Source: Antennarius striatus (lineage: Eukaryota; Chordata; Actinopteri; Lophiiformes; Antennariidae). Taken from it: 64,000 bases of DNA. Location of the stretch: assembly GCF_040054535.1 (NCBI RefSeq), contig NC_090783.1:1171001-1235000 (forward strand). The letters run 5' to 3'. Position 1 is the first letter of the stretch, and each line of letters begins with the position of its first letter. Below the pieces are notes generated by a model, which saw nothing but the letters and a program-made list of their open reading frames with translations, was not told the origin of the DNA and did not search any database. A program made the position numbers and the translations under genes. This document shows positions 1 through 64,000 of this stretch, piece after piece.

Positions 1-208
1 AGCTACAGTGGATCATCAACAGTAATTTTAATGATTACATGATTTATTCTTATTTATTGTACAGTAACATGATATTATGAGCTTTTAATGGTTTTGTGGT
101 GATTTTTAGAGTCCAGTATTTGTTTCTCTGGACTAAATGTTTGTCCGCCACAATCTAAATTTGATTTTTGTTTGTATCGTATTTTTCTGAAAACTTTGTG
201 GACCTCAC

Positions 209-496
209 CTGCGCAGGCCTGTCTCTGTGAGGCCTGCTGACCAGTGCACACCTCCGGACCCCCAGCCGCTCACACAGCAGCTCTGCTACAACTCTGGCCC
301 CCAGCAGCATGGAACAGAACTCCTGCTTCTCCAGGTGGAAGACCCCGACTCCCGGGCTTCCAGGGGGGTCGCACTCCAACAGGACGGCGCCTGGGGTCCA
401 GGGCCGGGGGTGGAGGTAGGCCACAAGCCCCTTCGACTCCCACACGACGTGACGGGGAAGGGCAGACATTCTGAGGAGCGAATCCGAGGAGAACAT
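209..496 (-). CDS. HIT-superfamily-like protein, first coding exon (partial gene)
   Basis: The open frame reads leftwards from an ATG at 496, with a second in-frame ATG at 469, and ends at a consensus donor (GCGCAG|GTGAGG) whose last exon base is 209. The next exon lies at lower coordinates, probably beyond the left edge. The start of the peptide (LPRHVVWESKGLVAYLHP, then PWTPGAVLL) resembles the N-terminal strand pattern of HIT-fold nucleotide-binding proteins, where a short helix precedes a conserved PxxPGH-like turn. The later segment (LLCERLGVRRCALVSRPHRD) resembles the next strand of the fold. The catalytic HxHxH motif would lie in a later exon and is not seen. The family call is inference from pattern; a member of the AP4A-hydrolase-like HIT group is possible. 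Either ATG could be the start. Confidence 0.5.
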
Positions 497-1679
497 TTGT
501 ACTCACAGATTTAATATTTTACATGTGAAAACATTCCTGTAGCTTTTTACACGTTAATCCTAGTAAACAATAAATAATCTTCATCTTTATTCATCTTTAT
601 TCATCTCTTCTGGTTCTGAAAACATTCCACGTTATTTTGGAAGAAGTTCAGCAGCTTCATCGTTCGCAAACCTCTTAATTGCTTTGGTAATGTATTATAT
701 TGATAAATGTAAATATAATAAGTAAAAACCTGCATTCTGATATATTTGATAAATTAGCATATATTAAATTATGTGTACCATATAATTAATACCCGTATCA
801 ACTATAAATTATTTGAATGTATGTAATGTTAAACAATGTTACCTCCTGTAATTATTTTGTTTATTTTACACTCTTTGTTTACGATTATTCGTTTTAAATA
901 AAGTTTTTTTTAAATAAAGGACTTCCTTAGCCAAACACGAGCCTTTTCTACGAGTTTATCGTCACAAACTGATTAATTTGAATTGATTTAACTGTTAATA
1001 ATGATTAGTAACGACCCACCTTCTGATGACCGACTTTATAAACAGCATAAAGTCACGCAGGAAGTGAACAGATCTACTTCCTGTTTCCGGTTTCCTTCTT
1101 TCGGCTCGCGACTAAAAGTCGCGCGACAAAACAAAAAAAGCGAGCGAAACAAAAACGCATCGCTGCGTCCTCACGTGCGAATAAAAACCCGAGAAGAGCT
1201 GAATTAGTTCAAAGAATTCTGACGCGAATCACCGAGGAATCCAGCCCGCTAGTTCCGTGTTTTAGTCACGTGACTGCTTCTTCTGTAGCTCCGCCTCTGA
1301 TTTAAAGGTACAGTACCGCCACCTGCTGGACTGGAGCGGTAGCGCCGCACATGAGTAGCGACTGGTGTCCAATTCAGTTTTCATTCAAACTCTGTCATGT
1401 TTACACCTCCAAAGTGAATCTGATTTGAATCCGGATCCACTGTAACGAGTGAAGGGTTCATTGTCCACACATCCCCGGCTATTCTACTAAGTTTGATCAA
1501 AGTCTGGTAAGTATTTACTTCATAACAATCAGAAAACATGAATTTAACGGAGATATCTATTATCTCAATAATAAATAAATGACAATTAGTAATTAGAAAT
1601 AAAATTGTAGATCTATAAAAACCTAATTTATAAATCAGTAATTGTCATATAACTGATGACCAAAGAAGTAACAGCTTGG

Positions 1680-1760
1680 ACCACATGTGTCAAACTCGAG
1701 GCCTGGGAGCCGGACGTGGCCCTCCACATCATTTTATGTGGCCCCCAAGAGCATAAAAGG
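1680..1760. repeat. Interspersed-repeat fragment (DNA-transposon-like)
   Basis: The stretch with GTGTCAAACTCGAGGCC, then GGCCCTCCACATCATTTTA and GTGGCCCCCAAGAGCATAAA, has the wording of a very common vertebrate/fish interspersed repeat end. I recognise it by eye only. No terminal inverted repeat partner or target-site duplication was found, so the boundaries are approximate. Confidence 0.4.
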
Positions 1761-3155
1761 ACAGTGGAAAAATAAATAGGTCAAAAGTGTGATTTAACCA
1801 AAACTACATTTCCCACAATTCAGTAATTCAGTCCATTTTAACATTGACAAAAACGTTTTGAACAAAGTTAACGTCCTTACTTGTATTTGATGTTATTTTT
1901 CTTTATTAAGTGATAGTTTGATCCTTGATTGATGGAGTTCTGTGGGTTTAATAACCTGATGAATTAAAAGGATTTATGTTAGAACAGAGAAACAAATAAA
2001 CATATTACAGTTTGTACTTATTCAAGTTACAAACTGTAGTGTTTGTAACCTGAACAAAGTAATAAATTCAGCATTAGTAGTTACATTAGTAGTTACATTT
2101 GTGTTACATTACATTTAGTTACATTTATCAGTTACATTTGGCCCTTTGAGGACAGCCGTTATGCTGATGGGGCCCTCAGTGAAAATGAGCTTGTCTCCCC
2201 TGGTCGAGAGACATCCTGTTTGAACATGAATGAGTAACACCAGGGGGCACCGTTGAGCCGCAGACAGAAAAAGGAAAATAAAAGGTTCAGAAAATGAAGA
2301 AAAAAGAAAAGACAACAGAAAAGACCCAGAAAATAAAGTTATGGGGGAAATTCATGAATGTTACTGAATTTATCCGTCGGAGAAACACGAGGATTCCTGT
2401 GATGAAGGAATGTTAAAATGAGTCACACCCCAGAAATTATTCAAAGATAAGAAACTAGTTCGACTCGAACAACTTTCATTTCATGATTTTAATCTCATGT
2501 TCAAAGATCAAAGATTTTAAATGTGATTTTCGGTCATTCACACTCGATGAGAACTTTCTGCGTTCTTTCTCTGCCCTGGGCGTGACTTCTTCTTATTGTT
2601 GGTTTTTTAGTCACCAGGTTCCGTCCTCTTTCTGAGGAATGTACACACCAGAAACCAACGGTTCTGAACACGCTCCCAGTTACTACGAAATGAGTCACGA
2701 CACACACCCTCGTTCACACGCCTACACGCCAGTCTGCGCCGTAAAGCGCCGGACGGAGGAAGTGAAGTCAGACACTGCCGCCCCTCTGGTTCCAGTCCCA
2801 CAAAACTCCCTGACAGGAAGTTCGACCACTAGTGAAGAGACGTTCACCAGCAGCGTTCAGACCATCTCACCATCGTTACTTAGACGCCTCCGGGGGGGAA
2901 TATCTGAGCAGGTCTGGGGTAATTAAAGGTCTGGGGTAATAAAAGGAAGAGGAAACGAGAACACTAACGGCTTAAGACCCTCCCCAACCCGACAGTCTTA
3001 TGCAATCTGGAGACTGTTGTAACCCCCTGGAGGCGACGTCCAAGCGCGGTCCAGACCAGCTGGACGCCTGAGAGGTTGTTCATAAGTTGAATTGTTTGTA
3101 TGTCAGAATTTATTAGATTTCAATCTATAATCTAAATCTGAGGTCATTTATACGT

Positions 3156-3312
3156 CATTACTACTCTAAAAACTAAAGTAATCTCATTACTACTCTAAAA
3201 ACTAAAGTAATCTCATTACTACTCTAAAAACTAAAGTAATCTCATTACTACTGTAAATACTAAAGTAATCTCATTACTACTGTAAATACTAAAGTAATGT
3301 CATTACTACTCT
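3156..3312. repeat. 29-bp tandem repeat, about 5 copies
   Basis: The hexamer CATTAC recurs at 3156, 3185, 3214, 3243, 3272 and 3301, exactly 29 bases apart. Each unit contains CTAAAGTAATCTCATTACTA with small changes (CTCTAAAAA versus CTGTAAATA). Confidence 0.9.
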
Positions 3313-4070
3313 AACTTGGAGTTCTTCTGAACTTCCTGTTAGCGTCCTCGTGATCGTCACGCCGGCGTCTCGTCCCACTTTCTGGTGTAAATCTGTCTCC
3401 TAATCTGCAGCCCATGACCTCAGTAATGAGCTCAGCTGCTCTGCAGAGCGCATCACTGGACACCCCCCTCCAGTCCCTCGGTGAGTCACCCGGCTCTAGC
3501 GGGTGGGGGGGTGTCACTTCCTTTGGGGGGAACCCAAGGAAGACGTAAAAGAGACTCTCCGCATCGACAGCTGTGATGTGATTTAAAACGGGTTCAGGCA
3601 AATTCAGAGGGGCCTAAATAGTCCTGGAGGCGTGACCCCCCCCCCCCCCCAGCTGTCGTCAACTAGAGAAGAAGAATGTCCAGGGGTCACTTCAGTTCAG
3701 CGTTATCGGCAGCCTTTCAAACGGTCACGGTCGACCTTTGCAGGGAATCAGAACAGCGACTGTCTTGCGTTTCCATGACGACTGTCGCCAAGGACACTCG
3801 GGACGGAAACTCGACACCAATCAGGCGGCTCGGTTTCACCTGGGAAGTAACGTGAATCCCTGTGATGGACGCGTTCCTTTATCAGCAGACAATCATCTGG
3901 ATCTCCGCCCAAACCCATTGGATTGTGGGTAGGCTGACCACTAACCTGTAGCTGCGTTCCGATTGGTCGGTTTGTGGTCACCTTCCCTTTCCCGAATCAA
4001 TGACGACCACAAGTTGGCATTCGTGAGCGTGAGTCGATCAGGTGCTGCGGTTGTGTCGCCGTTAAAAAGC

Positions 4071-4150
4071 TGCCAGGATTGGCCCCGCCCACCATCACAA
4101 CGCCACCCCGTGCCAGGATTGGCCCCGCCCACCATCACAACGCCAACCCG
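4071..4150. repeat. 40-bp tandem duplication with GC-box-like core
   Basis: Two adjacent 40-base copies (4071-4110 and 4111-4150) each carry GGATTGGCCCCGCCCACC and differ at about two positions near the end. Each holds an ATTGG (inverted CCAAT) next to a CCCCGCCC GC box, which could act as promoter elements, but no transcript start is evident. Confidence 0.85.
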
Positions 4151-4561
4151 CGCCAAAAGGAGTACAGTAGATCTATGAATAGCACTGCAGCCTTACTAGG
4201 TTTCACCTCCCGCGGGTCACGTGACGCCCAGTCGTTACTGTCACGACGGGGGTCAAAGGTCAACCTGTATACCAGTCCAAACCGGTGTACAGGTTGAAAA
4301 TCAATCAGGAAAAACTTCAGCTGCTTATTAAAAGGAGATTCTTCTTTCAAAATGTTAGAGACCAGATAAAAGGAGACTTCCTGTTTGAGAACCAAACAGG
4401 AAGTTGGTTTATCACAAACAGGAAGTTCACAACCTTTCGTCCATAGTTTATATTGCAGTCCTTATCAGACGGTTTCCACCATCGGCCGCCGCCCTCAGCT
4501 GCTTATCTGTGACCCCACCCCCCCCAGGAGGCAGAGACCTCGCTACTGTGGAATCTGTCAG

Positions 4562-4640
4562 TTGTGTGTGTGAGTGTGAGTGTGTGTGTGAGAGTGTGTG
4601 TGTGTGTGAGAGTGTGTGTGTGTGTGTGTGTGTGTGTGCA
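4562..4640. repeat. (GT)n microsatellite, interrupted
   Basis: The tract is GT dinucleotides interrupted by GAGTGT steps. Cysteine/valine or histidine/threonine open frames across it are repeat artefacts. Confidence 0.9.
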
Positions 4641-5301
4641 CTCAAGGGGTTTTACTGGATCCACACAGCTGCTCTCCTGCAGGAGGATCAGCTCCTGAAA
4701 CATTGGTGTTGCGTTCAGGGACACGTTCAGCTCAGTTCCAGCTGGAATCCCCGTGAGGACAGGGAACAAAGGGAACCGTTCCCACCCTGCACTCACCCCC
4801 CCCCCAGGTTCTGATACACACCTGTGAAACCTGTGGGTGTTGTCTGGTTTCACCGTTTACGGGTTTTTCCCACAGGAACTGCATCCAGGTGTTTTTACCG
4901 CCTTCCTCTAGTGAAAAAGTAAGTTTTGTTGCCACGGCGATAACCCTTGCCCCTCCCATTCAGCTTGAGGAACTCAAAATTCAGAGGGGGCTGATAAGCG
5001 ATCGCTCAGCACTCCCGCTCGATGGAACATTGGATTTTAAAAATTGACGTCTCATTCTGTTGATCTAATAGTTGCCCCCCCCCCCAGACTAAATGTGTAA
5101 ATGTAGGCGGGGGCTCACACTCAGCATCTAGGATTTCTCGGACCGTTCCGTCTGAATCGGCTCCCGTCAGACAACCGTTTGTAACCCGACACCAAACAGC
5201 TGATGGCGTGAACGGCGTCCCCCGTTCATGCCCCAGGGGGGGGGCAGGAGGTGGGGGCAATTAAAACAGTCCCAACACCTGACGTGAAGCACTGATAGAT
5301 A

Positions 5302-5307
5302 TTTATT
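5302..5307 (-). promoter_or_regulatory. atf4: Polyadenylation signal for atf4
   Basis: AATAAA on the minus strand, about 300 bases downstream of the atf4 stop codon and the first good signal after it. The 3' end would fall near 5285. Confidence 0.55.
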
Positions 5308-5610
5308 AGAAAAAGAAACGCTTTGTACAAGCCAACGTTTTGCGCTAAAAGACACTCGAGTTTAATTCAGGCTCAACTAATCCAGCATTAAATAAACCAA
5401 TCCATCATCTGCAAAGCGGAGAAACCTATGTACAGGAAGTGACATCACAACTCATAAATATAGGCCGAGGCCCCTTTCTGGACTCAAAGCTGTTAAGAGG
5501 AAGATCAGGGTCAGGTGACACCGGGTCAGACGGGGTGGGGGGTCACGTTATGGACATGGGGGGGACTTCCTGTTTGGGTTCTGACACTGCGTGTCCTTTG
5601 GGTGTGGGCT

Positions 5611-7420
5611 CTAGGGGGCGCTGCTCTTCCCGCGGTGGTGCTTCCTCACCTCCTCCATCAGGTCCTTCAGGTATTGGATCTCGCGGCTGATAGACTCCGC
5701 CCTCTCGCTCAGCTCGCGGTTCCTCCTCTCCAGCCCCTCCAGCTCGGAGCTGCGCTGCTCCTGCTCCACCCGCTTCTTCTGCCGGTAGCGCGTGGCGGCC
5801 GTCTTGTTCTGCTCCATCTTCTTCAGCTTCTTCTCCACCACTTTGGGGGCGCCGGACACCGATTTGACACGGGGGGGCGGGGCAACGGTGACAGCGGGCT
5901 CCGCTTTGGAGTAGGGTTTGGTCCTGGAGGAGCCAGCTGTTGTGGGGGGAGGAGGAGGAGAGGGGAGGCGGGTGGGCGAGCCGCTGACCGACTCGATGCC
6001 GGAGTCGCTGTCGCAGTCGCTCGCCAGGGGGGGTGGGGTGTGGGACGTGGGGGGGGACACAGGGACGGGGGACGGCTCGCTCTTGTTGGCGAGCAGCAGG
6101 ACGATCTGGCCGGCGGCGGCGGGGACCGACAGGACCAATGGGCCCCCGCCAGGTTCGGGAATGACGGCGAGGGGCGGGGGGACGTCAACCTCGCTCCCCA
6201 GGTCCAACGTGTAGGCTGGGGAGGGGGGGGACGGCGAGGGGACGGGGGAGGGAGGCTCCGACTTCAACACCACCTCCTGGAGAGTCGTCGTTTCCGCCTC
6301 CTCAGACGCCGGCGGTTCCTCCTCCGGGGGGAGGGCGGGAATACCGGGCAGCAACAGCGCCAGCTCTGGGATGGCGGGGTCAAAGGTCGCAAAGTCCAGG
6401 TCCATGTGGGGGTCCAGGGAGGGGAGGAGCTCCTCGGGGGAGCCGGGGGACTCGTCGGCGGAGGAGCACGAGTCGATGAGGGAGTCCAGGTCGAACTCGC
6501 TCAGGTCGATTTTCTCCGACATCCAGTCCATGTCCACGAACGCATCGTCTGCCGAGAGAAAGACACTTATTGATAACCGATCAGAACATCGATTGATGAA
6601 CTGATAGACTTCTTCTAGGGGTTTAGAAAGTCCTCAAACAAGAAAAAAACTACACGGAACGTTAACGACACACTAAAACCAGCCTGAATGCTCTGAACTT
6701 CTCCATTGTGAAATAACAAAACCAGTTTGAAGCAGCCCTGTTGCCACACCCCCTGGCTGCCGACCAATCAGGGCTCACCACTCGCCGCGCCTAAGGCATT
6801 TACCGTAAGTGTGTTGTCTTCAGAGGAAGCTTTTCTCCTCTTAAAAGGACGTCGCATTCGCTAAACAAAACATGACGGCGAGTTTAAAACACCCCGGACA
6901 CGTGGTTGCTAGGCAACCAGACGGTTTTTACGAACGTAAACGTAACGTTAAAGTTTACAACTTTAGATTAGAATATCAATCCTCACCTTTGCTGTCGTTG
7001 GCCCCCACCTGGGCGTCGAGCCACGCCAGGGGGGGCGAGTTCACGCCGGCTTTGGTTCCCACCAGGAACGAGGAGGGAGGGGGTGGGAGGGGGGAGGGAG
7101 ACGGGGGAGGGGAGAGGGAGGCGGGCGGGGACGACATGGCGCGGTAGGGGGAGAAGGAGGGCGACCCCTCCAGGGAGGAGGAAGGAGAGAGAGCTTCATC
7201 TTCATCTTGGTCCAGAAGGGGCCCCAACGGGTCAGCCATCAGAAACGAGGGCCCTGCAGACGGGGGGGGGGGGGGGGGGGGGCATTTACGTTAAAATGTA
7301 TTTCAAACATTTTAATATTTTACTCAACACGTGTGTGTGCAGGGGGACACTCCCGTCGTGGCGCCACCCACCTAAGTACAGGGCCTCCACGTCCTCCAAG
7401 GCCAGCGGCGACAGCGTCAT
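5611..7420 (-). CDS. atf4: Activating transcription factor 4 (bZIP)
   Basis: Coding exons are 7420-7372, 7253-6987 and 6548-5611, with all splice phases matching, giving 417 residues (human ATF4 has 351). ATF4 is the bZIP factor translated during the integrated stress response; it activates amino-acid, redox and CHOP genes from CRE/C-EBP-ATF sites. The exon 2/3 junction reads [17 protein letters not shown], matching the human NNSKEDAF..DWMLEK segment. A beta-TrCP-type degron DSGIES lies near residue 287. The bZIP starts near residue 345 with [20 protein letters not shown], a near-identical match to ATF4, followed by a leucine zipper. The middle is unusually rich in proline and GC. The ATG at 7420 is chosen because it begins the exon-consistent frame and is overlapped by uORF2 as in other vertebrates; the in-frame ATG at 7239 lies inside the second coding exon. 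Teleosts have two ATF4 copies, and the a/b assignment is not made. Confidence 0.96.
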
Positions 7421-8308
7421 GGCTGCTGCTTGTGGGGGGGGTCAGTGATGGTGGCGAGGCGGGGGGCGAAACAGGAAGTGACGACAGGAAGTCGAGCGGT
7501 TGGGTTCTGCTGTCCACTGCAGCAAAGCTGAGGGTGGTCGCTGAGAGAGACCTGGGGGGAACGCAGGCGCCGTCAGACATGTTTTTTCCTACACCAACGG
7601 GGGCCCTGAACGCCACGTGGATGATAAACTAGATTTATTTGAGTTCACACTTCCTGGATCCGGTGAACAGATGCCAACTACCCGCGCTAACGCCGAAACA
7701 ACCACATCTCACCATGCTAGCGCTCCCGTGGGGGGAGGGGAGGCTAAATTTGGCTAATCTCCCCAGGCTGTGTTGACAGGAATGGCCACGCCCACCACCG
7801 GGGGAAAATACTTCCTAATTTGGTCACGGCTTTGCCGGTGGCCCCGCCCCCTTCGGTGAGTCACCGTGGAGACTGGGGGAGAGGGCGGGGTTAAGCGCCA
7901 TTTTCACAACATTGCTGTCTGTGTGCGCGCGAGAGCGGAGCGACAAGGCAGCGCGCGCCATTTTGGACCCGCCACGTTGTCAATGTTTAATAAACACACG
8001 CGCCGCGAATGATGACGTCAAAAAGATTTGGTTATAATAAACTATTATTAATAAGTGACGTCACAATATTTCTCATTAAACGGGACAACTGTTAGCATGT
8101 TGCTACCGAACACGTAGACAACAAGCTATTGTGCCGGCTAGCTTGTAAACTAGTAAACATCCGGGTACCTAACGCCTAAATGGGACATCGAAATCTACTT
8201 AAAAATATTTAAACAGAATTTATTTATCATTAAAGTACAAAAAAAATGTCTTTTTGTGAAGTCACCGGAAGTAAAACCGAGTAGAAGATAAATAAATACT
8301 TACGCCAT
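7232..8308 (-). promoter_or_regulatory. atf4: atf4 uORF2, overlapping the main start; spliced
   Basis: The start codon is at 8308-8306, followed by GC and a GTAAGT donor (8303-8298). The acceptor (CCCCCCAG) opens exon 2 at 7551. Joined, the frame runs 7551-7372 and then 7253-7232, ending in TGA, for 68 codons plus stop (5+180+22 = 207 nt). It overlaps the first 71 nt of the ATF4 coding region in another frame. The peptide begins MASLSATTLSFAAVD and later has LDFLSSL, resembling the mammalian uORF2 product in order and spacing. Known role of the family: under normal eIF2 activity ribosomes reinitiate at uORF2 and bypass ATF4; during stress they scan past it. The start context is strong (A at -3, G at +4). 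Confidence 0.85.
8013..8063. promoter_or_regulatory. atf4: Two palindromic CRE octamers in atf4 intron 1
   Basis: TGACGTCA occurs at 8013-8020 and again at 8056-8063, 43 bases apart, in the first intron just downstream of exon 1. CREB/ATF dimers bind this octamer. Function here is inference. Confidence 0.6.
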
Positions 8309-8382
8309 TTTGCCAGAAATAGCCAGTGCACTTAGCCGTTGCACTGCCGGGTTGTCGCCGCTGCAGGAGAAGCCGCGCGCCT

Positions 8383-8394
8383 TCACACCGCCAT
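8383..8394 (-). promoter_or_regulatory. atf4: atf4 uORF1 (Met-Ala-Val-stop)
   Basis: ATG GCG GTG TGA in the first 5' exon, with A at -3 and G at +4. Human ATF4 uORF1 is also three sense codons long. The uORF1 stop is 74 nt before the uORF2 start and about 210 nt before the ATF4 start in the spliced message, which suits delayed reinitiation. Confidence 0.85.
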
Positions 8395-8480
8395 CGTAGC
8401 GCGAGGGAGCTTCACGAGGAGTGTCGAGAGTCACGTGCGCTGTTTTGGAACGAGAGACGGGCAGTGAGTGTCACGCGGGG

Positions 8481-8552
8481 TTATATAGAACCTCAGCACC
8501 GCCGGCGGCATTCCTCCGCCGTGTCCCTCCGCCGGAGCGATCGCCTCATTGG
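8481..8552 (-). promoter_or_regulatory. atf4: atf4 core promoter: TATA and CCAAT boxes
   Basis: On the minus strand TATATAA lies at 8487-8481 and CCAAT at 8552-8548, about 60 bases upstream of it. Transcription would start near 8457, placing uORF1 about 60 nt into the leader. A CACGTG E-box near 8432 lies within the leader. Confidence 0.6.
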
Positions 8553-9863
8553 CTCAAACCAGCTGGGACGACTGGAGCTTCCGCTAAAGTAAAAAAAAAA
8601 AGAAAAGTTTACGAGCAGTAATTAAAAAAAAAGCTCATCTGGGTGGAAGTACCAGTAAAACTATTAGTAATAATACTAGTAGTTCTATAGATCCAAACAC
8701 TGATTAGTTATAAATACTGACAAAGTAGTTCCGTCAGCTATATGTAGGTCAAACACAAAATGTAAACATTATGAATGAATTGAGCTGTTTTACTAAAATC
8801 AACCATAAATGAGACACAGAATACAATACATATATATATATATGAAAAACTTCTTAAAGATTTTTTTTCCATTCGATAAAACACGTTTTAGATCCAGACT
8901 TCATTTTATTTTGGTCTTATTATTTTACAATTGCTTACAGATATTTTGAAAATATGATTTTAATCTGTATTTTTTTAGCCATATTTTTATTCTTAAACTC
9001 CCTGTCTGCCTGCATCAGAGTCTGTATTCAAGGCAGACGCTGGTTAAACCTGATGAACCTGTCTGTGGTTCAGTCCAGAGCTGCACCGCCCCCTGGTGGA
9101 CAACTGAAGTAACAAACGTGCAAATATCTCAAGGTTTGCACATTTCACGACCTTCTACAATAATTGAAGAAATTTGTGAGGAAGAGGAGGCTCAGACACT
9201 CCATATAACCTTATTTCTTCTGCTGGGATGTAAGATGCACACTCCACTCGGGGCAATAAGGGCAATTTGTGGAACATCTGCAAAAGCCAGTAGTAAAACA
9301 TTCCTGTCATAAGCAGAAAGTAGGTCTCCAGCCTGGATTGTTGACATAGCTAGAATCTACTACCTAAAGAAGGGACGGTGTTTGTGGTTGTGTCACCTGA
9401 GCAGCACGAGAGCGTCGCTCTGATTGGTTGAGGCGTGCCCCTCCAGGATGTTTAACCAGATTGTTCTTGCTGAGTCAGCAATGTGTCCGATCCAGTTTGA
9501 GACTCAGATCGTCGTCAGAGCAGCGAATTCACATCTGAAATGACTCAGCTGGTATTTTTACTCAAGCATTAACATTCGTGTTGACGTTGTGAACTCACCT
9601 GGTGACCGTGACGACCAGACATTCAAGATCTGACGGCTAAAACAAAAGATCCTGACGTCTTCACTTAAAAGTGAAGTTTGCACGCAGATAATTTTGATGT
9701 TTCATAGCAAATGTAAATAAAGACGACCCTTTTGAACAATATAAAATCTATTCAAGTAAAAAACAATCAAACTAAATAAATTTCATACTGGTAAAACGGG
9801 ACAGTTCAGTTTGGACGACGACACCAGAGGATAAAGAAAACCAACAACTTTGATTTAAATATA
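8553..9863. other. Intergenic region between atf4 and rps19bp1
   Basis: No gene is seen. The DNA is AT-rich with a short (TA)n run near 8830 and a CTCF-like motif (CCGCCCCCTGGTGG) at 9086-9099. The frame at 9118-9312 has no recognisable domain. Confidence 0.6.
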
Positions 9864-9869
9864 TTTATT
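9864..9869 (-). promoter_or_regulatory. rps19bp1: Polyadenylation signal for rps19bp1
   Basis: AATAAA on the minus strand about 190 bases after the rps19bp1 stop codon. Confidence 0.6.
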
Positions 9870-10060
9870 GTGTGAATCTAATGTAGATTCCAAATTGAAA
9901 ATATACAGAAACATGAAAATCAGCTCATAAAAAAATGATTTTTGTTCCATTATTGGGTGACGTGAAACAACACAATGTGGTCCAAAAATCCACTTTACTC
10001 CACGGATTCCGGTCCTGACGTTTCCACCGGGGCCCCAGTCTCTTTACCTTTTGGTGCGCT

Positions 10061-11613
10061 TCATTTCTTCTCCTCGACAGTCCTGCCAAAGTACTCCTGC
10101 TGGAACTGCAGGAACTCCTCCTCCGTGAACAACGACTGTGGCTCCTTGGTTTTCTTGGGGGTGTTGTCGGGGCGGTGCCTCGACTGTCGTCCTGAATGTT
10201 GGTGCAGGATCTAAAGGAGATGGAGATGGTGTTAGTGTGATAGAAGTTAAAACATCTAGACAAACTGTCACATACCATAAGGTTGGATAAATAAAAATAC
10301 AGAATCTGCGAGACGGGTTTAGAAAACACTTTAAAAACTGTGGATTTCTTCTTCTTCTTTGGCTGTCCTCACCACTGTCTATAACCAGACTAGGAACAAG
10401 TATTTAAAGTCCTCCACCTTCACTTTTTCTTGAAGTCCTCACACCTGTAACACACCTCACACGTGTCCTGGACTGTTCTAACTTCTTTGTCCCTCCAGAG
10501 TTCCTCATGCAGAACTACTTTCTGTCGAACATGATTAAAAGCTGACTCCTAACAGCTGATAGAAGAGAAAGGTCCTGCTGACCGACCTTCAGCGTGTCAG
10601 AACTGGATGCTTTGCAGCTGGTTTCCATGAAGTACTTGAGGTTAGCCGTCATGTTGCTCTTCTTCTGCTTCTTCCTGTACTCCTCTGCAGTGAACACCAA
10701 CGAAGAAGAGAATGAATGTAGACATATACAGACAGCATCGAGGGCTGATCCTACCACACGCACATAAACTAAAACCATCAAGATAAAAGAGTAAAATTAT
10801 AATAAGAGTAAAAAATTATAATATTTTATAAATTGTACATAATTACACGAGAATAAGAAGATGAATTGTACATAATTATTTATATTATATTATTATTAAT
10901 ATACTTTATATAATATATAATACAATTTGACATAATGGTGTAATTTTATAAAATATGATGCATATTTATACTACTATAGTATACATATTTTTTATATAAT
11001 TTTATATTATAAATTTATAATAAGAGTAAAATTAATATATTTCATACATTTATTCATAAAAAATACAGTAACAAGGCACGAATTTCCAATTTTTATATAC
11101 AATTCTGTATTAATCTAAAGACAGTTTTTAATGGTAAACAAGAAGACTCGACATCCGCGGTTAGCATGTTGACCGGACTCACCCACCGCTGACCGGACCC
11201 GCTTGTCTTTGACCGTAGCTTTGCTCCTGCCGGGCCCCGGGCGGCCCGGGGGCCGTTTCCCCGGCCTGCTGACCCCTGAGTTGGGTGTCAGCTGCTGCTG
11301 CCTCTCCGGGACTTTAAAAACAACGAAACATGGAGGAAAAATGAAATGTTTTTTTTTTAAAAAAACAGCAACATGGGGGGATTAAATAAATTAAATAAAG
11401 TTTTGCTATGTAAAACTTAATTTAAATGTTTTTAACAAACTAACGACCGGGCTGGAGATGCCAGCAATAGCTAACTGTGTTTAGCTAGCTTTAAGGCTAA
11501 CCTGACCCGGAGATGCTAGCATTAGCTCAGTGTTTAGCTATCATTAAGGCTAACTGACCTTTGACATCGTCGCTCAGCAGCTCCAGGCTTCTCTTCAACA
11601 ACGAGGCCGACAT
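10061..11613 (-). CDS. rps19bp1: RPS19-binding protein 1 / active regulator of SIRT1 (AROS)
   Basis: Four exons (11613-11559, 11311-11183, 10684-10587, 10210-10061) join in phase to 143 residues; human RPS19BP1 has 136. The protein is a small basic nucleolar factor that binds ribosomal protein S19 in 40S assembly and was described as a SIRT1 regulator. The N-terminus MSASLLKRSLELLSDD matches human MSAALLRRGLELL. Exon 3 gives SAVEEYRKKQ, matching human SALDEYRKRE, and NLKYFMETS, matching NLKFLTRT. The C-terminus FTEEEFLQFQQEYFG matches human FTEEDFQKFQQEYFG almost exactly. Exon 2 encodes a low-complexity basic linker (GKRPPGRPGPGRSK). The exon 3 donor GTCGGT is weak but gives the conserved junction. 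The gene lies upstream of atf4 on the same strand. Confidence 0.93.
10790..11120. other. AT-rich intronic stretch in rps19bp1
   Basis: Intron 2 contains long runs of TATAAT/ATTATA-like sequence and no coding signal. Confidence 0.6.
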
Positions 11614-13309
11614 TCCGATCAAATCTGAAGTCGAACTTAACTTTAATGTCGAGCCGAACCTCGATTACCGCCGGAAAACGTGTAGCGCCGTCAACATCCG
11701 CTGAGCTCCGGATGTGCGTCAGTAAAAAGAACCGAGTGGGAAACAATGAACACGAGAAAAGTTCCACTCTTGGTACTAAATTTAGTAGATAGATACACTG
11801 TACTGTACTTTATTATAAGTGGATAAAAATCCACGTATACCCACAGCTTTTATTTATTCACACACTTAAATGAACAAATTCTCATAATTGACAGATAGAA
11901 CAGCAGATATTAATGTAAACAAATAAATAATGGATAACCACAAAAACAGAAAATTAGTGTCAAACATTGACATTAAGAGCATAAACGACACAACAAACTT
12001 ACAAAAAATTCTGTAGAACTTCTCTATTACTACGAATATTATAACTAATTACTGATTATTACTACTATCACCACTACTGATACAACCACTGCTATAATTA
12101 TATTACACCTACTCTTTCTCCTACTACAATTACAAATATTACCACAACTATTACTTTGACTACTCCTAATATGATAATAATAATTGTAAAACGCTAATAA
12201 TAGCCTGATAATTGAATGTTAGTCAGTAAATCAGGGTAATGTATTTACATTCATACACATAAACAAACAGAATGTTTAATCCTTATTTCTGGAGTGAACC
12301 TGAGATAAACCCTGAGGCGGAATAACAATCACATTTAAATAAAGTTGTTCCAAAGTAATCAACGAGGCGCGTGACCGTCCCCACTCACGAACAGCTGTCG
12401 GGCGTCGGGAGCGCGCAGCCTCTCGTTCAGACGCACCGTTACCGGTTCAGGTGAACGTCTCCGGTACGTCAGACCCCCCCCCCCACACCTGTAATCTATA
12501 TGAATTAAAGAGAGCTTCACCTTGAATCCACATCTTTGGTTTTTTCATAGATTTTTTAATTTTAATTTCACAAATTATGCCCAGATTGCAGGACATCACT
12601 ACAATCTGTATCCATGTAAAATACCAGATCTTATGATCTTTAATGAATTATTTTCTAAAACATTCATGAGTAGCGCGAGTATTGAAATAAAAATATAATT
12701 ATGAGCTATTTCAGACAACAGGAGCTGAAAGTAAAAACAACAGTCAGGTGACAAAAAATAATAACATGGTCCCGGTTCACAAATGAAGTGAAACCTCTGG
12801 ATTCCCACCTTCCTCTTTTGATTTAAAGTAGAAATAGCTGTTTTGTTCCACAGATGTCATTTCTGTAAAACGTCGTAGAACTGAACGAGCCGGAGGGAGC
12901 AGCCGCCTTGTCTCGGCCCTAGCCGGTGAGTTGGGTCTGATAAAGACAGTGTCTGTTATCTGTCGCTGGACATGGGGTTCGCTGGTGGTTTTGAGACATT
13001 GGGCGTGGAAGCAGATGCCGACTGAATCGTTTAAGAGGCTAAAATCAGCGAAAAAAATCTCCAACAACAAATTATTTATGTCAGGGTTTCAGCCCTGATT
13101 CCAGATCTTCAGATCGTTACAAACGTTGGTCGTTTGGCGCTAAATGTAGAATATATTCACTGTTTCTAACAAGCACATCTTTTAATTGCCTGTATCTTAA
13201 CCGTTTTACTAACTTCCACCTGAGGGCAGCAAAAAGGCTATATCTTATCTGTCTGAAAGAAAGGTCCTGAACTAATAACGTAATAATTAGGTGTTGGAGT
13301 TAGGGCTGG

Positions 13310-13352
13310 GGTTAGCGGTCAGGTTTAGGGGGTAGGGTTAGGGTTAGTAACC
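13310..13352. repeat. Short degenerate telomere-like patch
   Basis: Several TTAGGG/TTAGCGG-like units, including GGGTTAGGGTTAG, followed by a CCCTAACC-like inverse. Only a few units are present. Confidence 0.5.
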
Positions 13353-15561
13353 CCAACCCTACCTTACCGGTTCTGGACTTTTATTAGTTATTGGTCTTTT
13401 ACATTCCAAAAATAGGCAAATTTGTTACGTTATGAGCTTTAACAATACTTTTATAATCTTAAAACAAGACGTCAGCTTCCTCATTTGCCGGAGAGAATGT
13501 GCTAACCTTTCTGTGAAGCTCTAGAAATGTTCTGCAGAAATTCGTCTGACTTTGCCACTAGCGTTGGGGTGAAGAGGTCAGAGTACGAACTCCTACGTCC
13601 TCCTATTGGCCTCAACTCAACTTGCATTGCCTTGTTGCTCCGAAATTTAATTAAAAGACCTGAAGGAGTAGAAAAGTAGAGGGAGAGGACTTGATTCTGA
13701 TCTTTATCAAAACGGGATGTTCTAGCTCTAGAGAGGGGGTCTAGACCAACACCAGGAGGTGGTTCCACCAGACAACTGAAGGATCCGGCTCCCGTTCTAC
13801 TTTTGGAGACTCTCGGATCGCAAGTAATCCTGCATCCTGGGAGCAGTAGTCCTACCTGGATAGGTATTGAGGCACCGGATACTCGAGTACCAACCTAAGA
13901 ATCATCTAAGAGGCAGGCAATCTCAGTTCCTGGAGTTTCCTTCTAAGCTGACGTTGGGTTTTGGTTTATTTTGTGTGCATTTAAAAGGGAGTTTAGGACC
14001 CAGAGTGGGAAAACACACACTTCTCCCCACATGTGAGAGAAACACAATGACTCTCATGAAGTCCACCGAAACTTGAGTTTCTGCTGAAACAGAGGAAATC
14101 ACAAAGCAGGCGGACAAAATGAAAGAGAGGCGGCCCCGAGGGATTTCCATAATGTTGCTTCAATTTTGTTCTTGAAACACGAAGATCTCGTCACCCAGAT
14201 AAAACAGAGGAAAACCACACAAACCCAAGGTTTTTTTTCCACAACACACATTTCCTACACGTCACTTTGGCACGTTCCAGACCGGACAGACAGTCTTCAG
14301 TTGATGGAAACGGCTGATCTGTTCGAACGTGTTGCCCTGAGGAGGAGAGGTGTCCACTGACAGGTGAGACGGAGACGGACTCAGAGAGTCTGTCTGAGGA
14401 CGATGATGGGGGACGATAGAGAGGGTCCGGTTTCTCTGAATCAGATTAGAAAAGGTTTCGTAATGATTGCAATCGTTGCCTTTGGTCTGACGATGATGAA
14501 ACGCTAAGACCTTTTCTCTGAAGTCGTCGTTTCTTCTTTAGATTGTGACACATGAGGTTGTTGTAGAGGCTATCGGTGAGATGAGTTGAACTAAAATCCT
14601 TTTTTTCCTGTTTTTTTGCAGTCAAGGACATTTCTTCAGTTTTAGGTGAATATTTGAGTTAAAGGACTTGAGTGTTGAAGAACGGTTTTTAGAGGAAGTT
14701 TTGTCGTTGGCTAGAAATAAACCATTTTTGATATTTTATTTGTTTATAAAAATTATTTTAATGGAGGAGGTTTGGATGGACTGTTGTCACCTGGTCTGAA
14801 CTGAGGATTGATCGACAGAATGAAACCGAACTTTTTAAGTTAGATGTGTGGGAGACAGAGGTGAGGGTGAGGAAGGGTGAGGCTGATTGGTAAAACAAGT
14901 AATTATAGAGATGAATTTACCTAATAAAGAGTCTACAGCTACACCAGAGACTCTGTTGGATATGAAGCTAACCCTAAATCGCTAATACGCGAACAAGACA
15001 AATCGAAATTAAAAACATTAGAAGGTGAAAAATCAGTGGGATATAAAAAATATTATTTGAATCCTGCTTAAAAATTTACATATTAGAGAAAAAATCTTAC
15101 CAAAAATTTCAACTATTGAATCTATAATGTGCCACGCCCTCACACCTTCACCCACGTCTCATTGGGGAAGATGGAAACAGACGTTCAGCACAGCTCGTCA
15201 CGTATAAACGTGTTAACAGTTTCTGTGTAACCGGGTTAGATAAACAAACACAAAACTTTATAGCACAAAACAGATCAATAATTACAGCCAACCCTCAGGA
15301 TTACATTCATATTTATGGATATTTATGGCTGGAGCGATCGGATCCTCGTTGGAACAGAATTCTGATGAGATTTTCATCAGTAAATACGAATAAATTTAAA
15401 TATTTTTATAGAAATAAAAACGTGCAGAAAAAAATTATCTTTACTGGAAGAAAACAGCAACTTTCTGAGAAGAGAAATGGGTTCGGAAGTGGTTTTCTGG
15501 TTGTTCATAGTATGTGGTCGATTCCACGCTAACGTCTGTTTGAAATGGAGAGCATAAAAAC

Positions 15562-15590
15562 AGAGAGAAGAGAGAGAGAGAGAGAGAGAG
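15562..15590. repeat. (GA)n microsatellite
   Basis: An uninterrupted AG/GA dinucleotide run. Confidence 0.9.
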
Positions 15591-16600
15591 TCTCAGCTCT
15601 TTCTCTTAAATTGAAACAGGTTTGGGGAAACCCAAATGTCAGATGACGGCCGACGGAAAGGAAAACTTTTCTCGGTAGAAACAGAGGGATGTCAAGAAGA
15701 TAACGGTTGACGGAACGAGGCCAGGAAGTCGTTTAAGTTAAACCAAACCCGAGTCCAAACCTCCAGTCTGACTGGACCGTCTTCACCTCTGGACGTCCGG
15801 ATGGACGTTGGCTTGGAGATACCTGAGCAGGTGGCGCAGCAGCACTGGTGACCCCAAACTGACCGGCTGATTGGTTAGTTGGGGTCAGGTTGGGTTGTTG
15901 AGGGTGAACCCTGCCTCCCACCTAATATCAGCTGACATTGGCTCCAATCCACCAATGAATGAATGAATGAGCGATTAGCTCGTGACGCCGTGGTTCTAAA
16001 GGGTTGCGATGCTAAGACCTGCGACGCCGACCCGCAAGGTGACGGACGGGATGAGAACCCAACACGACTGAGGTAGAGGAGGGTTAATGAGATACGATTG
16101 GAACTTGGATACGACGGAAAAACCGGCCAATCGGAGGCTCTGTTAGATGTTTAAACCACATGTTCCTCAACATGTGCAGGAACACGTGTCACGCGGTGCA
16201 GACAATCAGTTCGGTTCCCTTTTCTCACCTTTGTTAAACTCTTTTACAGCCTGTTAAATAGTCCTCACTGTGGGAACTTCCTGGTTGGTTGCAGACATTT
16301 TTAAAAGAACACTTCAGCTTTTTGAGCTCCGTTCTTCCACAAACTCTCTGATTATATTCGCTGAGATCCTGAATTTTGTTCTGATTAATGGGGTTTTAAG
16401 AACAGGAAGTGTCTAGAGCAGGAACTACACCTGAAAACCCCCGCCCCCATAAAAACCCCTCCTAGGTTGACCTTTATTAGTCTGCATCAACAGGTGATCA
16501 GAACCACCCTAGAATAAAATGTAAAAGAGGTCATGTGTGCTGTAGGAAGAGGGCGGGTTCCTGTGTTAGCACTTGTAGGCCATTAACCACAAACCACACA

Positions 16601-16602
<2 letters not shown>

Positions 16603-16690
<88 letters not shown>
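16603..16690. repeat. (CA)n microsatellite
   Basis: About 44 CA dinucleotides, nearly perfect. Open frames reading THTHT or VCVCV across it are artefacts. Confidence 0.95.
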
Positions 16691-16693
<3 letters not shown>

Positions 16694-17089
16694 TTTGAAC
16701 TTTTCGAGCTGTTCGACAGGTTCGACAGATATAAATGTCAGTGTGGTTTGCGTACAGAGCAGCGATGGATCAGCGCAGAATGATTGGAAAACAGAGGCTA
16801 AACGCGTCGACGCCGGGCTGCGAACACATACCCTGCTGCTTCGAGTGAGGTCTGAACACATAAAACATTAGAGGAAACTGTTGTGGCTTCTCACCTCAGA
16901 AAACCACAGTTCACACCTTCTACTGCTGCTGGAGGGGGGGATTCAAACCCAGAGAGGAGCGAGTAGATCTACATGAAGGTTCCTGAGCATCTTCTGTCTC
17001 TGTCCTCCATCAGGTCCTCACATGGAAGTGAAAGAACGAGCCGATCTCCAGCGCTGAAGGTAACCAGCGTTCCCTCCTGAAGAGAGAAC

Positions 17090-20000
17090 ATGGAGATGAT
17101 GCTGGTCCTCCTCCCGGTTCTTCTACTGATGGTCTCGGCTTGTCCAGAACTCCCCCATGAAGGTGTGTGAAGCGTGGACTGGTCCCATCATGAACACACA
17201 CACCTTCAACTCCGTCTCTTTTCAGATCTCACCTGCTTCAGCGACTACAACCGGAACATCACCTGTATTTGGAACCACTCGTACCCGTCGGACCGTCCGG
17301 ACGCCGTGTGCACGCTCCACGCCTGGAACCAGTAAGAACCAGAGGAAAGATCTGATCTGGAGGGATTCACCTCCGTCATGACTTCAGTTCTTCTGTTCGT
17401 CTACAGAAGCTTTGGCTACGCTAACTCCTGCAAGCTGGAGCCGGTGGACGGATCCAGACCAGCGTTAGCGAAGTGTTCCGTGGTCTTTGAACACGAGTGG
17501 ACGGTGAGTCACGTCAAAACTTCGAAGACAGAATTAGTAGAAAGAAAAGGAGTAAATCATTTAGATTGAACTTCAGCTGTTAGCTAGTATTTAATCTTAT
17601 TTATTTATACAAAAATATCTGTTCTTTCCTTTTTTATTTTTTACACAGTGGCAGAAGATTCCCACGCTTTGCTAAACAATTTAAAAAAAAAACAGAATTT
17701 CACAATAAAATACAAAGTTTTTAACAAAAATTCTTGTTAGCGCTGGTTCTATTTTTCTTTTTCCGAGCATTTGATTTATTATTGACTATTGGTGGGATGT
17801 ATTGTACAAATAAACCCAAATTATCTACCGATGCTCAATCCAAGATTTAATCCGGTGGGATATTATTTCCACATGCTACGCTAAACTAACTAGAATTAGA
17901 ATGATTTGAAGTGCTGGTGATGAAAACAAAACATAAAGTGCTAAATATGTCCCCACCTTTTTTACAAACCAGTGTGAATGTGTTGAAATGCTTTCAGTTC
18001 CAGTCCTTCCACCTGGTGAACATTAGCGTTAGCTGTGACGCTACGCGGCGACGCGAGAGCATTCTGTACCAACCGTCGTGTCACAGTGAGTCGATCAAAC
18101 ATCTGGGGGGTGGGGGCTCTCGCTGCTCGCGAAGCCGATAAAACAAACTGTTTTAACTGTCGCTGCAGTAAAGCTGAGTCCCCCCCCCAAGCCGGACATC
18201 AACCGGACCGTCGTCCACTGGAGGCCACAGGCGGTGGAGCACCGACGGCTGCGCTCCGCCCTCTACCAGACAGAGCTCCAGTGGAGAGTGGGGGATGGGC
18301 CCTGGCCTGTGAGGGTCTATTTACCGTCCACGACAAACGGCGTGAACGTCAGCTGATCGAAAACGTTTTCTCGTCTCGTCAGGTTCGAGCTCATCACAAG
18401 GAGTGTCGATGGAACTGCGACTGGATGACGCCGCTTCCGGACGAACTCAAGCTAGCCGAGAAGTTCGACGTCCGCGTTCGAGTCAAGATCGATAAACCTC
18501 GATATAAGTCGGTCTGGAGCGACTGGAGCCCCGTTGCATCGTGGGTGTCGCCCAATGGAAGGGCAACGCCAACGCCACCAAGTGAGGATTGTTAAATGTG
18601 GAAAGTGGAACTGAAATTAAAATACAGTCAAACGTCGAGATACGAGTTTAATCCGATCTGAGATCGCAAGTCAAGCAACATTTAACCGATTAAAACAACT
18701 AAAATCATTTCAATCTTGAAAAAAGTCCCCAAACCCCATAAATTATAAAATAAGAACATAATTTATGCAGACTATACCTGTGTATAATCAATTATATATA
18801 AGTTACGTAAACAATGATAAAGAATTAAAAGAAACGCAAAAATCACGAGAACACACAAGCTACGTCTTTACTACACCAACGAGAACGAGATCCGGTCTCA
18901 CTGATGTTGTATCCATCCGCCAACACGTGGTGAAGAACGAGATCTGGTCCAGAAGCGGAGCGACAGCACGCATCTCAAATAACTCGTATCTCGAGGTTCG
19001 ACTGTATACAAATACATAATTCAACATAACATCATAGTATTGATAACATGAAAACTTATGCTACCATTTATTTAGCATTCTGTCAAGTTTGATGAGGTCT
19101 AGCTAATTTAATGTACCGGTAACTAAACGACATTCCTCTTTGGTGTCTTTCAGATGTTTCTCAAGTTGTTTTGGTCACCTCTGCCTGCGCTGTGTCATTC
19201 CTCTTGTTCCTCATACTCTTTAAGATTGATAAAACCACCTGGTAAGCAAGAACACCTCCCCAAGATCTGGAATAAAGAACATCCAGATCTTTGATGGTTG
19301 GAGAGCAGGGTGTCAACTTTCCTGAAGTCTCCCATCCTGTCTTTAAGGGTTTATATAGTAAAGAAAATCAGAGGACGCCCCCTTCCGAACCCAGGGAAGT
19401 CCTTCCTGCAAGACGGGGAATTCCAGGTAGAGCAGTTTACTGAAGCACAATGCTAACAGTGGGAATATTAAATCTACAACACACTAAAGCTGAGTTATAC
19501 TGTATGTTTTAGCTACTTGGGGGCAGTATAATCTAGTATTCTTTGTTCCACCAGTTTTCTTTGCGCTGATGTTTCCATGTCCTCCTGTGTTTTCAAGAAC
19601 TGGCTGGGCCCCCACTTCACCAGCGAGTCCTTCCATTCTTTCCTGAAACCCGTGGAAATCGTCTCGGTGGAAGTGACGTCCCTCGTCGACGCAGTCGGCC
19701 CCGGTGGTTTGGAGGCGACGCTACGAAAGACTATCAGAAGCAAACTCATCGACGAGTTGACGACTCCCAGCTTCTCCAATCCCATGTATTCCCATCTTTC
19801 CCCCGTCGCTGCGCCTGTGTTGCTCACCGCCGGGAATCTGGAAGCCTGCGACTCCGACGCACCGTATGGACCGGTCGGTTGTCACGTTGAAGGCCAGCAG
19901 GAACAGGATGTAGGTGAAGCGGGAGGTAGAAGAGACGCCGTCCTGAGGTGGTTCTCCGAGGGCAACACGAGCAACAGCGAGACGATACCGGTGATCTCAG

Positions 20001-20608
20001 ACTATAAGAACACGGAGAAACCCCAGCTGGAGCATCCCCGGCTCCAGAGCGTGGATTCAGGCCTGGGCAGCAGCGGACCCTTCGGTCACGACAGCCTGGA
20101 GGACGACAGCATCGACCTGACCGATGACCAAAGTGAAGGGTCCGACGGAGGGCAGGGGACGGATGGGGACGTCCAGAAGCTGCTCCGAACCGGTGGAGGT
20201 TTCAATGCTATCCAGGTTTGCTCTGGATACAAAGTTCTCAAGATAGACCCTGACCGACCAGACCTCCAGGACCACCAGGACCACAAGGACTACCAGGACC
20301 ATCAGAACCACCAGGACCCCCCGGACGATCAGTACCTCCCGAGTCTAGATTCAGGCATTAGCAGCGGGGAGCAGGTGAGTCAGGAGGAGGAGCTTGACTC
20401 CAGTGACTTCCTGTTTCCTCCTGTCGGAGCTCCTTTCAGACTTTTAGCCGGCTCCTCTTTCGCTCAGGTGGGGTCGGGTTCGAGGGGACGACCTCTTCCT
20501 GGTCATATCCTGGCGACAATCGCTCTGGCGTCAGCTGACAGTTCACTGGCGCCCTCTGGTGACGGGTACATGCCAGTGAGGCAGGAGCAAACGCTCCAAC
20601 ATGCATAA
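17090..20608 (+). CDS. il2rb: Interleukin-2 receptor subunit beta
   Basis: Nine exons (17090-17162, 17226-17331, 17407-17503, 17998-18085, 18169-18308, 18383-18581, 19154-19241, 19348-19426, 19598-20608) join in phase to 626 residues. IL2RB is a type I cytokine receptor shared by IL-2/IL-15-type signals, acting through JAK1/JAK3 and STAT5 at the lymphocyte surface. A signal peptide (MEMMLVLLPVLLLMVSA) precedes a first fibronectin-type domain with NITCIWNHS and CTLHAWNQ, close to the human IL2RB order (ISCVWSQ..CQVHAW). The WSXWS motif is WSDWS at about 213-217. The membrane span is in exon 7 (SFLLFLILF) and a proline box 1 (GRPLPNPGKS) is in exon 8. The last exon has NWLGPHFTSESF, like human KWLSSPFPSSSF, and tail tyrosines including GYMPVRQ. 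The tail is longer than in human and holds a DHQ-rich repeat. csf2rb was considered, but the ectodomain has the two-domain IL2RB layout. Confidence 0.93.
18623..19006. mobile_element. MITE with terminal inverted repeats in il2rb intron 6
   Basis: The left end starts TACAGTCAAACGTCGAGATA and the right end, read in reverse complement, starts TACAGTCGAACCTCGAGATA. The 26-base termini differ at about two positions. The ends begin and finish with TA, as expected for a Tc1/mariner-type TA target. No transposase frame lies between them, so it is a non-autonomous element of about 384 bp. Confidence 0.8.
20262..20335 (+). repeat. il2rb: Coding 9-bp repeat in il2rb tail
   Basis: Imperfect in-frame copies of GACCACCAG (Asp-His-Gln) are translated as LQDHQDHKDYQDHQNHQ. 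The repeat keeps the frame and adds a charged low-complexity segment to the cytoplasmic tail. Confidence 0.8.
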
Positions 20609-21585
20609 ACATCTCACGTACGTTTCTTCAGGGCTGATGCTCAACTTTAAAACGTTTTATGTCAATATTGATGGATATGAGGAAAACATTAGGAAACAGA
20701 AATAAGAAAATTCAGACTTTTAACTTCATTACTGCTGATTGTGACATTTGTTGAGCTTTGACCTGACTGCACCCCATGTTTGCTTTATCAATTGATTTAT
20801 TTATTTGCATGTTAACTTTAAGGAAATTACGAACTTCTCTCGATGCGACACAATGCAACCAAACCAAGGATTCCTGCAGCTTCTGCAACACCAAGCTTTC
20901 ATTTGGAGGATGAATAAAACTGATTTTCTCCAGATTCCTCTCAGAACTTTATTCCAACGCTGTCCCGTGTGAAACGATTTAAGCGTTACCAACAGCGATA
21001 CTGCAGACTTCAAGGTTCATAAGTTGTTTTTCTCTAGAATCTAGATCGTCTGTACGATGTTTAAACCGTGTGATAGATAAAAAGATGTTGTCAAAGAGTT
21101 TGACCCTTGAACCTTTTCTCCAAACAGTCTTTTGGTTACAGTTCACCGCAGGAGGATAAAACCTTGAAAACGATCGGAATAACGTTTCTAAAATCGTCCC
21201 TCTTTATGTTTCCGTTGCGTTCGGTTCGCTCTCTCTAACGCCTACTGGGATTTCTTGTTTTCAAGTCAGGTGAAATGAACTCTGGGAGTCTACAACCAGC
21301 CCACGCCCCCTGCTTCAATCCCATCAGGCCACCTGGAATAGGGGAGTGGACTGGGAGCATCAGTGTTGCTAGGCGACAATTTCTTGCATCAGCTCACCTG
21401 TAGATCTGACTCACCGATGATTCATTTAGAACACGTTAGCCATGATGGTAGCATCAGCTTTGAGACTACAGATGCTAATCCATTAGCAGAGCATAGAGAG
21501 ACCTCCATGGAGCGCCAGAAGATTCCTCAAGAAAAGATGGATGAGGACTGACGCCGTGGCGCCCGGCCACGGCTCCAGGAAGTCG
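20609..21585. other. il2rb 3' region and tmprss6 upstream region
   Basis: An AATAAA at 20913-20918, 305 bases after the stop, is a plausible il2rb polyadenylation signal. The remaining stretch should contain the tmprss6 promoter. No distinct elements were recognised. Confidence 0.5.
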
Positions 21586-24500
21586 ATGACGGGTGACCAG
21601 GGCGTCGCTCCTGCTCCCAACGATGGGGTCAGTATGCTAAAAGCTACGTTAGCTCAGTGCGTTCAAGTGAATGCGTGCGCGAAGGATTAACGACTAGTAA
21701 CTGAAGCAGGTGGGAGCCGTGGGTCCGTCCACCAGGAGGAAACGGTCCCGTGGGTGTCTCCCAGCCCTCTTCATCATCTTCATCATCCTCATCACTGCAG
21801 CAGCTGTGCTGCTCTGGTACTTCCTGGGTAAGGAGTTCGCCCTACGCCAAATTCGATTCAAGTTGTTTCCTGTCCTCTTTCTGTATGGCTACCTTTAGAT
21901 GTTAGATCGTCCTTGCCGCTGCTTCCTGCATGGCGTTCCTTCACATCGCATTGACCTTTAACCCTCCCTCCCCAACAGAATACCGGGTGTGGACGTTGGA
22001 GCGTCGCGTCCGGCAGCAGTTCACCGCCTCCCTCTCCATCCTCAACAGGAACTTCTCTGCTGCTCTGGCCTCTCAAGACAGTCCTGCCTTCAAGAAGGAG
22101 GCCAAAAACATACAGGAAGTGGTGAGCAGGAAGCGTGAATCTGATGGTGATCACATGACACACGTCCAGTGCACCTGAGAACAGGTGACGCTGTCTGTCC
22201 TCGTCTTTCAGGTGCAAACGGCAATGAAGGACTCGAGTCTTTCTCGATACTTCAACGAGACGACAGTCTTTGCCTTTGGGTATGTCGTTTGAGTTCGTAA
22301 GCATGATTCCGTGGTGGATGTGAGGAAGGCGGGGCCTGTCTGCGTGTGGTGACATCATTTTTGGGTGTGGCTTCAGGAGGTAAGAATCGTATACATCGCA
22401 TGCAGATTTCTGGTCTTTCACATAGGGAGGGGAGTGTTGTGGTCCACTTCTGGGTGGTGATGTCCGTCCCCAGCAGCCATGTTGGGAGGGTCACCCTGGA
22501 GCGGGTCACCCGGAGCCTGTATGACGGCTTGCGGCGCAACGTAGGGTCCAAACAGGAGGCGGCATGCATCAACGGATACCTCCTCCACCTCCCCTCGCTG
22601 TCCGTCAGTGGTGAGCGCAAAGAGAAGCACGTTGGGGGAGTCATCAGCAACGTGGCCAATCTGTCTGCTGATCTCTGGACATCTTTCCCTCTAAGACTGT
22701 GACCATGCCCTGAGGGTGGTGTCCAGTCCCCTGGTTCTCCCTGGCCCGGACACGAGGCACTCCTACTGCATGTGGCGACTCCAGGCGGCCCCAGGCTCCC
22801 AGCTGGAGCTCCAGGTGGAGTGGTTCCAGCCGGGGTGCGGCGACAGGATGTGGGTGTACGACTCCATGGTCCCCAGGGAGGCTCATCTCATCACCTCGTG
22901 AGTTTCAACCAGTTAGAAGGAGCTGAATGTCGGAGGGGCTGGGTTTAAAGACACAACCTTGCAGCGTTTGTTGGACTTCGGTAGTCTTCATTCTGGCATC
23001 TTCCTGCCTCTCCTCAGGGCGTCCGGCTGCAGACGCCATCATGTGACGCAGATCCTGTCTTCAGGTGAGTTCATGACAGTGGTTTGGAAACGGGGTCCAG
23101 GTGACTATGAAGATCCCTTCAGTCTGTCAGCACGAGCCTGGGACCAGCAGGGTAAGACCGCCCAGACCAATGGGGTCCAATGAATTGAACAGAACCATGT
23201 TGCTAACCATTGGTATTGAGATCGGTATGGACTGATTCCAGCGCCTCTTTCTTTCTCAGAATGCGGGGCCACCATTGAGCTACAGGAGGTTTCGGGGGTC
23301 CAGGGGACCTTAAGGACGCCGTTCTTCCCCAGCTACTATCCCCCCAACGCCAACTGCACCTGGAGGTTCATTGTAAGGAAAGTCTTCATCCGACCGTTCC
23401 ACCTTGAGCCCGATCGGATAATCTTGTTGGTGGTTTCAGATGTCGGGTATGGGATTGGGCTTGTCTCTGGAATTCGAGGGCTATGAGCTGAGCGTAGCGG
23501 GCCCCGACCAAACCTGTTCCCAGGGACAGTGGCTGATCCAGGACCGCAGGTGAGGTGTATTCAAGATGAGTCTCTCAGGGCCCCCTCCCACTACACCCGT
23601 ATCCACCTGAGATCCAATCAGAACCAGTCGTAAGAAAGTTTTTATTTTGGGTAAAATTGTTTAGAGTAAGCAACGTGTGATAAATGTCCAGCAGGGGGCA
23701 GCAGCGTCCCACCAGAACCCCCTGTAGAGGCGTTGACACACACTGTAAATGTGAGGGAAGTTTATTTTTCAGCTCAGAAGCAACTTTGAAAGCCGTGACA
23801 AAAAAGTTGAGTCGACATGTGATAACAACATGACTGACCTTTGACCCCAGTGTCACCCTTTCTCAGATTGTGCGGAACCAGAAGCTTGCAGACGTTCAAC
23901 CAACGCCTCCTCCCGCTCTCCACGACGACCACGGTTGTCATGACGTCAGAGGCGTCACTCACCGGGCCGGGCCTCCAGCTGGGATACAGCGTCTTCAACC
24001 TATCAGAGCGTAAGCTGCCAGTCGGTCGACGCCCCCTGCTGTGTGACCCATCAGTGACCCGTTTGAAGGTTCCGTTCTGTACAGCTTGTCCAAACCGGTT
24101 CCTGTGCCCCACCAACGGTTTGTGCGTCCCCGCCTGCGACGGCATCAGCGACTGTCCCCACGGGCTGGACGAGAGGAGCTGTGGTATTTATCATCCTTCA
24201 AACGCTTTAGTTAAAACTCACCACAGAAATGGCGCCGGGCGCTTTGAGGTGAGTCTTTTGGACGCTGATTCCAGCGCCACGCCCAGCTCCAGGTTCCAGG
24301 TGTGCCCACCGGTAGGGATTGGGAATAATTGATGAACCATTCCATGACGTTCTACAGGTGTCGTTAGCGTTAGCGCACATTGCTAAGTAGGCGTGTGATT
24401 GGTCAGCTGACATCGGGGTGTGTTTCAGTGTGTGTGGCGCAGCACCAGTGTCCAGAGGACGGTCAGTGTGTGGACAACCACAGGCTGTGTGACGGACAGC

Positions 24501-27500
24501 CTGACTGCCCCGAAGCAACGGACGAGATGAACTGCACCGACGGTAGCACACACACACCACACACACACACACACACACTCAAATCACATGACCACATATG
24601 CAGCCATGTGTGTGTGTGTGTCCAGGCGTCCCGTGCACAGACATGACCTACGTGTGCGCCGACGGAACCTGCCTGAAGAAGACAAACCCAGAGTGTGATC
24701 TGGTCAACGACTGCCCCGACGCTTCCGATGAGGATCAGTGTGGTGAGATCATGAGGTCATGAGAGCATGATGTGATGAGAACATGAGGACACGTGGACAT
24801 AAGGACCGAAGAACATGAAAACAGAAGGACATGATAACATGTAAAATGAGGACATGAGGACATGAGTACATGAGGGCATGAGGACATGACAGTATGAGAA
24901 AGGGGAGGACATGAAGATATGTGACCATGAGAACAAGATATGAGAACACAAAGACATGAGAACATGACAATATGAGGAAATGAGAACATGAGTTCATGAG
25001 AATATGAGAACATGAGGTCATGAGATATGAGTACACATGAACATGAACTGAGGACATGAGGACATGAGGACATGAAGAAATGAGAACATGACATGAGGAA
25101 ATGAGAACATGAGGACATGAGAACATGAGAACATGAGAACATGAGAACATGACATGAGGAGATGAGGACATGAGAACATGAGGATATGAGGACATAAGGA
25201 CATGAACTGAGGACATGAGGACATGAAGAAATGAGAACATGACATGAGGAAATGAGAACATGAGGACATGAGAACATGAGAACATGACATGAGGAGATGA
25301 GGACATGAGAAAATGAGGATATGAGGACATAAGGACATGACATGAGGACATGAGGGCATGGGGACATTAGAATATGAGGACATGAAAACATGAGGACATG
25401 AGGACATAAGGACATGACATGAGGACATGAGGGCATGGGGACATTAGAATATGAGGACATGAAAACATGAGGACATGAGGACATAAGGACATGACATGAG
25501 GACATGAGGGCATGGGGACATTAGAATATGAGGACATGAAAACATGAAGACATGAGGACATGAGAACATGAGTATATGAGAAAATGAGAATAGAAGGACA
25601 TGAGAACATGACATGAGGACAGCAGAACAGGAACTAGATTGGTTAGCTATGACCCCCCTCATATGTCAATACAAATAAAAATGCTAGTTCCTGACCATCA
25701 GCTGTGTCCCAATGCCCCCCTGTGTGTTCAGAATGCGGTCTGAGGCCCGCCCCCAGCCGGATCGTGGGGGGGGCAGATGCCGGGGAGGGGGACTGGCCGT
25801 GGCAGGCCAGCCTGCAGACTCTGGGGGTCCACATCTGTGGTGGAGCGCTGATATCCAGCCTGTGGGTGGTGTCCGCCGCCCACTGCTTCCAGGACGACCA
25901 GTAAGAAGGAAGTGGACGTAGAATGTCCTTTCAAAACAAAAGCATGTCAGCGTGCTCCATTCACAGGAATGCTAACCTGCTTACCGCCCCGTGTCTGCAG
26001 TCTCTACCCCCCCTTCCAGTGGACGGTCCATCTGGGTAAGGTGCAGCTGGACTGCTGCGGCCCTGGGGGGGGGGTGGTTCCGGTGCAGCGGATTCACATC
26101 CATCAGTACTACGACGCCGTCTCCCAGGACTACGACCTGGCCCTGCTCAAGCTGAACCGGACCGCGCCCACGCCGCCGGCCGGACACGCCAGCCCCGCCT
26201 GCCTGCCGCCACCAACCCACCAGCTGGAGCCGGGCCTGCTCTGCTGGGTCGCCGGCTGGGGGGCCGTCGAGGAGGGGGGTGAGGAGTCAGAGAACTGCCA
26301 CAGTTCACAGTTTAACTCCTGGGGAGATCTTCCCATCCATACGACGGTCTCACATCTATTTATTACACATTTGTTTTTCCTTACATTCTATTCTGACTTC
26401 CATCTGACCTCGTCTCTGACCTGAAGGAACACATCCTCACGCCTCGCAAAGTGCAGTTTTACAAACATAAAACATCTTAATGCGGACTTTTATTTGGTGC
26501 TTTTCGAGTTGTCGGTTTATTCGACGCAGCGTTTGTGATGTCATGTGGTTTTATTTTAGTCACAAGAGCAGAAGTTCATCGTTCTGTGTGACGCAGAGTT
26601 GTCTATAAAGGACTGGTCAGCCTAAACCCAACCCTAAACCTAAACCTAACCTCTAACCGTAAGCGGAACATAACCTTAACCTAATCCTAAACCTAACCGA
26701 CCCCCAAACCTAACCCCAACCATAAATCTAACCCTAACCCTAAACCAAGCCTGACCCCTAACCCAAACCTAACCTGACCTGACCTAACCTACCATAACCC
26801 AACCTAACCTAACCTAACCTAAACTAACCTAACCTAACCTAACCTAACCTAACCTAAACTAACCTAACCTAACCTAACCTAACCTAACCTAACCTAACCT
26901 AAACTAACCTAACCTAACCCAATTTAATCTAGCCTAACCTAAACTAACCTAGCCTAAACTAAACTAAACTAAACTAAACTAAACTAAACTAAACTAAACT
27001 AAACTAAACTAAACTAAACTAAATTAAACTAAACTAAACTAAACTAAACTAAACTAAATTAAACTAAACTAAACTAAACTAAACTAAACTAAACTAAACT
27101 AAACTAAACATCATCTATCATTTAAGCATCTTCGTTGGCTCACCTTCCTCTTCCTGTTCCTCTTGCGCCCCCTTCAGGCGGCGCCGTCAACGCGCTCCAG
27201 GCGGTGGGGGTACGTCTGGTCAGTGAGGAGGCCTGCATCCGCTCGTATGGTCATCTCATCACTCCCAGAATGCTTTGCGCTGGGTACCGCGATGGAAACA
27301 AAGACGCCTGCCAGGTACAGAGAGACCCGTGAACAAAACCAGGAGACGGTTAAGTCCGTTTTTCCACCAGGGGGGGTCGGGGCCTCGACCCCCACGGTGG
27401 TTAACCCCTTCCACATGAACGCTTTAGCATCTCGTCTGTTGCCAGGGAGACTCCGGCGGTCCATTGGTGTGCCAGGAGCCGTCGGGTCGCTGGTACCTGG

Positions 27501-27610
27501 TGGGGGTGGTGAGCTGGGGGAGGGGCTGCGGACGCCCCGACCAGTACGGCGTCTACACCCGCATCACCCGGCTCAGCGGCTGGATCAAGGAGGTCATCGG
27601 CGGCTCCTGA
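21586..27610 (+). CDS. tmprss6: Transmembrane serine protease 6 (matriptase-2)
   Basis: Seventeen exons join in phase to 778 residues (human about 802-811): 21586-21627, 21710-21827, 21979-22121, 22212-22279, 22426-22610, 22696-22897, 23018-23151, 23260-23372, 23440-23549, 23867-24009, 24085-24183, 24429-24542, 24626-24742, 25732-25900, 26001-26278, 27178-27314, 27446-27610. Matriptase-2 is a type II membrane protease, mainly of liver, that cleaves hemojuvelin and lowers hepcidin. Order: a short cytoplasmic tail, membrane span near 32-52 ([20 protein letters not shown]), SEA region, two CUB domains (about 186-420), three LDL-receptor class A repeats (about 420-529, e.g. [16 protein letters not shown]), then the S1 protease. 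Activation site RIVGG (about 539-543), catalytic His580 (SAAHC), Asp631 (YDLALL) and Ser727 (GDSGG), and the S1-pocket Asp721 are all present, so the enzyme looks intact. The ATG at 21586 is preferred because its exon ends in phase with the membrane-span exon. Confidence 0.97.
24548..24580. repeat. (CA)n microsatellite in tmprss6 intron 12
   Basis: The tract immediately follows the exon 12 donor. Confidence 0.85.
24744..25640. repeat. Minisatellite in tmprss6 intron 13
   Basis: About 900 bases made of 8-base words ATGAGGAC, ATGAGAAC and ACATGAAC in changing order, with larger blocks duplicated (a block containing GGGCATGGGGACATTAGAA occurs three times near 25356, 25430 and 25506). The minus-strand open frame rich in MSSCPHVL words is a repeat artefact. 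The array fills most of the intron between the third LDLa exon and the protease exon. Confidence 0.95.
26622..27108. repeat. Telomere-like pentamer/hexamer array in tmprss6 intron 15
   Basis: The array passes from mixed CCCTAA/CCTAAA units, through a (CCTAA)n block near 26760-26940, to a clean (CTAAA)n block near 26955-27108. It sits between the exon with the catalytic Asp and the penultimate exon. Confidence 0.9.
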
Positions 27611-27902
27611 GCCGGCAGCGGTCTCCATCATCCTGGGCAGCAACCTGATGAACCATAGCCGGCTTTAATTCAGAGCTCTGAAGTCCCAAGGGGGGGCGCT
27701 AACGGAGCGAGAAAGCCCCCCCAGTCCAATTTAATTACATTAAACTCTAATCCCAATCCCAATAGGACGCAAATTGGCGTCCCTCAGGGATCTTCTGGAA
27801 AGAGAAACAAACCGTTTTTATCCAAACTCAGTGTGTCTGTCTTTGTTCGGATCGTTTACGATCGTTTCTCTGAATTATCTGTGGGTTTAAGTTCATAATT
27901 TA

Positions 27903-27992
27903 AATAAAGTTCATAATATAGCAAATAAAGTTAATAATGTAGCAAATAAAGTTTATAATGTAGCAAATAAAGTTTATAATGTAGCAAATAAA
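27903..27992 (+). promoter_or_regulatory. tmprss6: Ladder of five AATAAA signals after tmprss6
   Basis: AATAAA starts at 27903, 27924, 27945, 27966 and 27987, exactly 21 bases apart, in a tandem repeat of AGTTTATAATGTAGCAAAT-type units. It lies about 290 bases after the tmprss6 stop and is the likely polyadenylation region. Confidence 0.75.
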
Positions 27993-29091
27993 ATGTGAGT
28001 TTTAAGTTAATTAACTTCAACACAAAAAACTTTGAGGCCGTTGGCGCTAAATGCTAACGTTGTCGCATTAATGTTTATCAATGAAAATCCGGTTGCAGGT
28101 CAAAACGCTCGCCGTCCCAGTCGTAAACAGTAACGGTGATGTCATCAGCTTTGACTGCATTAGCTTTGATGTCATTGGTTTAGATTTCAGCAGCTTTGAT
28201 GTCATCGGCTTTAGCGGCAGGTCGATGATGACATCATAACAAATCAAATATTTCTCAGCGGTTGAGGTCGTTTCATTTTTCCAGACGCTTCAGTCGAGTC
28301 TTTTCATAATAAACTAAGTTTAATCTTAATAAAGTTTAATCTTCTTCCCATGAGGAACCGCTCTGATGTTCTCAGGAGGCGGAACCTCGTCCGTCGGTTT
28401 GTGTACGTATCGCCGACGGCAACCGGCTCTGATTTTCTCTCCTGAATTGCCGCCAAGCTCTCCGCCTCCACCCATCCATCACGAGCGATCCGTCTGCAGA
28501 GCAGCCCGACCATCGATCTGCATTAATCGGGCGAGCGAAGCGAAGAAACGAGTGGAGGAACAAATCCTAAAAAGGAGGGAGGAAGAGGAGGAGGAGGAGG
28601 GCCGGCGGCGCCGGACGCTGATTACCTCCTGGACCGCCGCCATCTTCCTGCTCCTTGCAGATGAAAACCAGGAGGACAGCTGAGGCTGATTTTTATTAGA
28701 CGCCAACCAAAATATTTACATCAGGCGTGAGGAGACGCAGCGCTAAAACGACCACATGCTAACAGGAAGTGTAGCAGCAGGAGTCGGCTCCTGGCGCTTG
28801 GCGTGTTTCTCATTCGGTCCAATGCAAAGAACAACGGAGCTAACGTGCTAAAAGGACTCCTGCAGGAGTTCTATGATCGAAGCGTGTATTTCTACCACAG
28901 ACGATGTTAACGGTATAACATGAGGTGTTTGTGTGTCGGACTAGCGTGAATGGAAACACGACAGGGACGTTTAAAATGAAGTCATCCAGAAACCACGTCC
29001 AACACGAAGACGCCCCGGGACGGGATTCAAGCCCGAACGGCCTCTCTGACCCCCAGACTCTAAAACAAGCTCCAAAACACAACGACACGAA

Positions 29092-30722
29092 TTAAACACA
29101 AATTAATCACAGTTAAACACGACTAAACACAAACTAAACACGACTAAACACGACTACACACGACTAAACACGACTAAACACGACTAAACACGACTAAACA
29201 CAAACTAAACACGACTAAACACGACTAAACACGACTAAACACGACTAAACACAAACTAAACAGGACTAAACAGGACTAAACAGGACTAAACACGACTAAA
29301 CACAAACTAAACACAAACTAAACACAAACTAAACACGACTAAACACGACTAAACACAAACTAAACACGACTAAACACGACTAAACAAGACTAAACACAAA
29401 CTAAACACGACTAAACACAAACTAAACATGACTAAACACGACTAAACACGACTAAACACAAACTAAACACGACTAAACACGACTAAACACGACTAAACAC
29501 GACTAAACACGACTAAACACAAACTAAACACGACTAAACACAAACTAAACACGACTAAACACAAACTAAACACGACTAAACACAAACTAAATACGACTAA
29601 ACACGACTAAACACAACTAAACACGACTAAACACGACTAAACACGACTAAACACAAACTAAACACAAACTAAACACGACTAAACACGACTAAACACGACT
29701 AAACACAAACTAAACACGACTAAACACGACTAAACACGACTAAACACGACTAAACACGACTAAACACAAACTAAACACGACTTAACACGACTAAACACGA
29801 CTAAACACGACTAAACACGACTAAACACGACTAAACACAAACTAAACACGACTAAACACAAACTAAACACGACTAAACACAAACTAAACACGACTAAACA
29901 CGACTAAACACAAACTAAACACGACTAAACACGACTAAACAAGACTAAACACAAACTAAACACGACTAAACACAAACTAAACATGACTAAACACGACTAA
30001 ACACGACTAAACACGACTAAACACAAACTAAACACGACTAAACACGACTAAACACGACTAAACACGACTAAACACGACAAAACACAAACTAAACACGACT
30101 AAACACAAACTAAACACGACTAAACACAAACTAAATACGACTAAACACGACTAAACACGACTAAACACGACTAAACACGACTAAACACGACTAAACACAA
30201 ACTAAACACAAACTAAACACGACTAAACACGACTAAACACGACTAAACACAAACTAAACACGACTAAACACGACTAAACACGACTAAACACGACTAAACA
30301 CGACTAAACACAAACTAAACACGACTTAACACGACTAAACACGACTAAACACGACTAAACACGACTAAACACGACTAAACACAAACTAAACACGACTAAA
30401 CACAAACTAAACACGACTAAACACAAACTAAACACGACTAAACACAAACTAAATACGACTAAACACGACTAAACACGACTAAACACGACTAAACACGACT
30501 AAACACGACTAAACACGACTAAACACAAACTAAACACGACTAAACACAAACTAAACACAAACTAAACACGACTAAACACGACTAAACACGACTAAACACG
30601 ACTAAACACGACTAAACACGACTAAACACGACTAAACACGACTAAACACAAACTAAACACGACTAAACACAAACTAAACACAAACTAAACACGACTAAAC
30701 ACGACTAAACACGACTAAACAC
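29092..30722. repeat. Minisatellite of 10/11-bp units with higher-order structure
   Basis: About 1630 bases of ACACGACTAA (10 bp) mixed with ACACAAACTAA (11 bp) units, roughly 160 copies. Rare variants recur together about 545 bases apart (AAATACGAC near 29588 and 30133, CTTAACACGAC near 29780 and 30324), so blocks were duplicated. Few start codons and no real coding signal. Confidence 0.95.
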
Positions 30723-30880
30723 ACACTCCTCCGCAGCGCAAATTCAAATCTGAAATTTGAATGATTCCAAATTCTTCACGCGATCCGGTGACCTTTGACC
30801 GGATCGATGCGTGCTCAGAAAGCTACCGACGCTTTCCAATCAAACCGGGGTTACAGCAGGAGTTTGTGGGTGTGTTGGCG

Positions 30881-30915
<35 letters not shown>
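30881..30915. repeat. (GT)n microsatellite
   Basis: GT dinucleotide run just right of the 29-30.7 kb minisatellite. Confidence 0.9.
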
Positions 30916-30917
<2 letters not shown>

Positions 30918-31873
30918 ACAGAAACACACAATCTCCATTCAGAGGTCTTCTTGGCGTCCTGAGGGAGGCGGGATCAGAGCGTCTTCACACTCGCTGCACC
31001 GTGAATCGTCGCTGTGGGATCCGTAGAGGCGTGGATGTGGAGGAGACGAGCTGCATCCGTCTCCGTCAGCCAAACAAACGCCAGCGCTCCAGTCGAGTTC
31101 GTGCTCTTGTTGAGAAGAACCGAGTTTGCAGAGGAAGCTGGAGCTGATGACCTTCACTGACCTTTAAAGAAACAGCAGAACGAGTGGAACAGGATGTCAG
31201 CAGAGGAACACAACCGTCTGTTGTGTGAGCCAGGAGGTCAGAGGTCACTAAGCTGGTTTCTGACGGAGGATTAAGTTTATTTTGCTTCTTGACTTTAATT
31301 GTTAAATTATTTTGAGACTGAATCAGAAATTATTCTAATATTCTATTTAAAGGTGTGCATCCCATAATCGGTTTCAGTGCATACTTGACCTCATGCTGTT
31401 GCGGTTGCAGCACAGACTGTTTTTCCAGTGTGGGGGGGTCTGTGAGTGACAGACCAGTGGAAAACACTCCCAAAGGAAACAAACACTCCTGGAATCTGGG
31501 AGAAAGGAGGAGGTGGAGCTTCAGCAGCTGCAGCGCCGGCGACGTATTCATCCCTTGTTCACGAGCTCCTCCCACTTTCTGAGGCGCTGCTGTCTCACTT
31601 TTCTCCGTGGGTCCCCTGGGCTCCCGCTGCCTCGAAGCCGAGCGCCTGGATCCGTCTGGGGAGTCGCGGTTAGAGAGGGAGGACGTGGGAGGGGGGCGTT
31701 CAGAGGGAGCAGAGGTCCGGCAGGAAATGTGGAGACAAGAGGGAGAGGGGAGGGAGGCCACAGCACATGTTCCTCGTCACGCGTGTTATGTGTGGCGCTG
31801 GGGGGGAGCTGCTCGCCGTGTTGTCACGTGATGACGTGGGGTCCTCCTGACATGTTCATTAAAAACCACGGCC

Positions 31874-32413
31874 ATCCCTCGCCGAGTCGCGCTCCGAGAC
31901 GCACGGCTTCCCTACATGGTAGATTTTTAGTAGGAGGTCACGTGATACCGTACACGTACGCTATTGGCTGACAGCATCAGGAAGTGTGCTGCGTTCTGAG
32001 ACTCACAGGAGTCAGAGAAACACTTGAAACCGCTTTGAGCAGTCAGTAAGAGAGGGGTGGGGTAAGACGGTGGGGTAGCATCTGTAATCTGTGTTGTACT
32101 GCCTGTTGTACTGCCTGTTGTACTGCCTGTACTACCTGTTGTACTGCCTGTTGTACTACCTGTTGTACTACCTGTTGTACTACCTGTTGTACTGCCTGTT
32201 GTACTACCTGTTTACTGTGGGTCAGACCTGCAGTCTGTCCTGTACATACTTTATTACTAGACAGTAAAGCTGACTTTAACTCTGCCTTTGGGGGGGGGTT
32301 AACAAACCTTTAAATTATTGTAAATAATAAGACAACTAGTTTGTCGGCTTATTGCAGAATTTTGTTTTTCACGGCTAGTCCTGGAACACGTTAACCGCGA
32401 GTAACGAGGGATT
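31874..32413. mobile_element. Degenerate MITE-like element
   Basis: The left end (CATCCCTCGCCGAGTCGCG, then GACGCACGGCTTCCCTACAT) matches a second locus at 54956-55060 over about 105 bases. The right end, AACCGCGAGTAACGAGGGAT near 32395-32413, is an approximate reverse complement of the left end of the family. No transposase frame was seen. Boundaries are inferred. Confidence 0.5.
32090..32215. repeat. 15-bp tandem repeat
   Basis: Imperfect copies of CTGTTGTACTGCCTG / CTGTTGTACTACCTG, about eight copies, one shortened. Confidence 0.9.
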
Positions 32414-32882
32414 AGAGCCACGGAGAGCTGTGATTGGTCAGCGTCCATTACGTCAGATTTTAGTGATGACCCAAACTACGCAGCAGGTCGTCGACCTGCA
32501 GAACCTGCTGAGGACAAAACTGCTAAGAACAGCCAGAAACCTGGGCACAGACCCCGCCTCCAGGTGGGCGTGGCTCTACAGAAAGCATTTTGGGTCAGCC
32601 AGGCCTCAGGCGTGGGATGAACTCAATCCAAAATGTTTCCTGCCTGGGAAATGAAGACAAAGAAGGGGGGGGGGGCGGCCGCAACCCTGAAACCGGATTG
32701 GACCCGTGTTTATACCCGGTAACGAGTGTCATGTGACCCGGGTGAACCGCCTGGAACGGGATCCGTCCGTTTCGGATCACAGGAAGCATCGGAGAACCTC
32801 ACGACTAGTGAAGGAGATAAGATAAGATTAAAAAAAGTGATAACGTGAGTCACAGAGTCATAAATAAGGATTCAGTTACTCA

Positions 32883-32948
32883 CATGAAGGTCAGATGAAG
32901 GTCAGATGAAGGTCAGATGAAGGTCAGATGAAGGTCAGATGAAGGTCA
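32883..32948. repeat. 11-bp tandem repeat
   Basis: Six near-perfect copies of ATGAAGGTCAG. Confidence 0.9.
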
Positions 32949-33999
32949 CATTCTCTCCGTTTCAACGTGTTTATTGGTGCCGTTCAGCGTTTCTGAGTCA
33001 AATCGAAACGAAGGATGAAGGATTATCATCGCAGCAGGAAATAGACACGTCCCAAAACTTTCACGTCTTTGAGGACAGAATAATTGGTCTTAAATAAATC
33101 GGTGAATTTTGGCCCAGAACCACACGGGTGGTCCAAAACCGGGCTCCGAGCCACGAACCACTTTTTAACAGGAACTGGTCCTGATGGTCCTGGTTTGGAG
33201 CAGAAAGCGGCTCCAGGACTCTTTGGTTTATTTGACTCATAAAAACAGAATTAATGGGGGAAGCGGATTTTTCCTTGTCCTCAGTCCGGGTTCCAGAACA
33301 TCACCGGGACTCAAACGTCTCAAACACGGAGCCGGATCCGGAGTGGACGGGATGATGAACCTAATCCCTGCTGATCCGATGCAACACGGGACCCGAACCC
33401 GTTTCCACCCCCAAACATCTGGCTTCCATTCCCAGGTTGGATGGGATCTGCGTTGGTTGCAGATATTTTTTGGCTCCAGCTCTGATTGACAGGAATGAAA
33501 ACACAACACCCGGGAAAAAGGAGGGATTTTCACCCCTTCAAGACCACAAAGTGGGCGGCGGCCAATCCCCCCCCCCCCCATCTGTCTCCATTTAAACCTC
33601 CATGAACGTCTGGTTTTTGCTTCTACATCAAAATCGTATCTCCAAAAAAAATCTAAAGTTACCATCGCTAATTAGCTTTGCTAGCTGGGGGAACTGGGAC
33701 CCCTTAACCATCCAGACCTTCACCTTAGAGGGGAGGGCCGCTGACACCTCCAGGGACCCCAACCAACAAACTCCAGATGTGGAAAATCCCATCAGAGAGG
33801 GATCCCATCTCGATCTGGATCGGATCCGACGCCATTAAAGACACAAAATTATCCAAACCTTCAGTCGACGGAAGAAGTTGGACGACGGCTTGATTGGATG
33901 TTCTCATCATCGTTGGGAAATCGTCCAATCAGATGAGGAGATTCCTGGTTGGTTTCAGAGCGCTTTCATGAGGACGGGAGGAGTTACGAAAGGTTCCTC

Positions 34000-34230
34000 T
34001 TTCTAGACATCAAAGCCAACGTCTCGGTTTCCCGGAAACATGCGCCAATTAATTTGCCTGTCACCATGGCAACAACAGGTATGAGGCCTTGACTTTCTTC
34101 ACACGAGATTTATCTGTCTAGACATCAAAGCCAAAGTCTTGGTTTCCAGCAAACACACCATCAAGTTGCCACCGTGGCAACCCGTTTAGACGACACGCAA
34201 AGAGCCTGACTCTCTTCATGGGGGGGTGGA
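34000..34230. repeat. Diverged 115-bp tandem duplication
   Basis: TAGACATCAAAGCC starts at 34004 and 34119. Each copy is followed by a GTCT(C/T)GGTTTCC block, a block with CACC(A/G)TGGCAAC, and a GACTTTCTTCA/GACTCTCTTCA block. A third, shorter match is at 41956. Confidence 0.7.
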
Positions 34231-34557
34231 GGAGTCGTTGCCGTGACGGCTGGGATGTTTTGTTACTCTGCAACGAAAGCGCAAATTACGAAGGAGACAG
34301 AAGAAGAGTTTCCAACCGCCGCTGTGGTGATGAAGGTATTTCAGGCGTCAGAACATTCCTCCTAACTCTGTTTTGATGACGGGTGGCGTTTCTGAACCCC
34401 CCCCCCCACACACACACACACACTTCAAACTGAACTGGCACTTCCTGTTTCCGTTGAGTTTTTAATTGGTCCCATTTCGTCGTGTTGGAGTTTCTTCGTC
34501 TCTTTTTCACCTTCTGCGTTCAAAGTCGACGTCATCTAGACTCCAAAGCCCGGATCA

Positions 34558-35815
34558 ACAGAACCTGGTTCAACAGAACCCGGATCAACAGAGCCCGGAT
34601 CAACAGAACCCAGATCAACAGAACCTGGTTCAACAGAACCTGGTTCCACAAAACCCAGAGCAACAGAACCCGGATTAACAGAACCCAGATCAACAGAACC
34701 CAGTTTAACAGAACCCAGATCAACAGAACCTGGTTCAACAGAACCCGGATTAACAGAACCCAGATCAACAGAACCTGGTTTAACAGAACCTGGATTAACA
34801 GAACCTGGATCAACAGAACCTGGTTTAACAGAACCCGGATCAACAGAACCCAGATCAACAGAACCTGGTTCAACAGAACCCAGATCAACAAAACCCAGAT
34901 CAACAGTACCTGGATCAACAGAACCTGGTTCAACAGAACCTGGTTCAACAAAACCCGGATCAACAGAACCCGGATTAACAGAACCCAGATCAACAGAACC
35001 CGGTTTAACAGAACCCAGATCAACAGAACCTGGTTCAACAGAACCTGGATTAACAGAACCCGGATCAACAGAACCCGGTTTAACAGAACCTGGATTAACA
35101 GAACCTAGATCAACAGAACCTGGTTTAACAGAACCTGGATTAACAGAACCCGGATCAACAGAACCTGGTTTAACAGAACCCAGATCAACAGAATCTGGTT
35201 CAACAGAACCTGGTTTAACAGAACCCAGATCAACAGAGCCTGGTTTAACAGAACCTGGATTAACAGAACCTGGTTTAACAGAACCTGGTTTAACAGAACC
35301 TGGATTAACAGAACCCTGATCAACAGAACCTGGTTTAACAGAACCTGGATCAACAGAACCTGGATCAACAGAACCTGGTTCAACAGAACCCGGATTAACA
35401 GAACCCAGATCAACAGAACCTGGTTTAACAGAACCTGGATTAACAGAACCTGGATCAACAGAACCTGGTTTAACAGAACCCGGATCAACAGAACCCAGAT
35501 CAACAGAACCTGGTTCAACAGAACCCAGATCAACAAAACCCAGATCAACAGTACCTGGATCAACAGAACCTGGTTCAACAGAACCTGGTTCAACAAAACC
35601 CGGATCAACAGAACCCGGATTAACAGAACCCAGATCAACAGAACCCGGTTTAACAGAACCCAGATCAACAGAACCTGGTTCAACAGAACCTGGATTAACA
35701 GAACCCTGATCAACAGAACCTGGTTTAACAGAACCTGGATTAACAGAACCCGGATCAACAGAACCTGGTTTAACAGAACACAGATCAACAGAACCTGGTT
35801 CAACAGAACCCAGGG
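34558..35815. repeat. 15-bp minisatellite (about 84 copies)
   Basis: The unit AACAGAACCYRGWTY is repeated with strict 15-base spacing. The array includes a 645-base (43-unit) duplication, seen from the variant block AAAACCCAGATCAACAGTAC near 34890 and again near 35535. Because 15 is divisible by 3, several frames on both strands stay open (up to 430 codons); these are not treated as genes. Confidence 0.95.
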
Positions 35816-36532
35816 GGTTCGAGTGCAACTCCAGTTCAAGTCGGATTGTTCACAAGGTTGACGCCCCCCAGGGGAGACACACCCACCCACGTCCTGGGAT
35901 ACTGTGGAATTTTGCACGACCGTTAAAATGAACAGTTTTAACAAAAGTATCTCAATAAAGTCCAGATTTGTTTATTCACTGCTGACGCGTCAGGATTCAT
36001 GTTCCTGTTAGTTTTGCTGCGTCGGCACGTTTCTGTGGACCCGTTCCTCTGGACCCGGTCTGGTTTTTCTTTCTCACCCCCCCACATCCCCTTCTTATTG
36101 GATACGGGCCCATTGGCAGTCGCAGCCCCCAGATGTTCTGTAATTACTGTATATTCATCATTACCGACCCCCCGGGTCTGGATGGGGCTGGAGAATCCAT
36201 TTGTAAGGATAAAGGATTTAAATAAAGTTTTGTCTGTTTGATCTGATGAATAAAGTTTTGTCTGTTTGATCTGATCAGGTGTTCCTGGAGTGAAAACAGG
36301 AAATCAATTTGGACCTGGGGCGACCCGGTGGCGAGGGAGGGGGGCAGGTCTGACTTGACTCTCCCAAGCCAGGGTGATGGATGTGGAGCGGGGGGGGGGG
36401 TGGTAGGGTAGGAGGGGGAGGTACAGGGGATGATCACAGGAGTGTGTGGGGGGGGGGGGGGGACGCTGGGGGGGGCATCATGGGAAAGTAAGGCAGACTG
36501 TTGATGGTTTTTCATGAAGGAGTCGGCTTGAG

Positions 36533-36746
<214 letters not shown>

Positions 36747-36851
36747 CAGAGGGAGGGGGAGACAGAGGGAGAGGACTTCTCTCCTCGTTCTTCTCACACC
36801 AGCAGCTGTTCTTCCTCCTGCGCGGCGGTGAAGCCCCATCAGGTAAGAACG

Positions 36852-36886
36852 GCGACGTGACGTGACGTGACGTGACGTGACGTGAC
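36852..36886. repeat. (GTGAC)n pentamer repeat
   Basis: Six to seven copies of CGTGA, generating a series of TGACGTGA CRE-like words, immediately after the candidate c1qtnf6 5' exon donor. Confidence 0.85.
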
Positions 36887-37000
36887 AACGGTTTTCCGTC
36901 AGAACTAATGAACCCCCCCGGCGGTGCGTTCACGTGTCAGCGGAGACGCGGAGGATTCAACTTCTGCTCAAGCCGCCAACTCAGCAGCAGCTGCAGTGTT

Positions 37001-37003
<3 letters not shown>

Positions 37004-37043
<40 letters not shown>
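37004..37043. repeat. (GT)n microsatellite
   Basis: About 20 GT units. Confidence 0.9.
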
Positions 37044-37044
<1 letters not shown>

Positions 37045-38448
37045 AACAGTCGGATGCTGTACACGTGGCTTTTTAAACGTTTTCACGATTTTGCGGGTTT
37101 GTTCATTCATCAGGCTGCGGGTCGATCTTCTGGATGGGGGCTGGGGGGGGTCCCGCTGAGGTGGGGGTCCGCTAGAATTCAGAGGGCTGCAGGTTGGTGA
37201 CGTCACTGCGCGTTATGTTTGTTTAGTCGTTTGGTTGAGTTGTGGGGGCTTTGACTTCTTTGACCTCTGATTGGTTGAGTTGTGGGGGCTTTGTCTTCTG
37301 GTTGGTTGCCATGGCGAGGGGCTTTCAGACAATAATGGTTCCTCCTTTCCGTGGGCGAAAAGGATGGAGACGGAGCGCCAGTGCTTTCACCTTCTACTCG
37401 TCTACCTCTGCTCCATCCATCACCTCCAATCCGTCGCCGTGGAGAACAGAATGAAACCAGCATCCAGCATCTCCACCACACGGTTTCCTTGGTAACCGAC
37501 ATTCTTCGCGCGGATCTGAGACAGTTTGACCAAACTTTTTGTTTTTTTGAAAAAAAAACATAATTTCAGTAATTGTGAGTTTTCCTCTTCCTGCGTCAGC
37601 CTCTGTTTAGAAACCCTGGTCTTGGTTTGCTGCTTTAAACTCTTGCGGTTGGATTATTTCTGAACACGGTTGGTCTTCCTGCCACATGAAGCAGTTCCTG
37701 AGCTGAACCCGGGCGGTTCTGCTCAGGACGTTCCACCCAAACCTCCAGCGGACCTTCACGACTCCGGGAAAAAAACGCTTTAAAATTAGTTTTGCTGAAA
37801 CTCTTTGAACCGGTTGAACTCCAGGTGGAGGGGCCCCTGGGTGTCAGAGTTCCTGGGGCCCCCCTTTTTGAGACCAGCAATCCCAGAACCACATGCCTCC
37901 ATGTTTACCAGGAGTTAGTCTGGGTCGAATCATCAAACGTGTTCATGTCGAGTTTTTTCCCAACCGTCTGCAGGAGTTATGGGATTTTCTGGATCCCGGG
38001 TCCGGATCAGGGAACCAGTTCCTGGTAGAGCCTACATTTCCCAACATTCCCAGTTGGAGAACATGATTCCTAGTTGTTCGAACTCCTCTGACAAAACGTG
38101 TCGGCCGCATTCCATTCCAATCTTTTGACACATGCGTCTGTGTATGTTTTTATCTGCGTTTCTTTCCGTCTCGCACGTTGACGGGATAACGCTCCGACTC
38201 GGAGTTGTTTTCACGATGACGCGCTGACGCTCGGCCAACTGGAAGGAAAATCGACGCCAAAAGAACAATTAATCCCAGAAACGCCTGCGCCTGCCAAAGA
38301 CGTGTTGCAAGCGTTGCAGGAGAGTTCAGAACACGCCATCGGATCCGGATCTCGTGATCCGGATTCATCGAAACCCGTTACGTTTTCATGTTTGCAGATC
38401 CATTAAAGTCCACTTCCTGTTTCATTCCCCTCCCAGGTGCTGACAGCC

Positions 38449-40560
38449 ATGTTGGCGGCGTGCGTGCGGCTCCTGTTGCTCCTCCCCCTGGTCTGCTGCG
38501 TCCCCTCCCCCTCCAGACCCTCCAGGTACTGCCGGCGGTGCTGCGACCACGTGGAGCCCCCGTCGGCCCAGTATCACGTTCCCGAGGTCCGCACCGTCAT
38601 CAACATGACCATCCTCAAAGGTACCCCAGCCTCGTCTGGAGGACGGGACACTTTTATTTTGGCGGGGCTTCCTGTTTATTTCGCACTTCCTCAGTTTGTC
38701 TTGTGATTGTGTGACATCTGAAGTCTGTTTGGTTTATTTATGTGGCTCCAGAGAATATGTTTTGAGAAAAACAAAAGACTAAATAGAAGAATGTAAAGTT
38801 TAAATAAAGTTTAAAATTCTTCCTGCTTAGAGATTTTTTATTACAATAAAATCCTGGGTTATTTTTGTGACCTCCATGTTTGTTTGTGTTGATTTAATCT
38901 GTTTCCTGCGTGTTCAGGAAAAGCAAAAGAAACAAATACAAAGTAGTTCATCTATTTATTCAGGAACGTCATGTGAACAAACATTACGTACATATTAAAG
39001 TACAGTAACGTCTGTGTTTACGCTGCTGGTCCCTTAGAGATAAAATAACTGATAAAGAAGCCACACCCATTTCTGATCTAAGCCCCACCCACACAGAATC
39101 TATGGAAACTGATAACTTACTCACTCTTTCCTGGTGTTTGCTATTACTGTCCAGTTGTGCTGATGTAATCTGATTACTTGTGCATGTGCATTCCAAAAGT
39201 AACCCAAAAAAAAAAATTGCCTTTATCCTGCCTTTACTTCCCCGGTACGCTAGGAGTTAACCTGGAGAACGAGCTTTTCTGTTGTCGTATGTTTTATTTT
39301 GTAAGGCTTTGTTTGAACCCAAAGGAAGCAAAAATATTACAAGCGAATGAAAAATATCCCAGAACCGCAAACCCCCGTCCCATCTGGAGGGGGATTTAGA
39401 GAACATGTGGGGCTGATGTCGGCACCCGACCACAGATGCTGAGTCCGCTTCATCTGCCGGTTCTTTTGATAGCCGAACGAGTCGAGTCTGTCCTGACCCA
39501 GAATCAACCCCGAAAACCAGTCCGACCGCCAAATCGGTTGACAAAGACTGTCCCGTTTCACATTGAAGAACTTTTGTAGAGGAGGGGAACAAAGGCTGCA
39601 GGACGGGGCGTCTTTGAGTTTGGTCCATAAAATAACCGCAGGGGAAAAGAGAAACTGCTGAGTCTCTGGTTTCTCTAGTGTACAAGACAAAAAATGTAAG
39701 AACATTCCAGCTGTGCAGAGGAGGAGGAGGAGGCCTGCAGCTCCCCCAAACGAGCCTTTAATGGTGCACAAAACGTGGAGACGCACAAATACGTAGGACA
39801 TTTGTCGCACACCTATGCACAAAGACAAATCTGCCCTTTCCTGCCCGTGCACAAGGAAATTGCATCGTACAAGACCGTCCGTCTTTCTGGGTTGGTGCAA
39901 CTTCCTGATAGTTGGAGGAGATTAGGAGTTCTGGTTGTGTTTGAACTTGTGTCCACATCCAAATAAAAAAAAAGTTCACTCCTACCTTTGTTTCTTCTTC
40001 TTGCACAACCAGGGGATAAAGGAGACAAAGGTGATAAAGGTACACCAGGCAAACCCGGTCCAGAGGGATCTCCCGGGTTCCGAGGACCCATGGGACCCAA
40101 AGGCAGCAAAGGCCAGGCCGGCGCCCCAGGAGATCCCTGCAAGATCCCCCACTCTTCGTTCTCGGTGGGACGTCGCAAGGCTCTGCACAGCGTGGACTAC
40201 TACCAGGCGCTGGTGTTCGACACGGTGTTCGTCAACATCCACGACCACTTCAACATGTTCAAGGGGAAGTTCTACTGCTACGTGCCGGGGATCTACTTCT
40301 TCAACATCAACATCCACACCTGGAACTTCAAGGAGACCTACCTGCACCTGATGCACAACGACAAGGAGCAGGTGATCCTGTACGCCCAGCCCAGCGAGAG
40401 GTCCATCATGCAGAGCCAGAGCGTCATGTTCGACCTGGCGCTGAACGACGAGGTCTGGGTCCGGCTCTACAAGAGGGAGAGGGAGAACGCCGTCTACAGC
40501 GACGACGTGGATGTTTACATCACCTTCAACGGATACCTGGTAGCGCCGAGCGTCAAGTGA
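38449..40560 (+). CDS. c1qtnf6: Complement C1q/TNF-related protein 6 (CTRP6)
   Basis: Two coding exons (38449-38620 and 40013-40560) join in phase to 239 residues (human 278). CTRP6 is a secreted trimeric protein linked in mammals to adipose and inflammatory signalling and to alternative-complement regulation. A signal peptide ([14 protein letters not shown]) is followed by a cysteine cluster (CRRCC, like human CQRCC) and [12 protein letters not shown], like human IRPYINITILKG. Next come 14 Gly-X-Y triplets (about 58-99), a short collagen stalk, and a C1q domain (about 106-239) containing [30 protein letters not shown] and [17 protein letters not shown], the last nearly identical to human CTRP6. 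The ATG at 38449 follows a CTCCCAG acceptor at 38436. Human transcripts start with a longer N-terminus, so a 5' exon is likely; 36750-36842 is a candidate. A fish a/b suffix is not assigned. Confidence 0.93.
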
Positions 40561-42771
40561 AAACGGAAACAAGTCGCACAATCTCTGGGTCGGATTATTA
40601 TCTTTTTGTTTTTTTTGCCGTGGATACTGCTTAACGGGAACTAAATTGAGGACAATACAAAATTGGTGCTTATTATATATTCCTTTCGGGAGAGGAGTGT
40701 CTTTTCTTGAAAAGGAACTCCCAAAAAACAAGTTAGATCACGAGGGGCAATCTGAAAAGCGAAATGAAGCAAAGCACATCAGTGGGAAGAAGGGTAACTT
40801 CTGGACAGTATGGTGTTGTGGGGGTTTGTTTGGCCCTGGACGCTCACGGGTTCCCTCATCAATCGTTGCCCAACAAGTGACCAGTCTGCCCAACAATCGT
40901 TGCCCAATAAGATACCGCCTTGTCATCGCCCAACCAGCGTCCCCTGCAAAGTCAGTACGATCCCAGGAAAACGTTTCATCTCCTACTTCTGTGCTTCACT
41001 TCTCAGGCAGCACCTTTCAGGGACTTTAAAGTTGCATTGCTTACCAGGGGTTCTAGATCTGTGTAGTCTCTGTTGGCGGTTCTGCAATGGGAATGGAACG
41101 CTCCTGTTCCCACTGACAGACTGCTCATACCTTCAACAGATACTTCCTGTGTACCTGTAGGAAGTACACTCAGCTTCAAAGGGTTGGTTCACCCAAAGTC
41201 CTAAAACACACCTACCCCCCGTTGTTGTCCATCGATGTTGTTAGTGGTAAGCGGGTATGTTGAAGAGTTGGGGCTCAAACTGGCCCAAACCGGGCCGGGA
41301 TGAGATCTTGCAACTTCTGACGTCCTCTCAGAAACCGTTTGTTTGTCGATAGAACTTCATCCTGCCTTCGTTTTAGTACAATTAGCTCAGATGTTTCCAA
41401 AATTTGGTAATGTTAGAGATGTCGTGGGTCGATGTTCTATCCAGATTTGGGCCAAAACGTAACGGGGCTACGATCGGGAAATACAACGGATCCCAGTAGT
41501 ATTTGCATAACCCGCTAACAAACAAACAAAGAGGAACGGACAATTGTAGTTAGGAAGACTTTCGTGGGCCGACCCTCTGAAGATAAGCGAACCCCAACAT
41601 ATCAGGATGAAAATCGATGGTGCTTCATCGCTAACTACGAGCATTCGGTTACCGCATGTTCCCGTAGAGACTTCAAACTGCAGAGCGGTTCCTGTAAATA
41701 GTTGTATTATAACTCTTTATAGCCTAAATCTGGATTGTGTATGTGTGTCTGTGTTTGTAAACAAAGCTTCCTTTGCTAACCCCGCCCCTCTTTTTTTTTC
41801 TTTCTGTATCGCCTAGCAACAAAAAGACACCTGATTCCGAAAAAAATTAAACACTTTCAGAATCTCTTGTGGAAACTGAATCCTGTAAAATCAATGACGA
41901 TTTTCAAAAGCGCATCGTAACTTTTCCGCGCCGCGGAGACGTTCATCGTCTGGATTAGACATCAAAGCCGGTCGGGTTTCCAAACCAACACAAATAAAAC
42001 AGGCCAGTAAAAAGTCTGATGGTCTCCGGGCCGGGACGGCTCTGCCTGCCAGCTCCATCTGTTTGGACATATCTCCCCCATTAGCTGTAAGGCCGTCCTG
42101 GGGAGGCGTGTCAGGGTTGGGGGGGGGGTAGACAGCGTTGTAAATACTTTAAGCCTCGAGGGCAGATCTGAAAGCTGTTGGGAAACGTGAACATTTACCT
42201 GGAACGTCGGTCAGAGCGGCTCCAGAGAAAACATCAAACCCCGTTAGGACAGTTAAACTGCTCGACGTTCCTGGAATTTGTTTTTTTAGTTAGGACCCCC
42301 CCTCACCCCCCAGGTATGAATGGATGTTCATGTAGATGGAAGAAAAAGATGTTATTTAAAAGAATAAAACTAATAAAAATGACCAAAATGTCAAAAGACG
42401 TCCTTCCAGTTTGAGTTTGAGTTATGCCGTCTTGAGTTACATCCCACCCACTCGTAACCATGGAAACAAAATCAGAATTCACCACATCAGGACTCGACTG
42501 ATGTTTCATTAACGAGAAACATAAAGACGAAAAAAATCCAAACTTAATTTGAATAATTTGTTTTAGTTGTGAACCTTTGATCACAGATGCGCTCCCTTCA
42601 TTATCCAATCAGACGTGAATGAGGGGCGGGGCTTCTTTCCTCATTGGTTGTTTTTGTTTGTGTCTAATAAACTTCATCTTCAGACAGTAAATAGTATTTT
42701 TTAAGCTTTATTCGATCAAAAGCGATGCTCTAAAGATCGTCGGGTGGATCCGTAGAATCCGATGTGAACCG

Positions 42772-42826
42772 ACAGTAACCGACAGTAACTGACAGTAACT
42801 GACAGTAACTGATGGTAACCGACAAA
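42772..42826. repeat. 10-bp tandem repeat
   Basis: Five to six copies of CAGTAACYGA. Confidence 0.85.
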
Positions 42827-44187
42827 TCTGCAGACCTTCAGATTGCGACGGATCGTTAACCACATGAGGAAGTGATGGTGGTACAGGACGGGTCCACAAA
42901 ACACAGGATGTCGCTGTGGGATCATGGGAGATTTAGCGTTTAGCACGATTCCTCCAGAGACCTGGAACTGACCTTTGGCTCCTTGAAGGCGAATCGGGAC
43001 TCAAGTTCAACCCGTTTTGTTAGGTCAAGGCTGCTAAAAAACCAGCGATGAAGAGAGACGTGACCTGAAACAAACCGTCGATGTCAGACGTCGTAAAATA
43101 CGTTCGTTCTCTCTGATCCCAGACTTACAGGCTAATAACGTCGCTGTAAAGCAGCGCCGGACGAGGTTTACAGAGCGACGTCGCTACGGCGAGGCCTTTA
43201 GCATCCCAGCGCCGCTCTCGCTGCGGGGTGATGTCACTGATGAAGATGAGGAGAGGAGGCTGTGATCGATGTTATTGGACGGTGAAGACAGGTTTGGCGA
43301 ACGGGTTTATTTCGGTTTGGGAGTGCTAAGGCTGAGCTAGCGGCTAACAGCTGCTGTCAGGGAGCAGCCAGCGAAGCGGCGCTCCCTTAATTACAACCAC
43401 ATGACCTGTGGCCGCGCTCATCCGTCACAGGGAGACAGCGCTGGGGGGGTCGGGGGATCATGGTACAGGATAATAACTGGAACTACACTCGTCCCCCCCG
43501 GCGGTTGTTGTTCTACGTCTGACAGGAAGCGAGCTCCTCCTGATTTAAAGGGACGGTTCTAAACGCGTGTTGCACTGTTTGTTACACTAAAAAAAATTAA
43601 CCTCATTCTAACACTGTAAAAAAAAAAAGGACTGAATGAGTTAAAACTTTTTGGGAAAACTTTTTAAAAATTCTTTACAGTTGGACATGATGAACGCTGG
43701 ACGGTCAGGCTGCAGGCTAACGCCGCTAACGGCGCTAACTTCCTGTCGCGCTGAACCCTGATTGGAAGCTGCTTCACACACAATCAATCAACGACACGTT
43801 TGAACAGAAGTGAGAACGAGTTTATCCGTCAATAACAGGAACCTTCAGATGTTTTAACCCTTTCTAGCCCCAACGGGCGCTGGTGGCGGCGGCTGATGAG
43901 TCTGCTGAGACAAGTCCAAATGTAGGGGTAAATAAAAAGAACATCAGCTGGGGGGCGCTCTTGGGGGGGGGGGCACACACTGCGGAGAAGCAGTAATTCA
44001 ACCACTTCCTGTTTAGATGTTTAAATGCAGGTTTTGCTACTTTCTGGGTCACATGATCCACCTGAAAGCCAATCACCTTCAGCTCCGCCTCCACAACCAC
44101 AACCTCGGGTCAGCCGGTCCGTCCCCCCCTGGTACCGCAGTCTGGAGCTGGACGACCACAAGTCCAGATGTCCTGATGGGGACTTCA

Positions 44188-44188
<1 letters not shown>

Positions 44189-44234
<46 letters not shown>
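44189..44234. repeat. (CA)n microsatellite
   Basis: About 22 CA units. Confidence 0.9.
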
Positions 44235-44236
<2 letters not shown>

Positions 44237-44304
44237 AAAATAACGCGCTGTGTTGCTCCAGTTCTTTTAGCTGCAAATGACAGAGTAGACAGTCTAACCC
44301 CACC

Positions 44305-44310
<6 letters not shown>

Positions 44311-44379
<69 letters not shown>
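44311..44379. repeat. (CA)n microsatellite
   Basis: About 34 CA units, 77 bases after the previous array. Confidence 0.9.
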
Positions 44380-44380
<1 letters not shown>

Positions 44381-44830
44381 GGGACGATGCCCACTGCGGT
44401 GCTGCCCTCTGGTGGCAGGAGGCGCAAACTACACAAAGACGCACACACAGGGCTCAAATTTTTAAAATTAATTTATTATATGTCCTCGTGAAAGAACTGA
44501 TGACTTCCTGTTGCCATGGTTACATACACCCGTTCATGGAGAACCAATCAGCTCGTTTTCAATTAAATTAGAAATTTACACTCTTTTTCTTTGTGACCCT
44601 GCAGAGGAGAAAAACACCTTTCTTAAAGGACATTCTCTTTTTTGCCTTTTCTTTTCTTTTCCCCTGGGAGGGGGGAAGCCCCCCCCCCCCGCTGCTCCCT
44701 CTTCCTCCTCCTCCTCTTCCTCCTTCATTCTCTTTTATTTGGATGAGCGGATGTCGAGGCGAGGGAACACCTGATTACACTGGCACAATGATGAACACGG
44801 GCAAAAGGGCACACACACTCAGTACGCTAC

Positions 44831-44832
<2 letters not shown>

Positions 44833-44873
<41 letters not shown>

Positions 44874-44884
44874 ACACACACACA
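44833..44884. repeat. (CA)n microsatellite
   Basis: About 25 CA units with one TC interruption; a short (AAT)n follows at 44925. Confidence 0.9.
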
Positions 44885-45228
44885 TGCTTAGAGACCGCCC
44901 AACTTTCCAAAATAAAAGCACAAAAATAATAATAATAATAATAAGAACCCGGAGACAATTTGAAAACCAACAATGATATAAAAAATAAACCTATGCAACC
45001 AAATACAATCATCATCAGTGCATGAGGACAGAGGAAGGATTCAGGTTGTGTGTTTTGTACAACGTTGTGTGGTAGAAGGAACCGGTGTGTAGAAAAATAA
45101 AAATCAAGACATATTTCTCTTACTTTAGTCTGAAATGAAGTCAAAAACGTGTGAAAACGAAGGACGTGTGCATAACTGGTTAACTGGGAGCAGGCGGCGC
45201 TCGGGCAGCCTCCGTGTGGTTTGACGGT

Positions 45229-45268
45229 TGGATGGATGGATGGATGGATGGATGGATGGATGGATGGA
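45229..45268. repeat. (GGAT)n microsatellite
   Basis: Nine to ten perfect TGGA/GGAT units. Confidence 0.9.
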
Positions 45269-45927
45269 TTCACCGAGAGCAGAATCCAGCCGATCGGAAC
45301 GGAAGGATTCATCAATCTGGACACGTTTTTTTGTTGTTTTTTCATTCAAATATTTGCATAAAATTCTAATTTGGAGCTCAGATTGAATTCTAAGCTGAAC
45401 CTTCTGATACGTTTGGACTCAGTGAAGCCGAACGACAGCAGAGATGAACTGAAACACAACCTGGCAACAACAATAAACATCTAGAAGAAGAAAAAGTAAA
45501 AAAGAAAAGAAGAAGAAGGAGGAGGAAACCCTGTTTCAGGCCCGTCATTAAAGCTGCAGCTTTAATAAACAACAAAAACAAGATAAGGTGCTCAAATTAA
45601 AAAAAACCTTTTGTTTGTTTGTTGTGTTGACATCTTTGTCGATTTGAAAAGAATATAAACAATCATCAGTGGAACAAAAAAAATAAATAAATAAAAAAAA
45701 ACCCCAGCTCATCAGCGCCCCCTGGCGGTCAGACGCCAGATAACTGGAGAAAAACATGAGGACAGAATGGTTGTTTTATTTTGAATTCCTGCTGTATGCT
45801 GGGTTCCAATCCGCTCACACAACGGCGAGCCTTCATGGAGGTCACATGACAACAAACGCACAAACAGTCGCCTGAGTGTTCGACCAGCAGTGGACACGAC
45901 CACAAAATGAAACAACAAAGGCTGCAC

Positions 45928-45933
45928 TGTGTG

Positions 45934-46014
<81 letters not shown>
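45928..46014. repeat. (GT)n microsatellite
   Basis: About 43 GT units with single-base interruptions. Confidence 0.9.
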
Positions 46015-46015
<1 letters not shown>

Positions 46016-46502
46016 GGTGAGCGCAAACACGTTTGGAACCAAAAGGGAAAACGCACAAATGCAAAAACGACTCATAAACGGAGTGGTTACGTAAAGTGGG
46101 TGATGATGTCATCAAAACAACAAAAACAATCAGTAAACAACAGCAACCGTTAGCGCCGCCGGTGCTAACGGCTAACCGGAGGGGCGTGAGCAGAAGTCGC
46201 CTAAAAAAGACATGAAATACCGAGCTGCCAACCGGAGGAAGTTCCAAAAATAAAAGGAAAAAAATGTCAAAAAAACAAAAAAGTTAAATAGAAAAACAGA
46301 AAAGACTCAATAAAAGTTAAAAACGTAAAATAACGGAAAGTCGTGGAAAACGAGTGCAAAACCAACGAAAAACGAGTGGACAAAGAAACCACGCCCTCTT
46401 TTCTCCTCTGCATCTGATTGGAGGGAATTCAACACGCCCTCCTTCCCTTAAATGCCACCCCGTCTCTGGGTCACCTCAGGTCGGGGTCGCCTCACGATAC
46501 AG

Positions 46503-46535
46503 TAGATAGACAAAAGTATGTGGACACCTGAGAGG
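46503..46535. repeat. Possible DNA-transposon terminal fragment
   Basis: GACAAAAGTATGTGGACACC resembles the terminal inverted repeat of a widespread fish DNA transposon family. Only one end is visible and I recognise it by eye only. Confidence 0.35.
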
Positions 46536-47412
46536 GGGTCCTTTCAGGAAGTCATTGGAGCTTCAGATTCTTCCCTGGGGGGTTCAAACCTCTCCTATGG
46601 CGTCCCACGTCAGCTGACAAATGGAACTGTCCCTTTAATTCTCACTAACGCCCACGTTTTTCCTGTGTATTGACCTCCACCAATCACAGGGTCACGCTGT
46701 CAGTCACATGACGCCATCGCACCTGACGCGCGGCCAGGCGTCCATCTGTCTCTGGCGTTTCCCGTTTGATCCGCCGCGTCAGAACATATGGACGAGAGGA
46801 CCGGGTTAGTCCCGCCCCCTTCTCTGCTCCGCCCTCACACCCCCCCCCCGCCCCCCGTGTTTACGAACGCCAGACATCTTTAACTGTCTCAAATCGTCGT
46901 TAAAGTCGTCGCTCACCACCGCCGCACCGGTTTGACCCCCTCCCACGCGGCGCACAGCGGGCCGCGTTCCATTTCTATACGAGTGTTTTCACTGAACCTG
47001 ATTTGCTCATTCAGAGCCATTAAACAGGGTGTGGACCAATCAGACGTGGAGACGCTTCCTGTTTGCTTCAACGGCTCATTTAACGCCCGGTCAGGGCGAA
47101 GGTGGCGACGACGGCCTGCTGTCAGGACGCAGAATTCCTTTGGATTGTTCTGGAGTTAGGGGGGGAGGGGGGGTCCAGACGTGGGTAGTTTCTGAACATT
47201 CCAGACCCATGAAGGAGCCCCGGATAGAAATACAACTGAAAGGACCCTCTATCACCCCCCCGCCCCCCCGCCCACATCCGGACAGCCTCGAATGTTTCTA
47301 GGAAAAGATCAATGGGTGGAAACCAGAGCGCTGGAGGGAGGGGGGGCGGAACCACAAGGGCCAGTCAGCCCACAACAGATGGGGGGGGGGGGCTGCAGAC
47401 ACATCTGTGCAA

Positions 47413-47414
<2 letters not shown>

Positions 47415-47444
<30 letters not shown>
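47415..47444. repeat. (CA)n microsatellite
   Basis: About 15 CA units. Confidence 0.85.
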
Positions 47445-47448
<4 letters not shown>

Positions 47449-47855
47449 GGCTTAGCGTTGGCGATGTCATCTCGTCTTAAAGGACGCCTCCGCCAGACGA
47501 TGATGTCACAGTGATGTCATCGCTACGCTCGTACCCCACAGAGAGAAGAAATTTATCAGTTAAGGTTACCCCGGGTGACTTGCAACATGTTGCATCGTGG
47601 GAAACCCTCTCAAAGTATCTGGACCCGTGCTCCAGCGTTGTTTTATAATTCACGGCGTCCCTGAACTGCTCGACTTCGCAGGTGTCTACCCTTCGTAAAG
47701 ATGGCACTAAAGCCGTCTCCTAGCAACAAAGACGCTAGTCTGAAGCGCCACGTCCGATCACATGACTGCTCCGTATCTTTGGCGACGCGTTTGGGTGTCC
47801 TGTGATTGATGTATGGGCGCCAAAAAAACCAACAAAGAAAAACGGCGCTGCTGGG

Positions 47856-47857
<2 letters not shown>

Positions 47858-47900
<43 letters not shown>
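47858..47900. repeat. (GT)n microsatellite
   Basis: About 21 GT units. Confidence 0.9.
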
Positions 47901-47901
<1 letters not shown>

Positions 47902-49110
47902 CGAACACACAACCCGAGGAACAAATAGACACCCAAACGGAGTAAAAACCGGCGATGGACAGAAACAGGATGATTGACAGGAGTGTTTAACCGACGCCTC
48001 CTCAGGTCGGCGCCGCCCTCCTGCGAGAGCTGCAGCTCCTCACCTCTGGTGACCCCGCCCACTCGTGTTAACAACACCTCTCTCTCTCTCCTCTCGTTTC
48101 TGTTCGAACATACTTTTGTTTCCACGGAAACAAAGTCGTCTCAGATGGCCGACGGAGGGACGATCGTTCCCCTGGTGGTCTGGATCCTTCTCACCGGACG
48201 GACAATAACACCGTTCCTCCCGTCATCAGCAGACCATGATTTATTCAGAGCCGTCCCCATAGCGCCGGTGTGATGGGGGGGGGGCACACGATGCCGTGGG
48301 AAGAGGTGCCTCCCCTTCTTTTCTCATCACCGTTCTCTTCCTGTTCCTTCCTGCCTCGGTATTCTCATCTCGCCGTCTTTCTCCTCCCTCTCCCTCGCTC
48401 GCTCCACCCCCCCCCCCCCAAGATGATTCCTGTCGATCTTTTATCAACCTCGCAACATGGAACAGACCCCCCTCCCCCAGGTGGATGAAGTCCGTCACTC
48501 TTTTCAGGTACTGCGATGGGTTTGAAGACTATTTTTTACGACTTTATACTGATGATGATCAACTGTTTGTGGAAGGAGGTCAACAAACAAGACAGGAAGA
48601 CATGGGATGGCGTCTGAAACGGGAACGCCCCCTCTGTACAACGTTAGCCAATGCAGACGAACAAATAACCATCCGTCACTTCTGATTCGTCGGCTCCATG
48701 GGTTCCTAGCGGCGCTCAAACGTCCCTTCCTTTACCTCCTCTTCGCTCTCAGCAGACATACTGGAGGGGCGACATGGGCGGGGTGACAGAAAGAGATAGC
48801 TTGGCTCCGCCCCCCAAAAAGGGAAGCAATGAGGAAATCTATGATTGGTTTATCCAGTGGTTGCATCCATTTAACAATCTTTTTTAAATCGATAACTGCT
48901 GTGATTTAGTGTTCCCTTTTTAACCCCAAAATAATGATTAGTAAGATATTTCTGATCCCTGCAATGTCAGTGCCCCCTGGTGGAGATACATGGAGCATCA
49001 CACCAATGAGAAATGGAGTTCATCAGTTCAGTTCCGTCCCCCAAAAGCTCAGTGCTAGGCCTTGCTCAGGCCTGTCTCGTTATTTCACGTTTCCTCCCCT
49101 GGCAGGACTC

Positions 49111-52100
49111 CTAACCCTCGCTCAGTCTGGACTCTTTGTTGTAAGGGTTCTCCAGAAGGTAGCGATACCTGTCGAAGTGCTCCAGCATGTACTTGGGGGC
49201 GTACATGTGCTCTTTAGGGTCCGCGAGGGGGTATTCCTGCAGAGAGCCATCGAACCAGCCTCCGGTCTTGATCAGATCGCGGATGTAGTTGAGGTCACGC
49301 TTGTCCTCGTAGTCGCCCCACCTCGGGAAGTCTCCGTTCTGCGCCGACACCAGCTTGAAGTAGATCCCCTCGGGCGTGAAGCACCAGGAGCAGTGCCACC
49401 CGGCAAAGTGGAAGGGGCTGCCGATGGACCACTGCACCAGGATGTGCCCTGTGTCGTTCTCGTACTTACGGAAACCCGACATGGTGTAGTATTCTCGGCG
49501 GCGGAGTTTGATACCGTCGCCATCGTAGACGGCGCGGAGCATCCCCAAAGTGCAGCCGGATATGACCTCTAGGGAGCCGAACTGCTTCCAGAAAAATCCA
49601 TACAGAGACTGGATGTAGGGAGAGAAGAGCACAAACCAGAATTAGAACCAGTTATTTTGAACAATTCCTGGTGTTGGGGTACCAAGGCTACCTTGCGCAT
49701 GTGGATGGCGAAAGGTTCCGTCCAGCCGTCAAACAGCTTGAGAAAAACGAGACCCTCACGAGCTGGGATTTCGTCCGCGTCATTGATGACGAAGACATCG
49801 TCCGATCTCCCGCCGACCACCCTGGACATGCCGTTGTGTGTCAGGAAGGTACGCAGGTAGTCATCGGCAATCCAGCCGTCCTGGCGACCACCATCCGGGA
49901 AGTGGTCGAGGAACACGTACAGGATCTTGTGGCGTATGTAGTCATACGTACCGTTGAGGAGGAGCCGCAGGAAACTGGAAATAACAGATAAACCACAGCT
50001 TTTAGTGGAAACTTGAGTCCTGGGTTTATTAACGCAATGTAAGTCTTGCATTGAGGAAATAGGACCTGAATTTAGATCCAAATCCAAAATCTGGGGAGTA
50101 GTTGTGCATCCAACCAGACTTACAATAACAACAATTCACTTTTTCTTTGTTTAAAACATGATAACAAAAGACGACCTGGTAAACCTGCCAAAAGGCAGTT
50201 CCTCGGTTTGAAGTGTTTCTGGATATTTGCCAATGAGGAAGTTTCCATGCTTTCCAACAAACTTAGAATAGCTTTTAAATTCCATTTGAATACAGAGAGT
50301 TATTTGGTATAAGCCTTTATCAGACAAGGGTGTGGATTTGCATTATAAAAATAGACGTGTGTCAACAATCTCTTTTTGATCTAAATTGCTGGTGCATAAG
50401 CCATCAAATTCAACTGTGTCAACTTTCTGTCTGATAGAACCAGAGTCGGAAAGAAAGAAAGCCTTGGTGTGGTTCGTTCATCAAAACAACTCATTATCCT
50501 GCAAATAAATGACTTTTGAGGTAATTCACAGCTAAAAGAAGAGAATCCAACTAAAAATATGTCTAAATTAAGGAAAGATGCACAGTAACAGGGCTTCTAG
50601 CAAAAAAAAAGGACAACAAAGATGCCTGTTGGGTAAACGGATTCAACCAACCAAACCTTTCAACCAACAGAAGAAGCAAACCTGTTCGCCCTTTCACGTC
50701 TCTATCAACATGCTAAAAAGCACACAAAGGAAATAGTTTGAAGACACATCCCATGATTGCCAAAACCAGCCTCTCCCTCCAGCACGCCACTCTGGTTCTC
50801 TTGGTACTCTGCTGTAAAAATGCTAGAGGTATTTCATGCTGGAGAATAAAAAATAACAAATGCAAGCCAAAGACTACACAACCAGCAGCTTCTCACACAC
50901 ACCCATCTAACAATTGGTGTCTTACGTCAGAGGCCGTTTCTCTCCGTAGGCGGTAAAGTTGGATTCACAAACGAGGAAGAGGTCGACGGCTTGGGCCAAC
51001 TCGTGGAAGCGTACGTGCAGTAGGTCAAACTCGTGGTTGACGTTGATGGCGTTGATGACCCTTCGCGGGGTCTCTCTGGGTGTAAGGCGCTCCTTGGTGG
51101 GCAGGTTGGAGTGGTACACCATGGTGGGAACCCCGCAGTAAGGTCCGTGCCATCCCGGACGACACACACACTTGACCAGGCGCTTGCCGTTGCCCCTTGA
51201 TCTCGCCTTGGCCTTTGGGGTAATAGAAGGCTGTTGCTGGACGTCCAGAAGTTTCCGTTGTCCCGCGGGCCCGGCTCGGGCACCCTCCCCAACTCTGTCG
51301 GCCATGGATGCCCCCGATTTTTCGTTATACTCTTTCGGGGCAGCCACCTCCGTCCCCTGCCTGAAACAAAGTGCTCCAGCTTTGGTTCGGACAAAATAAG
51401 GGGTCTTGTCATCTTGAAGCTGGTGGGTGCGGGTGTGGAGATCGCCCATAATTCTTTCCGCAGTGTCCGGCAGTCTATCCTTGTGTGCCCCCTGGTGCTC
51501 CCTCCCCAACGGGACCTCTGGTAGCTCGGGTCCAGAAGGTTGTGATAGCTGGCTGGGATTCCGTGTTTTCAGGATGTCTTCAGCTCCACCCTGAAAGGAC
51601 AAATGAGAGTTTTAAAACTGCAACCCACTCATGATGAAATGACTCTACACTTGAACTTTTGTACTGGAAGCTGCGCATATTTTTCGTTATTCCAAGACTT
51701 AGTTTTGTTTTATTAAACTTGCTCTATATGTAAGATGAGCTCTTGGCACCTCAGAGCTATTTATGAGTTGAAGATACCGAACAGCAGACATTCAACTTAT
51801 CTGATTTAAACCAAATCTGTCTGTTCCTACAACTGAAGGAGATCCAAGCTTGTTTTTGTCAGGACTGATGCCAACATCCCAGAAGGGGAAGCTGCACACC
51901 AAATGTCTCGCTCCTTCAAGTACTTTTGAAACAGAACTGCAGCGGAGTGAAGGACATCCTCCTCCGAAGAGGTCACGTGTGGGGTAAGGAAACAATCTAA
52001 CCTCGTTTGGGGCGTCACCCCGCTGATGGTTTTCCGGTATCTCCCAGGGGTGAGGAGGCGCTGGTTCTTCCCTCAGAGGGTTGCTGCCCATCCCTCGTCC

Positions 52101-52370
52101 TCCCCTAGGTTCGGCGTTGACGTCCAACTGATGGAGCACAGGTAGAGGAGGAGCCTCCTCCGGGGAGGCAGGGCTGAGTGGGGTGGTGGCCACGCCCTTC
52201 TCCCTCCAGAAGAAGTCGGTGACCATGATGAAGGACTTGATGTTGGGGTACGGGGCAGAGAGCTCACGCAGCAGGGAGACGTAGTGGAGGGCCTTGTAGT
52301 AATGGAGGAAGGAGATGACGCACAGGCCCACTGTGCACAGCAAGAACACCCGATGCCGCCGCATCTTCAT
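49111..52370 (-). CDS. mgat3: Beta-1,4-mannosyl-glycoprotein 4-beta-N-acetylglucosaminyltransferase (GnT-III)
   Basis: Four coding exons (52370-52002, 51590-50926, 49974-49692, 49608-49111) join in phase to 604 residues (human 533). GnT-III, a family GT17 Golgi type II enzyme, transfers bisecting GlcNAc from UDP-GlcNAc to the core beta-mannose of N-glycans. The start MKMRRHRVFLLCTVGLCVISFLH matches human MKMRRYKLFLMFC.. and gives the membrane anchor; an acceptor (CCTTCCAG) ends one base before this ATG, so a 5' untranslated exon lies further right. Conserved blocks include PYFVRTKAGALCF, CVCRPGWHGPYCGVPT, RRVINAINVNHEFDLL, VCESNFTAYGE, RQDGWIADDYLRTFL, DADEIPAR, WHCSWCFTPEGIYFKLVSAQ and FPRWGDYEDKRDLNYIR. 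The stem between anchor and catalytic domain is longer and less conserved than in human. Mammalian MGAT3 coding sequence is contained in one exon, so the three introns here are notable. Confidence 0.96.
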
Positions 52371-53889
52371 CCTGGAAGGACAGGAAGGTGAGGAAGAGGA
52401 GAAACAACAGGAAACTACAAACATTTGCCTCCTAAATGACCTCAACAAGCAGATCTGGACCGGATCTGGACTTCCTGAATCTGGTTAACCGCTGCAAAAT
52501 TAAAATGACTATGGGGTAGCAAAAAAGATCCGTATTTTACCCTTCAAACTCTGCCTTTTAAGACTCAGGTTTTCCAGTTTGCCTCCAGGAATTACAACAA
52601 TGTAGCTGAGGAGAGGCAAAAAGTACTTCAGCCTCATGTCCTTTTAAAAATGCTAACAGGGTTAGCTTGATTTAATTATGGACGCCTGGCATGAGCCCTG
52701 TTTTGTAGTTGGTGGCTGTAATGGAGGTCCAGGACAGAAAGAGAAGCATTTCTTTACTGGTGATCCTCAGATTGCAGAGAACTCGTTGAGGAATGACAAT
52801 GTCCTGCAAATGTAGGGATTTCGGATAATCCTCATCAAGTCCAGCTTGTTCAAACCGGACTGGACTTGAATGAAACACAAATTTGTGTCTGTCTTGGCTT
52901 TAAATCACGTTGTCTTCAACATCACTGCACTTCTTCTTTACTTTAAAGAGGTGAAAAGGAAGCGTTAGCAGTCCAAACTGGTTTTTTAAAGACTATACAC
53001 CCCACCGACACAACAATAAGATGAGTCACACACTGAAAGGAAGAGGTGGAGGGAACCGATGCTGACGTGAGGTCGGTGATAAGTTCTCAGGTTTCTGCAG
53101 AACCTGACGTAGCAGCGACCAGCTCGAAACGTAATTACGTTGGATGTCATTACAACCTGCAACACCCAAGACGAGTAGAGCGATGCAACGGTAAATACAA
53201 ACGCAGGAGTTCAGGTTTCCAAACTAACTGAGGTAATGCTTTACAAACGCTGATCAAAGGACGAGGAGGGGCTTTGATCAATCAATACATACTGCTTTGA
53301 TCTATAACCCAACTACAGATACCCGCCGGGAAAGGAAAGCCAACCCCACACCAGGATGTAGACACATTCATCCAGTATTAGTAGACTTTGAGGAAACCTG
53401 TCATCCGTCACTTACAAATAGATGGGTCTCAGGAGTCGAACCAGTGCCTTCTGCAGAATCAGAACCAGGGTGCCTCTGGACCAAGACATGATGGAAGACG
53501 TTACTCCAGTGTGTTCACAACAGTGTTCATACATGAGTGCTAGGAACAACCTCTCAGGGGCAAAGCTAGGCAACAGGAAAGAATGGTGCTTGTCTGGTTT
53601 TGTCAGAAACTCTCTTTGTTACTAGGAAACTCATGTTTTCAGGTCGACACCTTCAACAGCAAATGTTAAAAAAACAGTTCTAAACCAGTTAGTGAGTTTT
53701 CACCAGATGACACATGACCAAGAATGTAAGTCATGAACTCTGGACTGTGCAGAAGTCTTCTTCCTGGGTGTCGTAGCAGACGTGCTACCTGAAGGACCGT
53801 TGGAGGTCCAGTGGAGTCCCAGCTCCCACAGACATCACAGATTTGAATATTTTTTTTGTGGTAAATTGTAAGTAAGTGGTGGCTGTAAA

Positions 53890-54500
53890 TTTTTTACATC
53901 CCGCTTCAAAGCAGGGATGTATTGTAATTGTCAGTGTTCCTCTGTCCGTCCGTTAGTTAGTCCACCAGATATCTTTGCTGGTCTTGCACCAGGAGCTAGT
54001 GTGACTAAGCTACTGTGGCTCAGTGTAAAAGAATGAGTAAACCACAAAAAGCCACATTGTGTGTCCAAGACAGCGGCTGGCTGTACTAGCAAGTACAACT
54101 ACCAGTAAACACTGAGTAATATTTTGTATGACTATCTTCACAGAGTGAATGCAAGTTTTCAATTGTTGGGAGGTGTAAAACCACACTCGTCGTAGGGGTG
54201 TGTGGCGGGGATACCCCCCCTGCATGGGGGATCGGGGGCCCCCCCAGGAAATGTTTTAGAAAATGGGGTTGTTTTCCTGCATTCAGTTTACCTCCAAAAA
54301 CCCCCTAAAGCCAGCAGCTGGAGCTGAACTCTCTTTATTTCTGTCCTACTTGATGCAGGAATGAATGTGAGATTCAACCATTGAAAACTTCATTCACTCT
54401 GAAGATACAGTCAGACTAAATATTACTCAGTGTTTACTGGTGGTTTACTGAGACTAGAACACATTTGAACTTTGACCACCACCAACACCATTGGTACGCC
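53890..54500. mobile_element. Inverted-repeat element (MITE-like)
   Basis: Arms at 54101-54167 and 54376-54441 are reverse complements with scattered mismatches (shared core ATTACTCAGTGTTTACTGG). They flank about 210 bases with G-rich and C-rich tracts. A short hairpin ACATCCC..GGGATGT lies near 53897-53921 on the left side. The outer limits are uncertain and no transposase is seen. Confidence 0.55.
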
Positions 54501-54955
54501 ATAGTTTAGTTTAGTTTAGTTTTTAATTCAATAACATGATTTTTCATTTCAATTGAAAAAGGCATGAAAAATATCAAGCGAAGTATTGATAATATCTTTC
54601 ATTGACCTTCTGATCGGTCTGTCACCACTCCTCCCCCCTCTCAGCATTCACCATTTGTTGTTTAGTTAGAATTTTAACGCAAAATCTACTATAAAACACT
54701 CTATTCTCATTTTCTTTCAATCGATCGTCCTCTCCTTGTCGTCCACCAATTTGCGGGTTTAGCTTGTAAAAAAAGAATCATTTTGTTTTCATTGAACGAG
54801 AGGAGGTCATGACCCGAGTTTATATTTAATGATCGGGAGCGTTCGGGTCACTTCGGATATTTCCGTCAGCATGCGGAAATAGCTGCGCCAGCGGAAACAG
54901 CGGTGCTAACGACAAAATAAGACACTTAATTATTGAATTTCTAATAAATCCAGTA

Positions 54956-55060
54956 ATCCCTCACTTATTCGCGCTTCAAGATGCACGGCTTCACTACATC
55001 ACAGATTTTTATTAGGTAGTCACATGATATTGTATGCGCATGCTATTGGCTGACAGCATC
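54956..55060. mobile_element. Second copy of the 31.9-kb MITE-like family
   Basis: Matches 31874-31978 over about 105 bases, including GCACGGCTTC, AGATTTTTA and CTATTGGCTGACAGCATC. It begins AATCCCTCACTTATTCGCG, the expected terminal sequence. The right end is not recognised. Confidence 0.6.
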
Positions 55061-56032
55061 CGTTACGAGACTCTTCTTCCTCCCTCGTCTTTTCTTCTGG
55101 GATCCATCTTTTCTTCTCAGGGCTTATGGGTCGCCGCCTCGGAGAACGCTAACGCGCTAAGTGGGTTTAATAATGCAAGCAAGTCAACAGAAGTGCGTGT
55201 TGAGGTAAAAGGAGGAGGTGGATACTGGGTAAGGGGGTGGGGCCAGAGTGAGTCCCGCCTCTGAGAGCCCCGGCACCGGATATTATCTGGGTGTAACGGG
55301 TGCAATTGGGGATGAAGACTTCAAACGCGAAAAAGGAAACGTCTGCAGCCTTTGCATTGTGATAACAAATCAATCATTATGATCAATCAGTCCAGCTGCA
55401 GCGTGCAATCAGATCCCAGCATCCTCTAATCATCATCATCATCATCTCAGTGCTCCCCACCCCTGACCTGGATTCCTTTTCCTCCTTTCCGTCTCCAGAT
55501 TCTTCTAGTTGTTGATTTAACAGCAGGACAAAAACGTTTGGGGGGTGGCGACGGCGGCTCACCAACTTCCCGATTCCCTGCTAACTCCTACGCCGTCGTC
55601 CATCTCGGCGCAGCTCCGGTAACGAATGCAGCGAACGATTTGTTCCTCCATTAATCCATTAATCCTGACCTTTATTTGGCCACGCCCACTCACTTCTGTC
55701 GCTATGTGCTAACGCTAACAGGCTAACCGCTCAGATGGGGCTAGTTGGTTTCCGCCTGGCGCTGGATTAACTTGTTTGTTCGACAGGGTGTGCAGATCAT
55801 TTTGACGGTAAACAAGCGCGCTAGCTGCTTTTCCCCAGGTATGTCATTATTTTCCAGACGGGATGAAAACACCCCCCCCCATGTCCCCCCCCCACCATCC
55901 TCTTCCTCCTGGCCGACTGAGAATCATTCGCTGCCAGAACTTCTTCTATCTGCGCCTGAAGGATTGACGTTTGCTAATTCTGTTCGTTAACGGCGGCGAC
56001 GGCGGCCGATGCGAAGGAGGCGTCCTCTCAAA

Positions 56033-56090
56033 CTGAAAGCAACACCTAGCATGTGACTGGTTAGCGTCACATGCTAGGTGTTGCTTTCAG
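56033..56090. repeat. Perfect 25-bp inverted repeat with 8-base loop
   Basis: The left arm 56033-56057 (starting CTGAAAGCAACACCTAGC) and right arm 56066-56090 (ending AGGTGTTGCTTTCAG) are exact reverse complements around the loop TGGTTAGC. It could be a young palindrome, a MITE core or a short hairpin transcript. Confidence 0.9.
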
Positions 56091-57465
56091 CTTGGGCAGG
56101 TCAACGAAGTGAAGAACTCCAGGCGGGAGGCGTTTCCATTGTCTTCTACCATTGTTGCTACGGAAACAGGAAGATGGAAGCAATTAGACCGGTTCCATCT
56201 GGCTCGGGTTGAACTGTGCATTACTTTGGAGTCCAGGCAGTAATTGCTGAACGCACAAAAACCGGGCTGATGGCAGTGGCGTCTGGCGCCGTCCTGACCA
56301 CGATCGTTGCTGAACAGGAACTCAGCGCTGATAAGCGTGCGATCTGCAGGTTGACCCCCTGCTATCAGCGCCGAGACGTACGGCGCTCGGGGGCGACACC
56401 CGAACGCATCTCGTTCAGCCGCAGCAGATGACTGTTATCGTGGAGTCGACGACGAAAGAAAGTGTGTTCAGAGAAAACGAGAAGAGGCCCGCAAAGGATG
56501 ATGGGAGGAAAACGGAGGGCAGGATGAGACGACAGCGTGCTTTTACTTTCTTGATTTCCTGAAAAATCATCAATGCTGATTTTAGATTCTGAGATAAGGA
56601 CATAAAGAGGTGGAGATTTCATCCGAACATCCATAACGTCTGGCAGCTCTATCGGATTCAAGCCTCCATCAGCGGCAAACGGTTGCTTAGCAACCAGATA
56701 TGTTTAGAGTTTTATCTCAGAACTTGTGACGCCGTTCGTGGAATCAGAAAAGGTCAAATTCCTGGTGACCAGAAGCGATTAAATCGTGACATCATCCCAG
56801 GAATTTAAAAGCCGACTGACTGGACTGAGGTGACAGTAACATCTCGGCCGCATCCCGTTTCGCTTCTCGTCTCTTTCGACGCTCGCTTTCGTCAGCTAGC
56901 GGTTTGCAGATGGCGGCGGCGTCTCATTAGCGGATAAACGCCGACACGTGTTTGATCGGAAGCGCAGCTGTGTGTCGACAGAGGGAACCTGGGAAGGTGT
57001 GGCGTTCACGTTCACGCCTGGAGGCCGCGTTCAGCGATTCACCCACGAAAAAACCCACTTCCTGAGTCAAAACGTGGGCAGATGGGCAACCTGAGGTGAT
57101 AAAATATAAAACAGGAAACTGGGGCAACTAAAAATACCAGCCTGACGTGAAGGAGCTGCAGGTCCACGTGGGACGTTCACTCACGCTGGGAAATAAAAGC
57201 GCCGATGGAGCCGATTAAAAGCTGAAGCAGCTGAAACAGTTTTATATCCCGCGACTCGATTGTTACTCACGCGTGATCACACGCTTTATCTGTTAGCATT
57301 TGGCTCACACGTAGCCACAGGTCAAACTCCACATGTTTCTCCAATCAGAAGAGCGTTTTTGTCCTTTTTGGCTCCGCCAGGCACCTGTAGCCCAGCTGTG
57401 GAGGTTTGAGACGACACGTGTTATTGATTACTGATCGTCTATATCTGTGGACAACAACCTTTTAT

Positions 57466-57735
57466 CTCCACAGACCGGTTCAAGGTGCGGCGGATAAATC
57501 CAAAAAAAATAAAATACGACCAGCATTAAACTGTTTATTCTAAATATAATAATAAAGGTGAATCCAGTTTGAATCAACTTTATTAGCAGCGTCCTCGTAA
57601 AGTCACACCAACACTTGTTTCCTGTTGGTTTTGCTAGCTTTGGGAGTTTCAGTTTAGCGGCCAGAGCGGCCCCTTTAAGAAGGTAGTCATGTGACCGAGG
57701 CAAGCATCTCCACAAGAGTGACTTATAAACAGATG
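57466..57735 (+). repeat. Dispersed repeat, copy 1
   Basis: Aligns to 63652-63962 in the same orientation. Shared stretches include CTCCACAGACCGGTT, CAGCATTAAACTGTTT, CAACTTTATTAGCAGCGTCC, CCCCTTTAAGAAGGTAGTC and GTGACTTATAAACAGATG. No coding capacity is seen and the class is unknown. Confidence 0.8.
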
Positions 57736-58517
57736 TGGAGGAGAAATTCCACTCATTTAAAACCAAACATTGTTTTGCTCTTTTCCTGCTCTGCAGCTCC
57801 ACGGACTGATCAACAGTTCGTCCAATCGGATCTGGCCGTCCAGATTTTCCCTAACGGGTCGCTCGCCAGGCGCGATCACACGGCCCGTCTCTTGCAGCTC
57901 ACTGTGACGGTTGCAGACAGTTAAAGGTGACGCCGTGCATGCTGGGAATTTGTTTCTGGCTGTTGACGCGGTGAAGCGGCCAGTGTTTGTTAAGTGAAAC
58001 CCTGTATTGTCACAACAACGCTAACGCTAACGGCCACGTTTGACATTCAGGAAGTTAATTTTAGAAAAAAAACTAACACAGACGGAGGAAGCAAAGCAAA
58101 CGAAAGGGCGTCTGCAAATAAAGATAGACGGCCACCGACGAACAATTACAGGAAATGAAACTTGTTAACGCTGAGAGATTCAGGACGACCCTGGGGGGGC
58201 AAAGTCCTTCCCGTCTCCGTCAGAACCAGAAACGTGTTTCTAAAGGGAGATCTCATCAGGCTTTGGTCGATGCTGAAGACGCCGAGACAGGTAGCCGGAG
58301 GAACGTTAATGAATCCAACACAAGATGCAAATTTGAATGCAGATTTGAACACTGTCAGATTTCCTCAAACGCACCACACAGCAGCTGATCCAGCTAGTGT
58401 CATTTAGCTAGCTTAGCCGTCTGCTGCTTTAACACGACCGTAGGCTAGTGGAATAATTCACCTCCTTCTGCTAGCAGTAGCGCTACGTAGCCTCAGACGT
58501 CCAGCAGGAGAAACAGG

Positions 58518-60212
58518 TAGGATGGGATGGGTTAGAAACGTTAGGATGGGTTAGAAACGTTAGGATGGGTTAGAAACGTTAGGATGGGTTAGAAACGTTA
58601 GGATGGGTTAGAAACGTTAGGATGGGTTAGAAACGTTAGGATGGGTTATAAACGTTAGGATGGGTTAGAAACGTTAGGATGGGTTAGAAACGTTAGGATG
58701 GGTTAGAAACGTTAGGATGGGTTAGAAACGTTAGGATGGGTTAGAAACGTTAGGATGGGTTAGAAACGTTAGAATGGGTTAGAAACGTTAGGATGGGTTA
58801 GAAACGTTAGGATGGGTTAGAAACGTTAGGATGGGTTAGAAACGTTAGGATGGGTTAGAAACGTTAGGATGGGTTAGAAACGTTAGGATGGGTTAGAAAC
58901 GTTAGGATGGGTTAGAAACGTTAGAATGGGTTAGAAACGTTAGGATGGGTTAGAAACGTTAGGATGGGATAGAAACGTTAGGATGGGTTAGAAACGTTAG
59001 GATGGGTAAGAAACGTTAGGATGGGTTAGAAACGTTAGGATGGATTAGAAACGTTAGGATGGGATAGAAACGTTAGGATGGGATAGAAACATTAGGATGG
59101 GATACAAACGTTAGGATGGGTAAGAAACGTTAGGATGGGTTAGAAACGTTAGGATGGGTTAGAAACGTTAGGATGGGTTAGAAACGTTAGGATGGGTTAG
59201 AAACGTTAGGATGGGATAGAAACGTTAGGATGGGTTAGAAACGTTAGGATGGGTTAGAAACGTTAGGATGGGTTAGAAACATTAGGATGGGTTATAAACG
59301 TTAGGATGGGATAGAAACGTTAGGATGGGATAGAAACGTTAGGATGGGTTAGAAACGTTAGGATGGGTTAGAAACGTTAGGATGGGTTAGAAACGTTAGG
59401 ATGGGTTAGAAACGTTAGAATGGGTTAGAAACGTTAGGATGGGATAGAAACGTTAGGATGGGTTAGAAACGTTAGGATGGGTTAGAAACGTTAGGATGGA
59501 TTAGAAACGTTAGGATGGGATAGAAACGTTAGGATGGGTTAGAAACGTTAGGATGGGTTAGAAACGTTAGGATGGGTTAGAAACGTTAGGATGGGTTAGA
59601 AACGTTAGGATGGGTTATAAACGTTAGGATGGGATAGAAACGTTAGGATGGGTTAGAAACGTTAGGATGGGTTAGAAACGTTAGGATGGGTTAGAAACGT
59701 TAGGATGGGTTAGAAACGTTAGGATGGGTTAGAAACGTTAGGATGGGTTATAAACGTTAGGATGGGTTATAAACGTTAGGATGGGATAGAAACGTTAGGA
59801 TGGGATAGAAACGTTAGGATGGGATAGAAACGTTAGGATGGGATAGAAACGTTAGGATGGGATAGAAACGTTAGGATGGGTTAGAAACGTTAGGATGGGT
59901 TAGAAACGTTAGGATGGGTTATAAACGTTAGGATGGGTTAGAAACGTTAGGATGGGTTAGAAACGTTAGGATGGGATAGAAACGTTAGGATGGGTTAGAA
60001 ACGTTAGGATGGGTTATAAACGTTAGGATGGGTTAGAAACGTTAGGATGGGTTAGAAACGTTAGGATGGGATAGAAACGTTAGGATGGGTTATAAACGTT
60101 AGGATGGGTTAGAAACGTTAGGATGGGTTAGAAACGTTAGGATGGGTTATAAACGTTAGGATGGGTTATAAACGTTAGGATGGGTAAGAAACGTTAGGAT
60201 GGGATAGAAACA
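58518..60212. repeat. 19-bp minisatellite, about 89 copies
   Basis: The unit GTTAGGATGGGTTAGAAAC is repeated without spacers. Variants in the middle (TTATAAAC, ATAGAAAC, TAAGAAAC) are scattered and partly clustered. Confidence 0.95.
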
Positions 60213-63200
60213 TTTTCAGATGGGACGGGTCAGTTTCTTCATGGAGAACAAACGGAGTGAAGATCTCCGACATCAGCGGCTGTGATGCTACTCGAGTGCT
60301 GGTTGAGTCACCGCTACTTCCTGCTGTTGCCATAGAAGCGGACCCCCAAAGGGGGCGAACGACGGACGAGCGTTTTCTCCCATAGACTTTGTCCCTGATG
60401 AAGAAGAGGCTTTCCTGGTGCAGACGGACAGCAAAAAGTGAACGCTAACGTCCTTAACCCCCATGTTGTTATATAGTAACCCAAGAGACTGATTGGGGTA
60501 GGGGTGGGGGGTTTGGCGGGCGGGGAGAAATACTGTAACTGCACTGTAGAGTCAGATGGAGATCATTCTGTTCGACTGAATATAAAAAATTCTCACAACC
60601 CAAAATGATCGGGTTATTCACTGTGACAACCCCGACATTAGCATCCGTGCTAAATGGATGTCCTGCTATCCTTCTGGTGTTGGTTTCAACTATAGAGTTA
60701 GCGTTAGCGTTAGCATCAGCCCTGTAGACGGACCTGAAAGCACGGGAGTCAAGCGGCGGTGACGGATGTCAATTAGCTGCTTTAGCGTAGCGACCAAACT
60801 GACCGAGGACAGCTTCGCCCCGTCCCCAATGACCCTCCTTCCTTTTAGACGCAAAGGTCAAGACTGTCCAGGAAACAGGAAGCGGATTGGATGGGAAGGT
60901 GGGGGGGGGTAATAGATAAATGTCAACCACATTAGAGAGAAGCGGTGAAATGCTAGCATTTCCCGTCCCCAGGAGAACTGGGCTGTTTGTTGTGCTCTCT
61001 CTAGCGCTCATGCATGTCCACTCACACTTCGTCCATCGCTAACGGTCAATCTCTTGGCGCCACGGTTTGCGTCTTTTCCATCAATAAGCCGCAGGTCTGA
61101 GATGTCATTAGCACTATCGCTAATGGGATCAACTTAGCAATTGGCAATGGTAGCTCAGCCAAGCCTTTAGCTCTTGTTTTGGGTGAAATGATTCACTAGA
61201 AAGGAGAGAAAGCCTTTCAAGACGACCCACGCCGGCTAACGGCTAGCAGCTCCGCAGCCCAAGCGGTGCCAGCTAGCATAAAGTAAGTGACTCTGTCGAG
61301 ACAGAAAGGTAAAGATTGTAGTTTGATGTAAGCCAGCAACAACCCCAGAGGGGTAGCGGGGTAAATAAAGACTTTGGAAGATCCAAGATCACAACTCCGA
61401 CACAGACCGACGACGTTGCGAGACGACCGGGTTACGTAATGCCGCAATCGCATAAAATGAGACAAACGATGGAAATCACATCAAGAGGGGAGACCTGATC
61501 GAGTTCCAGGTGACATCTGTTAGCTCCGCCCCCTCGCCTTTCAATCAACCTATCAGAGAAGAGACGGCCTTCCCCCAGGAGATGCGAGCGGCAAGTTAGG
61601 GATTCTCGTGCGTCTTCCAGGAGACGACTAGTTAAACTGGTTCTCATCCCCGCGAGGTCATTTTCCTCGACCAATCCCTGAGCAGCGTGAGGCCGCAAAA
61701 GCAAATTAAGTTTTGGTATCTGCAATACTCCAGGGGAGGATGGGAGGGAGATCCAAACGGTAACCGACCAATCGGCTTCACCGTCCAAATCAAGCCCCGG
61801 CAAATCCGCCGTTCCGCCCACTGAATGCGATTCAATTAAACTTCAAATGTGAAGTTTTAAATATAAAAAAACATCCATCAAGCCGTCGCCTCGGGACGAA
61901 CACCTGCCTGGAGTCGACCTGCTTGTGTTTGACTATTCAGATCCAGGTTCTTTCTTCTTCTGCTCGCTCAAACTCGTCTTTGTCGAGGTCGCCCTGCGCG
62001 CCTGGAGGTCATTTCCTCACTCGTTTGGGAGCAACAAGGTTATGTTGCTCCAAAACGCCCAAAACACGCCGCAGAGTTTCATAATTAAATTAAAACTCAT
62101 CACCGCCCACCCTCATCCTCATCCTCATGTGTCCGTCTCAGAGCGACTTTTGTGCTCCTTTATTTGCCGTAAATCAAGTTTCCGTCTGGGGGGGGGGGGG
62201 GGGGACAAAGAAACGCCTGGAACCCCGTCGGGGCGACAAATTCCTGCATGAAGGAGACAATGGTGACAGCGTCCAATCCCAACATCAGTTTGACGCACAA
62301 AAAACCATCCCAGTGTCGCGCGGAGCCTCAAAAATAAAAGGCCATTCATGCATTTCAAAATAAAAGCACCAAAAGTTGCAGAAACAGCTGCAAACATGCC
62401 TCGGATTCCCTTCAACATAAAATCCAGTAATGTCAAAAACTGTCAAGAATTTAATTTAATAATAAAATAGGCGACAGAAGATTTCTCAGATGCTCAGGAT
62501 CGTTCTGGACCACGTGACAGAAACACGCGTGACGTACCTGCAGTCCTCACGGAACACGCGGAACGGGATTGGAAATAGAAGATTCCTTTTTATAGCCGAT
62601 CAGAACAAATTGATGGCAGGAGACCTGCAGGGAGGGTGACACACCAACCAGTCCATCAGGGGGGAGGAGGAAGAGGAGGAGGAGGAGGAGGAGACAGGAA
62701 TAGAGATGTAGGGGAGGATATGAACGGAGAACACGCGTGTGCGTGTGTGCGTGGCAGCAAAATAGAGATTACACAAGCACCTTGTGATCAGATCACTCAT
62801 TAAAGGTGGGAGGAGGGAAGTTTCTCACATTTACTTCCACTGGCCAGCAGGGCGGCGACACTCGCTGGAGGCCAAGGGGACAAAGAGAGGGATGGATTTC
62901 AGAATAAAAGCCTCTCCTTGAGTGGATGGGAGTTGACAGGTGGCCCCTCGTTCAGGTCAGATCTTTTATAAAACCAAACCCGGTAACTGGAGTCGAGCGA
63001 GGCGACACCCGCTTCCTGCTAAACACTAAACACAGTTTTGACATCAGGTCAGCCAAAAACGCCCCAAAGCAAGACGAGGGGTCAGACCCGGGGTCGTCGA
63101 AAAGCGGATCATTTCCTCCAGACGTAGTTTTGTCTGCATCGACGAACGCCTCCACCCGTCTGCAGCCCGTTACCTCCTGCCAGGTGATTCATGCGTCCCG

Positions 63201-63651
63201 CTAACGCAGCTAACGGTCGCTTGCGCCCCGCAGAGCACACACTAGAACTCAAAGGAACTCACCTCAGAACCCAAATGAAGGAAACGAGACGCCAACGTTT
63301 GAGGCTACGACACCGAGGTACCGCCGGTCGACACAACACGCCCCCTGGGAGCGGAGGCTTCATCGAGTAACTTGAAGAAGACATAGAGGCGTTGGCAGCG
63401 GTTCTATCCTGGACCCGACTGTACGAGTCGCAACACGATCAGACGTGACTGAAACATCTGAAACTCAAGATTTCCTGAGGAGGAAACCGGTCGGAGAATC
63501 TAAAGTTATTCTCAACCAGGGAGGAATTTAGAAGGCAGGGAAAGTTTATCAGCTGACAAAGTTCACACAAAAGCACAATAATTCCACTATAGGATGACTG
63601 ATGTTCACCTATTCACATCAAGCTGACGTCCTTTGTCTGAACTTATTAACT

Positions 63652-63962
63652 CTCCACAGACCGGTTTAACGTCACTGAACAGCCTTTAAGGTGTGGAGGA
63701 GAAATCCAACAAAATATAACACCGAAAACAGCATTAAACTGTTTTATATATATATAACAATAATAATAAACCTGAATCCGGTTTGTATCAACTTTATTAG
63801 CAGCGTCCTCGTAACGTCACACCAGCGTTTGTCTCTTGTTGGTTCTGCTAGCTAGGGAGCTTCAGTTTAGCAGTATTCTGTGTTAGCTGCCCCTTTAAGA
63901 AGGTAGTCATGTGACCGAGGCAAGCATCTTCACAAGCGTCAAGAGTGACTTATAAACAGATG
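63652..63962 (+). repeat. Dispersed repeat, copy 2
   Basis: Second copy of the 57466-57735 element, about 40 bases longer through small insertions, and close to the right edge of the window. Confidence 0.8.
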
Positions 63963-64000
63963 CGGTAGTCATGTGACTGACGGCAATCACAGAAACAGAT

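Follow-up and report, generated by a model that had tools for sequence, protein, structure and literature searches.

The window (the whole stretch of 64,000 nt that was analysed) carries an atf4 gene, whose coding strand is the minus strand and whose main open reading frame (ORF) starts at 7420 and, after joining of three coding exons, encodes 417 amino acids followed by a stop codon. The bZIP domain of the product scored over the Pfam cut-off and matched human ATF-4 (1ci6; E 2.9e-19, 44/62 residues identical), and by sequence similarity the main ORF is ATF4. The features of the gene and of its leader, which contains two upstream ORFs (uORF1 and uORF2), are listed below in the order of transcription; C16 denotes a second atf4 copy of the same genome.

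8481..8487, minus strand: TATATAA, likely TATA box, 93 nt 5' of uORF1
8383..8394, minus strand: uORF1 (MAV*, ATGGCGGTGTGA), strong start context with A at -3 and G at +4
8324..8346, minus strand: inverted repeat between uORF1 and uORF2, CAGTGCA-N9-TGCACTG, also found in the C16 atf4 spacer
8304..8308, minus strand: uORF2 ATG and the two bases after it, with which exon 1 ends; donor GTAAGT from 8303
7552..8303, minus strand: intron 1, 752 nt, splice sites placed from sequence and homology
7372..7551, minus strand: exon 2 of 180 nt, carrying the bulk of uORF2 together with the 49 nt that open the ATF4 coding sequence
7254..7371, minus strand: intron 2, 118 nt, within the uORF2/ATF4 overlap, absent from C16 atf4
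7232..7253, minus strand: end of uORF2, its last 22 nt, in exon 3, with TGA at 7234-7232
6987..7253, minus strand: atf4 exon 3, in the joined ATF4 frame
5611..6548, minus strand: coding part of atf4 exon 4, with bZIP domain and stop

Further ORFs of the window are as follows.

18020-20608: IL2RB-like ORF, with a receptor-domain match below the cut-off at 18020-18595
25852-26424: TMPRSS6-like trypsin ORF (Pfam trypsin)
39967-40560: C1q/collagen protein ORF (Pfam C1q/collagen)
49111-52484: MGAT3-like ORF, read from the ORF

The names IL2RB, TMPRSS6 and MGAT3 are tentative, and the order of these neighbours (18020-52484) presumably resembles human 22q12-q13. Three large minisatellites were also observed, at 34549-35811 (units of 30, 45 and 75 nt, with several frames open on both strands), at 58525-60211 (19-nt unit, about 89 copies) and at 29114-30722 (10-nt unit, about 157 copies). 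No Rfam family and no tRNA was matched when the window was scanned for them.

The leader follows the arrangement expected of atf4. The start context of uORF1 is GCTACGATGG, and uORF1 is a short, 5'-proximal frame of three codons whose coordinates in the original prediction, 8394-8383, agreed base for base with the sequence. Since TATATAA lies 93 nt before it, a transcription start downstream of 8394 appears unlikely; in C16 atf4, TTATATTA is located 86 nt 5' of uORF1. The ATG of uORF2 (8308-8306) follows uORF1 after 74 nt, as had been predicted, and its position only five bases before the exon 1 donor was borne out by ATGGC^GTAAGT at 8304/8303; the intron-1 acceptor is CCCCCCAG^GTCTCT at 7552/7551. 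Recomputing the spliced reading (joins 8304/7551 and 7372/7253) returned the 68 codons and the 71-nt overlap with ATF4 that had been claimed, with ATF4 in frame +1 relative to uORF2. In this reading uORF2 crosses two introns, and its crossing of intron 2 is an addition to the earlier description. The C16 uORF2 stop, CATGGCTGA, aligns with the stop of the window uORF2 to the base. The spliced leader from 8470 to the ATF4 start contained no ATG beyond those of uORF1 and uORF2; thus there is no start-stop uORF0 before uORF1.

Intron 2, which we take to be extra relative to the human ATF4 gene structure, contains a run of 21 C at 7282-7262, 8 nt before exon 3, which is likely to be prone to indels in reads and assemblies. 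A repeat origin of this intron was rejected, as its 118 nt matched only themselves in a search of the genome at E 0.001. A second AG is found 11 nt into exon 2 (7551-7541, TCTCTCTCAG^CGACC) and is a possible alternative acceptor; use of the site at 7541 would shorten uORF2 to 42 codons and let its TGA share two bases with the ATF4 start codon, a coupling geometry. At the start of C16 exon 2, no AG is found at the corresponding place.

To place the window copy among its relatives, the genome of this one fish (548 Mb) was searched. With the beginning of ATF4 exon 4 as query, two matches were obtained, the window gene and C16, and with the C-terminal part, bZIP domain included, four, namely these two and the loci C6 and C13; the four genes are related and hence non-independent cases. 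The ATF4 proteins of C16 and the window are identical at 185/388 residues, which fits an old duplicate, and their fourfold sites (27/98 identical) are saturated; the pair may date from the teleost genome duplication. The bZIP domains of C6 and C13 are identical at 66/70 residues, compared with 38/64 against the window copy, and we took both genes to be ATF5-like from a presumed resemblance to the human ATF5 protein. A PDB match, run for C6 alone, placed ATF-4 nearest. The leaders of the four genes are compared below.

Window atf4: uORF1 MAV, spacer 74, ATGGC^GTAAGT, intron 752, uORF2 68 aa, overlap 71
C16 atf4: uORF1 MAV, spacer 76, ATGTC^GTAAGT, intron 708, uORF2 63 aa, overlap 83
C6 atf5-like: uORF1 MAL, spacer 78, ATGGG^GTGAGT, intron 473, uORF2 55 aa, overlap 80
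C13 atf5-like: uORF1 MAL, spacer 83, ATGGA^GTAAGT, intron 874, uORF2 64 aa, overlap 83

In all four genes (4/4), uORF1 has three codons, exactly two bases separate the uORF2 ATG from the exon-1 donor, the exon-2 side opens with GT, and the frame of the main ORF is +1 relative to uORF2. The C16 leader has kept this plan despite the divergence of the two ATF4 proteins and of their fourfold sites. Both the uORF1/uORF2 architecture and the assembly of uORF2 by splicing, put forward in the original prediction, are supported by the window gene and by three paralogues of the same genome. At C13 the uORF2 start consists of tandem in-frame ATGs (CAATGATGGA^GTAAGT), and uORF2 may begin one codon earlier there. 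Because intron 1 interrupts the second codon, the complete uORF2 would be present only in spliced RNA. The shared ATGNN^donor in 4/4 genes suggests that the splice-built uORF2 probably predates the ATF4/ATF5 split, and the simplest account of the sequences is that the intron in the second codon is probably older than that separation, its position having been inherited from before it. Intron positions are usually conserved in vertebrates, so a shared position is no proof of regulatory splicing.

Left unspliced, uORF2 reads ATG NNG TRA, a frame of two codons, in 4/4 genes (window: ATGGCGTAA). Regulated retention of intron 1 could therefore act as a switch that swaps the overlapping uORF2 for this two-codon uORF and so alters ATF4 under stress, and human ATF4 has two mRNA forms, of which V1 carries an additional segment inside its 5'UTR, so that one and the same site has the number 1984 in V1 but 1394 in V2 (PMC12839439). 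That this segment corresponds to intron 1 is a guess. A GTRAGT donor two bases after an ATG, however, makes the two-codon stop automatic, with no need of selection, and 11 and 17 further ATGs lie inside intron 1 of the two atf4 copies, so that intron-retained RNA should yield little ATF4; we regard such a switch as highly improbable. Because the intron sits in the second codon of uORF2 in the four atf4/atf5-like genes identified, cDNA reporters leave splicing out of the control being tested. The portions of the literature available on the ATF4 uORF2 intron, on intron retention and on fish gene structure contained no statement of an intron-split uORF2.

The extent to which such a leader could arise by chance was assessed by shuffling the leader (291 nt) 20,000 times at constant dinucleotide composition. 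Some overlapping out-of-frame uORF was present in 36% of the shuffled leaders (n=20,000), which would be in line with both uORFs being functionless chance ORFs of the leader. Exactly two ATGs forming a short uORF and then an overlapping out-of-frame uORF were found in just 1.7% of the 20,000 shuffles, and the strict architecture, with limits on length and spacing that were chosen after seeing the gene, in 0.18%. The recurrence of the same splice position in 4/4 paralogues and the reporter tests performed by others in zebrafish (PMC8547220) likewise argue against chance ORFs, an explanation that we find scarcely credible. The openness of the uORF2 frame is by itself weak evidence and not remarkable, since shuffling the exon-2 part of the leader 5,000 times left the frame open in 62% of cases. 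Among the 51 GTRAGT sites of the window, a single one (1/51) has an ATG at -5 to -3, and this is the uORF2 donor.

The original prediction also held that the start of the uORF2 peptide resembles that of mammals and that selection acts on the peptide or on its nucleotide context. The human uORF2 sequence used for comparison is an assumed one. With one published position as anchor, three others match it, as does a printed primer, whereas five strings taken from it were not found in print in a literature text search. The window uORF2 resembled the assumed human sequence over its full length (z 3.4, p 0.0025) and outside the overlap (p 0.03), so the likeness holds for this copy, but C16 resembled it over the full length only (z 2.4, p 0.02) and not outside the overlap (p 0.58). 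Between window and C16, the whole uORF2 scored z 5.9 (p 0.0005), a value that includes the ATF4-coding overlap; all full-length scores cover this part, in which ATF4 coding also fixes the bases. With the overlap excluded, the peptide similarity of the two fish copies in the uORF2 frame did not rise above that of shuffles (z 1.4, p 0.09), and both remaining frames of this stretch scored higher (z 2.3 and z 4.1); these frame controls cover the window and C16 atf4 copies.

The codons point in the same direction. In the best block, TLSFAAVDS versus TLTTAAFDS, the three codon positions match at 7, 7 and 8 of 9, and the codon, third base included, is identical at 6/6 shared residues (p about 0.005, for a block picked afterwards), as against 68/164 identical residues with the same third base in ATF4 outside the overlap. 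Over the first 20 codons of window and assumed human uORF2, identity by codon position was 11, 10 and 13 of 20, and the codon was shared at 6/7 common residues (Met excluded). Conserved third bases and higher scores in the other frames suggest that the conservation of uORF2 lies at the RNA or DNA level, in the nucleotides rather than in the peptide, and constraint on the RNA fits the sequences better than peptide selection. The claim of selection thus stood in its nucleotide half and not in its peptide half: a functional or stalling micropeptide would explain the resemblance of the window N-terminus to human uORF2, yet the frame controls and the codon comparison in the two atf4 copies lend it no support, and we consider it improbable.

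The spacer between uORF1 and uORF2 contains the perfect inverted repeat CAGTGCA-N9-TGCACTG in both atf4 copies, with loops of equal length in which 3/9 bases are alike (by eye). A 7-bp repeat of any kind occurred in both spacers in 0.28% of 20,000 paired shuffles, and a 9-mer was shared between the spacers in 1.7% of 20,000. The pattern was found at 16 places in 548 Mb, two of which are the atf4 spacers, compared with 6 for a reversed control pattern; as it was defined from the two atf4 copies, this count speaks to rarity and retention, not to function. No covariation was seen in the repeat arms between window and C16, so an RNA stem and a DNA site are indistinguishable here, and the folds of the whole spacers were not unusual (z 1.0 and -1.3 for the two atf4 copies). 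The TGCACTG arm is presumably a seed match of miR-148/152. In the spacers of the atf5-like genes C6 and C13, perfect inverted repeats of 5 or 6 bp (loop 3-20) were absent, and the assumed human ATF4 spacer does not have the repeat. Its retention in both atf4 copies points to an element between uORF1 and uORF2, of which the portions of the ATF4 literature available made no mention. If functional, the element would be of direct relevance to how the reinitiation clock is set.

Two further folds were noted. The segment 8323-8304 (GCTATTTctggcaAAATGGC) is predicted to form a 7-bp stem, one of its pairs being G-U, in which the uORF2 start codon and the last bases of exon 1 are buried; this stem is not part of the C16 spacer fold. 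In human ATF4, ribosomes are slowed by the structure SL3, which lies where uORF2 and ATF4 overlap (PMC11058473). The best 45-nt fold window of the leader region also lies in the overlap in both fish copies (window -19.6, C16 -20.2), and that of the window spans the exon 2/3 junction (z -2.7, 4/500 shuffles as low, picked from all windows) and needs splicing, because its 3' arm is drawn mostly from exon 3. The fold of the whole overlap was at shuffle level (window z 0.17, 277/500 shuffles as low; C16 z -1.1), and C16 had z -0.8 at the place corresponding to the window hairpin; we therefore do not claim an SL3-like hairpin made by exon 2/3 splicing.

We conclude, with a probability of roughly 0.9, that the window contains the 5' leader of one of two fish atf4 copies and that this leader works by delayed reinitiation, its translation behaviour being taken by analogy from zebrafish and mammals. 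The three-codon uORF1 would be translated first, after which ribosomes would resume scanning. With plentiful eIF2 ternary complex they would reinitiate at uORF2, read across the ATF4 start in another frame and leave ATF4 off; with eIF2 phosphorylated, reinitiation would come late, uORF2 would be skipped and ATF4 would be made. As exon 3 continues for 245 nt past the uORF2 stop, reading of uORF2 should, by the general rule, expose the atf4 mRNA to nonsense-mediated decay. A more extended proposal would hold that uORF2 has been a spliced product since before the ATF4/ATF5 split, that splicing is a precondition of repression which intron-1-retained RNA escapes, that an additional conserved stem-loop in the fish atf4 spacer tunes the timing of reinitiation and that constraint on uORF2 acts on the RNA and not on the peptide; in this combined form it seems to us rather doubtful.

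Delayed reinitiation at this type of leader has precedents in fish. In zebrafish, the atf4a and atf4b leaders were aligned with the human one and tested by ATG-to-AGG mutation in reporters, in which mutation of the uORF1 start inhibited induced expression and mutation of the uORF2 start led to high, stress-independent expression (PMC8547220). A positive uORF1 and an inhibitory uORF2 in duplicated genes correspond to the situation described here, and conservation of the ATF4 uORF switch in fish is thus not new; the reporters carried part of uORF2, and exon borders are not stated in the accessible parts of that paper (PMC8547220). Given a textbook switch and the zebrafish precedent, our finding is mostly confirmation, and its new content consists of the splice position shared by 4/4 genes and the inverted repeat of the spacer.

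The mammalian ATF4 leader, on which delayed reinitiation was reportedly established by Lu 2004 and by Vattem and Wek 2004, resembles that of the window in its three-codon uORF1 and its overlapping, out-of-frame uORF2. We take human uORF2 to have 59 codons, compared with 68 in the window copy, and human ATF4 to share an overlap of 83 nt with C16, as against 71 in the window copy. The window copy differs from mammalian ATF4 in missing the start-stop uORF0, which is typical of most mammals and absent from mouse and a few others (PMC11058473). Since these species lack it, uORF0 does not define an ATF4-type leader. The ATF5 leader is the sister system of the ATF4 leader, and the atf5-like genes C6 and C13 share with atf4 the three-codon uORF1 and a uORF2 split after ATGNN, while differing from it in a uORF1 that encodes MAL instead of MAV and in a spacer without a perfect inverted repeat.
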